A DNA stretch of 64,000 nucleotides from Haloterrigena turkmenica DSM 5511 (GCF_000025325.1 NC_013743.1:558001-622000), one strand, 5' to 3'; numbered from the stretch's first letter, positions 1 through 64,000 are shown. The notes: generated by a model not told the origin, from the sequence alone. A program made the numbers and translations.

Positions 1-329
1 CAAGACGCAGCGCGAACGGAGTGAGCGATCGTCTTGCGGTGGTTCGAATCCCAACCCTCGCATACCGACTCGAGCGACAGTGAGAGTCGTGTCTGCGAAC
101 GCGGGATTCGAACGAGACGAGTCGAAGCGTCCGAGCGAACCCTCGCCTTTCTGTCGGACTGTACCGCGATCGCCAGCGGTCGGACGGGGGCAGTAATCAA
201 TCTCTCCACATGTAGTGTTCGATACCGACAGCGCAGTAGCGTAATGGCAACCGCAGTATACGCAAGTGCCAATTGCTTTAGGAAGAGGTGCTTTCCGGGT
301 CGGTGTTCTTGCTCAAGGTAGGCATCGTT
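1..329. other. Intergenic region with hairpin and tRNA-3'-end-like sequence
   Basis: No convincing gene is seen here. Bases 1-36 can fold into a hairpin: CAAGACG at the start pairs with CGTCTTG at 30-36. Directly after it, 39-61 reads like the T-arm and acceptor end of a tRNA (GGTTCGAATCCCAACCCTCGCA), but the T stem pairs over only two positions and no D or anticodon arm precedes it inside the window. It could be a decayed tRNA end or a chance match. The remainder up to 329 shows nothing recognisable. Confidence 0.4.
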
Positions 330-689
330 ATGAAACAAACAGAGGCATTCCGCGTTCTCGCGAGCGCCGACCGTCAGCTCGTCCTCCACGAGCTACTGGA
401 ACACGACGGGGCGGCCGATATCGACGAAATCTCTCAGCAGGTGGCCGCTCGGCGACACCGCCTCTCGTCCGGTAAGATCGACGACGGGATGATCGAGCGC
501 GCACACGTCCGGCTCGTCCACGCTCACTTCCCGCATCTCCAGGCGCGAAATCTGATCGATATCGACTGGGACGACGAAGCAGTCGTGTTGACCGACGACG
601 AGTGCGTCGACCAGCTCCTCAAGGCCGCCGAAGAGTTAGAGAGCTGGCCGCCGACGGATCTGCTCGAACGGCCGTCGCGCAGCCGTTGA
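330..689 (+). CDS. DUF7344-like winged-helix protein
   Basis: This is a 119-residue acidic, soluble protein. Residues 1-40 look like a helix-turn-helix segment (AFRVLASADRQLVLHELLEH), and the middle carries the 'AR.LIDIDW' stretch followed by a beta wing, as in the haloarchaeal DUF7344 family. That family is predicted to be DNA-binding; target and ligand are unknown. ATG at 330 is preferred because the upstream in-frame codons read as low-quality sequence. It lies 84 bases before the receiver-like gene on the same strand but that gene has its own promoter, so co-transcription is unsure. Confidence 0.7.
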   Translation: MKQTEAFRVLASADRQLVLHELLEHDGAADIDEISQQVAARRHRLSSGKIDDGMIERAHVRLVHAHFPHLQARNLIDIDWDDEAVVLTDDECVDQLLKAAEELESWPPTDLLERPSRSR

Positions 690-743
690 GAGGGTTTCGA
701 GACAGCCAGGAATAGCGGACCGTACTGGTTCCCTGAGAGTTGC

Positions 744-753
744 AATTTTATCC
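744..753 (+). promoter_or_regulatory. TATA-like box of receiver-like gene
   Basis: AATTTTATCC is centred about 26 bases before the ATG at 774. That is the spacing expected for a leaderless haloarchaeal transcript. Confidence 0.5.
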
Positions 754-773
754 TTGCAGCCGCATGCTCAGGT

Positions 774-1241
774 ATGGCGTCTGTAGACGAGGCGGACGAA
801 ACCGATCTGGGGGAGGCGATCGATATTCTGTTAGTCGAGCCGAACCCCGGCGACACCCGTCTCTTCGAGGAAAACTTTCGCGACGCGAAGCTCATGAACG
901 CCGTCCACGCCGTCACCGACGGTAAGGAGGCGCTCGACTTTCTCCATCAGCGGGGCGCGTACGGCGACGCGCCGCAACCGGATCTGATCCTGCTCGAGCC
1001 CCAGCTCCCGGGAACCAGCGGGATGGAGGTGCTCTCCGAACTGAAAAACGAGCCACCGCTGGACGAGATCCGCGTCATCGTGCTCACGAGTTCGGAGATG
1101 GGCGAGGAGATCGTCCGCTCCCACGGCCTCGAAGCCGACGAGTACATCCGCAAGCCCGTCGAGACCGAGGAGTTCATCGACTTCGTCCGGGAGGTCGAGG
1201 ACTTCTGGTTCGCGATCGTCAAAAACGAGTCCGACGACTGA
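774..1241 (+). CDS. Receiver-domain protein lacking the phosphoacceptor Asp
   Basis: A stand-alone receiver (REC) fold of 155 residues, similar to haloarchaeal single-domain response regulators that usually begin ILLVEDNPGD. Here the acidic pair is E22-P23 instead of Glu-Asp, and the phosphoacceptor position is E75 (LILLEPQLPG) instead of Asp. The later switch residues are kept: T105-S106 in IVLTSS and K127-P128 in IRKP. There is no output domain. Glu at the acceptor position can mimic a phosphorylated state, so it may be a constitutively 'on' or phosphate-independent partner protein. No histidine kinase is adjacent; the nearest lies 20 kb away. The fold is clear, the function is inferred. 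Confidence 0.85.
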   Translation: MASVDEADETDLGEAIDILLVEPNPGDTRLFEENFRDAKLMNAVHAVTDGKEALDFLHQRGAYGDAPQPDLILLEPQLPGTSGMEVLSELKNEPPLDEIRVIVLTSSEMGEEIVRSHGLEADEYIRKPVETEEFIDFVREVEDFWFAIVKNESDD

Positions 1242-1255
1242 GCGGACCGGGCCGC

Positions 1256-2728
1256 TTAGAAGGGGTACTCCCGCCGTTCGCGCTGGACGGAGACAACTTT
1301 CGTCGTCGTCAGTTCCTCGAGGATCGCCTCGCCGTTGTACCGGCCCATGCCGGACTGTTTCATTCCGCCGAAGGGGACGTGGGGTTCGTCGTTGATCGGC
1401 TGATCGTTGATGTGGATCATGCCGGTGTCGATCCCGTCGGCGATCGTCCGCGCCTGCTCGAGATCCTCGCTGTGGACCGACCCCGACAGGCCGTGGATCG
1501 TGTCGTTGGCCAGTTCGATCGCCTCCTCGTCGCTCGAGTAAGGGATCACGGGCGCGACGGGGCCGAAGTGTTCGTTCGCCGCGGCGGCCATGTCGTTGTC
1601 TGCGTCGGAGAGGACCGTGGGTTCGACGACCAGCCCGTCGGCCTCGCCGCCGGTCTCGAGGGTCGCGCCCTCGTCGACCGACGTCTCGACGTACTCGAGG
1701 ATCTGATCGCGCTGGCTCTCGTCGATGATCGGGCCGATGATCGTGTCGTCGTCGCGCGGATCGCCGGTCGGGAGGTTCGATGCGCGATCGGTGAGCATCC
1801 CGACGTAGTCGTCGTAGACGCTCTCGTGGACGAGGTGGCGGTTGATCGAGATACACGCCTGTCCCTGGTGGAGGAACGAGCCGAAGACACCGCCGTCGAC
1901 CGCGCGCTCGACGTCGGCCCCGTCGGTGACGACGTGGACGTTGTTGCCGCCCAGTTCCAGCGCCGGGAGCGCGCAGTTTTGCGCCGCGTTCGCGGCGACG
2001 CGCTGGCCGATTTCCGTCGATCCGGTGAAAGCGAGCACGCGGGGCGTTTCGTGGTCGGAGATCGCGTCGCCGATCTCGGAGCCTCGTCCCGGGACGACGC
2101 TTAGCAGTCCCTCCGGGACGCCGGCGGCCTCGAAGATCCGCGCGAGCAGCAGTCCGCCGGTGATCGGCGTGCTCGAGGCGGGCTTGAGCACGACGCCGTT
2201 GCCGGCGGCGAGCGCCGGCGCGACCGCCCGCATCGAGAGGTGCAGCGGGAAGTTCCACGGCGAGATGACGCCGACGACGCCGACGGGTCGGCGCTCGGCG
2301 ACGTTCTCCTTGCCCGGCGTGATCGAGTCCATCTGCTGGCCCGACATCCGGAAGGGGTAGCTCGCGGCCTGTTGCATCATGCCGCGGGCGGTCTGGATCT
2401 CGGCCTCGCACTTGACCCGCGTGCTGCCGGACTCGACGGCCAGCAGGTCGGCGATCTCCTCGCGGTTGTCGCCGACGAACTGGATGGCCGCCTCGATCAC
2501 GCCCGCCCGCGCCTGCGGCGGTTGCTGGGCCCACGACTCCTGGGCCGCCGCCGCGGCCTCGTAGGCCCGATCGACGTCGTCTTCGGTGCCCGCCGGGACA
2601 GTCCCAATCTCCTCGCGCGTATAGGGGTTCTCGACCGACATCGCGTTCCGATCGCCGCCGTCGGTCCACTCGCCGGCAAGGTAGAGCGCGTTCCAGCCGT
2701 CATCGGGCGCCAGTGGCAGGTCCGTCAT
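1256..2728 (-). CDS. Aldehyde dehydrogenase family protein
   Basis: NAD(P)-dependent oxidation of an aldehyde to the acid. The 490-residue length is normal for the ALDH superfamily. Visible catalytic elements are N159 (PWNFP), K182 in the cofactor site, E258 in LELGGNN and the nucleophile C292 in GQACIS. The LELGGNN..V pattern resembles vanillin/benzaldehyde-type dehydrogenases, but the substrate cannot be read from sequence. ATG at 2728 is chosen because family homology begins there; the in-frame extension upstream is not protein-like. It ends 14 bases from the convergent receiver-like gene. Confidence 0.9.
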   Translation of the reverse strand: MTDLPLAPDDGWNALYLAGEWTDGGDRNAMSVENPYTREEIGTVPAGTEDDVDRAYEAAAAAQESWAQQPPQARAGVIEAAIQFVGDNREEIADLLAVESGSTRVKCEAEIQTARGMMQQAASYPFRMSGQQMDSITPGKENVAERRPVGVVGVISPWNFPLHLSMRAVAPALAAGNGVVLKPASSTPITGGLLLARIFEAAGVPEGLLSVVPGRGSEIGDAISDHETPRVLAFTGSTEIGQRVAANAAQNCALPALELGGNNVHVVTDGADVERAVDGGVFGSFLHQGQACISINRHLVHESVYDDYVGMLTDRASNLPTGDPRDDDTIIGPIIDESQRDQILEYVETSVDEGATLETGGEADGLVVEPTVLSDADNDMAAAANEHFGPVAPVIPYSSDEEAIELANDTIHGLSGSVHSEDLEQARTIADGIDTGMIHINDQPINDEPHVPFGGMKQSGMGRYNGEAILEELTTTKVVSVQRERREYPF

Positions 2729-2857
2729 AGCGAGTGGTAACCGTCGTGTGCGCAAAAGGAGCACACTCGCAGACGCAACGTGGATGCGCTCGCTCAAACG
2801 AGCACGATATTCGTCCACCGTCGAGGGCTGCCCGTTGCCGACAGCGAGCGCGGCGGA

Positions 2858-3295
2858 TCAGGTCCGGAGCTGCGCGTTCGGCATCGCGAAGCCGGCGACG
2901 AGATAGATGCCGACGGCCGCGACGAGCGCCGCCGGGATACCGACGAGCGTGTCCAACTCAACGAACCCCGTCGCGAACACCACGATGCCTGCGGCCGAGA
3001 GCGCGAACCCCGCGGCGACTCGGTGGAAACCGCGCAGCGGCGCGGCATCGTCGGCGGGCTCCAGTTCCTCGAGGTCGCCGCCCTCACCCGACTGCATAAA
3101 CACCGGGGGGAAACAGAAGACGCCGAGTCCGACCAGCAAGCCGGCGATGGCGCCGATCGTGATGTTGTCGAACGTAATGTAACCCATTACCGTGAAGGCG
3201 ATGATGTCCATCATCCCCGCCGCTGCGCCGATCCGCGTCGGCGTCAGCGGTCCGTCTCCAAACGGGTTCGACTCGGTTTCGCGTGCGGGTTCCAT
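2858..3295 (-). CDS. Four-helix membrane protein of unknown function
   Basis: A 145-residue protein with four predicted membrane helices at roughly residues 23-42, 45-68, 92-111 and 115-137, and a short acidic loop between helices 2 and 3. No catalytic motif is visible, and I do not recognise the family beyond its haloarchaeal appearance. ATG at 3295 fits a leaderless start from the TATA-like box at 3320-3328; another ATG three codons earlier (3304) is possible. It stands alone. Confidence 0.65.
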   Translation of the reverse strand: MEPARETESNPFGDGPLTPTRIGAAAGMMDIIAFTVMGYITFDNITIGAIAGLLVGLGVFCFPPVFMQSGEGGDLEELEPADDAAPLRGFHRVAAGFALSAAGIVVFATGFVELDTLVGIPAALVAAVGIYLVAGFAMPNAQLRT

Positions 3296-3319
3296 ACCTG
3301 ACATGTAACTCTGAATTAG

Positions 3320-3328
3320 TTTATACCT
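3320..3328 (-). promoter_or_regulatory. TATA-like box of membrane protein gene
   Basis: On the minus strand this reads GGTATAAAC. It is centred about 29 bases from the ATG at 3295 and 20 from the alternative ATG at 3304, so it supports the downstream start. Confidence 0.5.
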
Positions 3329-3408
3329 GACTATGACTTATCGTCGAGAATAGCCCTCCGATGCCGTTCCCGCCGCACGACTAGTCTGACGGAGCGAGCG
3401 ACGGCATC

Positions 3409-3510
3409 GTGATCCGCGCGAAACGGCGGCTCTACGCGCTCGCCGGTATCGCCGCCGGGATCGCTGCGTACCTCGGCGTCGTGGTCTGGCTCTCACCGCT
3501 CGCGCCGTAG
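3409..3510 (+). CDS. Small single-helix membrane peptide (33 aa)
   Basis: GTG start. The peptide has a basic N-terminus (IRAKRR), then one hydrophobic helix of about 22 residues (LYALAGIAAGIAAYLG and onward) and a short tail. Its stop codon abuts the stop of the convergent kptA with no base between them. An 8-base inverted repeat (GATGCCGT 3360-3367, ACGGCATC 3401-3408) ends exactly at the start codon and could fold over it. The composition and the positive-inside arrangement suggest a real small membrane protein, but no clear promoter is seen. Confidence 0.45.
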   Translation: MIRAKRRLYALAGIAAGIAAYLGVVVWLSPLAP

Positions 3511-4188
3511 TCACGACTCCATCGCGGGGAAGTCGATGTACTCGGGCGCCACCGCGTCGGTCGTGTACGTTTCCCGGCCGCGTTTGGTGATGCGCTGATC
3601 GTCCGCGAGCATCGCCGTAGCGTCGACGACGAGCACGACAGGATCGTTCGCGTGGCGCTGCCCGACGCGGCGGGCCGCCTCGCGGCTTCCAGAGAGGTGG
3701 ACCTGCTGGCGGGACATCGGTCGGAGTCCGTCCTCGCGGATCGACGCCAAGGTCGCTGGCGCCGTGCCGTGATACAGTTCGTCGGGGACCGGCTCGTCGG
3801 TCGGACCAAGATCAACGTCGACGGAGTGACCGTACGACGCCCGGACGAGCCCGTTCCCGGCTCCGTCGTCGGTCCCGCTGGCGTCCGTCCGTTCGAACCG
3901 TCCCTTCGGATCCGTCGCGATCACCGCCGCGACGTGGCACGGCTCCGCCCAGTCGTACTTCGCTTCGACCGCGCCGGCGAGGGCCTCGTAGTCGGTCCAG
4001 CCGTGTGCGTCGAGCTCGAGACCTACGTCCTCGGGGAAGTGTCGAAGCGCGCCGCTGACGAATTTCGAGAGCCGACGGCGTCGCTCGCCGGAGAGCAGCA
4101 GCGCTCCGCGGGCGTCGCAGACCGGACACCGCCCGTCGGTGCTCGAGTACGGTCCGTGTGCCGCGCAGGTTCGGATCGGCTCCGTCAC
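3511..4188 (-). CDS. kptA: RNA 2'-phosphotransferase KptA/Tpt1
   Basis: Tpt1/KptA family, 225 residues. The family transfers an internal RNA 2'-phosphate to NAD+, releasing nicotinamide and ADP-ribose 1'',2''-cyclic phosphate. An N-terminal zinc-ribbon-like segment (RTCAAHG and CPVC) precedes the KptA core: LSKFVSGALRH, the YGHS motif, LYHGT and HLSGS. GTG at 4188 is preferred over a TTG ten codons upstream. It is the last gene after nadA-nadB-nadC, 49 bases beyond nadC, so the NAD-consuming enzyme is probably co-transcribed with NAD synthesis. Its physiological RNA substrate in archaea is not settled. Confidence 0.9.
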   Translation of the reverse strand: MTEPIRTCAAHGPYSSTDGRCPVCDARGALLLSGERRRRLSKFVSGALRHFPEDVGLELDAHGWTDYEALAGAVEAKYDWAEPCHVAAVIATDPKGRFERTDASGTDDGAGNGLVRASYGHSVDVDLGPTDEPVPDELYHGTAPATLASIREDGLRPMSRQQVHLSGSREAARRVGQRHANDPVVLVVDATAMLADDQRITKRGRETYTTDAVAPEYIDFPAMES

Positions 4189-4237
4189 GGGCGCCCGTAC
4201 TCGCTCGAGCGAAACCAATCGCTCGATCTCCCAGGCG

Positions 4238-5050
4238 TCAGTCGCCCGTCCGGAACGACAGGTCCAGCGACGGCGCCGAGTGAGTCAGCGACCCCATCGA
4301 GATGACGTCGACGCCCGTGGCGGCGTAGTCGGCGACGGTCTCGAGGGTGATGCCGCCGCTGGCCTCGGCGAGCGCGGCGTAGTCGGCGAGCAGGTCGACG
4401 GCCTCCCGCGTCTCCGCGGGGCTCATGTTGTCCAGCAGGACGATATCGGCGCCCGCGTCGGCGGCCCGCGGCGCGTCCTCGACGGCCTCGACCTCGACGT
4501 CCAGTTTCGTGGCGAACGACGTCCGCGCCTGGAAGTGTTCGATCGCGCCCTCGAGTCCCATCTCGGCAACGTGGTTGTCCTTGACCATGACCATGTGCGA
4601 GAGGTCCAGTCGGTGAGTGTCGCCGCCGCCCGCGCCGACGGCGCGCTTCTCTACGCCGCGCAGGCCGGGCGTGGTCTTGCGGGTCGCGGCGACCCGGACG
4701 TCGTCGGATTCGGTGCGGGCGCGCTCGACGACCTCGTTCGTTCGCGTGGCGATCCCCGAGGCGTGGCCCGCGAGGTTGACGGCGACGCGCTCGCCCCGCA
4801 GGACTTCGCGTGCGCCTCCCTCGACGCGGAGCAGTTCGTCGCCCGAGTCGATGGCCGTGCCGTCCTCGAGCGCTTCGTTGACCGCGACGCCGAGGTACTC
4901 GAAGACGGCCGCCGCGGCCTCGAGGCCCGCCGCGACGCCCGATTCCTTGGCGACGAGGCGGCCGGTGGTCTCGCCGGGAACCTGATTAGTCACGTCGTGG
5001 TGGCCGACGTCCTCGCGGAGCCAGCGTTCGACCTGTGCGTTCGTAATCAT
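4238..5050 (-). CDS. nadC: Nicotinate-nucleotide pyrophosphorylase (quinolinate PRTase)
   Basis: Converts quinolinate and PRPP to nicotinate mononucleotide, CO2 and pyrophosphate, the last dedicated step from aspartate to the pyridine ring. At 270 residues it is a normal NadC. Recognisable are the RKTTPGLR motif of the PRPP site, KDNH, the barrel strand IVLLDNM and the terminal SMGSLTHSAPSLDLS. It starts 6 bases after the nadB stop, indicating one transcript with nadB and nadA. Confidence 0.96.
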   Translation of the reverse strand: MITNAQVERWLREDVGHHDVTNQVPGETTGRLVAKESGVAAGLEAAAAVFEYLGVAVNEALEDGTAIDSGDELLRVEGGAREVLRGERVAVNLAGHASGIATRTNEVVERARTESDDVRVAATRKTTPGLRGVEKRAVGAGGGDTHRLDLSHMVMVKDNHVAEMGLEGAIEHFQARTSFATKLDVEVEAVEDAPRAADAGADIVLLDNMSPAETREAVDLLADYAALAEASGGITLETVADYAATGVDVISMGSLTHSAPSLDLSFRTGD

Positions 5051-5056
5051 CGGTGG

Positions 5057-6655
5057 TCAGTCGTCCGCCGGGGATTCGGGTTCTGCCGTCGCCTCGTCGC
5101 CGTCGCTCACGACGTAGTGACAGCCTACCGACTCGTCGTTCTCGCCGGCGGCGCGGGCGATCAACAGGGTGACGACGCAGGCGTTTCGGAGTTCGTAGAG
5201 ATCCCGCGCCGTCCGCGTCCGGATGTACGCGTCGACCTCGCCCTTGAGCCGCCGGAGGACGGCGCTCGCGCGAGCGATCTCCTCGGGGTCGCGCTCGAGG
5301 CCGAGATACTCGTCCATCGTCCGCTTCAGCCGGACGGATTTCTCGGCGGCGAACCGCTCGGGCAGGTCGGGATCGCTGTTGCGGAGGTCGGGCGCCTCGA
5401 CGACCTCGGGTTCGGCACCGGAATCCGCGGCGTCCTCGCCGGCCCGTAGCCCCCAGACCAAGCCCTCGAGCAGGCTCGTACTCGCCAGCCGGTTGGCGCC
5501 GTGGACGCCCGTGCGGACGCACTCGCCGACGGCGTAGAGCCGATCGAGCGACGTTCGCCCGTTCTCGTCGACTGCGATCCCGCCACACAGGAAGTGCTCG
5601 CAGGGCGCGACCGGAATCTCGTCGCCCTCGATCCCGCGGTCGCGACACTTCTCAGCGATGGCGGGGTACTCCTCGGCGAACTCGCCCTCAAGCGTACTCA
5701 CGTCCAGCACGACCTCGCCGGTTTCCTCGCGCTCCGTCTCGACGGCGCGGGCGACGATGTCCCGCGGCGCGAGTTCGGCGTCGGGGTGGTAGTCGTCCAT
5801 GAACCGCTCGCCGTGGCCGTTGCGGAGCACGGCGCCCTCGCCGCGCAGGGCTTCCGAGAGCAGGAACGGATCGTCGCGCTCCGCGGCGTCGCCGCTTCGC
5901 CTCGAGGCGCGTTGCGCCTCGCAGTCGTACGCAGTCGGGTGAAACTGCACGTACTCCATGTCTTCGACCTCGGCGCCCGCGAGCGCGGCCATGGCGATCC
6001 CGTCGCCGGTCGCGTCGTCGGGGTTAGTCGAGCGCGTGTAGAGCGCGCCGATCCCGCCGGTCGCGAGGACTGTCGTCCCGGCGAAGACGGGGTGGCCGTC
6101 GGGTTCCTCGTCGGTCAGGACGCCGTGCACTCGCCCCTCGTGCGTGATCAGGTCGAGCGCGGCGGTGTCTTGCCGGACCTCGATTCGGTCGTGGTCGTCG
6201 ACGTAGTTGAGGAACGGCCGGAGGATGTGGGTGCCCGTCGCGGCGTCGACGTGGAGGATGCGATGGTTGGAGTGGGCGGCCTCCCGAGTGTAGTCGAACT
6301 CGCCCTCGCTCGTCTCGTCGAACTCGATCCCGAGGGTCTCGAGCAGCACGTCTTCGACGGCGTCGTCGGCGTGCTCGACTAACACGTCGATCGCGTCGGG
6401 ATCCGCGGTCCCGTCACTGGCCTCGAGGATGTCGCGTTTCAGGCTCTCGGGGTCGCCTCGCGTCGTCGAGATGCCGCCCTGGGCCCAGTCGGTGCTGGCG
6501 CCGTCGGGTTTCTCGGCTTTCGTCAGTAAGAGAACCTCGGCGCCCTCCCGGGCGGCCGCGAGCGCGGCCGCACAGCCAGCGATCCCGCTGCCGACGACCA
6601 GAACGTCCGCAGTCTCCGGCGTTGCATCCTGCGTTGAATTCGGTGTATCGGTCAT
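5057..6655 (-). CDS. nadB: L-aspartate oxidase
   Basis: FAD enzyme that oxidises L-aspartate to iminoaspartate, the substrate of NadA. The 532-residue protein opens with the dinucleotide-binding VVGSGIAGCAAALAA near residues 20-34, followed by the STDWAQGGI loop, the catalytic-domain HPTA motif and CGGI near the C-terminal third. The helical C-terminal domain contains the LKGEVDAYIRTRTARDLYEL stretch. The final acidic tail is haloarchaeal in style. It lies 9 bases after nadA and 6 before nadC. Confidence 0.96.
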   Translation of the reverse strand: MTDTPNSTQDATPETADVLVVGSGIAGCAAALAAAREGAEVLLLTKAEKPDGASTDWAQGGISTTRGDPESLKRDILEASDGTADPDAIDVLVEHADDAVEDVLLETLGIEFDETSEGEFDYTREAAHSNHRILHVDAATGTHILRPFLNYVDDHDRIEVRQDTAALDLITHEGRVHGVLTDEEPDGHPVFAGTTVLATGGIGALYTRSTNPDDATGDGIAMAALAGAEVEDMEYVQFHPTAYDCEAQRASRRSGDAAERDDPFLLSEALRGEGAVLRNGHGERFMDDYHPDAELAPRDIVARAVETEREETGEVVLDVSTLEGEFAEEYPAIAEKCRDRGIEGDEIPVAPCEHFLCGGIAVDENGRTSLDRLYAVGECVRTGVHGANRLASTSLLEGLVWGLRAGEDAADSGAEPEVVEAPDLRNSDPDLPERFAAEKSVRLKRTMDEYLGLERDPEEIARASAVLRRLKGEVDAYIRTRTARDLYELRNACVVTLLIARAAGENDESVGCHYVVSDGDEATAEPESPADD

Positions 6656-6664
6656 GGCTTCGAA

Positions 6665-7798
6665 TTAGATCTCGAGCATGCGCTCGAGCGCGACGCCCGC
6701 GAGTTCCTTCTCCTCGGGCGCGACCTCGATGACGTTGCGTTCGCGGCCCTCGACGAGTTCCTCGAGCACCCAGGTGAGGTAGTTGGGGTCGATCTGGCGC
6801 ATGGCGTTGCAGTCCATGCAGGCGTCGCCACAGAGCGGCAGAACGTTCACCTCGGGGTGCCAGCGCTGGAGGTGCTCGGTGAGGTGGATCTCGGTCCCGA
6901 TGGCCCACGTCTCGTCGGGATCGGCGTTTTCGACGGTCTCGCAGATCGTCGCCGTCGAGCCCGCTTTGTCGGCGGCTTCGACGACCTCGCGTCGGCATTC
7001 GGGGTGAACGATAACCTTCGCCTCGGGGTGTTCCGCCCGAATCTCGGCGATGTGGTCCTCGCGGAACCGCTCGTGGACCTGGCAGTAGCCGTCCCAGAGG
7101 ATGATGTCGCTCTCGGCGACCTCGTCGGCGTCTTTCCCCTCGGGATCCCACGGGTCCCACTCGGCGATCTCGTCTTCCATGTCCAGCCGGTGGGCCGTGT
7201 TCTCGCCGAGGTGTTTATCGGGGAGGAAGAGGACCTTGTCGCCCCTCTCGAAGGCGTACTCGAAGGCCTTGTGTGCGTTCGAGGAGGTACAGACGAGCCC
7301 GCCCTGGCTCGCACAGAAGGCCTTCAGGTCGGCGTAGGAGTTCATGTAGGTGATCGGGACGATGTCGGCGTCGGGCGCGGCCGCGGTGATCTCGGCCCAC
7401 GCGCTGTCGACCTGCAGGGCTTCGGCCATCCCGGCCATCGGACACGAGGCCTCCATGCTCGGGAGGATCACCGTCTGCTCGTCGTCGGTGATGATGTCCG
7501 CGCTCTCGGCCATGAACGTCACGCCGCCGAAGATCACGTACTCGGCGTCCGCGTTCGCGGCCTCCTTCGAGAGTTGGTAGGAATCGCCGATGAAATCGGC
7601 GTGCTCGACGATCTCCCGGCGCTGATAGTTGTGCCCTAAGATCACGACGTCGTCGCCGAGCGCCTCGAGCGCCGCCTCGATACGCTCCGTACGCTCATCT
7701 TCTTCGAGATCGCGGTATCGGGGCGGTAGTTGTTCGAGGTTATCGTATTTGAACAGACTCAAATCGGTCTCCAGCTCCGCCGTTTCCATTTTGACCAT
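6665..7798 (-). CDS. nadA: Quinolinate synthase A
   Basis: [4Fe-4S] enzyme that condenses iminoaspartate with dihydroxyacetone phosphate to quinolinate. The 377-residue protein has the expected cluster cysteines, in EASCPMAGM, HPECRRE and the CMDCNAM region, and the HNYQR and YMNSYAD motifs of the triose site. ATG at 7798 is used; another ATG three codons on is possible. It is the first gene of the nadA-nadB-nadC-kptA unit. The 204-base gap to the divergent oxidoreductase must hold both promoters. Confidence 0.96.
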   Translation of the reverse strand: MVKMETAELETDLSLFKYDNLEQLPPRYRDLEEDERTERIEAALEALGDDVVILGHNYQRREIVEHADFIGDSYQLSKEAANADAEYVIFGGVTFMAESADIITDDEQTVILPSMEASCPMAGMAEALQVDSAWAEITAAAPDADIVPITYMNSYADLKAFCASQGGLVCTSSNAHKAFEYAFERGDKVLFLPDKHLGENTAHRLDMEDEIAEWDPWDPEGKDADEVAESDIILWDGYCQVHERFREDHIAEIRAEHPEAKVIVHPECRREVVEAADKAGSTATICETVENADPDETWAIGTEIHLTEHLQRWHPEVNVLPLCGDACMDCNAMRQIDPNYLTWVLEELVEGRERNVIEVAPEEKELAGVALERMLEI

Positions 7799-8002
7799 TT
7801 CACGTCACCTGTGGGTACCTCCATGTCACACCGCTCTGTTGAAGAAGTTTTTCCTTCGATACCGCATACCGGCGGAATACCATCGAGGGATACGCGAGTC
7901 GAAAACGGATCATCGGTGGTTCGCGCCGACCTATCGGTCGTTTCCGCTGACAGTCTCTTCTCCTTGTAGTGATCCCTTTCCGCTCGCGTCCCTAGAGACC
8001 GT

Positions 8003-9073
8003 ATGGCACTCGAGGAGGTCTTTTCACACTTCACCCGGCGGGACTGGGAGGAGGAATCGCCCGAGGGAACGGTTCGCCTCGCCGTCGTCGGCGTCGGGGG
8101 CTTCGCCCGGAAGCGCGCGCTCCCGGCGATCGCCGAAGGCCGGTACTGCGAGACGACGGCGCTGGTTTCCGGCTCGCCCGACCGCACGCGGACCGTCGCC
8201 GAGTCGTTCGACGTTCCCCACGTTCTCGGCTACGACGCGTTCCTGGCCGGCGACCACGCGGAGACCTACGACGCGGTCTACGTCGCGACGCCGAACGCCA
8301 CCCACGGCGAGTACGCCGTCGCCGCCGCGGAGCGCGGGAAACACGTCGTCTGCGAGAAGCCCCTCGAGACGACCCGCGAGCGCGCCGCCGGGATCGTCGA
8401 CGCCTGCGAGTCGGCCGGCGTGACGTTGATGACGGCCTATCGGCTGCAGACCGAGCCGACGATCCGGCGGGCGCGGGAACTCGTCCGCAGCGGCGTCATC
8501 GGCGATATCGTGCAGGTTCACGGCGGCTTCTCGCACCCGCTGCTCGAGGGCGCCGACCCCGACACGTGGCGTCTCGATCCCGACCTCGCGGGCGGCGGCG
8601 CGCTGGTCGATCTGGGCGTCTACCCGCTCAACACGATCCGGTTCGTCCTCGAGGACGACCCCGCGGACGTCTACGCCACGACCCACTCGAGCGGCCCGCC
8701 GTTCGACGCGGTCGACGAGCACGTCGCCTTCCAACTCGAGTTCGCCAGCGGCGCGACGGCCTCGTGTACGGCCAGCTTCGACGCCCACGCCAGCAGCCAG
8801 CTCGACCTGATCGGCACCGAGGGGAAGATCCACGTCGAGTCGCCGTTCGGCGGCGTCGTTCCCCAGGAGATGGTCGTCGAGAGCGGCGACGTCTGCATGG
8901 AGTACACGGGCCCGCGGGTCGACGAGGTCTGCGAGGAGTTCGACTACTTCGGCTACTGCGTGCTGACGGGGACGGCGCCCGAACCCGACGGACAGGACGG
9001 GCTCGCGGATCTCGAGGCAATCGAGGCCGCCTACGAGTCAGCCGAGACGGGGTGTCAGGTGGAACTCGAGTGA
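8003..9073 (+). CDS. Gfo/Idh/MocA oxidoreductase, D-xylose dehydrogenase (Gfo6)-like
   Basis: NAD(P)-dependent sugar dehydrogenase of 356 residues. The Rossmann motif VVGVGGFARKRALPAI lies near residues 29-44 and the family-defining EKP triad (CEKPLETT) follows near 116-123. The C-terminal half carries the GGGALVDLGVYPLN substrate-domain motif. Length, the N-terminal extension ending in RDWE and overall pattern match haloarchaeal Gfo6, the NADP D-xylose 1-dehydrogenase that opens oxidative pentose degradation. No other xylose gene is nearby, so the substrate assignment is by similarity in memory only. Confidence 0.8.
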   Translation: MALEEVFSHFTRRDWEEESPEGTVRLAVVGVGGFARKRALPAIAEGRYCETTALVSGSPDRTRTVAESFDVPHVLGYDAFLAGDHAETYDAVYVATPNATHGEYAVAAAERGKHVVCEKPLETTRERAAGIVDACESAGVTLMTAYRLQTEPTIRRARELVRSGVIGDIVQVHGGFSHPLLEGADPDTWRLDPDLAGGGALVDLGVYPLNTIRFVLEDDPADVYATTHSSGPPFDAVDEHVAFQLEFASGATASCTASFDAHASSQLDLIGTEGKIHVESPFGGVVPQEMVVESGDVCMEYTGPRVDEVCEEFDYFGYCVLTGTAPEPDGQDGLADLEAIEAAYESAETGCQVELE

Positions 9074-9193
9074 TCGGCGTCGGGTAGCTCTCGAGTGACG
9101 GTTCGGCGGCTGGACCTCGAGATTCGATGTGGGCCGGCGTATCAGCGCGGACGGAAACGGGCCGATGAAACGTCGCGGCAACACACGGTCTCT

Positions 9194-9358
9194 GGTGCTC
9201 GCGCTGGCAACGGGGAGTACCACCCCCTCCCCAGCCGATTCGCTCGTTCGCATTGCTCACTCACTCATCCCTCGCGCGGCGTTATCGATCGTCCTCATGA
9301 CGTTCGGCCGGCCTCGCTCCTCGCGGTCGCGCCTCGCCGGCAGCGCGCGCCACCGCGG
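9194..9358 (+). repeat. Dispersed repeat, copy 1
   Basis: About 165 bases in a 481-base gene-free stretch. It shares with 60577-60716, in the same orientation, blocks such as CTGGCAAC(G/A)GGG, CTCCCCAGCCGATTCGCTC, CTCATCCCTCGC and CAGCGCGCGCCACCGC, in the same order with variable spacing. It encodes no convincing protein on either strand. The element type is unknown; a structured RNA, a MITE remnant or a protein-binding repeat are all possible. Confidence 0.6.
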
Positions 9359-9554
9359 TCGCAGTCACTCAGTGATTCCCACGGAGGTACGTTTGGGAAC
9401 GACTGTATTTCGAGGAGAAAACGACCCTCAGCCCGTCAGGAGGACGCTTCTTCCCACGGCGTCGACTCGGCGTCGACCAGTTCGAACAGCTCGTCGAATT
9501 CGTCGGGGAACTGCGCCTCGAGGCGGGCGATCGGCGCCGCTCGAGCCGATCCGC
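9359..9554. other. Gene-free stretch with possible coding remnant
   Basis: No complete gene. On the minus strand, 9436-9523 encodes an acidic, protein-like end (LEAQFPDEFDELFELVDAES) in a frame different from the downstream half of the oxidoreductase gene. Upstream of it the frame is arginine-rich nonsense. It may be the 3' remnant of a lost gene. Confidence 0.25.
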
Positions 9555-10535
9555 TCAGAGCCGGTCGGGTGCGAGTTCGTCGATCGTCGTCTCGACGACG
9601 TCCCTCGAGGCCGGTTCCGGAACGACGACGATGGGGTGGTCGATCCCCGTCTCGGCGACGAGCGTCCGAAGCTGCTCGCGTGCGTCGTCCGGCGTGCCGG
9701 CGACGCCGAGATCCGCCAGCATCGCGTCGGTCACCGCGTCGGCGGCCTCGCCCTTCTCTCCGCTGCGCCACGCGTCAGCGATGCGGTCCGCGCGCTCGGG
9801 GTACGCCGTCGCGACGGCTCGGCGATACCCTTCGCCGCTGCCGACGTAGTAGGCGATGTGCCGGCGCAGCGTCTCCCGAGCCTCGTCGGGATCCTCGCTG
9901 ACCGCCGACGGAACGTAGGGCGCGATCGCGATCTCGCTCGGATCGCGGTCGCGCTCGCGGGCCGCGTCCGCGACTTCCTCGAAGGCCTCCTCGAGGTGCG
10001 AAAACGGGATGTTGTGGGGGATCCAGCCGTCGCAGAGCCGGCCGACGACCCGCCGGTTCGCCGGCCCGAGACCGGCGTGGTAGATCGGCACCGAGGTCTC
10101 GAGCGACGGGAAGTCGGCGGCCGCGAGCACCTCGCCGTCGTAGTCGACGCGGCCGTCGCCGGCGGTGTACGCGCGGACGAGTTCGATCGTCTCGTGGGCC
10201 CGCCGGACGGGGCGATCGAACGCCATCCCGTGGAGGTCCTCGACGGCCTTCGGGGTGCTGGTCCCGACGCCGAGCGTGAAGCGGCCGTCCGAGGCCCGCT
10301 GCAGCGACGCGGCGGTCATCGCGAGCACGGCCGGTGACCGCGAGTAGACGTTCAGGATCGCGCTCCCGAGTTCGATCTCGTCCGTTCGACACGCCATTTC
10401 GGTTAGCTGGACGACGCCGCTCTCGCCCCAGAGTTCGCCGACCCAGACGGCGTCGTAGGCCAGTTGCTCCGCGCGGACCGCGATGTCCGCGAGATCGAGG
10501 TCACCGAACGACGTTACCATGAGTCCGACGTCCAT
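9555..10535 (-). CDS. LLM-class flavin/F420-dependent oxidoreductase
   Basis: Luciferase-like monooxygenase fold, 326 residues, closest in pattern to F420-dependent methylene-tetrahydromethanopterin reductase-like proteins. It starts MDVGLMVTSFG, has AEQLAYDAVWVGELW near residues 21-35, the RFTLGVGTS loop near 84-92 and YHAGLGPANRR near 150. These proteins use reduced F420 or FMN to reduce or oxidise small organic substrates; the substrate here is unknown. The ATG at 10535 is chosen because homology begins there. It is probably monocistronic, with the HalOD1 gene 38 bases upstream. Confidence 0.85.
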   Translation of the reverse strand: MDVGLMVTSFGDLDLADIAVRAEQLAYDAVWVGELWGESGVVQLTEMACRTDEIELGSAILNVYSRSPAVLAMTAASLQRASDGRFTLGVGTSTPKAVEDLHGMAFDRPVRRAHETIELVRAYTAGDGRVDYDGEVLAAADFPSLETSVPIYHAGLGPANRRVVGRLCDGWIPHNIPFSHLEEAFEEVADAARERDRDPSEIAIAPYVPSAVSEDPDEARETLRRHIAYYVGSGEGYRRAVATAYPERADRIADAWRSGEKGEAADAVTDAMLADLGVAGTPDDAREQLRTLVAETGIDHPIVVVPEPASRDVVETTIDELAPDRL

Positions 10536-10572
10536 GCTCCCGACAACGGGAGCCAACAAGAAAAAAATCGAG

Positions 10573-10914
10573 CTACCCGTCGAACGAGAACCCGAGGCCG
10601 TCATCGGACCCGGGGTCGCTGCCGTCGTCGTAGACGACGATCTCTCCGCCGGCGGTGACGACCACGTCGAACTCGTCGACGCCGAACTCGAGGCCGAACG
10701 ACGCCGCGTCCCCCCGTGCGGCCGCGTGCTCGAGCAGCCGCTCGAGCGCCTCCGGATCGATCGTCTCCCACAGCGGGTCGATATCTCGCGGCGAGCGATC
10801 CGCGACGGTCGAGACTGCACGGACAACCGCACTCGAGAGCTGGCTGGAATCGGTCGGATCGAAATGGACGCGGTGAGCGGGCGAATCCTCGTGGTCGGAC
10901 AGAAGGCCGTTCAT
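10573..10914 (-). CDS. HalOD1 output-domain protein
   Basis: A 113-residue protein with the haloarchaeal HalOD1 signature: LSSAVVRAVSTVADRSP, then the IDPLWETIDPEALERLLE core, and a beta-rich end (GEIVVYDD). HalOD1 occurs as an output module of haloarchaeal signalling proteins or alone, as here; its molecular activity is unknown. A TATA-like GCATATACC at about 10955-10963 would give a short leader of roughly 20 bases. It precedes the LLM oxidoreductase on the same strand. Confidence 0.85.
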   Translation of the reverse strand: MNGLLSDHEDSPAHRVHFDPTDSSQLSSAVVRAVSTVADRSPRDIDPLWETIDPEALERLLEHAAARGDAASFGLEFGVDEFDVVVTAGGEIVVYDDGSDPGSDDGLGFSFDG

Positions 10915-10977
10915 TGCACGTTGTACGCCCGCCAGCGCGTTGAAGGGGCGGACGGTATATGCCTGGCTTTATAAGGG

Positions 10978-11637
10978 TCAGCGGATGACCGAGTTCTCGA
11001 TCAGCGCCTTCAGCCCGCGGCGGAGGCGCCCGCTGACGGCCGACGAGGAGACGCCGAGCGCGGCCGCGAGATCCTCGACCGAGGACTCCCGCGGGTCCTC
11101 GAAGTAGCCGCGTTCGTAGGCGGTGACGAGCGTCTCCTGTTGAACGGGCGTCAGCCCGTAGCCCTGTCCCAGGTTCCGGTCGCCGTCCTCGGCGTGGTAG
11201 AGCCGGTCGACGGTGAAGGCGACGTCCTTGCTCCGACAGTGATCGCGAAATTCCTGTAACCGGTCAAGCTCGGGCACCTCGAGGGTCGCGATCCAGCCCC
11301 CGTGACCGCTCGAGGCATGGAGGACTCGCATTCCGAGTTCGGCAGCGCGGGGCAACACCAGCCGTTCCGCCGAGGTCAGCCGCATCCGGTAGACGCGGAA
11401 CTCGCCCCCGTCGATGACGACCGTCGGCTCCGAGACCGTGGGATCGTCGGCGACGACGCGGTCGAACGCGTCGAAATCGCCGCCGTAGGTCTCGAAGAAG
11501 AGGTAGTACTCCCCCGGCCCGGCGATCGTCTGGTACTCGAGTTCGGTAGTCATCTCCGGAAGCGCCTGGATCGTCGGGGTAAGCACCAGCTCGGGGTGGA
11601 CGAGCGTGATTTCGGCGATGACCCGCGCCTCGCTCAT
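10978..11637 (-). CDS. Bat-type helix-turn-helix regulator (HTH-10)
   Basis: 219 residues. The N-terminal two thirds resemble the Bat sensory-associated domain, with strands such as EYYLFFETYGGDFDAFD and GEFRVYRMRLTS. The C-terminal HTH-10 domain begins LTPVQQETLVTAYERGYFE near residue 163 and continues with LAAALGVSSSAVSGRLRRG. The family includes the bacterio-opsin activator and regulates metabolic genes in haloarchaea; its target is not evident. It lacks PAS or GAF domains. It lies between the HalOD1 gene and the amidohydrolase. Confidence 0.9.
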   Translation of the reverse strand: MSEARVIAEITLVHPELVLTPTIQALPEMTTELEYQTIAGPGEYYLFFETYGGDFDAFDRVVADDPTVSEPTVVIDGGEFRVYRMRLTSAERLVLPRAAELGMRVLHASSGHGGWIATLEVPELDRLQEFRDHCRSKDVAFTVDRLYHAEDGDRNLGQGYGLTPVQQETLVTAYERGYFEDPRESSVEDLAAALGVSSSAVSGRLRRGLKALIENSVIR

Positions 11638-11734
11638 GCGCTACTATTTGTTACCAGTACTCATGAAGCTTGGAGTCCTGGAGTGTGGTCGATGCGGGCT
11701 CTCCCCGCCGCCGTTCGGGACCGCCGACGCGCCG

Positions 11735-13354
11735 TCAGCAGTCGAACCCGTCGAAGACGATGTCGCCGTCGACCATCGTCATCGCCACGTCGATCTCGTC
11801 GATCCAATCCGACTGCTCCCACGGTGACGCCTCGAGGACGACCAGATCGGCCCGCTTCCCGACCTCGACGGTCCCGAGACGGTCCTCGTCGAACCCCGCG
11901 TAGGCCGCGCCGCGCGTATAGGCCCGCAGCGCGTCGGTAACCGACAGTCGCTGTGCCTCGGTCGGCGCGTTGACGGCGTAGTGGATTCCGAGCAGCGGAT
12001 TCAGCGGCATACAGTCTGAGCCGAAGGCGAGCGGGACGCCGGCCTCGAGCACCCGCCGGAATCGATTGGTCCGATCCCGCCGCTCGCGACCCAACCGCCT
12101 GTCGTAGAGGCCGCCCTCGTCCGCCCAGCGGTGGAAGTTCGGCTGCATCGACGCGACGATACCGGCCTCGGCCATGCGTTCTATCTGGTCGTCGGTCGCC
12201 AGTTCCGCGTGTTCGATCCGGTGGCGCCGTCCGCCGGGGTCGGCCGTCGACTCGAGGGCCGACAGCGTCTCCTCGATCGCCGCGTCGCCGATGGCGTGGA
12301 CACAGACCTGATACCCGGCGCCGTCGGCGCGCTCGATCAGTCCGGCGAGATCCTCGGGGTCGACGACCCACTGGCCGCGGTCGTCGCCTTCTTCCGTCTC
12401 GCGTGCTGTGTCCGCACCGTCCGCTTCGTTCGCACTGACGTCCGCCTCGCCCGTACTGGCGTCGACGTACGGCTCCCGGAGCCGCGCCGTTCGACTCCCG
12501 AAGCTCCCGTCGGAGAAGGACTTGATCGCGCCCGTCCGGACGCGGTCGCCGCCCGCGTTCGTCGCCAGCCCGACCTCCTCGAGGGCCTCGAGATGGTCGC
12601 TCCAGTAGTCGATCCGAACGCGAAGGGGCAGGTCGCCGTCGGCGGCCATGTCGCGGTAGACCCGGGGCGCGACCGAGCCGCGGACCTTGTCGTGAACGCC
12701 GGTAACGCCTAACTCGACCGCGCGTTCGGTCGCCGCGGCGAGGACCTCGCGCATTTTCTCGCGGCCGGCGGTCAGTTTCCGGCGGACGGCCTCGGCGGCG
12801 TCTTCGACGGCGACGCCGGTCGGCTCGCCGCCCGACCGCCGCAGATCGGAGGCGGGGAGGTCGTCCGCGAGCCGCTCGAGGGCGATCGAGTTCAGCGAGG
12901 CGGTGTGCAGATCGACGCGCATCGCGACGACGGGGCGGTCCTCGCTGACGCGGTCGAGTTCCGCGCTCGTGAGCGGTCGCGTCCGCGACTCCGCCCACTC
13001 GCTCTCGTCGTAGCCGAAGCCGAGGACCCACTCGCGGTCCGGTTCAGTATCGGCGTGGGCCGACAGCGTCTCGAGGCAGTCTTCGAGACTCGTCGCGGCC
13101 GAGAGATCGGCGTGGACGAGGTGCTGTCCGAGCTGTTCCATGTGCGTGTGGGCGTCGACAAAGCCCGGCAGGACGGTCCGGCCCTCGCAGTCGATCACGT
13201 CGGTCTCGACGCCTGCGAGGAACGATACCTCGTCGCTGTCCCCGAGACGGACGATCTCGCCGTCGCGGACGGCGACCGCCTCGTGGACGACGTCGGGCTC
13301 GTCGAGGGTGTGGACCGCCGCGTTCACGAGCAGGCGGTCGGCGGCGTCGGTCAT
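11735..13354 (-). CDS. Amidohydrolase (YtcJ/NfdA-like metal-dependent hydrolase)
   Basis: A 539-residue member of the amidohydrolase superfamily. Metal ligands appear in FVDAHTHMEQLG near residues 65-76, the carboxylated-Lys region GAIKSFSDGSFGS, HAIGD and HRIEHAE, and the terminal Asp in FGSDCMPLNP. An acidic insert (VDASTGEADVSANEADG region) is of haloarchaeal type. YtcJ-like enzymes hydrolyse N-substituted amides, but specificity varies widely. The start at 13354 is set by the usual N-terminal beta-sandwich (LLVNAAVHTLD). A longer in-frame opening extends over the repeat element upstream and is rejected. Confidence 0.85.
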   Translation of the reverse strand: MTDAADRLLVNAAVHTLDEPDVVHEAVAVRDGEIVRLGDSDEVSFLAGVETDVIDCEGRTVLPGFVDAHTHMEQLGQHLVHADLSAATSLEDCLETLSAHADTEPDREWVLGFGYDESEWAESRTRPLTSAELDRVSEDRPVVAMRVDLHTASLNSIALERLADDLPASDLRRSGGEPTGVAVEDAAEAVRRKLTAGREKMREVLAAATERAVELGVTGVHDKVRGSVAPRVYRDMAADGDLPLRVRIDYWSDHLEALEEVGLATNAGGDRVRTGAIKSFSDGSFGSRTARLREPYVDASTGEADVSANEADGADTARETEEGDDRGQWVVDPEDLAGLIERADGAGYQVCVHAIGDAAIEETLSALESTADPGGRRHRIEHAELATDDQIERMAEAGIVASMQPNFHRWADEGGLYDRRLGRERRDRTNRFRRVLEAGVPLAFGSDCMPLNPLLGIHYAVNAPTEAQRLSVTDALRAYTRGAAYAGFDEDRLGTVEVGKRADLVVLEASPWEQSDWIDEIDVAMTMVDGDIVFDGFDC

Positions 13355-13786
13355 GCTCGAGAGCGTGTCGGCGAGGGCCAAAACGGTTCGGGAGAAAGTC
13401 CCTGCCGGGCTCGGCCAGAAAGGCCGACCGCGGCAGCCCCTTTCAGTCCCACCCGAAAGCCCCGACTCGCTGGGCGTGGGCGCCCAGCGAGTCGCCCCTT
13501 TCAGTCCCGCCCGGGATCGGTTGATCAACCGGCCGACACCCGTGGCAGCCCCATCCTTTTCGGACTTTTTCCGGATCGCCTGCCCAGGTGGCGAAGCCGG
13601 CCGGCCGATGTTCGCGATCGGGCCAATCATCGAAACTGCGGTAGCGGGTTCGATCTTCGGTGGTGGATTCAATCGGCCGCCTCGGGCCGACCGGAACACG
13701 GCCGGCTCGAGCGAAATCGTCGGTCCCGTACCGCTGAGCGTGCAATCGGGCACAAGCTTAACCTACCGGCTCGTGGACCGGCCGGT
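13355..13786. repeat. Intergenic hairpin flanked by direct repeats
   Basis: A 432-base stretch without a gene. A perfect 13-base-pair stem (GACTCGCTGGGCG 13464-13476, CGCCCAGCGAGTC 13481-13493) encloses the loop TGGG. The near-identical repeats CCCCTTTCAGTCCCACCCG (13437-13455) and CCCCTTTCAGTCCCGCCCG (13495-13513) flank it. A shorter GGCAGCCCCA/T match recurs at 13432-13440 and about 13543-13551. The 58-base repeat spacing and the structured middle do not fit CRISPR. It could be a non-coding RNA or a repetitive extragenic element. Confidence 0.6.
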
Positions 13787-14185
13787 ATGATCGATCGTGA
13801 CGGCCGCATCGTCTTCGGCTCGCTCCTGGCGTTGGTCCTCGTGCTCACCGTGTCGATCGTCGTCGAGGAGCAGTTCGGCGTCGGCTTGCGGGAGTATCCG
13901 GTCCTGTCGTTTCTGGTCTTCGCCGGTCTCGCACTGGCCGCCCCCCAGCTGTATCTCGCCGCGACCGACGACGAGACCGCGGACGACGACCCGACGCGGA
14001 GCCGCGTCCAGTTCGCCGCCGTCGCGACGGCGGTCTTCGCGCTCGCCTTCGCCGACGACACGTCGGGAATCAGCTATCTCGTGATCGCGGGCATCGGCTC
14101 CTGTGCGGTCCTCGCGCTCGTCTGCTACGAGGCACTGCGCTGGCACCGCGGCTCGAGCGAGGGGAGCCTCTCGCAGGCGCGGTGA
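13787..14185 (+). CDS. Four-helix membrane protein of unknown function
   Basis: 132 residues with four predicted transmembrane helices (about 10-28, 38-60, 74-90, 95-117), an acidic loop after the second (TDDETADDDP) and a polar tail. No motif suggests an activity. A likely promoter element AAGCTTAACC lies about 29 bases before the ATG. It is followed 57 bases later by hmgA on the same strand. Confidence 0.65.
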   Translation: MIDRDGRIVFGSLLALVLVLTVSIVVEEQFGVGLREYPVLSFLVFAGLALAAPQLYLAATDDETADDDPTRSRVQFAAVATAVFALAFADDTSGISYLVIAGIGSCAVLALVCYEALRWHRGSSEGSLSQAR

Positions 14186-14242
14186 TCGGCCTCGCGTGCG
14201 AAATCAGCAATCCTTAGGACCGACCGCCGTTTTGGGCAACGC

Positions 14243-15469
14243 ATGACAGACCCCGAGGACCTCGTCGAGCGAGTACGCGAGGGCGAGTTGCGCCTGCACG
14301 AACTCGAGGACCACGCCGACCACGACACCGCGGCCGAAGCGCGCCGGCTGTTCCTCGAGCGCGAGACGGCAACGGAACTCGAGGCGATCGGCGACTACGC
14401 GTTCCCCGCCGAGGCCGCGGAGCCGAACATCGAGAACATGATCGGCGCCGCGCAGGTGCCGATGGGCGTCGTCGGTCCCGTCCCCGTAGATGGCGGCGCG
14501 GCCACCGGCGATCACTACCTGCCGCTGGCGACCACCGAGGGTGCCCTGCTGGCGTCGGTCAACCGCGGGCTGGGCGTGATTCGCTCCGCGGGCGGCGCGG
14601 ACGCCCGTGTGACGAAAAACGGGATGACCCGCGCGCCGGTGTTTCGGGTGGCCGGCGTCGCCGAGGCCGCCGAGACCGTCGAGTGGGTCAACGAGAACAC
14701 CGAGGCGCTGGCCGAGGCCGCCGAGTCCACGACGAGCCACGGCGAACTGATCGACGTCGAACCGTACGTCGTCGGCGACTCCGTCTACCTGCGCTTCGCC
14801 TACGACACCAAGGACGCGATGGGGATGAACATGGCCACCATCGCGACCGGCGAGGCCTGCGAGATCGTCGAACGCGAGACCCCGGCCGATCTCGTCGCGC
14901 TCTCGGGCAACCTCTGCTCGGACAAGAAGCCCGCCGCGATCAACGCCGTCGAGGGCCGCGGGCGCTCGGTGACGGCCGACGCCGTGATCCCCGGCGAACT
15001 CGTCGAGGACCGCCTGCACACCACGCCGGAGGCTATCGCCGAGGCGAACACGCGCAAGAACCTTACCGGCAGCGCCAAGGCCGGCAGCCTCGGGTTCAAC
15101 GCCCACGCGGCCAACGTCGTCGCCGCGGCCTTCCTCGCGACCGGCCAGGACGAGGCCCAGGTCGTCGAGGCCGCGAACGCGATCACGACCATGGACGCCC
15201 GCGAGCGCGAGGACGGCACCACCGACCTCTACGCCAGCGTCTCGCTGGCCTCCCTCGAGGTCGGCACCGTCGGCGGCGGGACGAAGCTGCCGACCCAGTC
15301 CGAAGCGCTCGAGGTGCTGGGACTGCGCGGCGGCGGCGACCCGCCGGGCTCGAACGCCGACGCCTTGGCCGAGATCATCGCCGTCGGCGCGCTGGCCGGC
15401 GAACTCTCCCTGCTCGGGGCGCTCTCCTCGCGACACCTCGCGAGCGCCCACGAGGACCTCGGGCGCTGA
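14243..15469 (+). CDS. hmgA: HMG-CoA reductase (class I, NADPH)
   Basis: Reduces HMG-CoA to mevalonate with two NADPH, the committed step to archaeal isoprenoid lipids. The 408-residue soluble enzyme shows the ENMIG motif with catalytic E64, DAMGMNM in the NADPH domain, the catalytic Lys in CSDKKPAAIN (K228 or K229), D303 in GQDEAQ and the C-terminal His region SRHLASAH (H403 likely catalytic). This is the class I type targeted by statins, the basis of mevinolin selection in haloarchaea. The ATG at 14243 gives the usual length. Confidence 0.97.
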   Translation: MTDPEDLVERVREGELRLHELEDHADHDTAAEARRLFLERETATELEAIGDYAFPAEAAEPNIENMIGAAQVPMGVVGPVPVDGGAATGDHYLPLATTEGALLASVNRGLGVIRSAGGADARVTKNGMTRAPVFRVAGVAEAAETVEWVNENTEALAEAAESTTSHGELIDVEPYVVGDSVYLRFAYDTKDAMGMNMATIATGEACEIVERETPADLVALSGNLCSDKKPAAINAVEGRGRSVTADAVIPGELVEDRLHTTPEAIAEANTRKNLTGSAKAGSLGFNAHAANVVAAAFLATGQDEAQVVEAANAITTMDAREREDGTTDLYASVSLASLEVGTVGGGTKLPTQSEALEVLGLRGGGDPPGSNADALAEIIAVGALAGELSLLGALSSRHLASAHEDLGR

Positions 15470-15529
15470 GTTCCGACCCTCGACGCGTTTTTACTTCGGA
15501 TAGAAGATTCGACCGCCGAGACGGTCCGA

Positions 15530-15904
15530 CTACGCGTTCTCCGGGGCGGCCTCGCGCTCTTCCGTCGCTTCGTTCCGAGCGCGAATCGTCGTTCGCGCGG
15601 TGTAACTGCCGGCGCCGATGAGCAGCACGAGACCGACGAGCATCGGGAGCACGCTCGAGGCCAGCACGACCAGCCCCAGCCCGACGGCCGAAACCGCGTG
15701 CGAGACCGCGAAATCCCGCCGCCCGTACGCGCCGTGGAGGAGGGCGACGGCGGCGAACGTCGCGGCGAAGGCGCCCAGCCCCAGCGTCGTCGCGTCGACG
15801 CCGAACAGCGTCTCGTCGATGAACCGCCCGTACGCGACGAGCGCGAGCGCCGCTATCGATCCGGCGCCGATCGCCTGCTCCTGTACGTCTACCGTCTCGT
15901 CCAT
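15530..15904 (-). CDS. Small multi-helix membrane protein
   Basis: 124 residues, about four membrane helices (13-30, 38-60, 68-85, 86-105) and a charged C-terminal tail rich in Arg and Glu. The N-terminus (MDETVDVQEQA) is short and cytoplasmic-looking. I do not recognise the family. It lies 52 bases downstream of the DUF5817 gene on the same strand, so the two may share a transcript. Confidence 0.7.
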   Translation of the reverse strand: MDETVDVQEQAIGAGSIAALALVAYGRFIDETLFGVDATTLGLGAFAATFAAVALLHGAYGRRDFAVSHAVSAVGLGLVVLASSVLPMLVGLVLLIGAGSYTARTTIRARNEATEEREAAPENA

Positions 15905-15956
15905 GTTCCCGGGTTGTCGGTCGCAGTGCAAAGCCCTGCCGTTCGCTGTCGGTCGG

Positions 15957-16481
15957 CTACAGCCGTCGGTACCGGCCGCGGCTCTCGCTGACCTCGCCGC
16001 GTCCGACGAGTTTCTCGAGCGCGTCCTGTGCGTACTCCGCCGAGACGCCGCGTTCGCCGGCGTAGTCGATGATTTCGTCTTCGGTCGGTCGCTCGAGGTC
16101 CTCGAGTGCCCGTTCGACGATCTCCTTCTTGCTGCCGCTGCGGGTCGGTCCGCGCGGGTCGCGCTCGCCGGCGGCCGAGACCTCCTCGACGTCGAGACCG
16201 GATTCCTCGAGGTACTCGTCGTCGTCGACGACGCCGTCGGCGACCTCGTCCTCGAGGGCGTTAAAGGAGTCCAGCTCGGCGAATGCCTCGCCCTCGCCCT
16301 GCCGGTTCGCGAGCATCGACGCGCGGACGTCGCGGGCGTGGCCGGCGTCGTCGGTTTCGACGAACTTCTTGCGCTTCTCGTAGGCCTTCCGCGCGCCACA
16401 CCGTGGACACTGGGTCGTCTCGGAGCGACCCTCGATGATCCAGAGGTTCGAACACTCGCTACAGCCGACGACGGCGTACAT
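15957..16481 (-). CDS. DUF5817 protein: zinc ribbon plus winged helix
   Basis: 174 residues. The N-terminal zinc ribbon has C7-x2-C10 (GCSECSNLW) and C25-x2-C28 (CPRCG). An acidic linker follows, then a C-terminal winged-helix-like region of about 60 residues (SKKEIVERALEDLERPTEDE, then YAQDALEKLVGRGEV). This matches the haloarchaeal DUF5817 domain architecture. It suggests a nucleic-acid-binding protein, perhaps linked to replication or transcription, but no function is established. Confidence 0.85.
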   Translation of the reverse strand: MYAVVGCSECSNLWIIEGRSETTQCPRCGARKAYEKRKKFVETDDAGHARDVRASMLANRQGEGEAFAELDSFNALEDEVADGVVDDDEYLEESGLDVEEVSAAGERDPRGPTRSGSKKEIVERALEDLERPTEDEIIDYAGERGVSAEYAQDALEKLVGRGEVSESRGRYRRL

Positions 16482-16693
16482 GACTCGCAGTGGGGCCGCC
16501 GGTCAGTTCAAGGTTCGGCAAGCGCGGCGGAAGTGGAAGACGAGGCGGTCCGCGATCGTCTCGAGCCGACGGCTCGAACGACGGGCGAGCGCGCCTCGAG
16601 TCCGCGACTGTGGTCGACCGGTCGGCAGTCGGCGATAAGCGGCCGATCGCCGGGACCGGCGGATCTATGTGGATCGTCACCGGTGCTCTTCGT

Positions 16694-17035
16694 ATGGAAC
16701 GCGTTTCGATCGACGACTGCGAGCCGTCGGAAGCGGCCGACGGCGTCCACCTGGCGCTGCTGGCAGGCACCGACTCGATGAACGTCCAACACTTCGAGAT
16801 CGAACCCGGCGCGACCGTCGACGAGCACAGCCACCCCCACGACCAGACGGGCTACATCGTGCAGGGCGAACTGACGTTTCTCACCGACGGCGAGGAGATC
16901 GTCTGTGGGTCCGGCGACTCCTACGCGATTCCGGGCGACCAGCCCCACGCGGCCGAGAACCGCGGCGACGAGACCGTCCGCGGCGTCGACATCTTCAGCC
17001 CGCCGCGGGAAAATCCGAGCTGGCAGGAGGACTGA
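16694..17035 (+). CDS. Cupin domain protein
   Basis: A single-domain cupin of 113 residues. Motif 1 reads EHSHPHDQTGYIVQGEL with metal-ligand histidines and Glu or Gln, and motif 2 contains SYAIPGDQPHAAENRG. Small cupins bind a divalent metal and act as isomerases, dioxygenases or sugar-binding proteins; the substrate is unknown. An in-frame ATG nine codons earlier (16667) is less likely, because homology begins at MERVSIDD. The 212 bases before it contain nothing else recognisable. Confidence 0.85.
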   Translation: MERVSIDDCEPSEAADGVHLALLAGTDSMNVQHFEIEPGATVDEHSHPHDQTGYIVQGELTFLTDGEEIVCGSGDSYAIPGDQPHAAENRGDETVRGVDIFSPPRENPSWQED

Positions 17036-17077
17036 TTCGCTCGAGGGGGTACGCTTCGCGACCGCGAAGTCAGGCGA

Positions 17078-17257
17078 TTACCACGGTGCTCGCCCGCCAG
17101 ATCGCGTCGTCGAATCGCAACCGGAGGACGGCGCGCAGAGGTAGCCGACCCCCAGCGGTAGCTCCGCGAGCGGCGCGACGGTCTCCGCGAGCCGCCGCCG
17201 TCGGCTCTCGAGATCCTGTCCGAGCCCGATGCTACGATCAGATTGTTTCGCTGCCAT
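17078..17257 (-). CDS. Possible small protein or gene remnant
   Basis: A 59-residue reading frame beginning MAAKQSDRSIGLGQDLESRR. The first two thirds (to PLAELPLGVGYL) look protein-like, while the end (CDSTTRSGGRAPW) is not. That would fit a shortened or frameshifted gene. No TATA-like box is seen at the right distance. It could also be chance. The rest of 17036-17391 shows only the promoter of the transporter gene. Confidence 0.25.
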   Translation of the reverse strand: MAAKQSDRSIGLGQDLESRRRRLAETVAPLAELPLGVGYLCAPSSGCDSTTRSGGRAPW

Positions 17258-17391
17258 TTGAGTGACGCACTCGAACCGAACGGCCATAGGAGTAACAGGC
17301 CGAGTCCGCTCACCGACTGTACTCTCTCCCCCGCCGATGATTCACTGCAGAATACCACGGAGTTATACAGTTGAAATCGCAAGGTGAGGCA

Positions 17392-18765
17392 ATGGCAACC
17401 GAGTCGAAGTCATCGAACTCTCGGGGTATCGGACGCATCGGGGCATATCTCGGGCGATTGGGCCCGACGTGGCTCGCCGGCGCGATCGCGGCGGGACCGG
17501 CGACGATGGGCAGCCTGCTGGTCGCGGGGGCGAGTTTCGAGTACGCGCTGCTGTGGGTCGTCGTCCTCTCGGCGATCCTCGGCACCGTCGGCCAGTACCT
17601 CGCGATGCGGCTAGGGCTGCTCACCGAGGCGGGGATCGTCTCGGTCGCCGAGCGACACCTCGGCTCGTTCTGGGCGTGGGTGCTCGTGATCGACGCCGTG
17701 CTCGCCGCGGGGTTGGCCCAGATCGTGATCATGAAGACGCTCGCGTCGGTCAGCGCGACGATAGCCGCCGAGGCGGGCGTCGGCGTCGCCGCGCTGACCG
17801 ATCCGCGCCTCTGGGGGATCGCGTGGGCCGTCCTCCTCGCGCTGGGGCTCGCGGGCGGCGGCTACCGCTTCGCAGAGGTCGGGGCCAAGGTGCTCGTCTC
17901 GATCGTCGTCGTCGCGTTCCTCGCGGCCGCATTCGTCGCGCCGATCGATCCCGCCGCGGCGGCGGGCGGCCTGGTCCCCGGGATTCCGGCCGGCGTCGAC
18001 GGAGCCCTCGTCGCCGCGGGCATCCTCGGCGGCGCGGTCCACATCACGCTGCTGACGATGCAGAGCTACACGATGCGCGCCCGCGGCTGGACGGTCCGCG
18101 ACGCGGACACCGCACTCGTCGACATCGCGAGTTCGATGCTCCTCGCGTTCGGCGCCTTCAGCCTCGCGGTCTTTCTCGTCGCGGCGAGCGTCCTTCCGTC
18201 GGCCGGCGTCGACCCCGCGACGATCGACGGCGTGGGCGCCGCGCAGACGCTGGGCCCGGTCGCCGGGGAGTACGCCACCTGGGTGTTCCTCGCCGGTCTC
18301 CTCGGGGCCGCGGTATCGACCCTCGGCGGGAACACGATCGTCCCGCCGTACCTACTCGCCGATAAACTCGGCTGGGAGCGCTCCACCGACGACGGCCGCT
18401 ATCGGGCCGCGATCGCCGGCTTCGCGCTCGTCTCCGCCGTCGGCGCGTTCCTCGGCGGAACGTTCTTCCAGCTGCTCGTGCTCACGCTGGCGTTCGGGCT
18501 CGTCGGGACGCCCTTCGCCATCGCCGTGCTCCTCGTGCTCCTGAACGACCCCGACGTCGTCCCCGAAACGAACTCGCTGCCCGCCAACGTCGGCGGGATC
18601 GCCCTGTTCGCCGTCGCCGCCGTCCTCGCGGGCGAGTTCGTCCAGGGCGAACTCGAGACGATTACCGAACCGGCCTCGGCCTTCGTCGTCGTCTTCGCCG
18701 TCGCGATGGCGCTGGCGATCGTCGGCCTCGCCGGCAAATACGGTCGCGAGCGACTTGCGGCGTAG
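17392..18765 (+). CDS. Nramp-family-like transporter with altered metal-site motifs
   Basis: A 457-residue membrane protein with about 11 helices and the Nramp fold pattern: GPTWLAGAIAAGPATMGSL in helix 1, FEYALLWVVV in helix 2 and a helix 6 around GGAVHITLLTMQS. The canonical helix-1 DPGN is replaced by GPAT and the helix-6 MPH(N) by AVHI, so the usual Mn/Fe coordination site is absent. Such Nramp-related proteins include Mg2+ or non-metal carriers; the substrate is unknown. ATG 17392 follows both a TATA-like GTTATACAG (17361-17369) and AAGGTGAGG directly upstream. Confidence 0.8.
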   Translation: MATESKSSNSRGIGRIGAYLGRLGPTWLAGAIAAGPATMGSLLVAGASFEYALLWVVVLSAILGTVGQYLAMRLGLLTEAGIVSVAERHLGSFWAWVLVIDAVLAAGLAQIVIMKTLASVSATIAAEAGVGVAALTDPRLWGIAWAVLLALGLAGGGYRFAEVGAKVLVSIVVVAFLAAAFVAPIDPAAAAGGLVPGIPAGVDGALVAAGILGGAVHITLLTMQSYTMRARGWTVRDADTALVDIASSMLLAFGAFSLAVFLVAASVLPSAGVDPATIDGVGAAQTLGPVAGEYATWVFLAGLLGAAVSTLGGNTIVPPYLLADKLGWERSTDDGRYRAAIAGFALVSAVGAFLGGTFFQLLVLTLAFGLVGTPFAIAVLLVLLNDPDVVPETNSLPANVGGIALFAVAAVLAGEFVQGELETITEPASAFVVVFAVAMALAIVGLAGKYGRERLAA

Positions 18766-18828
18766 GACGGATTCCCGTTCGCGTTCCGCGGACCAATTTT
18801 CAAGCCGTTCGGGATCGACACTCAGCGC

Positions 18829-19563
18829 ATGCCAGCGTTAGCAGACGACGTCATCGTCGTCACGGGCGCGAGCCGCGGCCTCGGCCGCGCGATGGTCGAA
18901 CGCTTTTCCGACGAGGGCGCACGCGTCGTCCTCACCGCCCGCGACGAGGAACGGATGGACGAGATCGCTACCGACCTGCCCGGCGAGTCGCTCGTCGTCC
19001 CCGCGGACGTTCGGGACGCCGACGCCGTCGAGCGGGTCGTCGCCCGCACGATCGAGGAATTCGACCGCGTCGACACGCTGGTCAACAACGCCGGCGTCAG
19101 TTTGCTCGGGATGTACGACGGGCGAAACCGGCTCGAGGAGATCAGCGAAGAGGACTGGGACACCGTCCTCGAGGTCAACTTAAAGGGCGTCTTTCTCTTC
19201 ACCCGCGCGGTCCTTCCGCACATGTACGAGCGGGAGAGCGGCAATATCGTCAACGTCTCCTCGGGACTCGGCCGCCATGCCATCGCCGGCGCGGGCCCCT
19301 ACGTTAGTTCGAAGTGGGGCCTCGAGGGACTCACGCGGACGACGGCACTCGAGGCCGAGGATCGCGGCGTCAACGCCAACGCCGTCGATCCGGGCGGTCG
19401 GGTCGACACCGCTATCTGGGATCACCTGCCCGACGACGAGCGCGAGGAGATCCTCGATCCCGACGTGATGAACGACGCCGCCGTGCTCCTCGCGGCGCAG
19501 GGGCCCGACGGCGTCAGCGGCGAGTCGATGCCCGCCGAGGAGTGGGAGCAGCGGCTCGGCTAG
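18829..19563 (+). CDS. Short-chain dehydrogenase/reductase
   Basis: Classical SDR of 244 residues. The cofactor motif TGASRGLG sits at 13-20, NNAG in VNNAGVSLLG near 86, the active-site Ser in NVSSGLG, and Y-x3-K in PYVSSKWG. The basic residue after the Gly motif (VLTARDEER) suggests NADP(H). The substrate is unknown. It starts 63 bases after the transporter on the same strand. Confidence 0.88.
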   Translation: MPALADDVIVVTGASRGLGRAMVERFSDEGARVVLTARDEERMDEIATDLPGESLVVPADVRDADAVERVVARTIEEFDRVDTLVNNAGVSLLGMYDGRNRLEEISEEDWDTVLEVNLKGVFLFTRAVLPHMYERESGNIVNVSSGLGRHAIAGAGPYVSSKWGLEGLTRTTALEAEDRGVNANAVDPGGRVDTAIWDHLPDDEREEILDPDVMNDAAVLLAAQGPDGVSGESMPAEEWEQRLG

Positions 19564-19641
19564 CGCGTTCGAGTCTCACTTCCGTCGATTCTGTCGGCGG
19601 TCCCACAACTACTATATCGACGGTCGATTTCTTTCCGCGCG

Positions 19642-20307
19642 ATGAGCCGGGAATTAGACGCGCTCGCTCGAGAGCTATCGATTCCGTACTACGAAGCCGC
19701 CCTCCCCGCACACGACAGTTTCCACGCCAACCGCGTCCGCGACATGGCGCTCCGATTGGCGAACGAGTGCGAGGAAACCGTCGACCGAGACGTGCTGTCG
19801 GCGGCCGCGTGGTTGCACGACATCGGACGCCCCGCGGAGCGAACGGGCGAGATCGACGATCACGACGAATGGGGTGCGGGCGAAGCGGCGAAGCTTCTCG
19901 CGGCCGAAGACGTGTCCGCCGGCCGAATCGCTGCGATCGAACACTGCATTCGGACACACAGTATTCGGTCCAGTTCTCCGGAGCCCGAGACGCTCGAGGC
20001 GACGTTGCTCTTCGACGCGGACAAGTTGGACGCGACCGGTGCGGTCGGAATCGTCCGGCTGGCCTGTATCGTCGGCGAGCGATCGGGCCGAACGGGCGAG
20101 AAACACGCGGTGATCGACGACCCATCGGTACAGCGGGCGGCGACGGCGGACGGCCCGGACGTCGCGCTCCTTCGCGAGTGGGCGAGAGAGCGCCTGGACG
20201 AGTTGTACACGGACCCTGCCCGTCGTCTCGGGGCGTCCCGATGGGAGTTCATGGAGTCGTTTTTCGCCCGCTTCGCCGACGAACTCGGGGTCGAGGGAGA
20301 GCGGTAA
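19642..20307 (+). CDS. HD-domain phosphohydrolase
   Basis: A 221-residue all-helical HD-superfamily protein: H28 in DSFHANRV, H59-D60 in AWLHDIGR, a His pair near 101-106 (IEHCIRTHS) and D126 in LFDADKLDA. This is the ligand set for divalent-metal phosphomonoesterases or phosphodiesterases acting on nucleotides. The specific substrate cannot be told. It is a stand-alone gene ending 21 bases from the convergent GNAT gene. Confidence 0.88.
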   Translation: MSRELDALARELSIPYYEAALPAHDSFHANRVRDMALRLANECEETVDRDVLSAAAWLHDIGRPAERTGEIDDHDEWGAGEAAKLLAAEDVSAGRIAAIEHCIRTHSIRSSSPEPETLEATLLFDADKLDATGAVGIVRLACIVGERSGRTGEKHAVIDDPSVQRAATADGPDVALLREWARERLDELYTDPARRLGASRWEFMESFFARFADELGVEGER

Positions 20308-20328
20308 CGGACTCGGGCGAGACGGTGG

Positions 20329-20769
20329 CTACTCCGACTCCCCGAGCAATTTCCGCATCTTGACGTGGGGAATCCCGGCCTCCTCGAACTCCTCGCCGTG
20401 GCGTTCGTAGCCCAGACTGCGGTAGAAGCCGGCCGCTCGCGTTTGCGAGTGCAGTTTCAGCGACTCGAGTCCCTCCTCCCGAGCCCGCACCTCGACGGCG
20501 TCCATCACCGCGCGGCCGACGCCGTCCTCCCGGTGGGACTCGAGCACGGCGACGCGCTCGACCTTGCCGACGCCGTCTTCGTACTCCCGCAGGCGGGCGG
20601 CGCCCACCGGCTCGTCGCCGTCGTAGGCGACGAAGTGGGTCGCGGTCTCGTCGTGTGCGTCATACTCGAGTTCCTCGTCGACGCCCTGTTCCTCGACGAA
20701 GACGGTCTGCCGGACCGCGAAGGCGTCCTCGCGCGCTCGCTCCGCGTCGGCGACGCGTACCTCGGTCAT
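20329..20769 (-). CDS. GNAT-family N-acetyltransferase (ElaA-like)
   Basis: 146 residues with the GNAT core: VRQTVFVEEQGVDEELEYD at the N-terminus, GAARLREYEDGVGKVERVAV as motif A strand, and the acetyl-CoA loop SHREDGVGRAVMDAVE near 76-91. The FVEEQGV and HSQTRAAGFYRSLGY motifs resemble the ElaA/YjcF-type group. The acceptor is unknown. It is probably monocistronic. Confidence 0.88.
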   Translation of the reverse strand: MTEVRVADAERAREDAFAVRQTVFVEEQGVDEELEYDAHDETATHFVAYDGDEPVGAARLREYEDGVGKVERVAVLESHREDGVGRAVMDAVEVRAREEGLESLKLHSQTRAAGFYRSLGYERHGEEFEEAGIPHVKMRKLLGESE

Positions 20770-20942
20770 CGGCCGCGAGTACGCGCGGCCGCGACGAGAA
20801 CGTTACGGCGGACGACTTCCGTTCCGGCCCGCGGCGCCGATTCAGTACCTGGTCTGGAACTGTCGCACCGCGTCGAAGAATTCCCGGCGCTTGCAATCGA
20901 TATCCGGACCAACCCTCGATGGCGTCGTCCGCCGTCGAGGCG

Positions 20943-21458
20943 TCACTCCACCGATCGCTCGAGGACTGCCTCAATGTCGGCCGCGATCGCGCCGGACGCG
21001 TCCTCGGGGACGCGGTCGAGCCAGATGACGTCCGTCACGTCCTCGCCTGTGACCGTCGGCTCGTCGGCGATCGGCCGACCCGGAACCGACGCCGTCCGGA
21101 CGAGCACGTCGTAGGTCGTCCGCTGTTGATCCGCGTCATCGTCCCGTTCGAACTCGACCCGCCGGACGCGCACCGGCTCGGCGATACCGGCGTCGACGCC
21201 GGTCAGCGACTCGAGAGAGCGGCGGGCGATGGTGTCCCAGTTGTCGTCCGGGCCGACCGGCGCACCGGGGAGCGTCCAGCCGCGGACGCCGTCGGCAACC
21301 AGCAGCACCTCGCCGGCATCGTTCGCGACGCCGAGGGTCAGGTGGTCTTCGAGGTCGCGGGCGGTCTCGAACTCGGTTCGGGTGAGCGTCTGCGTCTCGG
21401 TCTGCACGTCGACGTCGTCGCGCTCACAGAGGGATTCGGGCTCGAGGGTTGGACTCAT
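20943..21458 (-). CDS. Nudix-fold protein with degenerate Nudix box
   Basis: 171 residues. The fold is indicated by DHLTLGVANDAGEVLLVADG, then GWTLPGAPVGPDDNWDTIAR, followed by the box position RRSLESLTGVD. Compared with GX5EX7REUXEEXGU, the Glu after the Arg and one of the two later Glu are replaced by Ser, so metal-dependent pyrophosphatase activity is doubtful. It may bind a nucleotide-like ligand without hydrolysis. ATG 21458 is preferred; a longer frame to 21566 is not protein-like. Confidence 0.65.
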   Translation of the reverse strand: MSPTLEPESLCERDDVDVQTETQTLTRTEFETARDLEDHLTLGVANDAGEVLLVADGVRGWTLPGAPVGPDDNWDTIARRSLESLTGVDAGIAEPVRVRRVEFERDDDADQQRTTYDVLVRTASVPGRPIADEPTVTGEDVTDVIWLDRVPEDASGAIAADIEAVLERSVE

Positions 21459-21639
21459 GGGTAACACGCGTCGACACCGCCCCGAAAAGCTACTGATCCC
21501 GTTCGGAACGGTCGCTTCCGGTCCGCCCCGTTCCGATTGTCTCGTGTTCGTCCGAGCGACCCCCATTGACCGTTGTCAGCATAGTGAGTGGTAGGCCAGT
21601 GTGTCTTTACGGCAGCGCCGTTTCCGGACGTACGAAGCA

Positions 21640-23376
21640 ATGAGCGCCGAGCCACACGCCGACGTCTCCGATCGCTCGACCGGCGAGTCGGAACGCGGAT
21701 CGAGCGCGCCGTTTCGATTGGGGCCGCGCCAGTTCCGCTGGGCGTGGATCGTCGCGGGACTGTTCGTCCTCGCGTCGGCTGGCTGGCTGCGCTTTTCGAT
21801 CGGCGGCACCCGGGGAACGCTCCTCTACTCGAACGTCGTCCTCACCGCCAGCGCGGCCGCGGCCGCCGTCGCACTGGGACTGCTGGCCCGCCGGAGCGAG
21901 CCGCCGGACGCGCTCGGCTGGGGGCTCGTCGCGGTCGGTACCGGCCTGTTCGCGGCCGGCGAGTTCGCGTGGATGTACTACGAACTATGGCTGGGCGGCG
22001 TTCCGTTCCCCGGTGTGCCGGACCTCTTCTATCTCAGCGACTACCTCTTCCTCGCGGCCGGATTGCTGGTGATCGCCGTGTCCCAGCACCGGCTGGGATC
22101 GCTCCTCCGGATCATCCTCGACGGGCTCCTCGTCGCGCTCGCCCTGCTCGCGATCAGTTGGCAGTTCGTGCTCGAGCCGATCCTGGCGAGCGGGGCCGCC
22201 GGCGGTGCGACGCTCTGGGTGTCCGCGGCGTACCCGTCGCTCGACATCGTCCTCGCCGCGGTCGCGTTCGTCGTCGCGGCCCACGCCCGCGGGCCGCGGC
22301 GCGTCCCGATCACGCTCCTCGCCGCGGGCAACGTCGTCTGGGCGTTCGGCGACAGCGCGTTCGCGTATCTGTCGATCACGGGCGGGTACGTCTACGGCGA
22401 GTTCGACGCGATCTGGCTCGCCGGCAATCTGATCGTCGCACTCGCCGCGCTCCATCCGTCGGCGGCGACGCCCCCGCTCGAGGGCGATCGACGACGGTAC
22501 GCGTTCCGGGAGACGGTCGCCCCCTACGCGCCGTTCCTGCTCGCGATGGCCGTGACGGGCTACGCCGCCTCGACCGGCACTCTCGGTCCGGTCGAACTCG
22601 CGCTCGGCGCGCTCGTGTTGCTCGCGCTCGTCGCCCGGCAGACGTACGTCTTCTTCGACGCGGCGGCGCTCTCCCGGTGCCTCGAGCGCAACGAGGAGAC
22701 GCTCTCCCGGCGCAACGAGGAGTTGCTGCTCCTGAACCGGATCGTTCGCCACGACATCCGCAACGACATGGCGGTCGTCCTCGGCTGGGGCGAGGAACTG
22801 AACGACCGCCTCGACGACGATGACGAGCGCGCGATGCTCGAGCGAATGCTGGATACGACGCAACATACGATCGAACTCACCGAGACGCTCCAGGCGTTCA
22901 CCGAACTCTGGGATGACGACGGCGATCGGGCCACGAACCCGGTCTCGCTCGAGGCGATGCTCGCCGAGACGCTCGAGCGGCGGCGCGAGGCGTACGCCGA
23001 CGTCGAGTTCGTCGTCGACGGATCGATTCCGGCGGTGACCGTCAGCGCCGGGCCGCTCCTGTCGACCGTGTTCAGAAACCTCCTGAACAACGCGGTCCAG
23101 CACAACGACGCGGCCGACCCACGCGTCGTCATCGCTGCCGACACCGGACCGGAGACGGCGACCGTCCGCATCGCCGATAACGGTCCGGGCGTTCCGGCCG
23201 ACCGGCGCGACGCCGTCTTCGGCCGCGGCGAGATGGGCCTCGAGAGCGAGGGATCGGGCGTCGGACTCTACCTCGTCGACACGCTCGTCTCGCAGTACGG
23301 CGGCGACGTGTGGATCGAATCGAGCGAACTGGGTGGGGCCGCCGTCGTCGTCGAACTGCAGCGTTATCGGGAGTGA
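21640..23376 (+). CDS. Membrane sensor histidine kinase
   Basis: 578 residues. About ten predicted membrane helices fill the first 340, with the PFPGVPDLFYLSDYLFL stretch also seen in other uncharacterised integral-membrane sensor regions. The phosphoacceptor is H371 in RIVRHDIRNDM, followed by an N box FRNLLNNAVQHND, a G1 box DNGPGVP and a G2 box GSGVGLYLV. It is therefore a complete kinase core with no PAS domain. No receiver gene is adjacent. ATG 21640 is preferred to GTG 21601 because the intervening residues are not family-like. Confidence 0.9.
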   Translation: MSAEPHADVSDRSTGESERGSSAPFRLGPRQFRWAWIVAGLFVLASAGWLRFSIGGTRGTLLYSNVVLTASAAAAAVALGLLARRSEPPDALGWGLVAVGTGLFAAGEFAWMYYELWLGGVPFPGVPDLFYLSDYLFLAAGLLVIAVSQHRLGSLLRIILDGLLVALALLAISWQFVLEPILASGAAGGATLWVSAAYPSLDIVLAAVAFVVAAHARGPRRVPITLLAAGNVVWAFGDSAFAYLSITGGYVYGEFDAIWLAGNLIVALAALHPSAATPPLEGDRRRYAFRETVAPYAPFLLAMAVTGYAASTGTLGPVELALGALVLLALVARQTYVFFDAAALSRCLERNEETLSRRNEELLLLNRIVRHDIRNDMAVVLGWGEELNDRLDDDDERAMLERMLDTTQHTIELTETLQAFTELWDDDGDRATNPVSLEAMLAETLERRREAYADVEFVVDGSIPAVTVSAGPLLSTVFRNLLNNAVQHNDAADPRVVIAADTGPETATVRIADNGPGVPADRRDAVFGRGEMGLESEGSGVGLYLVDTLVSQYGGDVWIESSELGGAAVVVELQRYRE

Positions 23377-23402
23377 TCCCGAGGGCGGGGAGACGACGGA
23401 CT

Positions 23403-23428
23403 CGCTATCGGACTCGAGTCCGGTAGCG
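23403..23428 (+). terminator. Palindrome after histidine kinase gene
   Basis: CGCTATCGGACTC and GAGTCCGGTAGCG form a 26-base palindrome with one G-T type mismatch, 27 bases past the stop at 23376. It may mark the transcript 3' end. There is no T-tract directly after it, so its role as a terminator is uncertain. Confidence 0.35.
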
Positions 23429-23557
23429 ATCGACTCGTCGCTATCGAACGCCGTGATACAACGAAAGAAGCGGGCGAAACAGATTTCGAGAGCGTCTCAG
23501 AGCGTCAGAGCGCCGGATGTTCGGCGGGTTGGCCGTCTTACGACAGCCGTTCGATGT

Positions 23558-23578
23558 TCTCGCGGCTTCGCCGCGAGA
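23558..23578 (-). terminator. Hairpin after icd
   Basis: TCTCGCGGC and GCCGCGAGA form a perfect nine-base-pair stem with loop TTC. It begins 14 bases past the icd stop on the minus strand, a plausible 3'-end structure. Confidence 0.45.
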
Positions 23579-23592
23579 GGACGAGAAGGTCT

Positions 23593-24870
<1,278 letters not shown>

Positions 24871-25495
24871 CTCGTCTGTACGGTTACTCGATGGGGGTAA
24901 AAGGCCTACCATTTCCATCGACGGCCGGCAAAAATTGAACGATTCCCGACAAGCCTGCACGAGATATCGGAGTCGAGAGGCTCTGAAACGCCGGTATGTT
25001 TCCGAATCTGGAAATTCGGCGTATATAAACATTCGTCTTATGACGGGTCTATGAGTGGACAAAACGCAACTTTGTCTCGACGGCAGGTGTGACGGGTATC
25101 GACGAATGTGGAACTCTCGAGACGTGGACACCGCGACGTAGCGCGCGTCACTCGCGGGCGGAAAATCGAGCCGTGAACGCCCTCGAGATCGACGGGTCCA
25201 CCCGCCGGGTCGTTCGCCGCCGACTCGAGGGCGGTTCACGACGCTCGTCGACCGTCCGAGCCGACTCGCTCGGCAGTGGCGTCTCTCACGCCGGCGGCAT
25301 CGACGCGAGCGATCGACAAAACGTCAGTGACTGTTTCTGACAACGCTCTAATGTTATCGATGATTTCCGCTCGAGACGATGGCCGAAACGGCTCGAGTCG
25401 ACGACCGGCAATCGGTCGCCGGCCAGCGATCGGCGCCGGGAGTTCGACAATCGACGTCGAGTAGTTTTATCATCGTCGTTGCCGTGGTCGAACCT
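24871..25495. other. 625-base gap with icd promoter and an orphan promoter
   Basis: The first part holds the icd promoter. A strong plus-strand TATA box lies at 25021-25030. From about 25100 to 25460 no coding sequence or clear repeat is seen. A TATA-like TTTTAT at 25465-25470 precedes the small zinc-finger gene. Confidence 0.5.
25021..25030 (+). promoter_or_regulatory. Orphan TATA box with 13-codon ORF
   Basis: GTATATAAAC is centred 26 bases before an ATG at 25051, the ideal leaderless geometry. That frame stops after 13 codons (MSGQNATLSRRQV, stop at 25090-25092). The SRRQV end resembles the start of a Tat signal, so the promoter may belong to a truncated exported-protein gene, a tiny peptide or a non-coding RNA. 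Confidence 0.5.
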
Positions 25496-25609
25496 ATGCT
25501 GGAAACACCACACTACGCGGCGCGACACTGCCCCCACTGTGCGACGACGCTGTCGAACGTGCAGGGCGTCGCCGCCTGTCCGGAGTGTCAGTGGATCGAT
25601 AGCGACTGA
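25496..25609 (+). CDS. Small zinc-finger protein (37 aa)
   Basis: A 37-residue protein with two knuckles, CPHC (residues 12-15) and CPEC (28-31), expected to bind one zinc ion. This is the haloarchaeal class of one-domain small zinc-finger proteins; several members affect biofilm, swarming or stress phenotypes, but this one is not identified. The TATA-like TTTTAT 27-30 bases upstream supports a leaderless ATG. It lies 105 bases before map on the same strand. Confidence 0.75.
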
Positions 25610-25714
25610 CGCTCAGCGACGGCGTCGGTCCGGCCGTCCCCGCCGCCCGGTCGCGTTCCCGAGCCCCGCCGCCGAGGCGGAACCTCTTTTTGTCGACCGG
25701 TACAACCCCGGTGC

Positions 25715-26617
25715 ATGGCCGAATCCGAGGTGGACTTAGAGTCCGAGAAGTACGAGAAGCACCGCGAGGCGGGGGAAATCCTCGCGCAGGTGCGCGAAGA
25801 GGCAGCCGAGCGCGTCGAGGTCGGCACGAGCCACCTCAAGATCGCCGAGTTCGCCGAGGATCGCATTCGGGAACTCGGCGGCGAACCCGCCTTCCCGGTC
25901 AACATCTCGATCGACGAGGAGGCGGCCCACGCGACGCCCTCGATCGACGATGACACCACGTTCGGCGAGGAGATGGTTAACTTAGACATCGGCGTCCACG
26001 TCGACGGCTGGCTGGCCGACACCGCCATCACCGTCGACCTCTCGGGTAACCCGGAGCTCGCCGAGGCCTCCGAGCAGGCCCTCGAGGCCGCTCTGGACAT
26101 CATCGAACCGGGCGTCGACACCGGCGATATCGGCGCCGAGATCGAGGACGTCATCGACGGCTACGGCTACAACCCCGTCGTCAACCTGACCGGGCACGGA
26201 CTGGGCCACTGGGAGCAACACACCAGCCCGAACATACCCAACCGTGCGGTCTCGCAGGGGACGACCCTCGAGGTCGGCGACGTCGTCGCTATCGAACCGT
26301 TCGCGACCGACGGCGGCGGCAAGGTCAGCGAGGGCGCCAGCGAGGAAATTTTCGCCTTAGAGCGCGAGGGCTCGGTACGCAACCGGCAGGCCCGCGAAGC
26401 GCTGGAGCAGATCACCGAGGAGTTCCGCACGCTGCCCTTCGCGACGCGGTGGCTCGAGACCGACCGACCGGAGATGGCGCTGCGCCGTCTCAAGCGCAAC
26501 GACATCGTCCACGGCTACCCCGTGTTGAAGGAGGACGACGGCTACCTCGTCAGCCAGAAGGAGCACACGATCATTATCACCGAGGACGGCTGCGAAGTCA
26601 CGACGGCGTCGGACTGA
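25715..26617 (+). CDS. map: Methionine aminopeptidase (type II, archaeal)
   Basis: Removes the initiator methionine from nascent proteins. It has 300 residues, and all five metal ligands are in place: D91 and D102 (NLDIGVHVDGWLADTA), H161 (TGHGLG), E194 (AIEPF) and E283 (QKEHTIIIT). The helical insert typical of type II enzymes lies at about 204-275. The TATA-like CTCTTTTTG before the ATG supports the start. It is a single essential housekeeping gene. Confidence 0.96.
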   Translation: MAESEVDLESEKYEKHREAGEILAQVREEAAERVEVGTSHLKIAEFAEDRIRELGGEPAFPVNISIDEEAAHATPSIDDDTTFGEEMVNLDIGVHVDGWLADTAITVDLSGNPELAEASEQALEAALDIIEPGVDTGDIGAEIEDVIDGYGYNPVVNLTGHGLGHWEQHTSPNIPNRAVSQGTTLEVGDVVAIEPFATDGGGKVSEGASEEIFALEREGSVRNRQAREALEQITEEFRTLPFATRWLETDRPEMALRRLKRNDIVHGYPVLKEDDGYLVSQKEHTIIITEDGCEVTTASD

Positions 26618-26748
26618 CCGTCACAGCCTCGACTCGAGCGGTTCGCTAACTCACTGACGAGCGGTCGCGTCGAAAAGAGGGATGTAGGGGGGTTCGCGGG
26701 AGACCGGCAACGAGGGCGGTTCGTAGCGCGGTCGTCAGTCGATCGTTC

Positions 26749-26949
26749 TCAGGCGTTGTTCATCCGCTGGCTCGAGCGGTTGCCACACCGCTGGCACTCG
26801 GCCACGCGGTAGGGTTCGCGCGAGAACTGCGCGTTCTCTTTCTTCAGGCTCTCGGTTCGGATCTGGACGGACACTTCGTGGAGTGTCTCGAGGTCGCAGT
26901 CGGGGCAGTGCTCGGTCATCCCGTTGAAGGAGTCGTCAGTCGTTGCCAT
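26749..26949 (-). CDS. DUF7835-like zinc beta-ribbon protein
   Basis: 66 residues with CPDC near the N-terminus and CQRCG near the C-terminus, separated by an alternating beta-rich segment (HEVSVQIRTES and SREPYRVAE). This matches the haloarchaeal DUF7835 putative zinc beta-ribbon family. The function is unknown; nucleic-acid or ribosome association is only a guess. ATG 26949 is set by the TATA-like ATTTAAGC at about 26973-26982. Confidence 0.8.
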   Translation of the reverse strand: MATTDDSFNGMTEHCPDCDLETLHEVSVQIRTESLKKENAQFSREPYRVAECQRCGNRSSQRMNNA

Positions 26950-27041
26950 TACCGGGACCTTTCCGTAGTACAAGCTTAAATCCCTGTTTCATTTCGAGAA
27001 CTGAGTCGAAAAATCGCAAGACGGCGTTATGGTGCTGATAA

Positions 27042-27058
27042 AACGCTCCGAGAGCGTT
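27042..27058. repeat. Short inverted repeat
   Basis: AACGCTC-CGA-GAGCGTT, a seven-base-pair stem in the AT-rich gap between the divergent DUF7835 and HIT genes. It could be an operator or RNA hairpin; nothing ties it to either gene. Confidence 0.3.
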
Positions 27059-27200
27059 CTATATCGTTTATCGACCTCTCTCGTACGGTCGTACTGTTCA
27101 CCGATCCCTCTTGAAACCGACACGAAGTATTAGATTTGCAGATAATCCTGAATAATTGTCGGAGTGAAACTCTTTAGGCTCTCCCTCTCTTGTGTCAGGT

Positions 27201-27746
27201 ATGGATCAGGTGTTTGCACCCTGGCGGATCGACTGGATCAAGCGCGACGAGGGAAACCCCGACGTCGAGGACTGCGTCTTCTGTGAACTGCCCGCCCTTG
27301 AAACTGACAGGGAGAACCTGATCGTCGCCCGGAGCGAGCACGCGTTCGTGATGTTCAATAATTACCCGTACAACCCGGGTCACGCGATGGTTATTCCTCA
27401 CACTCATACCGGCGACTACACCGAACTCGACGGCGAGCAACTGCTCGACCACGCCCGCTTGAAACAGCGCACCTTCGATGCGCTCGAGGTCGGCCTCGAG
27501 CCGGATGGCTTCAACGCTGGCTTGAACTTAGGTGACGGGGCCGGCGGCTCCATCGACGACCACCTCCACACCCACGTCGTGCCCCGCTGGGAGGGCGACA
27601 CCAACTTCATGCCCGTCATCAGCGACACCACGGTGATCGTCGAGGCGCTCGAGGAAACCTACGAGCGCGTTCGCGAGGCGTTCGCCGAGCAGGCGGGTGC
27701 CACCGCTCCCGACGAGGACAGCGCCGTCGTCTTCGAGTTCGAGTAG
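27201..27746 (+). CDS. HIT-family nucleotide hydrolase/transferase
   Basis: 181 residues of the HIT superfamily. The catalytic triad-of-histidines motif is H121-x-H123-x-H125 (DDHLHTHVVPRW), and CVFC (25-28) suggests a structural zinc, as in Fhit/Hit-like enzymes with N-terminal cysteines. Such proteins cleave nucleoside phosphates such as Ap4A or AMP-amides. ATG 27201 is chosen over GTG 27192; the TATA-like CTCTTTAGG about 30 bases upstream fits it. Confidence 0.93.
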   Translation: MDQVFAPWRIDWIKRDEGNPDVEDCVFCELPALETDRENLIVARSEHAFVMFNNYPYNPGHAMVIPHTHTGDYTELDGEQLLDHARLKQRTFDALEVGLEPDGFNAGLNLGDGAGGSIDDHLHTHVVPRWEGDTNFMPVISDTTVIVEALEETYERVREAFAEQAGATAPDEDSAVVFEFE

Positions 27747-27826
27747 CGCCGTCCGGCTCGTTTTGCGACCCTCCGGTGCGACTGCCGGCCGAATCCTTGT
27801 GCGCGTCTCCGTCGAACGCCGAACGC

Positions 27827-28717
27827 GTGTACGTCCTGGCCCGACTCGAGGAACTGATCGCGGCGTATCTCTCCCTGCTGGACAACGTCGCGACCTTCCT
27901 GCTGACGTTCGCGCTGGTGTACGCGTTCGGTCGCGTCGTCGTCCGACCGCTCGTGAGCGCCGCGCTGGACTATCGAGACACGGAACGGACCCTCCAGCGG
28001 GGCCTCGAGCGCGTCGTGGCATTCGGCGTGATCACCGCGGCGATCGTGGTCGGTCTCTCGATCGCCGGTCTCAGCTTCGTCCTCGATCGCGCGGCGATCC
28101 TCGTCGCGGCGCTGACGGTCGCGCTCGGTTTCGCCGCGCAGAACGTCGTTGGCAACTTCGTCAGCGGCGCGTTCATCGTCACCGATCCGAGCTTCAACAT
28201 CGGCGATTGGATCCGGTGGTCGGATCAGGAAGGGATCATCGAGGACATCAGCTTCCGGTCGACGCGGGTCCGAACGCTCGACAACGAGACCATCACGGTG
28301 CCGAATTCGGAACTGACCGCGAACGCGGTTACCAACGCCGTCCTCAACGACCGACTCCGGCTGACCTTCCCGATCGCGGTCAGTTACGACGACGATCTCG
28401 ACGCCGTCACCCGGATTTTGACCGACGCGGCTGTCGACCACCCCGATATCCTCGCGGACCCGCAGCCAACCGCTCGAATTGCAGCCCTCGACGACGCGGT
28501 GCAGGTCGTCGCCTCGTTCTGGATCGCCGATCCCGACAGCAGTACCTACGCTCGCGTTCGCTCGGAGTACGCCCGCGAAATCGTCGATCGGCTCGAGCGC
28601 GAGGGGATCGATCTCGCCGCCGCGACCCCGCAGGCGCTCGAGCAGTCTGTCGCCGCGGGGCCGCGATCGGCGATTCACGCGAGGACGGACGATATCGGCA
28701 GCGGAACCGACGAGTAA
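27827..28717 (+). CDS. Mechanosensitive channel MscS-family protein
   Basis: 296 residues. Three membrane helices (about 8-30, 63-83 and the pore-lining 86-108, LVAALTVALGFAAQNVVGNF) are followed by the MscS beta domain (DPSFNIGDWIRW, then GIIEDISFRSTRVRT) and a cytoplasmic alpha-beta domain. It likely releases solutes on hypo-osmotic shock. GTG 27827 is preferred to GTG 27776, since the extra residues are not family-like. It starts 81 bases after the HIT gene. Confidence 0.9.
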   Translation: MYVLARLEELIAAYLSLLDNVATFLLTFALVYAFGRVVVRPLVSAALDYRDTERTLQRGLERVVAFGVITAAIVVGLSIAGLSFVLDRAAILVAALTVALGFAAQNVVGNFVSGAFIVTDPSFNIGDWIRWSDQEGIIEDISFRSTRVRTLDNETITVPNSELTANAVTNAVLNDRLRLTFPIAVSYDDDLDAVTRILTDAAVDHPDILADPQPTARIAALDDAVQVVASFWIADPDSSTYARVRSEYAREIVDRLEREGIDLAAATPQALEQSVAAGPRSAIHARTDDIGSGTDE

Positions 28718-28777
28718 CGGCTCGCACGGCGGGCGGACCGGACACTTTTAGTGGTCGTTGTCGTGCGGTTCGGTAGC

Positions 28778-29188
28778 ATGGAATACGAAGTGATCCACAC
28801 CGACGACGTTCCGATGACGGATCTCTCCGAGAACGACGAGATCCCGCCTGACCTGCGGATCCGCGCGCTCGACGAGGTTCTGGGAACCGACCACGTCCAC
28901 CTCAAACTCTGGTACTTCGACCCCGGCGAGGAAATTCGATACCACGCCCACGCCGAGCAGGAGGAGCTCTACTACGTCCTCGAGGGCGAGTTCTCGCTGA
29001 AACTCGGTCGCTCGGGCGAGGAGGAGTACGTCGAGGCCGGCCCGGGAACGTTCTGGATCGCCAAACCCGAAATCGGCCACGGCCACCGCAACGTCGGCGA
29101 CGAGGAGGGCGTCGTGCTCGCTATCGGCGCCCCGGCCGTCGAGGATCCGGGGCTGGATCCCCACGGACTCGACGAGGGTGACGGATAA
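28778..29188 (+). CDS. Cupin domain protein
   Basis: 136-residue single cupin. Motif 1 is YHAHAEQEELYYVLEGEF with three likely metal ligands, and motif 2 lies around GTFWIAKPEIGHGHRNVG. A short N-terminal strand region (EYEVIHTDDVPMTDL) precedes it. The TATA-like ACACTTTTAG about 30 bases before the ATG supports the start. The ligand is unknown. The gene is unrelated to the cupin at 16.7 kb beyond the fold. Confidence 0.85.
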   Translation: MEYEVIHTDDVPMTDLSENDEIPPDLRIRALDEVLGTDHVHLKLWYFDPGEEIRYHAHAEQEELYYVLEGEFSLKLGRSGEEEYVEAGPGTFWIAKPEIGHGHRNVGDEEGVVLAIGAPAVEDPGLDPHGLDEGDG

Positions 29189-29209
29189 CGGACCCTACGC
29201 CGCGCCAGT

Positions 29210-29446
29210 TCAGGCGTACGTCTGCTCGAGGTAGTCGACGATCCGCTCGGATTCGGCCATCGTGACGCCGTACTCGTCGTCGACGATGACCGGCACCTGC
29301 CGCTGGCCGGAGATCCGCTTGACCTCGTCGCGCTTGGAGTGCAGTCCCTCGACCCAGACGCTGTCGTAGTCGATATCGAGTTCGTCCAAGCGGTCGGCGA
29401 CGAGTTCGCAGTACGGACAGCCCTCGAGTTGGTACAGCGTAACCAT
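29210..29446 (-). CDS. Glutaredoxin-like protein (CPYC)
   Basis: 78 residues with a thioredoxin fold: VTLYQLEGCPYCELVADRL at the N-terminus with the redox pair C9-C12, the cis-Pro motif RQVPVIVDDE and a C-terminal GST-N-like helix (SERIVDYLEQTYA). Haloarchaea use gamma-glutamylcysteine rather than glutathione, so its partner thiol may be that. It ends 21 bases from the convergent cupin gene. Confidence 0.9.
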   Translation of the reverse strand: MVTLYQLEGCPYCELVADRLDELDIDYDSVWVEGLHSKRDEVKRISGQRQVPVIVDDEYGVTMAESERIVDYLEQTYA

Positions 29447-29573
29447 ATCCGTGTATTCGGCGCGGATCGCCAAAAGGGTGGGTGGCGCTCGCTTGCGGTC
29501 GCCCCAGGGCCGCTCGTCGTCGCCGTTCTGCCGGGGCACGGGGACTTTTGTCGCTGCCCGAAGCAGTCCGGGT

Positions 29574-30053
29574 ATGCCACCGACCGAGGGTGACGAACTC
29601 CCCGACTTCGAGGCACTGCTGTGCGACGGCGAGACGTTCCGTTCGACGGCGCTGTCCGCGGCGCTCGGCGAGCGCGGCGGCGTCGTGATCTGTACCGGGT
29701 TCGCGTTCAGCGCGATCGCGCAGAACTGGTGGAAACAGTTCGTCCGGGCCGGTTGGGGAGCGTTCGAGGACGTCGCGGTGCTGGGCGTGAGTCGAGACGG
29801 TCCGTACGCGCAAAACGAGTTCTTACGCTGGCTGGACGAGCCCGCGTTTCGCTTCTTCGCGGACGTCAACGGTGAGGTGAGCGAGTCGCTCGATCTGCTG
29901 GCCGACCGCGATCACATGGCGAACGTCTCGACCCCGTGGCGCTCGGCGTTCGTCGCTGACGCCGACCGCGAGGTACGGTATGCGTTCGTCGCCGACGACT
30001 GGATCTCGCCGCTGCCGCTCGAGGAGATCGAAGACGCAGTCGCGACTCTATGA
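29574..30053 (+). CDS. Peroxiredoxin-like protein lacking the peroxidatic Cys
   Basis: 159 residues of the AhpC/TSA-redoxin fold (ELPDFEALLCDGETFRST, then GFAFSAIAQNWW, LGVSRDGPYAQNEF and FFADVNGEVSESL). At the site usually reading FSPVCT the sequence is FSAIAQ, so the peroxidatic cysteine is A49. Only C17 and C40 remain, neither in the catalytic position. Peroxidase activity by the normal mechanism is not expected. A TATA-like GACTTTTG precedes the ATG by about 30 bases. Confidence 0.8.
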   Translation: MPPTEGDELPDFEALLCDGETFRSTALSAALGERGGVVICTGFAFSAIAQNWWKQFVRAGWGAFEDVAVLGVSRDGPYAQNEFLRWLDEPAFRFFADVNGEVSESLDLLADRDHMANVSTPWRSAFVADADREVRYAFVADDWISPLPLEEIEDAVATL

Positions 30054-30075
30054 GATCGGCGGTCGTCGGTTCCGG

Positions 30076-30456
30076 TCACCGAGTCAGCGCTTCGGGCTCG
30101 CAGTACAGCGTCGTCCCGTTTTTCGCACACTCGATGCGCAGTGGATCGCCGTACGTGACCGACACGTGCTCGAGCGCCCGAACGTAGTGGGCGGGAACGT
30201 CGCCCCCGGTCTGGCCCTCGAGCTCCGTGAGCAGCCCGGCGTCGCACAGCGCTTCGACCTTCCGGTAGGTCGTCGACAGCGGGAGGTCGAGCGCCTCGGA
30301 GACCTCCCGCACCGGCGCCGGCTCGTCGAGGTACCGGTAGATCGCCCGCGCGTCGTCGTCGGTGAGCAACTCGACGATCCGGCGCGGGGTACAACCGAGC
30401 GGTCCGTCCCGCTCGGCGCGGGCGCACGCGGTCGTCTCGGTGGTTGTGTCGCTCAT
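30076..30456 (-). CDS. Winged-helix transcription regulator (ArsR/HTH-20 type)
   Basis: 126 residues. The winged helix runs from CTPRRIVELLTDDDARAIYR through VREVSEALDLPLSTTYRKVEAL to the wing, and a short C-terminal beta segment ends in ECAKNGTTLYC. It is similar to haloarchaeal helix-turn-helix proteins that regulate neighbouring genes. No ligand Cys pair is clear. It lies 22 bases from the convergent redoxin gene; no obvious target operator was seen. Confidence 0.85.
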   Translation of the reverse strand: MSDTTTETTACARAERDGPLGCTPRRIVELLTDDDARAIYRYLDEPAPVREVSEALDLPLSTTYRKVEALCDAGLLTELEGQTGGDVPAHYVRALEHVSVTYGDPLRIECAKNGTTLYCEPEALTR

Positions 30457-30575
30457 ATCCGGTCGTTCGATCGCCCGGCTCTTCAGACGGGTGTCCGATT
30501 CTCGACGACTGGGAGTCGGATCGCGCTCCGTCCCCTCGAGCGGCTCGTAATCGACGGATCGACGCCCGCGTCGCC

Positions 30576-31829
30576 TCAGACCGGCTCGCCGAACGCGTAC
30601 ATCGTCTCGTGGGCCGCCACCTCGAGGTCGACGAAGTCGCCGGGTTCTATGCCGTACTCGCTCGCGTTTTGCACGATGACCTGTCGGTACGCGGAGTCGC
30701 GACACTTCACGGAGTCGGCGGTCCCCTCCTCGACGACGAGACAGTCCTCGCGGACCTCGCCGACCATGTCGGCGTAGGCCTCGCGGACGATCTCGCGCTT
30801 GACCTCGCTCATCTCCTTCGAGCGCTCCTTCTTGACCGTGCCGCCCAGCCCCTTCATCTCGGCGGCGTCCGTCCCGGGGCGCTTCGAGAAGCGGGTGACG
30901 TTGATCTTTTCGGGCCGGGTCTCGCGCAGCAGCGCCATCGACTGGGCGTGATCGCGGTCGGTCTCGGTGGGGAAGCCGACGATGAAGTCCGTCGAGAGCG
31001 TCCAGTAGTCCAGGGCGTCGTCGAAGGTCTCGACGACCTCGACGTACTCGTCGACCTGGTGCTGGCGGCGCATGTCCCCGAGCACGTCGTTCGAACCGGA
31101 CTGGACGGGCGCGTGCAGGAAGTCGTAGAGCTCCTCGTTTTCGGCGAAAACCGCGGCGAGTTCCTCGCGGATGCCGTGGACGCCCTTCGGGTTGGCCATC
31201 CCGACGCGCACCCGGAAGTCGCCCTCGATCGCACAGATCTCGGAGAGCAGTCGGTGGAGCTTCCGCTCGCCCTCGTCCCAGCCGTAGACGCCGGTGTCCT
31301 GCCCCGTGATCCGGATCTCCTTGGCGCCGGCGTGGATCAGCGCGCGGGCTTTCTCGACGTTTTCCTCGATCGGGGGCGAGTCGATCTTACCCGTCGCTTG
31401 CTTCGTGATGCAGTACGAACAGTCGGACATGCAGCCGCGGGCGATGGGGAGGATGCCGACGACCCCGTCTAAGATCGGTTCGGCGTCGGGCGTCGTCGTC
31501 GGACACTCGCCGTTGGTGACCGCCTCCGGGACCTCGTCCCAGTGGAGCACCTGTCCGTCGACGTCGGCCGCGCGGAACTCCTCACCCTGTGCGAGGGCCA
31601 TACAGCCGGTGATGAAGAGGTCCGCGGTCTCCTCCGAGAGCTCTTCGGCCCGCCGGAGCATGTTCCGCTCGGTCTTCTCGACGACGGTGCAGGTGTTGAG
31701 GATGGCGACGTCGGCTTCGTCCGGTCCGTCGACCCGGTAGTGGCCCGCATCGCGGAGCCGGCGCTCGATCTCGCGGCTTTCCCCGCGGTTGGACGTACAG
31801 CCGTAGGTTTCGATGTGGTACCGGGCCAT
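30576..31829 (-). CDS. tRNA t6A37 methylthiotransferase (archaeal MtaB/CDKAL1-like)
   Basis: Radical-SAM enzyme that adds a methylthio group to t6A at position 37 of ANN-decoding tRNAs. 417 residues: an N-terminal MTTase domain with ETYGCTSNRGE and NTCTVVEKTE cysteines, the radical-SAM cluster motif RGCMSDCSYC near 137-146, and a C-terminal TRAM domain (DCLVVEEGTADSVKCRDSAY region). The ATG at 31829 gives the family's normal N-terminus; longer frames are not protein-like. Confidence 0.94.
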   Translation of the reverse strand: MARYHIETYGCTSNRGESREIERRLRDAGHYRVDGPDEADVAILNTCTVVEKTERNMLRRAEELSEETADLFITGCMALAQGEEFRAADVDGQVLHWDEVPEAVTNGECPTTTPDAEPILDGVVGILPIARGCMSDCSYCITKQATGKIDSPPIEENVEKARALIHAGAKEIRITGQDTGVYGWDEGERKLHRLLSEICAIEGDFRVRVGMANPKGVHGIREELAAVFAENEELYDFLHAPVQSGSNDVLGDMRRQHQVDEYVEVVETFDDALDYWTLSTDFIVGFPTETDRDHAQSMALLRETRPEKINVTRFSKRPGTDAAEMKGLGGTVKKERSKEMSEVKREIVREAYADMVGEVREDCLVVEEGTADSVKCRDSAYRQVIVQNASEYGIEPGDFVDLEVAAHETMYAFGEPV

Positions 31830-31993
31830 TCGCTTGCACGTGTTTCGGGCCCGGGACGGCAAAAGCGCGACGAATCCGGCCCGTCCCGTTCGTGACATTC
31901 CCTCTCGAGGTCCAGTCACGAACGGCGTCCACCGATAGCGCGCGGCGAATCGTGCGGGTTACGAGGAGTGAGTCACCTGCCGGTTATCGCCCG

Positions 31994-32131
31994 TCAGCGG
32001 CGCAGACTGTCGATCGCGAGTTCGACGTACTCGGTGAACGAGACGGTGGGCGTCCCGGGCAGGTAGACCGGGAGGTCGGGGTCCTCGAGTCGGACGTTCG
32101 TAATCGGATCTCTGGGTTCGGTTGCGTCCAT
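31994..32131 (-). CDS. Small acidic protein (45 aa), unknown
   Basis: A 45-residue frame with balanced, acidic, protein-like composition (MDATEPRDPITNVRLEDPDL, then a hydrophobic middle VYLPGTPTVSFTEYVELAID). The TATA-like GTTAAACC about 28 bases upstream makes a leaderless ATG at 32131 credible. No motif is recognised. It lies alone between the methylthiotransferase promoter and a small hypothetical gene. Confidence 0.55.
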   Translation of the reverse strand: MDATEPRDPITNVRLEDPDLPVYLPGTPTVSFTEYVELAIDSLRR

Positions 32132-32244
32132 GTCTCCGTTTCGAGCCGGAGGGGTTTAACGAATTCGAAAATATTGTTTCCGAATCCGTGCATAACGATC
32201 GTTATTGAGCAACCATCGCACGGTAGCGAGCGCCACGGGGGTTC

Positions 32245-32565
32245 TCAGGGCTCGTCCTCGGCGAGCGCCTCGAGGGCCTCTCGGCCGACGTGAATCGTCC
32301 GTCGGCCGGTCGACTCCGCCGTGATGAGGACGCCGGCCGAGAAGTCGGGTTCACCGCTGTCGTCGTAGAGTTCGTCGGGGGTCGTTCCGATCCGGACCGA
32401 CTCGCGGATCGCGAACATCGCCTCCCGGACGGCGTCGCTGCGATCGTCCGCGCTGGCGACGTCCAGAGACTCGAACTCCTCGTCGCGGGTCGCGAGTCGC
32501 TCGCGGACGCGGTCGACGTGGTCGGCGGGAGCCGCGGAATCGTAGATGTAGGTCCGGACGCGCAT
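32245..32565 (-). CDS. Hypothetical protein (106 aa)
   Basis: A soluble alpha-beta protein: a first strand MRVRTYIYDSA, two acidic helices (HVDRVRERLATRDEEFESLD, DAVREAMFAIRESVRIG), then strand-rich AGVLITAESTGRRTIHVG and a final helix. I do not recognise the family. ATG 32565 is used; the upstream frame to 32643 is not protein-like. It lies 109 bases from the AI-2E gene on the same strand and may have its own promoter. Confidence 0.65.
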   Translation of the reverse strand: MRVRTYIYDSAAPADHVDRVRERLATRDEEFESLDVASADDRSDAVREAMFAIRESVRIGTTPDELYDDSGEPDFSAGVLITAESTGRRTIHVGREALEALAEDEP

Positions 32566-32674
32566 GGTCGCGGTACGGATCGAACGGTCTTGAACGCTGG
32601 TACCGAGCAGCCTCGAACGGTGGCGAACGCCGAGGTCGCCCAATGGGGATCGGAACCCGATCGAACGGGCCGAC

Positions 32675-33694
32675 TCAGCCGCCGAACTTCTCTCTCTCGA
32701 GGCGGTCGTAATTGTCGTGGAAGACGGTCAGCGTCGCCCGGAGCGCGCCGAGGATGACCGGTCCGAAGAACAGCCCCATGAAGCCGAAGGCGTAGGCGCC
32801 GCCGAGGACGCCGACGATGATGACCGCGGGGTTCAGTTCGGCGTAGCGGTCGACGACGAGCGGCCGCAGGTAGTCGTCCGAGAGGCCGACGATGACGGTG
32901 CTGTAGACGAACAGTCCCACGGCAAACAGCGGTTCGCCGGTCGCCAGCAGGAAGACGACGGCGGGCCCCCAGACGAGGAAGGTGCCGATGATCGGAATCA
33001 GCGCGAGAACGACCATGATGACGGTCCAGAACGCGGCGTTCGGGATTCCGGTGACGATCAGCCCGATCCCCGCGAGCAGTCCCTGAACGAGGGCGATGAG
33101 GACGTGGCCGATGAGGACGGCATGCATGACCTCGTCGAGTTCGGTGTAGAGGTCGTCCTGGACGTCGTCCGGTAGCGGCGTCCGCTTGCGAATCCAGCCG
33201 ATGAGTTTGTCGCCGTCCTTGAGCAGGTAGTAGAGCATGAACAGCGCCAGCCCGAAGCCGATCAGCGCGTGGGTGAACGCGCTCAGCCACGCGGTCGACT
33301 GCTCGAGGACCAGCTGCCCGCCCTGTCGAGCCGCGTCCGTCAGCGACGACATCAGATCGACGCTCATCCCCGTCTGCTCCTGGATGAGCGATTCGACTTC
33401 CGTGACGCTGACCGAGTCGGCGTCGAGGTTTTCCACGATCCTCGTGGCGTCCTGGATGACGACGGTGAGGATGATCGCGAGCGGAATCACGAAGCCGGTG
33501 ATCGTCAATAAGACGAGCGCCATCGCGGCGATCATCGACGACGTCCGCCGCTCGAGGCGACGCTGGACCGGGCGGAGAACGTACGCGAGGAGTACGGCGA
33601 TGAGGGCGTACTGGAGGAACGGCGCGATGAGCAGCCACGAGAGGAAGGCCAAAACCGCGACGAGTGCCAGGAGAAACCCCTTGCTGATGTTCAC
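32675..33694 (-). CDS. AI-2E-family (PerM/YdiK-like) membrane transporter
   Basis: 339 residues, about eight membrane helices in the family's pattern: three N-terminal helices, a soluble region (about 85-135), then MLYYLLKDGDKLIGWIRK, ALVQGLLAGIGLIVTGIPNA, PIIGTFLVWGPAVVFLL and the C-terminal FGFMGLFFGPVILGALR. Family members range from AI-2 exporters to Na+/H+ antiporters; the substrate here is unknown. It starts with GTG at 33694, supported by the TATA-like CTTTATTTC about 30 bases upstream. Confidence 0.92.
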   Translation of the reverse strand: MNISKGFLLALVAVLAFLSWLLIAPFLQYALIAVLLAYVLRPVQRRLERRTSSMIAAMALVLLTITGFVIPLAIILTVVIQDATRIVENLDADSVSVTEVESLIQEQTGMSVDLMSSLTDAARQGGQLVLEQSTAWLSAFTHALIGFGLALFMLYYLLKDGDKLIGWIRKRTPLPDDVQDDLYTELDEVMHAVLIGHVLIALVQGLLAGIGLIVTGIPNAAFWTVIMVVLALIPIIGTFLVWGPAVVFLLATGEPLFAVGLFVYSTVIVGLSDDYLRPLVVDRYAELNPAVIIVGVLGGAYAFGFMGLFFGPVILGALRATLTVFHDNYDRLEREKFGG

Positions 33695-33883
33695 ACGAAT
33701 AGTTTTCGCGAACGCCGAAATAAAGGTGGGGGCAAATCACTGACACGCGCGACGGAAAATAACCGGCACGCGCGACGGATTCGGCCGTTCGCGCGAGGGA
33801 AGCGAACCGACCTATTCGCGCCGCGGACAGTCGCGCTCGCTCGCACACGGCTTCAAGGTGCTGGTTCACTTACGTCGGAGGGA

Positions 33884-34621
33884 ATGTCGACCCAGCTCGA
33901 TCCCCTCTCCCTCTCGGCCGATCTGCTCTACGCGGTCAAGACCGAGGGCGATACCGACTGGTTGCGAGACCACCTCGCGACGCTCGAGCGATCGCGGCTC
34001 GACCGGGCCCTCGAGCGCCGGACCGCGAAACTGGCCTTCTGGCTCAACTGTTACAACGCCTACACCCAGTTGCTCCTCGAGGACGGCTCCGAACTCGACG
34101 GCGAGGCGGGCCGCCTCGAGCGCTGGAAGTTCGTCTCCCGGGATCGGATCCCGATCAGCGGCGTTCGCCTCAGCCTCGCCGACATCGAACACGGCATGCT
34201 GCGGCGGTCGAAACACCCCTGGGGGTTCGGCTACGTCCCTCGGCCCCTTCCCTCGTCGTTCGAACGGCGGTATCGCCTCCCCGAGTGCGATCCGCGGATC
34301 CACTTCGCCATCAGCCACTGCGCCGATCCCTCGCCGCCGATCACGACCTACTCGCCGCCCGACGTGGACACGGAACTGGACGTCGCCGTCGAGTGGTTCA
34401 TAGAGGAGACGGTCACGTACGACGCCGACGCTGGTGTCGCCACCGTTCCCCGGCTCTTTCATCGGTACCGGGGCGATTTCGGCGGGAAACGCGGCGTCAT
34501 CTCGTTTCTCCGGACGTACGACGCGATCCCGTCGGGACACAGACCGTCGCTCGAGTACGAATCGATGACCCGGACGCCGGACGTCGATTTCGACGCCGAC
34601 ATAGCGGAGTTCCATCCGTAG
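33884..34621 (+). CDS. DUF547-containing protein
   Basis: 245 residues. The DUF547 core is clear: KLAFWLNCYNAYTQLLL near 50-66, ISGVRLSLADIEHGMLR near 92-108, DPRIHFAISHCADPSPP near 137-153 and YSPPDVDTELDVAVEWF. The Cys-His of the SHCAD motif and the NCYNA motif recall a papain-like or glutaredoxin-associated fold, but no activity is known. No exported signal is seen. It ends 24 bases from the convergent amphi-Trp gene. Confidence 0.88.
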   Translation: MSTQLDPLSLSADLLYAVKTEGDTDWLRDHLATLERSRLDRALERRTAKLAFWLNCYNAYTQLLLEDGSELDGEAGRLERWKFVSRDRIPISGVRLSLADIEHGMLRRSKHPWGFGYVPRPLPSSFERRYRLPECDPRIHFAISHCADPSPPITTYSPPDVDTELDVAVEWFIEETVTYDADAGVATVPRLFHRYRGDFGGKRGVISFLRTYDAIPSGHRPSLEYESMTRTPDVDFDADIAEFHP

Positions 34622-34645
34622 CCGCGACGCGACGATCGGTCGAAC

Positions 34646-35281
34646 TCAGTCCTCCCGATTCTCGATACTCGCGGTCGGTGCCGACCGCATGACGCTTCGG
34701 GCTGCCCGCTTCGCATTCGACCGCGAGGTGTACCCTTCGCCGCTGTCGGCGATGATGTTTCCGTTCCAGTGGACGAGCCGCCAGCGCCACTCGCCGCCGC
34801 GGTCCTCGTAAACTTCGAACCGACTGGTTCGGCCCCCTTCCGTCGTCGATTCGTCCGCCTTCGGACCGCCGGGAACCGCTTCCGGCGGCATCGTCGCGGT
34901 CTCGGAATCGGTTTCGGGGTCTCCCGTGGCCGCGGTTCCGCTTCCAGTTCCGGTTTCGGCCGCTGATTCGGCCTCGGCGCCTACGACGCCGGGCGTCCCG
35001 CGCTCGCTGTCTCCGAGTCGTATCGTCGACCCGCCCGGATCGTCCCACTCGAGTTCGAGTTCCAGTTCGGCGACGGGCGGCTCGTCGTCCTCGCGTTCGG
35101 CCTCGAACTCGGCGACGACCCGCTCCGGAATCGACACCGTTGCGGTCCGCTCGCCGTCGTCGATTTTCAGGGGCCGGTCGCCGGCCAGCGCGTCCCCGAA
35201 CTCCCGGAAGACGGCGGCGAGTTCCTCGCGGTCGTACGCGCGCTCGAGTTCGAACTCGACTTCGGTCGGTGAGTCGTCCAT
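34646..35281 (-). CDS. amphi-Trp domain fused to HVO_2922/YegP-like domain
   Basis: 211 residues in three parts. The N-terminal amphi-Trp-type domain (VEFELERAYDREELAAVFRE, then VSIPERVVAEFEAER and ELELELEWDD) is followed by an acidic disordered linker (about 95-145) and a C-terminal DUF1508/HVO_2922-like unit (SRFEVYEDRGGEWRWRLVHW, SGEGYTSRSNAKRAARSV). Both domains occur as small stand-alone haloarchaeal proteins. No enzymatic residues are evident. Confidence 0.8.
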   Translation of the reverse strand: MDDSPTEVEFELERAYDREELAAVFREFGDALAGDRPLKIDDGERTATVSIPERVVAEFEAEREDDEPPVAELELELEWDDPGGSTIRLGDSERGTPGVVGAEAESAAETGTGSGTAATGDPETDSETATMPPEAVPGGPKADESTTEGGRTSRFEVYEDRGGEWRWRLVHWNGNIIADSGEGYTSRSNAKRAARSVMRSAPTASIENRED

Positions 35282-35380
35282 ACCTCCCGTACGTCGCCCA
35301 GCGAGTTAGGAGTTGGTCGGATTCCGACTGAAATCCGGCGGGCCGGTGCGTTTTTGTCGCCGCGATGTCTTCGCTCGCCC

Positions 35381-36226
35381 GTGACTTCCCGCGACTGGCA
35401 GGCCGACCGGCGCGCCGTCTTCGACCGCGACGACCACGCGTGTCGCCACTGCGAAGAATCCGGCGACGCCGCCGACCCGACCGCCCTCCGAACGTACCCC
35501 GTCGGCGCCGTCCCCCTCGAGGGAACGGTCCACGAGAGTTCGCTGGCGACCGTCTGTACCGACTGTTTCGAGACGCTGCAGTCCGCTTCCGACTCCCCCG
35601 CCTCGAGCGCCGAGTCGGTCTCGAGCGAGGCGCTGTTCCGACTCGTCCGCGAGACGACCCGCGTTCAGGGCGGCGCCATCGCCGACGTCGCCTCCTTCGC
35701 CTCGCTCGCGACGTCGCTGCCGACGACGCTCGCCGACGCTCGAGCCGAGGCCGACGCTGCGGCCGACTCCGACTCGACGTTCGACGCTGCGGTCGACGAA
35801 ACGGCCGCGGCGTACCGCGACGGCCGCCGAGAGGCCCTGCTTGCGCTCGACGTCGCCGATGCGCGCCTCGAGCGCGTCCGGTCGGTCGACGGAGCGGCGT
35901 TCGACGCCGACGTCCGCTCGTCGCTGTCGACGGTCACCGAGACCGCGACCGACCTGCAGTCGACGCTGCGCGAGGCCGTCGCGCGCTCCGAGATCGTTCC
36001 CGTCTGTCTCGAGCGCTGTCACGGCTGTTTCGAGCCGCTCGAGGGTGACGCCTGTTCGACCTGCGGCCTCGAGGTCCTCGAGACGGCCGACTGGCGCGGC
36101 GAGGAGGGCGTCGCGTTCGAACGGCTGTTCTCGTCGATCAACGACAGCCTCCAGGGCGCCTCGACGACGACGGAGACGCTGACCGAGCGGACGATGACGC
36201 TGGCGACCCAGTTGACGGAGTCCTGA
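35381..36226 (+). CDS. HNH-like zinc protein, catalytic His pair missing
   Basis: 281 residues. The N-terminus resembles an HNH endonuclease (RRAVFDRDDHACRHCEESG, later CTDC), but where HNH enzymes read VHHI the sequence is LRTYPVG, so the catalytic His is absent. The middle (80-210) is an Ala/Asp-rich helical region. The C-terminus has a zinc ribbon (CHGCFEPLEGDACSTCG). DNA binding is plausible, cleavage is not. GTG 35381 is favoured by a TATA-like GTTTTTG about 29 bases before it. Confidence 0.7.
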   Translation: MTSRDWQADRRAVFDRDDHACRHCEESGDAADPTALRTYPVGAVPLEGTVHESSLATVCTDCFETLQSASDSPASSAESVSSEALFRLVRETTRVQGGAIADVASFASLATSLPTTLADARAEADAAADSDSTFDAAVDETAAAYRDGRREALLALDVADARLERVRSVDGAAFDADVRSSLSTVTETATDLQSTLREAVARSEIVPVCLERCHGCFEPLEGDACSTCGLEVLETADWRGEEGVAFERLFSSINDSLQGASTTTETLTERTMTLATQLTES

Positions 36227-36227
36227 C

Positions 36228-36983
36228 TTACTCCGCCGCGTCGTCGGTGCGGAACACGTCGATCGTCTCGTCGGTCACGCCGTCGCGGGAGAACAGCGTG
36301 ACGATGTCGTCCGGTCGGATCACGGTGTCGCCGTGTGGCGTCACGACGGCATCGTCTCGCTCGATCGCGACGACGAGGGAATCGTCGTCGAGCACCTCGC
36401 GCTGGGCCGCCTCCTGAAGACTCATGCCGGCGATCCGGGCATCTCGGTCGACCGTCACCTCGGCGACCTCGGCGTCGCCGGAGAGGCTGATGAAGTCCGT
36501 CAGCATGGCTTCGTGAGTCTCGTCGGTGGGACCGAACGGCGCGTACGGGCACCCGATCTCGTTCTGGACGAGCACTTCGTCTTCGATTTCGATGCCGAGA
36601 TCCGAGAGCGCACGTGCGATCCGCCGCAGATCCGCGGTATCTTCCCCCACCGCGAGCACGTGCAGGTTCCGCCGGCCGGTCAGCAACTCGCGGACGTTGG
36701 TGACACCGGGAATCACCTGCGCCCGCTGCGCCATCGATTCGCGCTCCGAAACCGGCGCGTTGCACATGAAGAGATTCGCGAGGTGTCCCGCCGCCCGTTC
36801 GAAGTCCACGTTCGCGTGATAGCCGGTGATGATTCCCCGCTCCTCGAGTTGCTCGATCCGATTTCGAATCGTCCCGGGAGAGACGCTCACGTCCGCGGCG
36901 ATCGTCGGAGCCGAAGTGTTCCGCGCGTCGTCCATCAGCGCGTAGATGATTCGACGATCGATCTCGTCGAGCCGGTGGTCCAT
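36228..36983 (-). CDS. Lrp/AsnC-type regulator with C-terminal TrkA-C (RCK-C) domain
   Basis: 251 residues. An AsnC winged helix (LDEIDRRIIYALMDDARN, then SPGTIRNRIEQLEERGIITG) leads to a RAM-like sensory region up to about 160. A TrkA-C domain follows (GMSLQEAAQREVLDDDSLVV, GDTVIRPDDIVTLFS). TrkA-C domains bind small ligands such as nucleotides, so the fusion may couple DNA binding to that signal. It is divergent from the UspA/permease operon, which it probably controls. A TATA-like GCATATAACG at 37003-37012 supports ATG 36983. Confidence 0.9.
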   Translation of the reverse strand: MDHRLDEIDRRIIYALMDDARNTSAPTIAADVSVSPGTIRNRIEQLEERGIITGYHANVDFERAAGHLANLFMCNAPVSERESMAQRAQVIPGVTNVRELLTGRRNLHVLAVGEDTADLRRIARALSDLGIEIEDEVLVQNEIGCPYAPFGPTDETHEAMLTDFISLSGDAEVAEVTVDRDARIAGMSLQEAAQREVLDDDSLVVAIERDDAVVTPHGDTVIRPDDIVTLFSRDGVTDETIDVFRTDDAAE

Positions 36984-37149
36984 GCGGCCCAGTACTGCGC
37001 CAGCGTTATATGCGGTTCCGATCTGCTTTGCAGGACACTCATAATAAAAGTGCTACTTCTATCGATACGCCAATATCGACCGGATCAAAATAAGCAATCA
37101 GCAATATAACCGGATGATTTATCGTCTAGCCGGGGAAAGGCGCGAGATA
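36984..37149. promoter_or_regulatory. Divergent promoter region with direct repeats
   Basis: CAATATCGACCGGAT (37071-37085) and CAATATAACCGGAT (37102-37115) are near-identical repeats 31 bases apart, about three helical turns. Minus-strand TATA-like 37003-37012 serves the Lrp-type gene; plus-strand TTTATC (37118-37123) is spaced for an ATG at 37150. The repeats may be operators for the regulator. Confidence 0.45.
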
Positions 37150-37251
37150 ATGACCGATCGCACGTTCGAGGTGGGGACGCACAGTTCTGACGAGCGACCG
37201 CCGGTACGCGCGAGTCAGCGGTCGCCGACGGAGGGGTCGGCCGATGACTGA
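37150..37251 (+). CDS. 33-codon ORF overlapping uspA
   Basis: ATG 37150 lies about 28 bases after a TATA-like TTTATC. The frame encodes a hydrophilic 33-residue peptide (MTDRTFEVGTHSSDERPPVR onward) and its stop overlaps the uspA start by 8 bases. The downstream uspA-permease junction also overlaps by 8 bases. UspA has no TATA box at leaderless spacing of its own, so this ORF may be the translated leader of the operon. Confidence 0.45.
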   Translation: MTDRTFEVGTHSSDERPPVRASQRSPTEGSADD

Positions 37252-37678
37252 CGCCCTCCTCGAGACGATGCTCGTTCCGATCGCGAGCGAGGACGACGCC
37301 AAGCGGACCTGCGAGGCGATCCTGTCAGAGCTCAACGACCGCGCGACGGTTCACGTCGTTCACGTCATCGAGAAGGCGGGCGGCGCGCCCGACAAGGCCG
37401 GCGTCGCCCAGCGCGAGGAGCGCGCCGAGCGGATCTTCGAGATCGTCGAGTCGACGCTCGCCGGGACGAACACCGCCCTCGAGACGGAGATCCTGTACGG
37501 GACCGACGTCGCAGCGACGATCCTCGAACACGCTCGCGACCTCGAGGCGACGGCGATCGTCTTCACGCCTCGCGGTGCGAGCCGGTGGATGCGGCTCCTG
37601 ACCGGTGACGTCGCACAGAAACTGCTCACGAACACCGATCGACCGCTGGTAATCTTGCCAAGATCCGACCATGAGTGA
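37244..37678 (+). CDS. Universal stress protein (UspA) domain protein
   Basis: A 144-residue Usp fold: a first strand ETMLVPIASEDDAKRTCEAI, VHVVHVIEKAGGAPDKAG, then GTDVAATILEHARDLEATAIVFTPRG and RPLVILPR at the end. The ATP-site motif G-x2-G-x9-GS is incomplete (TPRGASRWMRLLTGDVAQKL). It overlaps the permease gene by 8 bases, so the two are translationally coupled. It may regulate the permease, which carries two Usp domains of its own. Confidence 0.9.
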   Translation: MTDALLETMLVPIASEDDAKRTCEAILSELNDRATVHVVHVIEKAGGAPDKAGVAQREERAERIFEIVESTLAGTNTALETEILYGTDVAATILEHARDLEATAIVFTPRGASRWMRLLTGDVAQKLLTNTDRPLVILPRSDHE

Positions 37679-39965
37679 CGAAGAACTCGCCAAGGACCTC
37701 GGACTGCTCTCGGCGCTGGCGATCGGGATGGGGACGATGATCGGCGCCGGCATCTTCGTGTTGCCCGGCGTCGCGGCCCAGGAGGCCGGGCCGATCGTCG
37801 TCGTCTCGTTCGTGGTCGGCGGCATGATCGCGATGGTCAACGCCTTGGCGGTGAGCGAACTCGGGACGGCGATGCCGAAGGCCGGCGGCGGCTACTACTA
37901 CATCAACCGCGGACTCGGGCCGCTGTTCGGCTCGATATCCGGAATGGGTGACTGGATGGGGCTGGCCTTCGCCTCGGCGTTTTACTGCATCGGGTTCGGC
38001 GGCTACCTCACCGATCTGCTGGCCGGAACGATGCTCGCCCTGCCGACCCTTGAGCTCGGTCTCGTTGCCCTGTCGGACATCCAGCTCGGCGCGCTGATCG
38101 CCGGCCTGCTGTTCGTCGGCGTCAACTACATGGGCGCCAAGGAGACCGGGGGCGTCCAGACAGTGATCGTTACGGTCCTGCTGGGGATCCTCACCGTCTT
38201 CGCTGCCTCCGGCTTCTTCCATTTCGATTGGGCGACGCTCACGACAGACGGACTCGCGCCGACCGATCGGGGGTACGGTGCGATCCTGCCGGGGACCGCC
38301 CTCGTCTTCGTCTCCTTCCTCGGCTACGCGAAGATCGCGACGGTCGCCGAGGAACTGCAAAACCCCGGCCGAAACCTCCCGATCGCGGTCATCGGCAGCG
38401 TCGCCGTCGTGACGGCGATCTACGCGATCCTCGTCGCCACGATGGTCGGCATCGTTCCGTGGCACTCGCTGGACGACAGCGTCCCCGTCTCCCAGGTCGC
38501 CGAGATCACCTTCGCCGGGGTCCCCGTCCTCGACGCCGTCGGCGTGACGCTGATCTCGCTGGCCGCAATGCTGGCGACCGCCTCGAGCGCCAACGCCTCG
38601 ATTCTCTCGTCGGCTCGAATCAACTTCGCGATGGGCCGCGATAAGATCGTCACGGACAAACTCAACGAGATCCACCCGCGGTACGCGACGCCGTACCGGT
38701 CGATCCTGCTTACCGGGGGCGTCATCATCGTCTTCATCGCCGCGCTGGGCCAGGACCTCGAGATCCTCGCGAAGGCCGCCAGCGTGCTCCACCTGATCGT
38801 CTACGGGCTCATGAACCTCGCGCTGATCGCCTTCCGCGAGGCGGACGTCCCCGAGTACGACCCCGACTTCCGGGTCCCGTTCTACCCGGTGACGCCGATC
38901 CTCGGTGCGCTGCTCTCCTTCGGTCTCGTCGCCTTCATGGACACGATCGAGATCGCGTTAAGCCTCGCGTTCGTCGCCGTCGCGGTGCTGTGGTACGCGT
39001 TCTACGCTCGCGCGAAGACGCCCCGACAGGGCGTCCTCGGCGAGTACATCCTCGATCGCTCCGAGGAGCTGCCCGACGTCGCGGTCTCGGCGGCCAGCGC
39101 TGCTCGACCGGACGGCTCGGGCCAGTATCGCGTCATGGTGCCGCTGGCCAACCCGCGCACCGAGCGCCACCTGATCGAACTGGCCAGCACGCTCGCCGCC
39201 GAAAACGACGGCGTCGTCCACGCGGTCCACATCGTGCAGGTCCCCGACCAGACGCCACTGGATCGCGGTGCCGAGCACATCGAGCGGATCGACGCCGAGT
39301 CCGAAGCGCTACTCGAGCTGGCCCGCGAACACGCCGAAGACCGCGGCGCCGAGATCGAGACGACGACGATCGTCTCCCACCGCTCGTTCGAGGAGGTGTT
39401 CGACGCGGCCCGCCAGCACGACGTCGATCAGGTCGTGATGGGCTGGGGCGACGATCGGCCGTGGTCCGCGGGGCGGGCCGAGCGCCCGCTCGACGAACTC
39501 GCCGCTGACCTGCCGTGTGACTTCCTCGTGTTGAAGGATCGCGGCTACGATCCGTCTCGAATTCTCCTGCCGACCGCCGGCGGTCCAGATTCGGATCTCA
39601 GCGCCGAGGTCGCGAAGACGCTGCGCTCGGCGACGGGATCGACGATTCAGTTGCTCCACGTCGTCGACGACGAGCGCGAGCGCGAATCGGGCGAGCAGTT
39701 CCTCGCGAACTGGGCGGCCGAACACGGGTTCGGCGACGCCGTGTTGACCGTCGACGACTCCGGCGATGTCGAGGGCGCGATCGCCCGCGAGGCCGAAGAC
39801 AGGACGCTCGTCGTCATCGGCGCGACCGAGCGCGGTCTGCTCTCGCGGCTCGTCCGCGGCTCGCTCGTCTTCGACGTCGTCGACGAAGTCGACTGTTCGG
39901 TCCTGCTCGCCGAACGGCCGGCGGAGCGCTCGCTCCGGGAACGGCTCTTCGGACGCTCAGAATAG
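37671..39965 (+). CDS. APC-family amino acid permease with two C-terminal UspA domains
   Basis: 764 residues. The first 450 form an APC transporter of about 12 helices, with the substrate motif GMGTMIGAGIFVLPG near 18-32 and NYMGAKETGGVQ near 145. Two Usp domains follow (about 480-620 and 622-745): the first starts YRVMVPLANPRTERHLIELA, the second has RILLPTAGGPDSDLS and ends VIGATERGLLSRLVRGSLVF. The permease-Usp fusion is typical of haloarchaea; the amino acid is unknown. It shares an operon with uspA. Confidence 0.93.
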   Translation: MSDEELAKDLGLLSALAIGMGTMIGAGIFVLPGVAAQEAGPIVVVSFVVGGMIAMVNALAVSELGTAMPKAGGGYYYINRGLGPLFGSISGMGDWMGLAFASAFYCIGFGGYLTDLLAGTMLALPTLELGLVALSDIQLGALIAGLLFVGVNYMGAKETGGVQTVIVTVLLGILTVFAASGFFHFDWATLTTDGLAPTDRGYGAILPGTALVFVSFLGYAKIATVAEELQNPGRNLPIAVIGSVAVVTAIYAILVATMVGIVPWHSLDDSVPVSQVAEITFAGVPVLDAVGVTLISLAAMLATASSANASILSSARINFAMGRDKIVTDKLNEIHPRYATPYRSILLTGGVIIVFIAALGQDLEILAKAASVLHLIVYGLMNLALIAFREADVPEYDPDFRVPFYPVTPILGALLSFGLVAFMDTIEIALSLAFVAVAVLWYAFYARAKTPRQGVLGEYILDRSEELPDVAVSAASAARPDGSGQYRVMVPLANPRTERHLIELASTLAAENDGVVHAVHIVQVPDQTPLDRGAEHIERIDAESEALLELAREHAEDRGAEIETTTIVSHRSFEEVFDAARQHDVDQVVMGWGDDRPWSAGRAERPLDELAADLPCDFLVLKDRGYDPSRILLPTAGGPDSDLSAEVAKTLRSATGSTIQLLHVVDDERERESGEQFLANWAAEHGFGDAVLTVDDSGDVEGAIAREAEDRTLVVIGATERGLLSRLVRGSLVFDVVDEVDCSVLLAERPAERSLRERLFGRSE

Positions 39966-39988
39966 CGCGGACCGGACGCGACCGGCGG

Positions 39989-40717
39989 CTAGAGCCGGGT
40001 CGCAGCCTCGAGCGAGATGTCGATCGCACGACCGACGTTGTTCTTCGCTTTCTCCGGCAGTTCGTCGTCCTCGGTGTCGGTGCCCTTCTGGGTGCCCTCA
40101 ACGAGGTTGCCGTCGACGGTACAGATCGCGCCGGCGCGCAGGCCCTTGCGGCGAGCCAGCGAGAAGATCGCGGCGGCTTCCATCTCGACGGCGAGGAGAC
40201 CGGCGGCCTCCCAGTCGACGACGTGCTCGTCGGTCTCCGCGTAGTAGGCGTCGTCGGAGACGATCGGGCCGACGTGGACGTCCTCGCCGTTCGCTTCGGC
40301 CGAGTCGACCAGCGCCGACAGCACGTCGTAGTCCGGCACGGCGGGGTATTCGGCGGCCTCGTACCGCTTTGACGTTCCCTCCTCTTTCGCGGCGCCGGTC
40401 GCGACGACCATGTCGCCGATCTCGATACCCGACTGGAGAGCGCCGGTCGTGCCGACGCGGATGATCGTCTCGACGCCGACGTTGGCCAGTTCCTCGACGG
40501 CGATCGCCGCCGACGGACAGCCGATACCGGTCGAGCAGATCGTCAGCTCCTGTCCCTCGTAGGTCGCGTTGACGACCTTGTACTCGCGATTCTGGGCGAC
40601 GGTTTCGGATTCGTCGCAGTGGTCGGCGATGCGATCGACGCGACCGGGATCGCCCGGTACGAGCACGCGATCGGTCAGGTCGCCGTCGTCGACCAACAGA
40701 TGTGGCTGCGTTGCCAT
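39989..40717 (-). CDS. Nucleoside phosphorylase (uridine phosphorylase-like)
   Basis: Phosphorolysis of a nucleoside to base and ribose-1-phosphate. 242 residues of the PNP/UDP family: VLVPGDPGRVDRIADH near 18-33, ICSTGIGCPSAAIAVEEL, IRVGTTGALQ and the nucleoside-site motif LAVEMEAAAIFSLA. Annotation style suggests uridine phosphorylase, but haloarchaeal relatives include guanosine phosphorylase. It heads away from the permease gene and lies beside kinase and isomerase genes that could use ribose-1-phosphate. Confidence 0.9.
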   Translation of the reverse strand: MATQPHLLVDDGDLTDRVLVPGDPGRVDRIADHCDESETVAQNREYKVVNATYEGQELTICSTGIGCPSAAIAVEELANVGVETIIRVGTTGALQSGIEIGDMVVATGAAKEEGTSKRYEAAEYPAVPDYDVLSALVDSAEANGEDVHVGPIVSDDAYYAETDEHVVDWEAAGLLAVEMEAAAIFSLARRKGLRAGAICTVDGNLVEGTQKGTDTEDDELPEKAKNNVGRAIDISLEAATRL

Positions 40718-40862
40718 ACCCGTCGATTCCAGTGGCGGTGAGAAAAAAGATTCGAGGACGGGTCCCGATCGTCCGTCGGTTCGGCGACCTGCGACCGTCC
40801 CCCGTCCCCACCCCACCGCCGAGTGTGACCGGCCGCGGGGTGTGTTCGACCCGGCCGTTCAG

Positions 40863-41165
40863 TCAGCAGTCAGGGGAGACCTCCACCCGTTCGGGCGTGA
40901 CCGTCACCGTCGCATTCTCGACGCTGAATTCGACGGTTCCGTCGGCCCGACTCGCCCCTCGGTGCGTGTCCGCAAAGAGGGAGTCGAGTGCGTCCGGGTT
41001 GATGTAGTCGTATAGTCGGGTGTTGGTGGAACCGATATCGTCGTCGAAGTACTGCGCTAGCGCGGTTGCAGTGGCTATACTCGGCGGTTCGTTCGCGTCT
41101 CGCTCGTATTGAATGCGGCGTTTAAACTCGCATCCAGAGGACTCTCTGATCCTTCGTTCCGTCAT
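40863..41165 (-). CDS. HalOD1 output-domain protein
   Basis: 100 residues with the HalOD1 pattern: SIATATALAQYFDDDIGSTN, LYDYINPDALDSLFAD, then strands GTVEFSVENATVTVT. The basic N-terminus (ESSGCEFKRRIQYERD) is longer than usual. Located between the nucleoside phosphorylase and the PfkB kinase on the same strand, it could regulate this locus, though that is only suggested by position. Confidence 0.8.
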   Translation of the reverse strand: MTERRIRESSGCEFKRRIQYERDANEPPSIATATALAQYFDDDIGSTNTRLYDYINPDALDSLFADTHRGASRADGTVEFSVENATVTVTPERVEVSPDC

Positions 41166-41286
41166 GTCTCTCCGTCACGTCTCCGTGACCGTCTAGCTGA
41201 GTGAGCAACGTCTCCGCCCATATACTTACCGTCAGACAACACGGGGTGAAAACCGCTCGCCGGCGGCCGGATCGTGTGGTCTCGAG

Positions 41287-42174
41287 TCATCCCGCTCGCT
41301 CTTCCAGAAACCGTTCGACCTCGGACGCCGTCGGCGCGCTGCGGGCGCCCTCCCGACTCGCCGTCAGCGCGCCGCAGGCGTTCGCGTACTCGAGGGCGTC
41401 CTCGATCGACGCGCCCTCGAGTCGGCTCGTGAGAAAGCCCGCCGCAAAGGAGTCGCCGGCACCGGCCGTGTCGACCGAGTCGACGTCGAACCCGGGATGT
41501 GCGTAGCTGTCGTCGGGAGTCCGGATCTCTGCGCCGTCGCCGCCGGACGTGATCGCGACGATCCGATCGGTCGGCTCAGAATCGACGCCGGCCGCGTCGA
41601 CCAGCGCCGCGGCTTCGTGCTCGGTGACGAACAGAATGTCGGCCGCGGCGACGGTCTCGTCGTACGTGCGGTCGCCGAACCGGCGACCGGGGTCGAAACT
41701 GACGGTGACGTCGGCCGCCGCGGCGATTGAAGCGATCCGCGCCGCGGTCTCCGGGCGCTGGCTCGTGAGGTGGACGTGATCGGCCGCCCGAACCCGATCA
41801 GCGTCGATGTCCGCCGGCCGAACGGCCTCGTTGACGCCGTCGTTGCCCAGGATCGAGACCGCACCGTCGTCGTCGACGAGCAGGTACTTGACCGCCGTCT
41901 CGGCGCCCTCGACGACGCGGATCCCCGACAGCGAGACGCCGGCCTCCTCGAGGCCGCGCCTGGCCAGCAGGCCGTTGTCGTCGTCGCCGACGCTGCCGAT
42001 CAACCCGGCGTCGACCTCGAGGCCGGCGAGCGCGGCGGCGACGTTGGCGGCGCTGCCGCCGCCGGACTGGCGCTGTGAGCGGATCGTCGCCTCGCCGTCG
42101 GCGGCGGGGAGTCGGTCGACGCGCAGCGTCACGTCCCAGTTGACGTGACCGGCGGTGAGTACGGTGGGTGGCAT
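41287..42174 (-). CDS. PfkB-family carbohydrate kinase, candidate ribose-1-phosphate kinase
   Basis: A 295-residue PfkB/ribokinase-type kinase. Signature 1 is GGGSAANVAAALAGL near 38-52 and signature 2 is DTAGAGDSFAAGFL near 242-255, with the catalytic Asp in GAGD. It follows a DUF63 membrane gene by 38 bases. Close neighbours are a nucleoside phosphorylase and ribose-1,5-bisphosphate isomerase. In halophilic archaea an ATP-dependent ribose-1-phosphate kinase makes the isomerase substrate, so that role is proposed from context. Adenosine or sugar kinase activity is the alternative. Confidence 0.88.
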   Translation of the reverse strand: MPPTVLTAGHVNWDVTLRVDRLPAADGEATIRSQRQSGGGSAANVAAALAGLEVDAGLIGSVGDDDNGLLARRGLEEAGVSLSGIRVVEGAETAVKYLLVDDDGAVSILGNDGVNEAVRPADIDADRVRAADHVHLTSQRPETAARIASIAAAADVTVSFDPGRRFGDRTYDETVAAADILFVTEHEAAALVDAAGVDSEPTDRIVAITSGGDGAEIRTPDDSYAHPGFDVDSVDTAGAGDSFAAGFLTSRLEGASIEDALEYANACGALTASREGARSAPTASEVERFLEERAG

Positions 42175-42212
42175 TCGATACGACCGGGAAGAAGGCGCCG
42201 TCGGAAAAAAAT

Positions 42213-43034
42213 CTAGGTGGCGATGAAGAGCAAGACGTTGTGGACGCCGGGGCCGAGCCCGACCGCGGCGATCCCGGAGAGGACGATCCGCGCCTGCTGG
42301 GGCGCGTCCTCGACGTACTCCTTGAACAGTCCGAGGATCACCAGCGCCAGCGCGGCCTTCACCAGGACGAACAGCCAGCCGGCGCCGACGTACTCGGCGA
42401 TCGGCAGTGACCCGCCGGCCTCGAGGAGCAGCGCCGACAGGGGGACCGACTCCTCGACGCCGATGACGTCGTAGCCGATGGCCGTCGAGACGCCGTCCAA
42501 GGTGTGCCCGAAGACGACCAGCGCGCCGGTGTAACTCGTCGTCTTCGCGACGTCGGTAAACCACAGGCTCAGCGCGACCCACGCGATCGCGGTGACGATC
42601 CCGGCGGCGATGACGGCGATGACCGGCCAGAAGAGGTTGAACGTCTCTTCGGCCCAACTCACGTTGAGGATGATCGACGCGAAGACGGCGAAAAAGGCGG
42701 TCCCGGCGATACCGAAGAACCGCGGAATCGTCGGCTGGAGCCCCCCGGCGTACAGGAAGATCGCGACGATCCAAGCGGCGCCCGCGACGGCCGCGGCGAC
42801 CAGATAGACGGTCGGCGTCGCGAACAGCGTCTCGACGTTCTCCGGATAGGCGCCGAGTTGATAGAGGACGTGGAGGGCCGAGCCGAACATCATCCACGGC
42901 GCGAACGCCAGCACGGTCCGATCGGTTACCGGCGGCTCGAGAACCCACAGCAATGCGACGATCCCCGCCAGTATCACCAGCAGCGGGACGAGGAGGTACC
43001 ACGGTGGGAGCACGAACCCCTCGGGTAATACCAT
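42213..43034 (-). CDS. DUF63 membrane protein
   Basis: 273 residues with about eight membrane helices, starting LPPWYLLVPLLVILAGIVAL. Motifs of the family are APWMMFGSALHVLYQLGAYP, the GHTLDGVSTAIGYDVIG loop with a conserved His and Asp, and the C-terminal GLGPGVHNVLLF. DUF63 is a conserved archaeal family without assigned function. ATG 43034 is preferred to TTG 43061. Gene order with PfkB and the isomerase hints at a transporter or membrane enzyme for nucleoside or pentose metabolism. Confidence 0.85.
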   Translation of the reverse strand: MVLPEGFVLPPWYLLVPLLVILAGIVALLWVLEPPVTDRTVLAFAPWMMFGSALHVLYQLGAYPENVETLFATPTVYLVAAAVAGAAWIVAIFLYAGGLQPTIPRFFGIAGTAFFAVFASIILNVSWAEETFNLFWPVIAVIAAGIVTAIAWVALSLWFTDVAKTTSYTGALVVFGHTLDGVSTAIGYDVIGVEESVPLSALLLEAGGSLPIAEYVGAGWLFVLVKAALALVILGLFKEYVEDAPQQARIVLSGIAAVGLGPGVHNVLLFIAT

Positions 43035-43077
43035 ATCCGTACTCCCACACACCAGCGACAAACACTTTCCGATTGCT

Positions 43078-43101
43078 AACTATTCACGATAGTGAATAGT
43101 T
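43078..43101. promoter_or_regulatory. Perfect palindromic operator candidate upstream of DUF63-pfkB
   Basis: AACTATTCAC-GATA-GTGAATAGTT: 10-base arms, 4-base spacer, AT-rich against a GC-rich background. It lies 44 bases before the DUF63 start and 54 bases beyond the isomerase stop. The position suits an activator or repressor site for the DUF63-pfkB transcript; it could also act as a 3' hairpin for the isomerase gene. Confidence 0.55.
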
Positions 43102-43154
43102 TCCGTCGCTGTAACGTTCGGTGAGCCATCCCGCGGCGCTATGCCGGTGATTTC

Positions 43155-44138
43155 CTACAGCTCCCAGGGTTCGTCGACCGTCTCTCCGAACAGCTCCCGC
43201 ATCAGCGTGACGACGGTTTCCGGTGGGAACTGGCCGTGTTCGGTGACGATCGCGTCGACGTACCGCGGCGGGGTGACGTCGAAGGCGGGATTTTCGACGG
43301 TCAGTCCGTCGTCGGCGCCGTCGGCGGTGTCGGTGATCGCGGCCCGCTCGTCGTCGTCGAGCACCTCCCGCTCGTCGCGGCGTTCGATCTCGACGGTGTG
43401 GCCCGTCATAGTATCGGGGTGGAGTTTGATCGTCTGGGCGGCGACGGTCACCGGCACGCCGCGCTCGCGGGCGATGACCGCCAGTCCGCTGGTGCCGATC
43501 TTGTTGATCACGCTCCCGTCGGCCGCGATGCTGTCGGCCCCGACCAGGACGTGATCCGCCTGGTCGAGGTAGCGACGGGCCGCCCCGTCGACGATCACCG
43601 TCACCGGCACGTCCCACTCGCGTAACTGTCGGGCCGTGATGTGGCCCTGCAGCCTGGGCCGAGTCTCCTTGACGATCGCCTCGATCTCGGTGCCGTCCTC
43701 GACGGCGGCCTCGAGACAGGCCAGCGCGTCCGTCGAGTGGCAGTGGGTCATCACGACGTCGCCGTCGCGCAACCGGTTCGCGCCGACCGATCCCAGTTTC
43801 GACTGCGCCTGCGCCAGATCGCGCTGGAACTCCTCGGCGCGAGCGATAGTCGAGGCGCGCAGTTCCGCGACGGTCTCGCCGTCCATCCCGGCGAGGACGT
43901 ACCGGAGCGCGTTGGGCAGGCTCACCGCCGTCGGGCGGGTCTCGTAGAGCGTCTTCGCGGCCGCTCGCAGTTGCCGCTCGAACGCGTCGGGCCGCTCCGC
44001 GTCGGATCGCTCGGCCTGGATCGCCAGCGCCTCGGCCGCCGCGTCGGCGATCGTCGCGGCCCCGCGGATCTCCATCGCGGCGATCTCGTCGGCGGTCGTC
44101 ACGACGGCCGGCGCGACGTCGGGTCCACGGTCGTCCAT
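43155..44138 (-). CDS. Ribose-1,5-bisphosphate isomerase (eIF-2B-like)
   Basis: Converts ribose-1,5-bisphosphate to ribulose-1,5-bisphosphate. 327 residues of the eIF2B-alpha/R15P isomerase family: the catalytic Cys in [31 protein letters not shown], and the catalytic Asp in [20 protein letters not shown]. Haloarchaea use it in nucleoside ribose breakdown without Rubisco. ATG 44138 fits the TATA-like CACTTTTGCC about 30 bases upstream. It is divergent from deoC across 73 bases. Confidence 0.9.
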
Positions 44139-44211
44139 GCCGTCACGTTGCGCGCCGGACGGCAAAAGTGATCGGGCGGGGTTTTTGCCCGTCGGGCGAT
44201 TCCCTCCCCGT

Positions 44212-44847
44212 ATGGACCGCAGCGAACTCGCCCCGCTGATCGATCACACCGTGCTCGGCCCCGAGACGTCGATCGCCGATGTCCGCCGCGTTCTCGACGA
44301 GGCCCGGGAGTACGGCATGAACGCCTGTGTCCCGCCCTACGCCGTCGAGACGGCCGCCGACTACGCGCCCGAGGTGACCCTCGCGACGGTCGTCGGCTTC
44401 CCCCACGGCCAACACGCCGCCGCGGCGAAGCGACGGGAGGGCGTTCTCGCCTGGAAGGCCGGCGCCGACGAACTCGACGTCGTGCTCAACGTCGGCCGGC
44501 TGAAGGCCGGCGAGGACGACGTCGTCCGGGCCGAACTCGCGGAGATCACGGCCGCGGTACCGATCCCCGTCAAGGTGATCATCGAGACGGCTCTCCTGAC
44601 CGACGAGGAGAAACACCGCGCCTGCGAGGCCGCGGACGCGGCCGACGCGGCGATGGTGAAGACGTCTACCGGCTTTTCCGAGGCCGGTGCGACCGTCGCT
44701 GACGTCGAACTCATGCGCGAGTACCTCCCCGTCAAGGCCAGCGGCGGCGTCGGCAGCTACGACGAGGCGATGGCGATGCTCGCGGCCGGCGCCGAGCGGA
44801 TCGGCGCCTCGAGCGGCGTCGAGATTCTCGAGGGCGCGCCGGAGTAG
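44212..44847 (+). CDS. deoC: Deoxyribose-phosphate aldolase
   Basis: Cleaves 2-deoxyribose-5-phosphate to glyceraldehyde-3-phosphate and acetaldehyde. The 211-residue class I aldolase has the catalytic Asp in [11 protein letters not shown], the Lys of the first motif [10 protein letters not shown], and the Schiff-base Lys in [13 protein letters not shown]. The TATA-like GGGTTTTTGCC is spaced about 28 bases before the ATG. Sitting back-to-back with ribose-1,5-bisphosphate isomerase, it supplies the deoxynucleoside branch of nucleoside salvage as carbon. Confidence 0.95.
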
Positions 44848-44938
44848 CGCGCCCGCCCACGACGCGACGATCCATCGGGCCCGGCGATTACCGTCACGAA
44901 CGCGAACACTTTTCGTCGGGGGTCGTCCAACGGAGTCT

Positions 44939-46339
44939 ATGCTCGAGTCGGTGCTGGCGCGGCTTCGCGCGACCCGACGGCGACTGCGGCGGCTGGAGCG
45001 ACGCGAACTCGACGCGTTCGTGCGCTGGATCGAACACACCGGAAATCTGATCCACCTCTCCGTGTTGCTCTTCGTCCCGCTGCTTATCGCCGCGGTGACC
45101 TGGCTGGCGAACGCGACGGCCGTCGTCTCCTTCCTCCTGTTTCCACCGCTGGCCTCCGGCACGTACACGCTCTTTGCCGATCCCGAGGGACGATACTCGA
45201 CGCCGACGAAGTTCGTCGGCGGGATGACCGCGGGGGCGCTCTGCGGCTGGCTCGCGATCGCGCTCGTCGACGCCGCGGGCATCGGCGGCGTCGCCGGCGT
45301 CAGCGCGACCGGCGCGGCGCTCGGTATCTTCCTCACCGGCGCCGTCACCTGGGCACTCGACTTGGAGGAGCCTACCGCGTTCTCGACCGCCCTGCTCGTG
45401 TTGGTCTCCGGCAACGCGCAGGTCGTCTACGTGCTCGGAATCGTCGTCTCGAGTTCGTTCGTCGCGGCCGTCTTCGTCGTCTGGCGGGACCGATTCTACG
45501 AGCGCCGAGCCCAGTACCTCTACCGGACGACCGACGGCGACGACCACGTCCTCGTTCCGCTGGACGAGGACTGGGCCGAAGACCCCGGCGACGGCGAGAC
45601 GGCCCCGGTCGCCCGCTTCGCCGCCGAACTCGCCAGCGCGCACGACGCCGGCAAACTCGTCCTCTTCGACACCGTCGACGACGGCGACGAGATCGCCGAG
45701 ACCGAACCGGGACCCGCGGCTCGTCGCCTCGAGTCCTTCGCGGCCGATCTCTCCGCGGAGTACGGCATCCCCTGCGAGGTCGTCGTCGCGGCCGGCGACC
45801 GCACGTCGGCGCTGGCGCTCCGAACGGCCAGAGAGCACAACTGCGATCTGATCGTCACGCCGTACGCCGAGCGCGAGGGCGGCGGCCTCTCGCCGTTCAT
45901 CGTCGGGCTGTTCGACAGCGAGATCGACGTCATCGCCTTCCGGTCCGCCGAGAACCGCCAGCGCTGGGAGCACGCGCTGGTCCCGGTTCGGGGCGCCGGC
46001 GACACCGCTCGCGCGATGGTCGACTTCGCCCAGCGGATCACCGGCTCCTGGCACCCGACCAGCGTCTGTACCTGCATTGACCGCGAGTCCGAGCGCCGCG
46101 ACGCGGAGACCACCGTCGCGGACCTCGTCGACGCCTTCGAGGGCCGCTTCGAGACCCACGTCGTCACCGAACCCGTCGAGTCCTACCTCGAGCGCCTCTC
46201 GCCCCGGTACGACGTGATCTTCGTCGGCTCGAGCACCGATCGTTCCGCCGCCTCGCGGTTCGTCTCCCCGCCGACGTTCGAGCGACTCAGCGACCTCGAG
46301 ACGGACGTGGCGATCGTCCACCGGGGTCGCCACCGATAA
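44939..46339 (+). CDS. HPP-family membrane protein with C-terminal UspA-like domains
   Basis: 466 residues. The HPP domain has four to five helices in the first 190, with LLFPPLASGTYTLFADPEGR and the GGMTAGALCGWLAIAL motif. About 270 cytosolic residues follow with two Usp-like units (HVLVPLDEDWAEDPGDG onward; ALVPVRGAGDTARAMVDFAQ onward). HPP proteins include plastid nitrite transporters. The Usp tail suggests nucleotide-regulated transport, but the substrate is unknown. It starts 91 bases after deoC with its own TATA-like ACTTTTCG. Confidence 0.88.
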   Translation: MLESVLARLRATRRRLRRLERRELDAFVRWIEHTGNLIHLSVLLFVPLLIAAVTWLANATAVVSFLLFPPLASGTYTLFADPEGRYSTPTKFVGGMTAGALCGWLAIALVDAAGIGGVAGVSATGAALGIFLTGAVTWALDLEEPTAFSTALLVLVSGNAQVVYVLGIVVSSSFVAAVFVVWRDRFYERRAQYLYRTTDGDDHVLVPLDEDWAEDPGDGETAPVARFAAELASAHDAGKLVLFDTVDDGDEIAETEPGPAARRLESFAADLSAEYGIPCEVVVAAGDRTSALALRTAREHNCDLIVTPYAEREGGGLSPFIVGLFDSEIDVIAFRSAENRQRWEHALVPVRGAGDTARAMVDFAQRITGSWHPTSVCTCIDRESERRDAETTVADLVDAFEGRFETHVVTEPVESYLERLSPRYDVIFVGSSTDRSAASRFVSPPTFERLSDLETDVAIVHRGRHR

Positions 46340-46368
46340 CGATACCGCCCGCAGTTTTCCTGGTCGAT

Positions 46369-46689
46369 TCAGATCCGGCCGCGGACCAGCACTACCGTCC
46401 CGATCCCTGCGAGCAGCGCCAGTGGCAGGCTCTCCGTCTTCCGGACGACGACGGCGACCGCGGCCGCCCCGAGCCACGCTGCAGGGCCGCCCTCGGCCAG
46501 TTCACCGGCGACGAGCGAGACGACGATGACCCCCGGCAGGACCTCGAGCGCGGTTTCGGCCCGGTCGGTGAGTTCGAGCCGACCGACCAGCCACAGCCCG
46601 CCGGCCTTCGTCGTGTAGGTGACGACGGCCATCGCGAGGACGACGCCGACGGTCGTCGGATCGAGCGCCGTCGCGGCGCTCGAACTCAT
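46369..46689 (-). CDS. azlD: AzlD-family branched-chain amino acid export subunit
   Basis: 106 residues, about four helices, with AVVTYTTKAGGLWLVGRLEL near the N-terminus and a basic segment VVRKTESLPLALLAGIGTV. AzlD is the small partner of AzlC in branched-chain amino acid export. It overlaps azlC by 4 bases (ATGA-type), so the two are translationally coupled. Confidence 0.9.
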   Translation of the reverse strand: MSSSAATALDPTTVGVVLAMAVVTYTTKAGGLWLVGRLELTDRAETALEVLPGVIVVSLVAGELAEGGPAAWLGAAAVAVVVRKTESLPLALLAGIGTVVLVRGRI

Positions 46690-47525
46690 CCGCCCACCCC
46701 GCTCGAGTCGGCCTCGACGTCGGCGTGACGGACGCCGACCGAACAGCCCACCAGCGCGCCGGCGAGCAGATACCAGCGCCCAGGAACGGCGACGGCGGTC
46801 GCTAGTGCGGCGACGAAGGCGGCCGTCCACGGCGGCAGGTCGGTCCGCCCGTCCCAGAGATCGACTGCGACCGCGACGAAGACGATGAGGAACGCGGCGT
46901 CGAGCCCGTACCGCGCCGGATCGGTGACGCCGTCGCCCACGAGGGCGCCGACGACCGTCGCGGCGACCCACAGGACCCAGATCGCGAGGCCGCTGCCGAG
47001 GAGGTACGCGGCGTCAGCCGATTCCGATCCGTTCCCGACCGCGTCACCTCCGTCGGCGAACGCGCGCATCGTCAGCGCCCAGTTCTCGTCGGCGGTGAAG
47101 AAGGCGCTCCCGTAGGTCTCGAGCACGGATCGATCGGCGAACCACGGCCGGAGCGTCGCACCCAGTAGCAGGTATCGGAGGTTGACCGCCGCCGTCGCGA
47201 GAACGATCGTCGCGACCGACGCGGACGCCGCCCAGAGATCGACCGCGAGCAACTGCGCGGCCCCGGCCAGCACCGTCGCGCTCATCAGCGTGGCCTCCGC
47301 GGCGCTCAGCCCCGCCTGCGACGCGAGCACGCCGAAGGCGACGCCGTAGCCGGCCACGCCGACCGCGACCGGGAGGCAGTCGCGAAAGCCACGCAGCATC
47401 CCCGCTCGAGAGAAGGCTACCAGACGCGGGGACGGCTCGTCTCTGGCTGTCGTCTCGTCGGTCGCACTCTCGTCATCGTCTGTAACCGCTGTGCTCTGGC
47501 CGCGGTCTCCACTCGAGTCAGCCAT
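46686..47525 (-). CDS. azlC: AzlC-family branched-chain amino acid exporter
   Basis: 279 residues. An acidic 40-residue N-terminal tail precedes about six helices with the AzlC core: GFRDCLPVAVGVAGYGVAFG, LMSATVLAGAAQLLAVDL, and LRYLLLGATLRPWFADR. With AzlD it forms the exporter for leucine, isoleucine, valine or azaleucine in bacteria; substrate in haloarchaea is by analogy. The small winged-helix gene 91 bases upstream on the same strand may regulate it. Confidence 0.92.
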   Translation of the reverse strand: MADSSGDRGQSTAVTDDDESATDETTARDEPSPRLVAFSRAGMLRGFRDCLPVAVGVAGYGVAFGVLASQAGLSAAEATLMSATVLAGAAQLLAVDLWAASASVATIVLATAAVNLRYLLLGATLRPWFADRSVLETYGSAFFTADENWALTMRAFADGGDAVGNGSESADAAYLLGSGLAIWVLWVAATVVGALVGDGVTDPARYGLDAAFLIVFVAVAVDLWDGRTDLPPWTAAFVAALATAVAVPGRWYLLAGALVGCSVGVRHADVEADSSGVGG

Positions 47526-47616
47526 TGCCGACTCGAGAGAGCGGCCGCGAGGACCCTAAAATCTCGGAGAACGCGCGTTCTCTACGATATCGGACAGGAC
47601 GGAACTGCGGCGCGAC

Positions 47617-47958
47617 TCACGGGAGTCGCTCGACCAGCCGCCGACCCCGCGGCGTCAGCTCGTAGCCCTCGTCGCGGTTCGAGACGACCGCCTCGAGCCG
47701 CCGGAGGTGATAATTGAGTTTACCGTTGTCGTCGATCGACGTCGCCGCCCGGAGGTCGGTGTAGCGCAGCGGCGTCTCGCGATCGGCCAGCGCCGACAGG
47801 ATCTCGAGTCGAATCGGACTCGCGAGCAGTTCGAACTCGTCGGCGGTCCGCGATAGATCCGCAGCGGTCTCGCGGTCGCCCGTCGCCTCGCCGCCGTCGG
47901 GACCCGCCGGCGTCTGCGCTCCCGTGCGTTCGCCCCACGTCCACGTCGGAATCGCCAT
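47617..47958 (-). CDS. ArsR-type winged-helix regulator
   Basis: 113 residues. After an acidic N-terminal tail comes FELLASPIRLEILSALADRE, then LRYTDLRAATSIDDNGKLNY and HLRRLEAVVSNRDEGYELTP. This is a haloarchaeal ArsR-like DNA-binding domain with an acetate-type wing and no Cys metal site. ATG 47958 is used; a GTG five codons earlier is possible. It lies immediately upstream of azlCD and 46 bases downstream of the potassium channel gene on the same strand. Confidence 0.85.
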   Translation of the reverse strand: MAIPTWTWGERTGAQTPAGPDGGEATGDRETAADLSRTADEFELLASPIRLEILSALADRETPLRYTDLRAATSIDDNGKLNYHLRRLEAVVSNRDEGYELTPRGRRLVERLP

Positions 47959-48004
47959 CGCTCTCGGCTTCACGTCGGCGATCCAAAACGATTCCCCCGC
48001 TCGC

Positions 48005-49192
48005 TCAGTCGCCGTCCATGATGTACTCGATCAGCTCGCTCTCGTCCGCGCCCAGCGCCGACTGGACCAGCAGGTGCCCGCCCAACACCGACGGGCTGAT
48101 CACCGCGTCCGCGCCGGCGTGCTCGAGCTTCCGCGTGTTTTCGCGGTCGGTCGCGGCCGAGACGATGCGGGTCTCGGGGGCGAGTTGGCGCGCGGTGAGG
48201 ATCGACAGCGCGTCCTCCGCGTCGTGGTTCGTGGCGACGAGGATCGCACTCGCGCGGTCGATCTTCGCTCGCTGGAGCGGTTCCTCGTCGCTGGGATCGC
48301 CCCGTATCACCGCCAGGCCGCGATCCGTGAGGGTCTCGGCGGCCTCGCGGTCGCCGGTCACGACGACGAACTCCCGGTTGTTAGTCGCGAGTTCGTCGAC
48401 GATCGGTTCCGTCAGTTCGCCGTAGCCGAGCACGAGGACGTGGTCCTCGAGCAGCTCGAGTTGTGAGTCGGTCATCTTTCCGAGTGTCTTCGTGATCCGG
48501 GCCTGGATCGCCGGTCCGACGAGCGCCCCGATGGCGATACCGAAACTGGCCACGCCGAGCACGAGCACGGACATCGTGAACAGCATCGCCTGCGTCGACC
48601 CCTGATCAGGCGTCACGTCGCCGTAGCCGACCGTGCTTGAGGTGATCAGCGTGAAGTAGAAGGCGTCGAGGATGGTGTTGATCCCCTCGAAGTCCTCGCG
48701 GAGCGCGTACGCGCCGAACGTCCCGTAGGCCTGCACGCCTAGCAGCGCGAAGCCGGCGGCGATCTGGGTCGTGCTCAGCGAGAGGGACTTATCGAAGCGC
48801 TTGTGACTGACCAGCAGCATCGGAATCGAGAGCAGCGAGAGCACGACCAGCGGCACCGAGTACGGACTCGACTGGAGCAGCCCCTGTGCGGCGGTCAGCG
48901 GGAGCAACAGTAGCGTCGCCCACCAACCCACTCGCAGCCCCCGTCGGAGTGCGAGCGCGCTGCCGACCATCAGGAATCCCGTGAGCGCCCCGGTGAACGC
49001 GGCGGCGCTCTGGATCGCCTCGGGGACGTAGTCGCTGAGCGGCCCGCCAACGGCGTTCGTGCCGATGTTGACGATCGCCGTCGCGACCGAGAGTCCGGCG
49101 ACGATCAGCGCCAGCGCGACGGCTGCCCGCATCGAGAGGACCCGATGCCAGTTGTCGGGCAGCCGCGATCGAAGCGACCGGTCGTCGGCCAT
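48005..49192 (-). CDS. Potassium channel with TrkA-N (RCK) domain
   Basis: 395 residues. Four N-terminal helices (about 20-130), then two pore helices flanking the selectivity filter TSSTVGYGDVTPDQ near 195-208, then an RCK domain starting VLVLGYGELTEPIVDEL near 254 with an NAD-type nucleotide site. It is a K+ channel gated by cytosolic ligand. A TATA-like GTTTAACTG lies about 28 bases before ATG 49192. It is divergent from two TrkA-C membrane proteins that may be its regulators or partners. Confidence 0.92.
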   Translation of the reverse strand: MADDRSLRSRLPDNWHRVLSMRAAVALALIVAGLSVATAIVNIGTNAVGGPLSDYVPEAIQSAAAFTGALTGFLMVGSALALRRGLRVGWWATLLLLPLTAAQGLLQSSPYSVPLVVLSLLSIPMLLVSHKRFDKSLSLSTTQIAAGFALLGVQAYGTFGAYALREDFEGINTILDAFYFTLITSSTVGYGDVTPDQGSTQAMLFTMSVLVLGVASFGIAIGALVGPAIQARITKTLGKMTDSQLELLEDHVLVLGYGELTEPIVDELATNNREFVVVTGDREAAETLTDRGLAVIRGDPSDEEPLQRAKIDRASAILVATNHDAEDALSILTARQLAPETRIVSAATDRENTRKLEHAGADAVISPSVLGGHLLVQSALGADESELIEYIMDGD

Positions 49193-49439
49193 ATGCCTCG
49201 ATCCGCGTTGGGGTCAGTTAAACGCCTCTGTTGACGGACGTTCACAGCTACCTAGCGCTTGTCAGCTCGTCAATTAGTCGTGACCCGATCGTCCCGTCCG
49301 CCCGTCGATTACTGGCCGTCCGCCCGTCGCGACTCGAGGCAGTTAGCGGCCCCTCGCTACCCGTAGGGACCGATCGCGCGCCGGCGAACGCACCGCCGCT
49401 GTCGGTGGAGATTTAACGATCCCGTCCCACTCGCCCACA

Positions 49440-50684
49440 ATGGCGCTCCCGGTCGAAGTCCTGCTTGGCATCTATCTCGGTCTTCTGACGGGTATCGTTC
49501 CCGCGTTCGTCGCCGGCTCGCTCGGCTTTCTCGTCCGCTACTTCACGGGAGTGACGCTGCCCGGCTTCGGTGTCGTCGTCCTCGCGCTCTCGATCGCCAG
49601 CGTGCAGGGCGGCCTGCTCGGCCTCGTCGAACCGACCATCGCCCAGTCGCCGCGGCTGCTGGTCGCCGTCCTCGTCGTCCTCATGCTCGCGCTCTACGCC
49701 CACAATCAGGGCGACAAGCTCGGCGCTGAACTCCCCCGTCGGCTCTCCCTCACCTCGATCCGCCAGCGGACACTGTCGGCCGACGTCGTCGAACTCGTCG
49801 GCAACGTTGGACAGGTCACGGTCCGTCCCACCGGCGAGATCCACGACATGGAGGGTTACCCGCCGCTGTCGCCGGACCTCCGCCGATCGCTGAAGAACGG
49901 TTCGTGGCGACTCCCCGCGGATCTGCCGCTGTCGGAACTCGAGTCCCGCCTCGAGGAGCGACTGCGGACCGACCACGATCTGGCCGACGTCACCGTGACG
50001 ATCGACGAACGGGCCCGCGCGACGATCACCGCGGCCCCGCCCTCGGGCGGCCTCTCGAAGCGAATCCCCGACGGCCGCCGCGCCGTCTCGATCGCGACGT
50101 TGGTCCCGACCGGCCTCGCGAGAGGCGACGAGGTGTCGATCCGCGCTGGCGAGCGAACGGTTGCCGGCACGGTGCTGGGCGCTCGGACTGAGATTGACGA
50201 CGAACACGCGGCTGCGGCCGACGAGCCGTCGGCCGGCGACGAAACGGCCGTCCCCGACGGCGGCGATTCGGCGGTCGACGCCGCCCCCGCGCCTAAACCG
50301 AACGCGGCCAGCGCCGGCGGCGTCGGCCGCGTCACCGTCGCCGTCGCCCGTCGAGACGTCAAGGCGCTGCTCGAGACCGAGACGCCGCGGCTGGTCGTCC
50401 GCTCCCGGGGGACCAGCCGGGAGTTCGAGGCCTTCGCGCTGGTCAGACGGGCCGGGCACGCGATTCGGCGGTTCACCGTGGGCCCGAGCGCGGACGCCGA
50501 TGTTCGCGCCGCGGCGGACGTGACGGTGCTGGCCGCCCGCCGACAGGGCAGCGAGACCGGCGGCCGTCGCAGCGGCTGGGTGTTCGCCCCCGGTATCGAA
50601 CGATCGCTCGAGCCCGGCGACGAGGTGTTCGTCGCGGGCCCGGAGGCGGCGACCGACGAGTTCGTGGAGGCGGTCGCCAGATGA
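49440..50684 (+). CDS. Membrane protein with TrkA-C domains (first of pair)
   Basis: 414 residues. Three N-terminal helices (about 5-30, 38-60, 70-87) precede a large cytosolic part with RCK-C-type strands: VSIATLVPTGLARGDEVSIR, an acidic insert (about 250-290), and a terminal WVFAPGIERSLEPGDEVFV. No pore signature or nucleotide-binding Gly loop is visible, so it is not a channel by itself. The TATA-like ATTTAACG about 29 bases before ATG fits. It overlaps the next gene by 4 bases. Confidence 0.85.
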   Translation: MALPVEVLLGIYLGLLTGIVPAFVAGSLGFLVRYFTGVTLPGFGVVVLALSIASVQGGLLGLVEPTIAQSPRLLVAVLVVLMLALYAHNQGDKLGAELPRRLSLTSIRQRTLSADVVELVGNVGQVTVRPTGEIHDMEGYPPLSPDLRRSLKNGSWRLPADLPLSELESRLEERLRTDHDLADVTVTIDERARATITAAPPSGGLSKRIPDGRRAVSIATLVPTGLARGDEVSIRAGERTVAGTVLGARTEIDDEHAAAADEPSAGDETAVPDGGDSAVDAAPAPKPNAASAGGVGRVTVAVARRDVKALLETETPRLVVRSRGTSREFEAFALVRRAGHAIRRFTVGPSADADVRAAADVTVLAARRQGSETGGRRSGWVFAPGIERSLEPGDEVFVAGPEAATDEFVEAVAR

Positions 50685-51937
50685 CGGCCGCCGCCGGACT
50701 CGAGCCGATCCTCGCGCAGGCGGTCTCCACCGAAGTGCTGCTCGACGCGCTCGTCGAGATTCTCGGTTTCTCGCTGCTGGCGGGAGGCACCGCCGCGGCT
50801 GTCGCCTTCGTCTTCCGCTGGTACAGCGCCGACGGGATCCCCGACGGGGTCGCGATCCTGCTCGGCGTGTCGATGGTCGCGATCTGGCTGAACACCAAGT
50901 CGGCCCTCCAGCAGGCGATCATCGGCGACACGGGGATGCTCGAACTGGAAACGGCCGTCTACACGGTCGTCGCGTTCGTCGCGAGCGCGATCGCCGCCGA
51001 CGGCGGCCGGCGGCTGGGCGACCACCTTGCGACGGACGTCTTCTCGCTCGCGACGCCGCGGACGATCACCGAGGTCGGACAGCTGGTTCGGTCGGCCGGC
51101 CGCGTCGTCGCCGTCGAACTCCCCGACGAGATCGAGGACGTCGACGGCTACGACCCGGTCGAGGAGTCGACCAAGACCGAACTGGCCGGCCACACCCTGC
51201 TGTTCCCGCGTCGGCTCTCGGTCGACGAACTCCGCGAGCGGCTGACCGACCGCCTCGAGCGCGACTACGGGATCGGCCACGTCGACGTCGAGTTCGGGGC
51301 CGATCGGACGATCGACTACCTGGCCCTCGGGAGCCGTCCGGCGGGCATCGGGTCGACGCTCGCGCCGGGCACTGTCGCCGTCGCGGTCCGCGGCGATCCG
51401 GCGCCCGACGCCAGCCCCGGCGACGCCGTCCGGATCTGGCGCCGCGACGGCGACTCGCTCCGGCGGGTCACCGGCGGTGAACTCCGCGGGGTCGCCGACG
51501 ACGTAGCCACCGTCGCCGTCGACGCCGACGACGCCGACTCGCTCTCGACCGAGGAGGAGTACCGCCTCGTCACGCTCCCCCGCGACCCCGGCGCCGAGCG
51601 GGACCTCGTCTCGCTGCTCCGGGCGGTCGACGAGACCGTGACCACCCTCCCCGTCGACGCGGGCGATCCGCTCGAGGGCGCAGTCGTCGGCTCGCTGCCG
51701 GTGTTCGTCCTCGCCGTCGACCGCGACGCGGCCGCCGACCCGCTCGCGCTGCCGTCGGGCGAGACGCGACTCGAGGCCGGCGACGTCGCCTACGTCCTCG
51801 GTCGCCCGGACGCTCTGCGGCGGATCGGCGACCTCGAGCGGCCCGGAGAGGGGCTACTCGAGGGGGCAAAATCGGACGCGTCAGAAGGGACTTCGGAACC
51901 CGCAGACGCGCCGGCCGACCCCGCACAGGAGCGGTAG
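50681..51937 (+). CDS. Membrane protein with TrkA-C domains (second of pair)
   Basis: 418 residues with the same plan as the preceding gene: about three N-terminal helices (20-45, 55-75, 85-108) and a cytosolic tail with a TrkA-C-like repeat (SVDELRERLTDRLERDYGIG and ETRLEAGDVAYVLGRPDALR). The ATG overlaps the upstream stop (ATGA), so the two are made together, probably as a heteromer. An acidic Pro/Ala-rich C-terminus ends the protein. The divergent K+ channel suggests a role in potassium handling; this is inference. Confidence 0.85.
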   Translation: MTAAAGLEPILAQAVSTEVLLDALVEILGFSLLAGGTAAAVAFVFRWYSADGIPDGVAILLGVSMVAIWLNTKSALQQAIIGDTGMLELETAVYTVVAFVASAIAADGGRRLGDHLATDVFSLATPRTITEVGQLVRSAGRVVAVELPDEIEDVDGYDPVEESTKTELAGHTLLFPRRLSVDELRERLTDRLERDYGIGHVDVEFGADRTIDYLALGSRPAGIGSTLAPGTVAVAVRGDPAPDASPGDAVRIWRRDGDSLRRVTGGELRGVADDVATVAVDADDADSLSTEEEYRLVTLPRDPGAERDLVSLLRAVDETVTTLPVDAGDPLEGAVVGSLPVFVLAVDRDAAADPLALPSGETRLEAGDVAYVLGRPDALRRIGDLERPGEGLLEGAKSDASEGTSEPADAPADPAQER

Positions 51938-51968
51938 CTACTTGCCGTCGGCACCGATACCGCCACGT

Positions 51969-52250
51969 ATGGCCACCGAGTGGAAGCTCTTCGCCGACCT
52001 CGCCGAACGCGCGGGCGACAAACACGTTACCGTCGACGCCGACGCCGGCGACACCGTCGGGGACGCCTTAGAGCAACTCGTCACCGACCGGCCCGCCCTC
52101 GAGGAGCGGGTCCTCGAGGACGGCGACCTGCGCTCCCAGATCAACGTGCTCCGCAACGGGACGAACGTCTTAGTCGAGGAGGAGGGCTTAGAGACGGTCC
52201 TCGAGGAGGGCGACGAACTGGCGCTGTTCCCACCGGTCAGCGGCGGCTAA
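51969..52250 (+). CDS. Ubiquitin-like small archaeal modifier / MoaD-like protein
   Basis: 93 residues with a beta-grasp fold: WKLFADLAERAGDKHVTVDA at the start, GDTVGDALEQLVTDRPALEE, and the C-terminal ELALFPPVSGG ending in the di-glycine needed for adenylation by UbaA/E1-like enzymes. It matches SAMP1-type proteins that modify proteins and can donate sulfur to molybdopterin. Which of the SAMPs it is cannot be told. It follows the TrkA-C pair by 31 bases but is functionally separate. Confidence 0.92.
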   Translation: MATEWKLFADLAERAGDKHVTVDADAGDTVGDALEQLVTDRPALEERVLEDGDLRSQINVLRNGTNVLVEEEGLETVLEEGDELALFPPVSGG

Positions 52251-52257
52251 CGGACCG

Positions 52258-52602
52258 TCACGCGCTGCTCGGTGTTCTGCGATCCCGCTCGATGGGATCC
52301 CGGCGCTCGTCGACGACGCGATACCGGTGGGCGACGGCCGCGCCTTCCGGGTGAATCAGCACGGTATCGTCGTCGCAGTAGGGTTCCTGGAACCAATCCG
52401 CGGCGACCGGATAGCACTCGAGCAGCGACGTGTCTCCGGTGACCGCGTCTGCGGGCGTTACGTGGCGGCGGACGTCCGGAGCGACGACGACGAGGGTGTC
52501 CTCAAAGCCGACGTATCGCTCGGGCGTCTCCAGACCGTCGTCGATGAACGCGAGGTCGCCGTCGTCGACGATCTCACCGGATTCGTACGGAGGATGGTAC
52601 AT
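52258..52602 (-). CDS. Hypothetical acidic protein (114 aa)
   Basis: A soluble protein with several conserved-looking segments (MYHPPYESGEIVDDGDLAFI, GFEDTLVVVAPDVRRHV, YPVAADWFQEPYCDDDTVLI). No catalytic motif was recognised and no family name is claimed. It is convergent with the SAMP-like gene, 7 bases apart, and 74 bases from the GNAT gene. Confidence 0.7.
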   Translation of the reverse strand: MYHPPYESGEIVDDGDLAFIDDGLETPERYVGFEDTLVVVAPDVRRHVTPADAVTGDTSLLECYPVAADWFQEPYCDDDTVLIHPEGAAVAHRYRVVDERRDPIERDRRTPSSA

Positions 52603-52676
52603 GAGTTTTCCACCTGATTATTCTCCTATACGAATATGAACGCCCGGGAGGATGTTCCGATCCAGAAAACGCGCCG

Positions 52677-53669
52677 TCACTCGCCCCTCAGGTCGATCCC
52701 GAGCACGAAGTCCGGTTCCTCGGAGATGCCGGCACCGGCGTAGGGCGCGTCGGTGACGTGACGGGGCGTCTCGGGGATCAGCACGCGCGTCTCGTCGGCG
52801 CCGCGATCGGCGGCGTCGCGGGCGATGGCCGCGAACAGCGCGCGGGCGGCGTCGACGTCGTCCCACGCGCCGACGCCGTATTCGGCCCACGTCTCTCTCT
52901 CCGTCTCGGATTCCGTTTCGTTCTCGTCTTCGCTCGAGTCGCCGTCGACTTCGCGCTCGTACGTCCGCGACCGATACGCCATTCCGGCCAGCCCGTCGGG
53001 CCCCGTCACCGCGAAGACGGCCGTTTCGTCGGCGAGTCGCTCGAGGTCTGTGCGGGTCAGTTCCCGGACGGCCCACGACTCCTCGGGGGCCATCGCGAGG
53101 CCGTCGAGGTGCTCGCGCGCGTCACTGTGGGTCCAGTAGCGCCACGCCGCAGTGGGGTCGCTCGAGACGCGGTAGGAGTCGTCGCCGTCGGCCTCGAGGT
53201 TCGCGACGGCGTCGGGATCAGGATCTGGATGCGCGAAGCGGAACTCCGTAATCGGTTCGAAGCCATTGGCCCGTGCGGCGCCGAGCGACGGCGCGTTCCA
53301 CGAGAAGATCATCACGCGACCGACCGTCGCGCCCTGCTCGCGGGCCCACTCGAAGGTCGCCTCGTTGAGTCGCCGGCTGACGCCTCGTCGCCGATAGTCA
53401 GCCGCGACGCGCAGGCTCTGGAACCAGGCTTCGTCGTCGGTGAGCATGACGCCCTGCACGATGCCCGCCGGTTCGCCGTCGACCTCCGCGAGGAAGGTCT
53501 TCTTTCCCTGTCCGGGTTCGTCCTCGAGCCACTCGTGGTAGACCCGCGGGATGTAGTCGCCGCCGCGGTCCGGCCAGATATCGCCCGTGAAGTCGGCCAC
53601 GGCCGCGTAGTCGTCGTGGGTCGCCCGTCGGATCTCGAGGCCGAAATCGGAGACTGAGTCGAGTACCAT
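52677..53669 (-). CDS. GNAT-family N-acetyltransferase, two-domain
   Basis: 330 residues. The N-terminal GNAT domain shows LRVAADYRRRGVSRRLNEAT near 90-109, the acetyl-CoA loop, and NAPSLGAARANGFEP. The C-terminal half is a second, weaker GNAT-like unit with an acidic insert (DGDSSEDENETESETERE) and RALFAAIARDAADRG. Tandem GNATs usually keep one active domain. The substrate is unknown. The gene stands alone. Confidence 0.85.
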   Translation of the reverse strand: MVLDSVSDFGLEIRRATHDDYAAVADFTGDIWPDRGGDYIPRVYHEWLEDEPGQGKKTFLAEVDGEPAGIVQGVMLTDDEAWFQSLRVAADYRRRGVSRRLNEATFEWAREQGATVGRVMIFSWNAPSLGAARANGFEPITEFRFAHPDPDPDAVANLEADGDDSYRVSSDPTAAWRYWTHSDAREHLDGLAMAPEESWAVRELTRTDLERLADETAVFAVTGPDGLAGMAYRSRTYEREVDGDSSEDENETESETERETWAEYGVGAWDDVDAARALFAAIARDAADRGADETRVLIPETPRHVTDAPYAGAGISEEPDFVLGIDLRGE

Positions 53670-53794
53670 CGTCGATCGAACAGGGCTATCTCACGCGGTG
53701 GCGGGGGAAAGCGTTTCGCAGACGCGGTCGCCCCCGCAGTGGCGTCCAGACTCGAGTCTGCGTAGGGAGTCGCTTCCGAAAGACGAGTTCGGCA

Positions 53795-54004
53795 CTACCG
53801 TCCGTAGTACCAGTACGAAATCGCGAGGAACCCGAGCAGCGCGCCGCCGACCGTCCCGATCCCGCCGCCGTACGGAACCTCGAGCATCTGTAACGTCATC
53901 GCGCCGACCGTCCCCGCCAGCGAGAGGACGAAAAGCAGGGCGAGGCCGAGCTGCCACTGCTGAAAGCTATCGAGCATGGGGTCGTCGGTCCGTTCGTTAG
54001 CCAT
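53795..54004 (-). CDS. Two-helix small membrane protein
   Basis: 69 residues. A polar N-terminus (MANERTDDPMLDSFQQWQLG) leads into two membrane helices (about 20-40 and 46-63). ATG 54004 is set by a TATA-like CTTATCAG about 27 bases upstream and avoids a TTG alternative. No function is known. Confidence 0.65.
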   Translation of the reverse strand: MANERTDDPMLDSFQQWQLGLALLFVLSLAGTVGAMTLQMLEVPYGGGIGTVGGALLGFLAISYWYYGR

Positions 54005-54085
54005 ACAATCCAATCGGACAGCTATCTGATAAGTGCTCGGTCGAACTAATCGGCGCGCTATCGAACGGTCGAGCGCGTCGTGGCC

Positions 54086-55360
54086 TTATTCCCAGGGAAC
54101 CGACCGCTCCTGGATCTCGCCGGCCAGCGACGTGCCCATCGCCTCCTCGACGTCCTCGCTGTTCTCGAGGGCCCACATCAGTTTCACCTTCGCCGTTCCC
54201 GGCAGCGTGTCGCCGGCCTCGACGACGCCGGCCTCGAGCAGGTCCCGGCCCGTATCGTAGACCCGGTCGCAGACCCGGCCCTCGAGACACTGGCTGGTCA
54301 TGACGACCGTCGTCCCGTCCTCGATGAGTTCCTCGATCCGCGGAATGAGGTCAGTGTGGACGTGGCCGAGCCCGGTGCCCTCGAGGATCAGCCCCTCGCT
54401 GCCCTCGACGACGTCGAGGAACGCGGGATCCATCCCCGGCGTGAACTTGAGCAGTTCGACGTCGTCTGCGAGGCCCTCGCGGAGCTCGAGGTCGGCCTCG
54501 CCGCGCTGCTGGTAGTCGCGGCGGAACTCGATCTCCTCGGTGTCGTAGTCGATCTCGCCCAGCGGCTCTGCACCGACCGTCTCGAAGGCGTCCCGGCGCG
54601 AGGTGTGGTTCTTCCGGACGCGGGTGCCCCGATGGAGCGCGCAGACGTCGTCCGATTCGGAGCCGTGCATGCAGACCATGACTTCCGCGCAGTCGCTCTT
54701 GGCGGCCTCGACGGCCGAAACGGCGTTCATCACGTTATCGGAGGATGGCCGATCCGCCGAGCGCTGCGAGCCGGTGAAGACGATCGGCACGGGCGTCTCG
54801 AGCATGAAGGATAGCGCCGACGCGGAGTACTGCATCGTGTCGGTGCCGTGCATGACGACGACGCCGTCGGCGCCGGCCTCGATCTCCTCCGCCACGGCAC
54901 GGGCGAGGTCCTGCCACAGCGGCGGTTCCATATTCTCCGAGAGGATGTTCGCGACGACGCGGCCGCGGTAGTTCGCCCGGCCCGCCAGGTCGGGCACCGC
55001 GCGCAGGACGTCCTCGGCGTCGAACTGCGCCGTCACCGCGCCCGTGCGGTAGTCGACCGTCGAGGCGATCGTCCCGCCGGTCGAGAGCAGCGAGATCGTC
55101 GGCAGGTCGTCGTCGAACTCGATCTCGGAGTCGGCGCCCTCGTCGCTGGCGTCGTCATCTTCCGGCCCCGTCGCGTCGGTGCCGTCGATCTCGTAGACGT
55201 CCTCCTCGAGCGTCTCGATCTCGGCTTCCGCTCGGTCGACGCCGACGTTGTAGCCGCCCTCGAGTTTCACTACGAGGTGGTCGTCCGTACTCGAGGGGAG
55301 CAACACGCCTTCGTACGTGCGATCCGCGCGGTCGACGCGAACGCGATCGCCTGGATTCAT
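54086..55360 (-). CDS. gatD: Glutamyl-tRNA(Gln) amidotransferase subunit D
   Basis: The archaeal GatDE pathway turns Glu-tRNA(Gln) into Gln-tRNA(Gln); GatD is the L-asparaginase-like ammonia donor. 424 residues: an N-terminal SH3-like domain (MNPGDRVRVDRADRTYEGVL), an acidic linker, and the asparaginase core with threonines in LLSTGGTIAS and VMHGTDTMQYSA, plus GSQRSADRPSSDNV. ATG 55360 is chosen because the longer frame is not protein-like. GatE is not in the window, which is usual, as the genes are unlinked in many haloarchaea. Confidence 0.95.
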   Translation of the reverse strand: MNPGDRVRVDRADRTYEGVLLPSSTDDHLVVKLEGGYNVGVDRAEAEIETLEEDVYEIDGTDATGPEDDDASDEGADSEIEFDDDLPTISLLSTGGTIASTVDYRTGAVTAQFDAEDVLRAVPDLAGRANYRGRVVANILSENMEPPLWQDLARAVAEEIEAGADGVVVMHGTDTMQYSASALSFMLETPVPIVFTGSQRSADRPSSDNVMNAVSAVEAAKSDCAEVMVCMHGSESDDVCALHRGTRVRKNHTSRRDAFETVGAEPLGEIDYDTEEIEFRRDYQQRGEADLELREGLADDVELLKFTPGMDPAFLDVVEGSEGLILEGTGLGHVHTDLIPRIEELIEDGTTVVMTSQCLEGRVCDRVYDTGRDLLEAGVVEAGDTLPGTAKVKLMWALENSEDVEEAMGTSLAGEIQERSVPWE

Positions 55361-55531
55361 GCGTGGGCGTTGCGCGGCGGCGGACTTGAAGGCACGCTTT
55401 CCGGGATCGATCCTCGCGGGATCGCGTTCCACATTCGAGTCGCCGACTCGAGAACGGGGAACAGCGGCTACGTTTCCACCCGCCACGACACAGCGCGCGC
55501 TACCGTACTCTGGATTATCGGACCTCGAGGC

Positions 55532-55729
55532 TCAGGTAAACAGTCCGACCAGAACCAGTCCCAGCCCGGTCAGCAACAGCACGCCCGCGATCATCGCGGT
55601 CAGCAACTGCAGCGTCGACTCGGCGTCTTCGGGAACGTCGAGTCGCGGATAGAGCCGTCGGCCGGCCATCAGCACCCCGATCCCCAGGGCGAGCGCGCTG
55701 ACGCCGAACGCGACTAACTCGGTGCTCAT
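55532..55729 (-). CDS. Two-helix small membrane protein
   Basis: 65 residues: helix 1 (about 5-24, AFGVSALALGIGVLMAG), a short basic loop RRLYPRLDVPED and helix 2 (about 41-64). No motif is recognised. It is followed upstream by another small membrane gene on the same strand, 99 bases away, and could be in one transcript with it. Confidence 0.65.
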   Translation of the reverse strand: MSTELVAFGVSALALGIGVLMAGRRLYPRLDVPEDAESTLQLLTAMIAGVLLLTGLGLVLVGLFT

Positions 55730-55828
55730 CCATCGGAGGTACCGCGGCCAGCGTAAAAAGGGAGGGCCCCGCGACTCGAGGGTCGAGAACGTCCGCGACC
55801 GGCCCGAGAAGCGCGTCGATCGCCCGAC

Positions 55829-56038
55829 TCAGGCGATGTACGCGCTCGCAGCGGCCCGCAGGAAGATGGCACCGATCGCGAGTCCGCAGAGCGCGATTCC
55901 CAGCCCGAGCAGTCGGGCCAGATCGGTCATTAGCTCCGGATACTCCGGCTGGGGCTCTATGTTCGCGACGAGGACGTAACAGAAGACGCCACCGCCGGCC
56001 GCGATGAGGCCGAACGTCGCGGGCGCGAGCCAGCTCAT
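55829..56038 (-). CDS. Two-helix small membrane protein
   Basis: 69 residues with two helices (about 7-26 and 44-65) joined by a loop ending PEYPELMTDLARLL. A single Cys lies in each helix. It begins 114 bases from the divergent 212-residue membrane gene. Its function is unknown. Confidence 0.65.
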   Translation of the reverse strand: MSWLAPATFGLIAAGGGVFCYVLVANIEPQPEYPELMTDLARLLGLGIALCGLAIGAIFLRAAASAYIA

Positions 56039-56151
56039 ACCCCCGGTGGGTGGCCTGCGGTCGTATATCCTGTGGCCGGTGACATCCTCGAGGTCGCCTC
56101 GCCGTGTACCGATGGGAAAGACCCATGCTGTCGGCTGCCCAACGAGAACGT

Positions 56152-56790
56152 ATGAGCGATCGCTCGGACGAGGTCACCGAGAGCCGGGACACCGACGATC
56201 TCCTCGAGGAGACCGAGAGCCTGCTCTCGGGGTCGGACGTCGAAGCCGATTCCGGTGCCGGAACGGCGTCGACGCCGGAGGACCGGCCGGGGACGGGCGG
56301 AGGCGTCGGGACGATCGACGACCCGCTCGAGTCCGGCACGCTGCGGTCGTCCGACGAGCCCGCGCCGTCGACGGCCCAGCCCGCGGAGTCGTCTCGCTCG
56401 CGGCTCGGCCGGTTGCGCGCCCGGCTCACGCCGGGGCGCTCGCCCGGCGACTATTTCTCGCCGCGGGCGTTTCTCACGCTGGTGCTCCTCGTCGGCGCCG
56501 GACTGGTCGGCGGCGGAATGGCGATCCCGATCGCCGGTCGCATGCTCGGCATGTTCGGCGTCGCCTTCGCTATCGGTCTGCTCACCTCGAAACGGCGCTA
56601 CCTCGAGATGGGCGCCGCCGGGACCGCCGTCGGCGGCGTGTCGGCCGTCCTCAGCAACGCCGTCCTCGCGATCGCCGGCTCCACGCAGGCCGTCCTCGCC
56701 GTCGGCGTCACGGTCGGACTGGTCGGCTGTCTGCTCGGTTACTACTTCGGACGCGATCTGCGAAACGGGCTCACACAGGATATCAAATAG
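56152..56790 (+). CDS. Membrane protein with acidic disordered N-terminus
   Basis: 212 residues. The first 105 are low-complexity, acidic and Ser/Thr/Gly-rich (SDVEADSGAGTASTPEDRPG), then a basic patch (RLGRLRARLTPGR) and four helices with small residues (FLTLVLLVGAGLVGGG through TVGLVGCLLGYYFG). The glycine-rich helices recall channel or glycine-zipper proteins. ATG 56152 is preferred; earlier starts at 56125 or 56104 are possible. The family is not recognised. Confidence 0.65.
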   Translation: MSDRSDEVTESRDTDDLLEETESLLSGSDVEADSGAGTASTPEDRPGTGGGVGTIDDPLESGTLRSSDEPAPSTAQPAESSRSRLGRLRARLTPGRSPGDYFSPRAFLTLVLLVGAGLVGGGMAIPIAGRMLGMFGVAFAIGLLTSKRRYLEMGAAGTAVGGVSAVLSNAVLAIAGSTQAVLAVGVTVGLVGCLLGYYFGRDLRNGLTQDIK

Positions 56791-56834
56791 CTGCGTTCCG
56801 GTCGTGGCTACCACGTCAATTTCTCGGCCGGCGT

Positions 56835-57491
56835 CTAACTCGTCGTCAGCTCCCAGCCGCGTTCGGTGCGGCGGACGACCCCCTCGTCGGCCATCGACTC
56901 GAGGAGGTCGGCGACGACCTCGCGGGGCGCGTCGACGTCCTCGCTGAGTTCGCCGACCGATTTCGGCTCCGTTCGGATGCTCGCCAGCAGATCGGCGTAG
57001 ATCCGGCTCTCGGGACCGGTGCCGACGGTCTCGGAGATTCCATCGAGGACGTCACAGAGCCGCCCCTGCACCCACCGTTGGGCGAGCGAGAGCTCGTTCT
57101 CGAGCTGTTCTAGGTCCTCGAGGGCCCGCAGGAGGTCGTCGAGTTCGTCGGCGTCCTCCCAGGCGACGTCCAGCGAGAGGTGCCGACAGGTCGTGATGTC
57201 GAAGCTACTGCTGGCGGGATAGGCGCTCTTGCTCGCGAAGCCGTACGGCGAGACGTTCACCTCGAGACGGACGTTACGAGCGATATGAAAGTACTTCCGG
57301 CGCTGGTCGTCGACTCGGCTCTCGATCAGTCCCGCCTCCTCGAGTTTCCGCAGGTGTTCGATGACCGCCTTCGGACTCACGCCGAGGTAATCCGAGATTT
57401 CCGTGACGTAACAGGGTTTGCGGGCGAGCAACCGGAGAATACGTCTCCGGTTTTCGTTCCCCAGCAAATCCAGCAATGCGGCGGAGTCCAT
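56835..57491 (-). CDS. ArsR-family regulator with two winged-helix regions
   Basis: 218 residues. The N-terminal winged helix is classic ArsR (LGNENRRRILRLLARKPCYV, then LGVSPKAVIEHLRKLEEAGL). A middle beta-rich ligand-like segment and a coiled-coil-prone helix (about 110-140) follow, then a second HTH (EPKSVGELSEDVDAPREVV). This is a common haloarchaeal regulator design; its target is unknown. It neighbours the secreted coiled-coil gene 102 bases upstream. Confidence 0.88.
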   Translation of the reverse strand: MDSAALLDLLGNENRRRILRLLARKPCYVTEISDYLGVSPKAVIEHLRKLEEAGLIESRVDDQRRKYFHIARNVRLEVNVSPYGFASKSAYPASSSFDITTCRHLSLDVAWEDADELDDLLRALEDLEQLENELSLAQRWVQGRLCDVLDGISETVGTGPESRIYADLLASIRTEPKSVGELSEDVDAPREVVADLLESMADEGVVRRTERGWELTTS

Positions 57492-57593
57492 CGAGCGTTG
57501 ATTGGGGGTCGGCGCTGAAAAGCGTGTCTGCTCGGTACGGCGCCGCCGGTCGGATTCCTCCCCGCGCGGAACTGTGTCCCGCGTTCCCGGTCG

Positions 57594-58436
57594 CTACGCT
57601 GACTCCGGCCCCGTGTCGGCGTCGCTTCCCGTTCCGTCTCCCGGCTGATCGGCGTCCGTCCCCGAGCCGTCCCCGGCGTTGCCGGACCGGTCGTCGTTCG
57701 GCGCGCCGCTCTCGCCCGGCGGTCCGGAATCGGAATCCGCATCGTTAGACGGGCCGCGCTCGGCCCGATCCGGCGCCTGCTCGTCACCCTGGCCCTGTCC
57801 GTTACCCGGCTTCTCGGCGTCGCCCTCGGCGGGTTGCCCGCTGTTGGGTCGGTCATCCGGTTGTCCGTTCCCCGGGCGGTCGTCGGACTGGCCCCGTCCC
57901 GGAACGGTGTCGGGGCCGCCGAGTTGGCGGACGGTTTCCGCTACTTCGGGACCGTTGAGAGTCTCGGCGTTGGTACGGAGTTCGTCGAGGCGGTCGGCGT
58001 CGACGCCGGTCTCGTTCGCCCGCCGTTCGGTCCGGTCGATCTCGTTCTCGAGCGAGCGGATTTCGACGGCGAACTTCGCCATCCGCGCCTGATACGCCCC
58101 GCGATCGAGTTCGTCCTGGCGCTCGCGCAGGTCCTCGCGTTCGGCCTTGAGCGTCTCGAGGCGTTCGACGAGCTCGTCGGTCCGATCGCGAACGAGCGCT
58201 TCGCGGCTCTCGTTGTCGGCCGTCTCGTACCGCTTGGTGAACAGTTCGGCGTCGACCGTGTTCTCGGTGTCGGCCGCACTGGATTGCATGTGCGTCGAGA
58301 CTGAGGCGGTGCTGTTCGACTCGGCCCCGTTCTCGTCGGCGGCGAACGGCGTGACGACGGCGCCGCTTGCGATCGGGCCGATCGTGAGTCCGAGAAGGGC
58401 GACCAGTGCGAGGAGCGCAACCGACCGGGAAGTCAT
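57594..58436 (-). CDS. Secreted protein: coiled coil plus acidic Gly/Pro/Asp-rich tail
   Basis: 280 residues. A Sec-type signal (SVALLALVALLGLTIGPIAS) comes first. A predicted coiled coil at about 85-150 (LVERLETLKAEREDLRERQD, IRSLENEIDRTERRAN) follows, then a disordered tail from about 175 rich in GQ, GN, DRP and DS repeats. ATG 58436 is preceded by GGAGGAG, a likely ribosome-binding site, and a TATA-like CTTTTTAG. No family is recognised; a surface or exopolymer-associated role is possible. Confidence 0.7.
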   Translation of the reverse strand: MTSRSVALLALVALLGLTIGPIASGAVVTPFAADENGAESNSTASVSTHMQSSAADTENTVDAELFTKRYETADNESREALVRDRTDELVERLETLKAEREDLRERQDELDRGAYQARMAKFAVEIRSLENEIDRTERRANETGVDADRLDELRTNAETLNGPEVAETVRQLGGPDTVPGRGQSDDRPGNGQPDDRPNSGQPAEGDAEKPGNGQGQGDEQAPDRAERGPSNDADSDSGPPGESGAPNDDRSGNAGDGSGTDADQPGDGTGSDADTGPESA

Positions 58437-58479
58437 CACTCCTCCGTTCTAACGAATGTACTAAAAAGACGGACCTTCG

Positions 58480-58580
58480 TTCGAACCGTTCACTTCGTCC
58501 GTTACCGGCGGAGCAACGGTTCAAACGTTTACGGAGGCCGGAGACGCTGTCAGCGCGGTTCAATTGGCTCTTGAACCGCG
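58480..58580. promoter_or_regulatory. Cluster of GGTTCAA palindromes
   Basis: Three related elements in a 429-base gap: TTCGAACCGTT (58480-58490), AACGGTTCAAACG (58515-58527) and a 10-base-arm inverted repeat CGCGGTTCAA-TTGGCTC-TTGAACCGCG (58554-58580). They lie between the divergent secreted-protein and DUF5802 genes, the first about 44 bases from the ATG at 58436. They look like operator sites; the binding factor is unknown. Confidence 0.5.
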
Positions 58581-58865
58581 TGAACTGTTGATACCGTGGG
58601 GCGGAACCGAATCGCCGCCCGTCGCCGGGGAGGGAGACGACCGCCGTGCTATCTCGTCGCGTGGGGATCGTTTTGCGTTCCGCAACGGAGACCGTTCCCG
58701 ACACTCACAACGATTGATTGCTGTGCATTCAATGGAAAACGACTCTTACCACGCGCCGTCTGTCCACCTGAATGCGGAATATCGTTTGTCTTCTTCACTG
58801 AAAGTCCGACGACTTAAATCTATCCGAAAATAGTTATATCCCGCCAGCCCTTGTGTACTAGTACC

Positions 58866-59255
58866 ATGTTCGAGGTGTTTTCGCGGAGCTACTATCTCGG
58901 ACGACTCTACGTGACCCCGACCGACGGGGACCGCGCACTCATGCACAGCGAGCAACACGAGCGGATCAACGAGGAGGTGTACGCGACCGGCGACGGTCTC
59001 GAGCGCCTCGACGCGCCGCTCGTGATGAAACTCGAGTCCAGTCACTTCCCGGTCCACGGCGACGACGCCGTGCCGACGAACACGCTCGCCGTGCCCGAAC
59101 CGATGCTCGAGGACACCGACGTGCGCAACCCGCCCTCCCTGCGGGAGGTCCTGCTCGCCCGCCGCGAGCGCGCCGAGCAGTTGCTCTCGTGGACCGGCGG
59201 CTGGCCCGGCTCCGACGCCGGTTCAGGCGACGACTACCCCGCTGCCGGAACCTAA
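58866..59255 (+). CDS. DUF5802 family protein
   Basis: 129 residues starting MFEVFSRSYYLGRLYVTPTD, the recognised start of haloarchaeal DUF5802. Further conserved parts are AVPEPMLEDTDVRNPPSLRE and the final helix VLLARRERAEQLLSW. The acidic tail is likely unordered. The TATA-like GTTATATCC (about 58832-58840) fits the ATG. The function is unknown; the gene is usually single and near translation or stress genes. Confidence 0.85.
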   Translation: MFEVFSRSYYLGRLYVTPTDGDRALMHSEQHERINEEVYATGDGLERLDAPLVMKLESSHFPVHGDDAVPTNTLAVPEPMLEDTDVRNPPSLREVLLARRERAEQLLSWTGGWPGSDAGSGDDYPAAGT

Positions 59256-59289
59256 AAGTAGCCGCGCTGCCCCCTTCCGTTCGGACCAG

Positions 59290-60243
59290 ATGCTGGACGC
59301 GTTACTCGGCCGCGCCTCGCTCAAGGAGCGCATCGACGAACTCGAGGAGGAAAACGAGCGGCTGCGAAACCGGTACGAGGCCGAATCCGAGCGCCGATCG
59401 GAGGCGGCCACCGCCAGACAGGACGCCGAGGAGCGGGTCAACCGCCTCGAGGACCGCATCGCCCAGCTCGAGGGCGAACTCGAGCAACTAGAGGGCGACG
59501 AGGCCGGCCTCTCCGTCCGCCGTCGCGACCGACTCCGCGGGAGCCGACTCGAGGCGGTCGTCGACCGACTGACCTCGTTTCGCACCGATCCGGAGGGCGC
59601 GCTGACGGCGATCCTCCGCGAGGACGAGGGCAGCGAGACGCTCGCCGAGGCGTTCGACGTCGACCTCGAGACGCCGCTCGGCGACCGCGCCGCGCTCGTC
59701 GACGAGGCCGCCCCGTGCGTGCTCTGTCTCGACGACGCCGGGCTGATCGCCGCCGCGCTCGAGCCGCCCGCGATGCCCGACCGCGCCTTAGCGGACGACT
59801 CGCGGATCGCCTGGGACGACCGCTTTCGCCTCGAGCGCGAGTGGTTCCTGCCGACCGGCCGGTACGCGCTCGCGCTCGTCCGGACCGACCTCTTCGCCCT
59901 CGGCACCTATGCGGACGGCGACCGCGTCGACTATCGGGGCTTCGAGAGCGACGTCAAGGGGAACCACTCGAAAGGGGGCTTCTCGCAGGCCCGCTTCGAG
60001 CGCATCCGCGACGACCAGATCGACGACCACCTCGAGCGCTGCCGGGAGGCACTCGCTGAGCGCGTCGGCGACGACATCGACCGGCTGTATCTGGTCGGCC
60101 AGCGCGGCGTCGTCGAGACGCTCGCCGAGGACGCGAGCCTCGAGCCGGCCGGGACCGCTGCCGTCGACGCGACCGGCGATCCGAAATCGGCCCTCGAGGA
60201 CGCCCACCGGTCGTTCTGGACGGCCGAGTTCCGGGCGTTTTGA
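59290..60243 (+). CDS. Vms1/Ankzf1-type peptidyl-tRNA hydrolase (VLRF1)
   Basis: 317 residues. The N-terminal coiled coil (about 10-75, KERIDELEEENERLRNRYEA) precedes a VLRF1 release-factor-like domain with the key loop NHSKGGFSQARFERIRDDQI near 219-238; the Gln after GGFS matches the peptidyl-tRNA-cleaving Q of Vms1. Related enzymes release nascent chains from stalled ribosomal subunits. Archaeal versions are predicted ribosome-rescue factors. The start is 35 bases after the DUF5802 stop, so they may be co-transcribed. Confidence 0.88.
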   Translation: MLDALLGRASLKERIDELEEENERLRNRYEAESERRSEAATARQDAEERVNRLEDRIAQLEGELEQLEGDEAGLSVRRRDRLRGSRLEAVVDRLTSFRTDPEGALTAILREDEGSETLAEAFDVDLETPLGDRAALVDEAAPCVLCLDDAGLIAAALEPPAMPDRALADDSRIAWDDRFRLEREWFLPTGRYALALVRTDLFALGTYADGDRVDYRGFESDVKGNHSKGGFSQARFERIRDDQIDDHLERCREALAERVGDDIDRLYLVGQRGVVETLAEDASLEPAGTAAVDATGDPKSALEDAHRSFWTAEFRAF

Positions 60244-60327
60244 GGCGCCGATCATCGTCGCGTCGGTCGTCGTTCGAGCCGAATCGAGGATATTTTTGGT
60301 CGATGCGGACGACTCTTCGAGTGAGCT

Positions 60328-60447
60328 ATGTCCGCCTTCGAAACCGTCAGCTGCAGCGGCTGTGGTGACGATTTCAAGGCATACCCGGACTCGAACGCGG
60401 CCCAGCGCGGGTTCTGTTCGCCCGCGTGCGCGCTCGAGGAGCACTGA
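60328..60447 (+). CDS. Small zinc-finger protein (39 aa)
   Basis: A 39-residue protein: CSGCGDDFKAYPDSN then a second C-x3-C (GFCSPAC). The C-x2-C...C-x3-C spacing suits one zinc ion. The TATA-like ATATTTTTGG (60290-60299) is about 33 bases upstream of the ATG. It belongs with haloarchaeal small zinc-finger proteins; partners are unknown. It is too short for usual gene callers, but composition and promoter support it. Confidence 0.7.
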   Translation: MSAFETVSCSGCGDDFKAYPDSNAAQRGFCSPACALEEH

Positions 60448-60576
60448 AAACGGATCGCTACCGAAACTGCTGCGCTCGAGTGCAGTTTTTTCGCTCGAGC
60501 GGACGAGTTAGTGACTAACGGGACTCCCGCGGTAGCTCCGTCTCGCCGCGTTCCGTGGAAGCAGGTCGAATCGTCC

Positions 60577-60716
60577 TGCTCGTGCTGGCAACAGGGGATC
60601 GCCACTCCCTCCCCAGCCGATTCGCTCCCTCGCAGGCTCGTTCGCTCATCCCTCGCACAATGTCGTCGATCGATCCTCGCGTTCACTCGGATCGATCGAC
60701 AGCGCGCGCCACCGCA
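60577..60716 (+). repeat. Dispersed repeat, copy 2
   Basis: About 140 bases in a 337-base gene-free stretch, matching 9194-9358 in blocks and order. On the reverse strand both copies share an open frame reading ESAGEGV. The copies differ in inner spacing, so the element is not a recent exact duplication. The type is unknown. Confidence 0.6.
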
Positions 60717-60784
60717 CGTTATCCGATTGACTCTTAGCGACCGCGATATCGACCGTTTAAGTGCCCCCTCGGCGATGATCCGGT

Positions 60785-61807
60785 ATGCGCGTCGCGATTC
60801 TCGCTCACGAGAAGTTTCCTGCTGGTGCCAAGACAGCCCTCGGCGTCCTTCGGTACGCTGACTACGAAGCCGCAGCCGTCCTCGACCGCGAGTCGGCCGG
60901 CCGCCGCGTGAACGACTTCGTCCCGGACGTCCAGGACGCACCGATCGTCAAGGGGATGGCCGACCTCGAGGCCGACGCCGTCGACACCCTGCTGATCGGC
61001 ATCTCTCCGATCGGCGGCGAGTTCGACGAGAGCTGGCGCGACGACGTCCGGACGGCCCTCGAGTCCGGCTGCGACGTCGTCTCGGGGCTGCACTACTTCC
61101 TCGCGGAGGACGAGGAGTTCGCCCGGCTCGCGGCCGAGAACGACTGCGAACTGCGGGACGTCCGTAAGCCGCCTGAGGACCTCTCGGTCGCCGAGGGCGT
61201 CGCCGGCGAGGTCGACGCCGAGGTCGTCCTCACCGTCGGCACCGACTGTTCAGTCGGCAAGATGACGACGACGATGGAACTCGCGCGGGCGGCCGAAGAA
61301 GCCGGCCACGACGCCGCCGTGATCCCCACCGGCCAGACGGGGATCATGATCGAGGGCTGGGGGAATCCGATCGACCGCGTCGTCAGCGACTTCACCGCGG
61401 GCGCGGTCGAGGAGATGATCGTCGAGAAGGGCGACGACCACGACTACCTCTTCGTCGAAGGCCAGGGCTGCATCGTCCACCCGGCGTACTCGGCGGTCAC
61501 CTGCGGGATCCTCCACGGGTCGATGCCCGACAAACTCGTCCTCTGCCACAACGCCGGCCAGGAGGCGATCCACGGCTACGAATCGTTCGCGCTCCCCGAC
61601 CGGCGGACGTACGTGGATCTCTACGAGTCGCTGTCGGCCCCAGTTTCGGGCGGCGAAATCGTCGCGGGCGCGCTGAACACCAGCGACCTCGAGACCGACG
61701 CCGACGCGCGCGCAGCCGTCGAGGAGTATGCGACCGAAATCGATGCGCCCGCGACGGACGTGATCCGGTTCGGGGCCGAGGACGTCCTCGAGGCCATTGT
61801 CGAGTGA
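60785..61807 (+). CDS. dgcN: DUF1611/DgcN-like N-acyltransferase
   Basis: 340 residues. A Rossmann-like N-terminal domain is followed by a P-loop, GTDCSVGKMT near 152-161, and HNAGQEAIHGYES near 258-270. DUF1611 proteins are DgcN enzymes, reported in marine bacteria as D-glutamate N-acetyltransferase. It lies 6 bases upstream of a DgcA-like epimerase. In that pathway DgcN acetylates D-glutamate and DgcA converts the product to the L form. Archaeal function is inferred from the pair. Confidence 0.85.
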   Translation: MRVAILAHEKFPAGAKTALGVLRYADYEAAAVLDRESAGRRVNDFVPDVQDAPIVKGMADLEADAVDTLLIGISPIGGEFDESWRDDVRTALESGCDVVSGLHYFLAEDEEFARLAAENDCELRDVRKPPEDLSVAEGVAGEVDAEVVLTVGTDCSVGKMTTTMELARAAEEAGHDAAVIPTGQTGIMIEGWGNPIDRVVSDFTAGAVEEMIVEKGDDHDYLFVEGQGCIVHPAYSAVTCGILHGSMPDKLVLCHNAGQEAIHGYESFALPDRRTYVDLYESLSAPVSGGEIVAGALNTSDLETDADARAAVEEYATEIDAPATDVIRFGAEDVLEAIVE

Positions 61808-61813
61808 TCGTCG

Positions 61814-62851
61814 ATGGCACTCGAGACTGACTTCGAACGCCACGCGATGCCCCTCGAGTACCCGTTCGGGATCGCCCGCGGGACGACGACCGAGCGGGAC
61901 GTCGTGACGGTCCGAATCGAAGACGACGACGCCGTCGGCGTCGGTGGCGCCGCGCCCGCATCCCACTACGGAGAGACCGTCGAGACGGTGACGGCCGTCC
62001 TGCCGGACCTGCTCGCGGTCGTCGAGGAAACGGGCGATCCCCACCGACTCGAGCGCATCGAACGCGAGATGCGTGAGACCGTCCGGCGGAATCCGGCCGC
62101 CCGCTGTGCGGTTAGCATCGCACTCCACGACCTCGCCGCCAAGCGGCTCGACGTTCCGCTCTACCGCTACTGGGGGCTCGATCCCGGCGAGACGCTCGAG
62201 ACCTCCTACACTATCGGGCTCGACGATACGGAGACCATGCGCGAGAAGACCGAGACCGCCCTCGAGCGCGACTACGGTACGCTGAAGGTCAAACTCGGGA
62301 CGGATCGGGACCTCGAGATCGTCGAGGCGATTCGGTCGGTCGCGCCCGACGTGCGGCTGTTCGTCGACGCCAACGAGGCCTGGGCGCCGAAGGAGGCCGT
62401 CCGCAAGATCGAGCGGCTGGCGGAGTACGACCTCGCGTTCGTCGAACAGCCGGTTCCCGCCGAGAATCCCGAGGGACTGCGATACGTCTCCGAGCGCTCG
62501 CCGCTGCCAATCGCCGCCGACGAGTCCTGCGTAACGCTCGAGGACATCCCACGGATCGCGGACCGCTGTGACATCGCGAACCTGAAACTGATGAAGTGTG
62601 GCGGCCTGCTCGAGGCGAAACGCATGATTCACGCCGCCCGCGCCCACGGTCTCGAGGTCATGCTGGGCTGTATGACCGAGTCCAACGCCTCGATCGCGGC
62701 GGCCTGTCACCTCGCGCCGCTGCTTGATTACGCCGATCTGGACGGCTCGCTGCTGCTCGCCGACGATCCCTACGACGGCGTTCCGATGCCCGGCGGCCGA
62801 ATCGATTTGGCGGGCCTCGAGCGGCCGGGGACAGGCGCGGTTCGCGAGTAG
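61814..62851 (+). CDS. dgcA: DgcA-like/dipeptide epimerase, enolase superfamily
   Basis: 345 residues of the muconate-lactonizing subgroup. Catalytic lysines K158 and K160 (TLKVKLG), metal ligands D185 (FVDANEAW), E211 (VEQPV), D236 (AADESC), and the opposing Lys K258 (NLKLMKCGG) are all present. It was often annotated L-Ala-D/L-Glu epimerase. Next to DUF1611/DgcN it more likely racemises an N-acyl-glutamate. Spacing of 6 bases indicates one transcript. Confidence 0.88.
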   Translation: MALETDFERHAMPLEYPFGIARGTTTERDVVTVRIEDDDAVGVGGAAPASHYGETVETVTAVLPDLLAVVEETGDPHRLERIEREMRETVRRNPAARCAVSIALHDLAAKRLDVPLYRYWGLDPGETLETSYTIGLDDTETMREKTETALERDYGTLKVKLGTDRDLEIVEAIRSVAPDVRLFVDANEAWAPKEAVRKIERLAEYDLAFVEQPVPAENPEGLRYVSERSPLPIAADESCVTLEDIPRIADRCDIANLKLMKCGGLLEAKRMIHAARAHGLEVMLGCMTESNASIAAACHLAPLLDYADLDGSLLLADDPYDGVPMPGGRIDLAGLERPGTGAVRE

Positions 62852-62939
62852 TCGCCGCTTCGAAACGGATCACGCGCGCGGACTGTCACTTCGACCGCCA
62901 ACGGGGGTTTACAACGGTCGTCGGTGGAGAACTGCTGGT

Positions 62940-63848
62940 ATGTACGACGGTGACGATGACGTGACCGTCTCTCGGCGAACGCTCTTGCGAGCGTCGGCGG
63001 GGACGGCCGCGTTTTCCACGATCGGTGCCGGGTCGGCGGAAGCGAGCGGGAGCGATGCGGGGACGCCGTGGTTAGACGACCGCTGTCCCGACGCGACCCT
63101 CGAGCCGAACATGGGCCACTGCGTCGAGGACGGGATGGAGGGCTGTGCGGACGACCACCCGGCGACGGTCGAACTCCGATCGGGGGTGCAAGCGGCCCTC
63201 GAGGAGCGCTACCCCGACGTGGGCGCGCTGATCGACGCGGGCTACCAGCCGTACTTCGACACGCTCGAGCGGGAGGACGACAGTTACTCCCACTGGATCA
63301 ACCCGGAGTACGTCGGCGACGACGCGGTGCTCGACCCCGAGCGGCCGGCGTCGGTACTGGTCGACGACGAGTCCTGGCGGTCGATCGGTGTGATGTTCGT
63401 CGCGACGCGAAACGGCGAGGAGATCGATCCGCCGGCGGTCTACGGCGGCGAAGCGAGCGACACCGAGCCGGCGGACGACGCCCCCATCGGCGCCACCGCG
63501 GATCCGGAGACGCCCTGTTCCCCCTGGCACTACCACTCCGGTCTCCCCGGACGGTTCGCGTGGTGGTACTACAAGCAGGCCTACGAACACGACTTCGCCG
63601 ACGGAGATATCGATCTCCCCTGCCGGACGCCCTGTATGCTCCACGTCTGGGCGATCGACCATCCTGAGAGCGTCTACGCCCACCACGCGCCGCCGGCGGA
63701 GTCCCGGGAGCAGGAGCCAGCCGCGGAGGCCGGTTTCGAGACCGACGCCGAACCCGGGACCGACGAACTCGGCTGGGACGTGCTGCCCGACGACCTGCAA
63801 CCGGAACAGCGGCCCGAGGATCTCGCGGCGCTGGTCCCGGGGTTATAG
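62940..63848 (+). CDS. Tat-exported His/Cys-rich protein of unknown function
   Basis: 302 residues. A twin-arginine signal (SRRTLLRAS near 11-19) is followed by a likely cleavage near GSAEA. The mature part has eight or so Cys (CPDATLEPNMGHC, CADD, CSPWHYHSG, CRTPC) and His clusters WHYH and YAHHAP, plus an acidic tail. A secreted metal-binding or disulfide-bonded protein is suggested, with no known family. It starts 89 bases after dgcA, and may be in the same operon. Confidence 0.75.
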   Translation: MYDGDDDVTVSRRTLLRASAGTAAFSTIGAGSAEASGSDAGTPWLDDRCPDATLEPNMGHCVEDGMEGCADDHPATVELRSGVQAALEERYPDVGALIDAGYQPYFDTLEREDDSYSHWINPEYVGDDAVLDPERPASVLVDDESWRSIGVMFVATRNGEEIDPPAVYGGEASDTEPADDAPIGATADPETPCSPWHYHSGLPGRFAWWYYKQAYEHDFADGDIDLPCRTPCMLHVWAIDHPESVYAHHAPPAESREQEPAAEAGFETDAEPGTDELGWDVLPDDLQPEQRPEDLAALVPGL

Positions 63849-63890
63849 TATCGCGTTGGCGCGTCTACGTCGTCACTGACGGGACGGATC

Positions 63891-64000
63891 TCACGACGCG
63901 CTCGCGGCCAGCCGCCGAAACGGGCGCCCGACTCGCCGCGGGAGCCACCCCAGAAACCGGACGACGGGGGTCAGTCGGCCCCATCGGTGCGGAATCGCGC
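63891..64000 (-). CDS. Partial C-terminus of a gene beyond the window
   Basis: The minus strand has an open frame entering from the right edge and stopping at 63891. The 35 visible residues are basic with protein-like order (AIPHRWGRLTPVVRFLGWLP, then RRVGRPFRRLAASAS). It would converge on the Tat-exported gene, 42 bases away. The product cannot be told from this end. Confidence 0.4.
   Translation of the reverse strand, partial: AIPHRWGRLTPVVRFLGWLPRRVGRPFRRLAASAS

Follow-up and report, generated by a model that had tools for sequence, protein, structure and literature searches.

Haloarchaeal DUF63-B as a candidate membrane component of nucleoside salvage, encoded among the pentose bisphosphate genes of Haloterrigena turkmenica

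The nucleoside-ribose degradation cluster of Haloterrigena turkmenica DSM 5511 encodes, between two enzymes of a published pathway, a DUF63-family membrane protein. This protein, denoted DUF63-B, belongs to a paralogue found in every haloarchaeal genome sampled, and it is tentatively attributed to the membrane step, most simply uptake, of general nucleoside salvage. The assignment is our best guess because DUF63-B is steadily linked to the genes of a nucleoside phosphorylase and of deoC, probably takes a leading position in the transcript, and occurs in a genome in which a search covering the nucleoside transporter families Bmp (PF02608) and CNT (PF07662) found no member of either. The proposal of a pathway-specific DUF63 protein is thereby recast into one of a haloarchaea-wide candidate for nucleoside salvage.

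The window analysed here is a stretch of 64,000 nucleotides (NC_013743.1:558001-622000). All six genes that an earlier note had described as a cluster were found where it had placed them, and their identities were confirmed by Pfam and NCBIfam scores. The features are as follows, with positions counted from the first letter of the window.

39989..40717, minus strand: nucleoside phosphorylase (guanosine phosphorylase / Urdpase1 type), putatively Htur_0567; ATG at 40717; PF01048, 161 bits.
40863..41165, minus strand: stand-alone HalOD1 protein, putatively Htur_0568; PF18545, 66 bits.
41287..42174, minus strand: ribose-1-phosphate kinase (PfkB), Htur_0569 by locus-tag order; NF053626 equivalog, 455 bits, cut-off 330.
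42213..43034, minus strand: DUF63-B membrane protein, 273 aa, eight long helices, putatively Htur_0570; PF01889, 72.6 bits.
43059..43071, minus strand: conserved promoter-like block CGGAAAGTGTTTG, 5' of DUF63-B; motif in 66 of 80 relatives.
43079..43100, no strand assigned: palindrome ACTATTCACTATCGTGAATAGT, perfect (9+4+9), non-conserved; sole perfect site in the genome.
43155..44138, minus strand: ribose-1,5-bisphosphate isomerase, putatively Htur_0571; TIGR00511, 448 bits, cut-off 314.
44212..44847, plus strand: deoC, deoxyribose-phosphate aldolase, divergent; TIGR00126, 196 bits, cut-off 117.

Transcription on the minus strand follows the order ribose-1,5-bisphosphate (R15P) isomerase, DUF63, ribose-1-phosphate kinase, HalOD1 and nucleoside phosphorylase. 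The designations of HalOD1 as Htur_0568 and of DUF63 as Htur_0570 are inferred from the spacing of the published locus tags Htur_0567, Htur_0569 and Htur_0571. Two details of the earlier description required correction: deoC is not co-directional with the cluster but divergently transcribed, and DUF63 is not joined to the kinase gene, the two being separate genes with 38 bp between them. An open reading frame of 592 codons (41287-43065), in the frame of the kinase, extends back over DUF63 in a different frame; it may be the source of the "joined" reading.

The enzymes almost certainly represent the published haloarchaeal non-carboxylating pentose bisphosphate pathway. Here, the phosphorylase would provide ribose-1-phosphate, the PfkB kinase would convert it into ribose-1,5-bisphosphate, and the isomerase would form RuBP, after which a phosphatase and an aldolase encoded elsewhere would complete the pathway. 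Kinase and isomerase both score above their NCBIfam equivalog cut-offs (455 vs. 330 and 448 vs. 314 bits, respectively). The phosphorylase belongs to the PNP/UDP family (PNP_UDP_1), and both family and cluster position match those of the published guanosine phosphorylase (Urdpase1). Its top NCBIfam model is uridine phosphorylase (217 bits, cut-off 280); as no equivalog cut-off is reached, guanosine is a putative substrate by analogy with the published relative. A search of the same genome, as the earlier note had proposed, located both the RuBP phosphatase (NF053830, 399 bits, cut-off 330) and the ribulose-1-phosphate aldolase (NF053831, 374 bits, cut-off 300) as one overlapping gene pair at about C1:2857129-2858474, elsewhere on the chromosome. 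No counterpart of the published glycolaldehyde reductase reached equivalog level in the genome (NF053832, best match 84 bits, cut-off 550), so that the final step may be performed by another enzyme.

This part of the cluster was already known, because it has been published for the same organism and, judging by locus-tag order, for the same genes. Sato et al. 2022 worked on Haloterrigena turkmenica, purified Htur_0571 and showed its conversion of R15P into RuBP, with Htur_0569 given as the kinase homologue and Htur_0567 as the phosphorylase homologue (PMC9700705). The placement of phosphorylase, PfkB and isomerase in this pathway by the earlier note is thus upheld, the isomerase of this very strain having been assayed. 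Organism, the three genes and the phosphatase-aldolase pair are common to the published system and the present one; the differences are that the published account leaves DUF63, HalOD1 and deoC undiscussed, and that the search found no glycolaldehyde reductase equivalog here. The text of PMC9700705 mentions neither DUF63, HalOD1 nor transport, and deoC, which had been counted into the described scheme, has 0 mentions in the main text. The phosphorylase, ribose-1-phosphate kinase and R15P isomerase steps are shared with the Rubisco pentose bisphosphate pathway of Thermococcus (PMC9700705). The kinase, however, matches the ATP-dependent haloarchaeal equivalog (455 bits) and not the ADP-dependent one of Thermococcales (120 bits), and the published haloarchaeal route continues from RuBP via phosphatase and aldolase whereas the Thermococcus route employs Rubisco.

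The Pfam model for DUF63 matches the protein of the window well above its gathering score (72.6 bits vs. 25) and gives at least two matches in almost every one of the 97 sampled haloarchaeal genomes. DUF63-B was defined by a profile (A2) constructed from proteins related to that of the window and searched in these 97 genomes. Each genome yielded a single strong match over the full length (97/97, 241-422 bits), the next-best match reaching at most 138.5 bits. In the tree, DUF63-B forms one clade (support 100/100) on a long stem of 2.09, which sets it apart from the DUF63-A of haloarchaea and from the single-copy proteins of other archaea. The literature searched mentions DUF63 only in one table line of one paper.

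A link between DUF63 and the pathway, in the form of co-occurrence with the isomerase, had been part of the earlier note. Whereas DUF63-B occurs in all 97 genomes, 77 have the kinase, 63 the isomerase and 19 neither enzyme. DUF63-B thus occurs without the isomerase in 34 genomes and without the kinase in 20, so there is no specific co-occurrence with either, and pathway specificity on this ground was rejected. A role of DUF63-B confined to the kinase-isomerase pathway would agree with the arrangement of isomerase, DUF63-B and kinase as neighbours in 30 of the 97 genomes, with the adjacency of DUF63-B and kinase on the same strand in 48, and with a HalOD1 gene that recurs at this position in many loci of Natrialbaceae. 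Still, kinase and isomerase travel together at a distance from DUF63-B in 23 genomes, and the present genome contains 59 matches to HalOD1. Such a confined role is already contradicted by the distribution and must be regarded as very improbable. The suggestion that HalOD1 is the specific regulator of the pathway proved similarly unsupported: the gene lies downstream of DUF63-B, at a distance of up to 6 kb, in no more than 25 of the 97 genomes and is one of the 59 matches, with 49 stand-alone copies reported for this strain (PMC5847659).

The DNA around DUF63-B was read in all 97 genomes, counting neighbours within 5.5 kb and orientations within 6 kb. Within 5.5 kb, the phosphorylase is encoded in 69 genomes, deoC in 66, the kinase in 48 and the isomerase in 31. 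Orientation is invariant: the phosphorylase lies 3' of DUF63-B and co-directional in 69 of 69 nearby cases, the kinase downstream and co-directional in 48 of 48, and deoC upstream and divergent in all 68 cases within 6 kb (68/97 genomes). The same gene order is seen in 80 named loci and would take the general form of a divergent deoC, an optional isomerase, DUF63-B, an optional kinase and, further downstream, the phosphorylase. DUF63-B sits between deoC and phosphorylase in 22 genomes in which both kinase and isomerase are either missing or encoded at another place. The partners of DUF63-B are the phosphorylase and deoC; kinase and isomerase are optional members.

These data also bear on a different explanation, in which DUF63-B keeps a general role in the membrane or envelope, perhaps akin to that of the single DUF63 in non-haloarchaeal archaea, and its linkage to phosphorylase and deoC is an old conserved gene order. 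DUF63 was matched in 113 of 120 genomes of a phylum sample, the matched non-haloarchaeal genomes being single-copy, and this single copy often adjoins genes for glycerol-1-phosphate dehydrogenase, SpoIIM, UPF0179 and prolyl-tRNA synthetase; DUF63-A adjoins an inositol monophosphatase gene in several genomes. DUF63-B itself is universal and persists in 16 of the 97 genomes, mostly from one genus-level group (g16), with none of the four enzymes within 5.5 kb. In two such detached loci that were read, the upstream neighbours resemble a UspA protein and a DNA methylase, judging by the start of their sequences. Unrelated genes are likewise retained in the neighbourhood of DUF63-B, namely a K+ channel in 49 genomes and HPP-Usp in 42, and inherited gene order thus explains part of the linkage. 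Conversely, phosphorylase (69) and deoC (66) are kept nearby more often than these two genes, and in the family of the window the block has shifted relative to the flanking genes and yet stayed intact. The residues that the paralogues keep and DUF63-B has lost (see below) likewise speak against an unchanged general role. Because of the unrelated genes kept nearby and the 16 genomes in which DUF63-B stands alone, we consider a general role a real possibility that follows closely behind uptake.

Two elements upstream of DUF63-B were compared among relatives. Of 80 relatives, 66 carry a block of the form CGGAA-N-TT (CGGAAAGTGTTTG in the window), in most cases about 40 nt 5' of the DUF63-B start; 200 draws of control windows gave 1 on average and never more than 4. 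Loci with a co-directional isomerase gene upstream retain this promoter-like block too, an indication that transcription can begin at DUF63-B independently. The palindrome ACTATTCACTATCGTGAATAGT at 43079-43100, present as a single perfect copy in the genome, was considered as a conserved operator and rejected, as it is absent from the sister H. salina L053 despite a DUF63-B that is 96% identical.

The AlphaFold2 model of DUF63-B consists of eight long helices (pLDDT 93.8, pTM 0.89). Foldseek returned no match in the PDB with an E-value below 0.4, and the sequence profile gave none at E up to 1; by both comparisons DUF63-B is without fold or sequence similarity to a solved transporter. Loops 1-2, 3-4, 5-6 and 7-8 have a Lys and Arg density about five times that of the opposite side, in DUF63-B and its paralogues alike. 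The side of the conserved polar residues has a Lys + Arg density of 0.027, compared to 0.126 on the opposite side, which by the positive-inside rule places the Lys/Arg-poor side outside. Both termini are accordingly predicted to be outside. The invariant or near-invariant residues His177, Asp180, Thr184, Asp189, Glu195, Lys226 and Asn266 are located in outer helix halves or loops, that is, on the side predicted to face outward.

Comparison with DUF63-A and the DUF63 proteins of other archaea revealed shared and divergent features. His177, Asp180, Lys226, Gly259 and Pro262 are common to all, as is the membrane topology. Conservation of residues throughout the family may reflect an ancestral role that has nothing to do with nucleosides, which counts against the uptake reading. 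Unlike its relatives, DUF63-B forms its own long-stem clade, has other neighbours and carries substitutions at Arg55, Glu58, Asp59, Arg265 and Arg269, positions that other DUF63 proteins conserve. The loss of charged residues (two Arg, Glu-Asp, and His) would be consistent with a switch from an anionic ligand to a neutral one.

The same outward-facing residues could also belong to a membrane enzyme or receptor, for example for surface nucleotide processing or nucleoside sensing, and not to a carrier. Their predicted position on the outer side favours this explanation, but in the PDB comparisons DUF63-B has no fold or sequence likeness to a known membrane enzyme or receptor, and we regard it as unlikely. 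For the uptake reading, an eight-helix protein with conserved polar residues directed outward would act at the membrane step of nucleoside or deoxynucleoside salvage. DUF63-B would then most likely be a permease supplying the phosphorylase with nucleosides or bases. A further proposal, which we put forward as rather doubtful, makes DUF63-B the founder of a new nucleoside or nucleobase permease family whose fold has no counterpart in the PDB; it would have arisen in the ancestor of the haloarchaea, when a membrane protein present in most archaea of the phylum was duplicated, and would have lost its charged site in the process.

In summary, the enzyme cluster adds little, being a published case in a published organism; the value of the analysis lies in the reassignment of DUF63. 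DUF63-B is universal in the sampled haloarchaea and forms a separate clade without a relative of solved structure, and gene order connects it with phosphorylase and deoC. Its study would provide a first handle on a membrane protein present across much of the archaea and, if the proposed permease family is real, DUF63-B would supply the first step that is still missing from nucleoside salvage in haloarchaea.

Between the nucleoside phosphorylase and DUF63-B (or the kinase), 20 of the 97 haloarchaeal genomes encode a small membrane protein that matches no Pfam family (the one at locus L036 and its relatives). In Haloferax marinum, a putative TrmB-like HTH regulator gene, attributed to this type by the likeness of its start, separates DUF63-B from the kinase.

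Locus L036, 7030-7608, minus strand: small membrane protein
Locus L118 (H. marinum), 8958-9743, plus strand: putative TrmB-like HTH regulator gene

In the genomes listed here, the C-terminal half of DUF63-B also occurs away from the main locus, as partial extra copies.

Genome G060, contig C2, 6950-7432: partial copy
Genome G060, contig C4, 6950-7432: partial copy
Genome G044, contig C15, 15687-16118: partial copy
Genome G068, contig C1, 2518172-2518615: partial copy

Upstream of DUF63-B, positions 43079-43100 of the window form a 22-nt perfect palindrome with no second perfect copy in the H. turkmenica genome; the sister species H. salina lacks it. A glycolaldehyde reductase equivalogous to the published one (PMC9700705) was not found in the H. 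turkmenica genome, so another enzyme may carry out the last step of the pathway in this strain.

In other archaea, the single DUF63 gene is often adjoined by those for glycerol-1-phosphate dehydrogenase, SpoIIM, UPF0179 and prolyl-tRNA synthetase (loci L134-L153), and these neighbours may hint at the ancestral role of DUF63.
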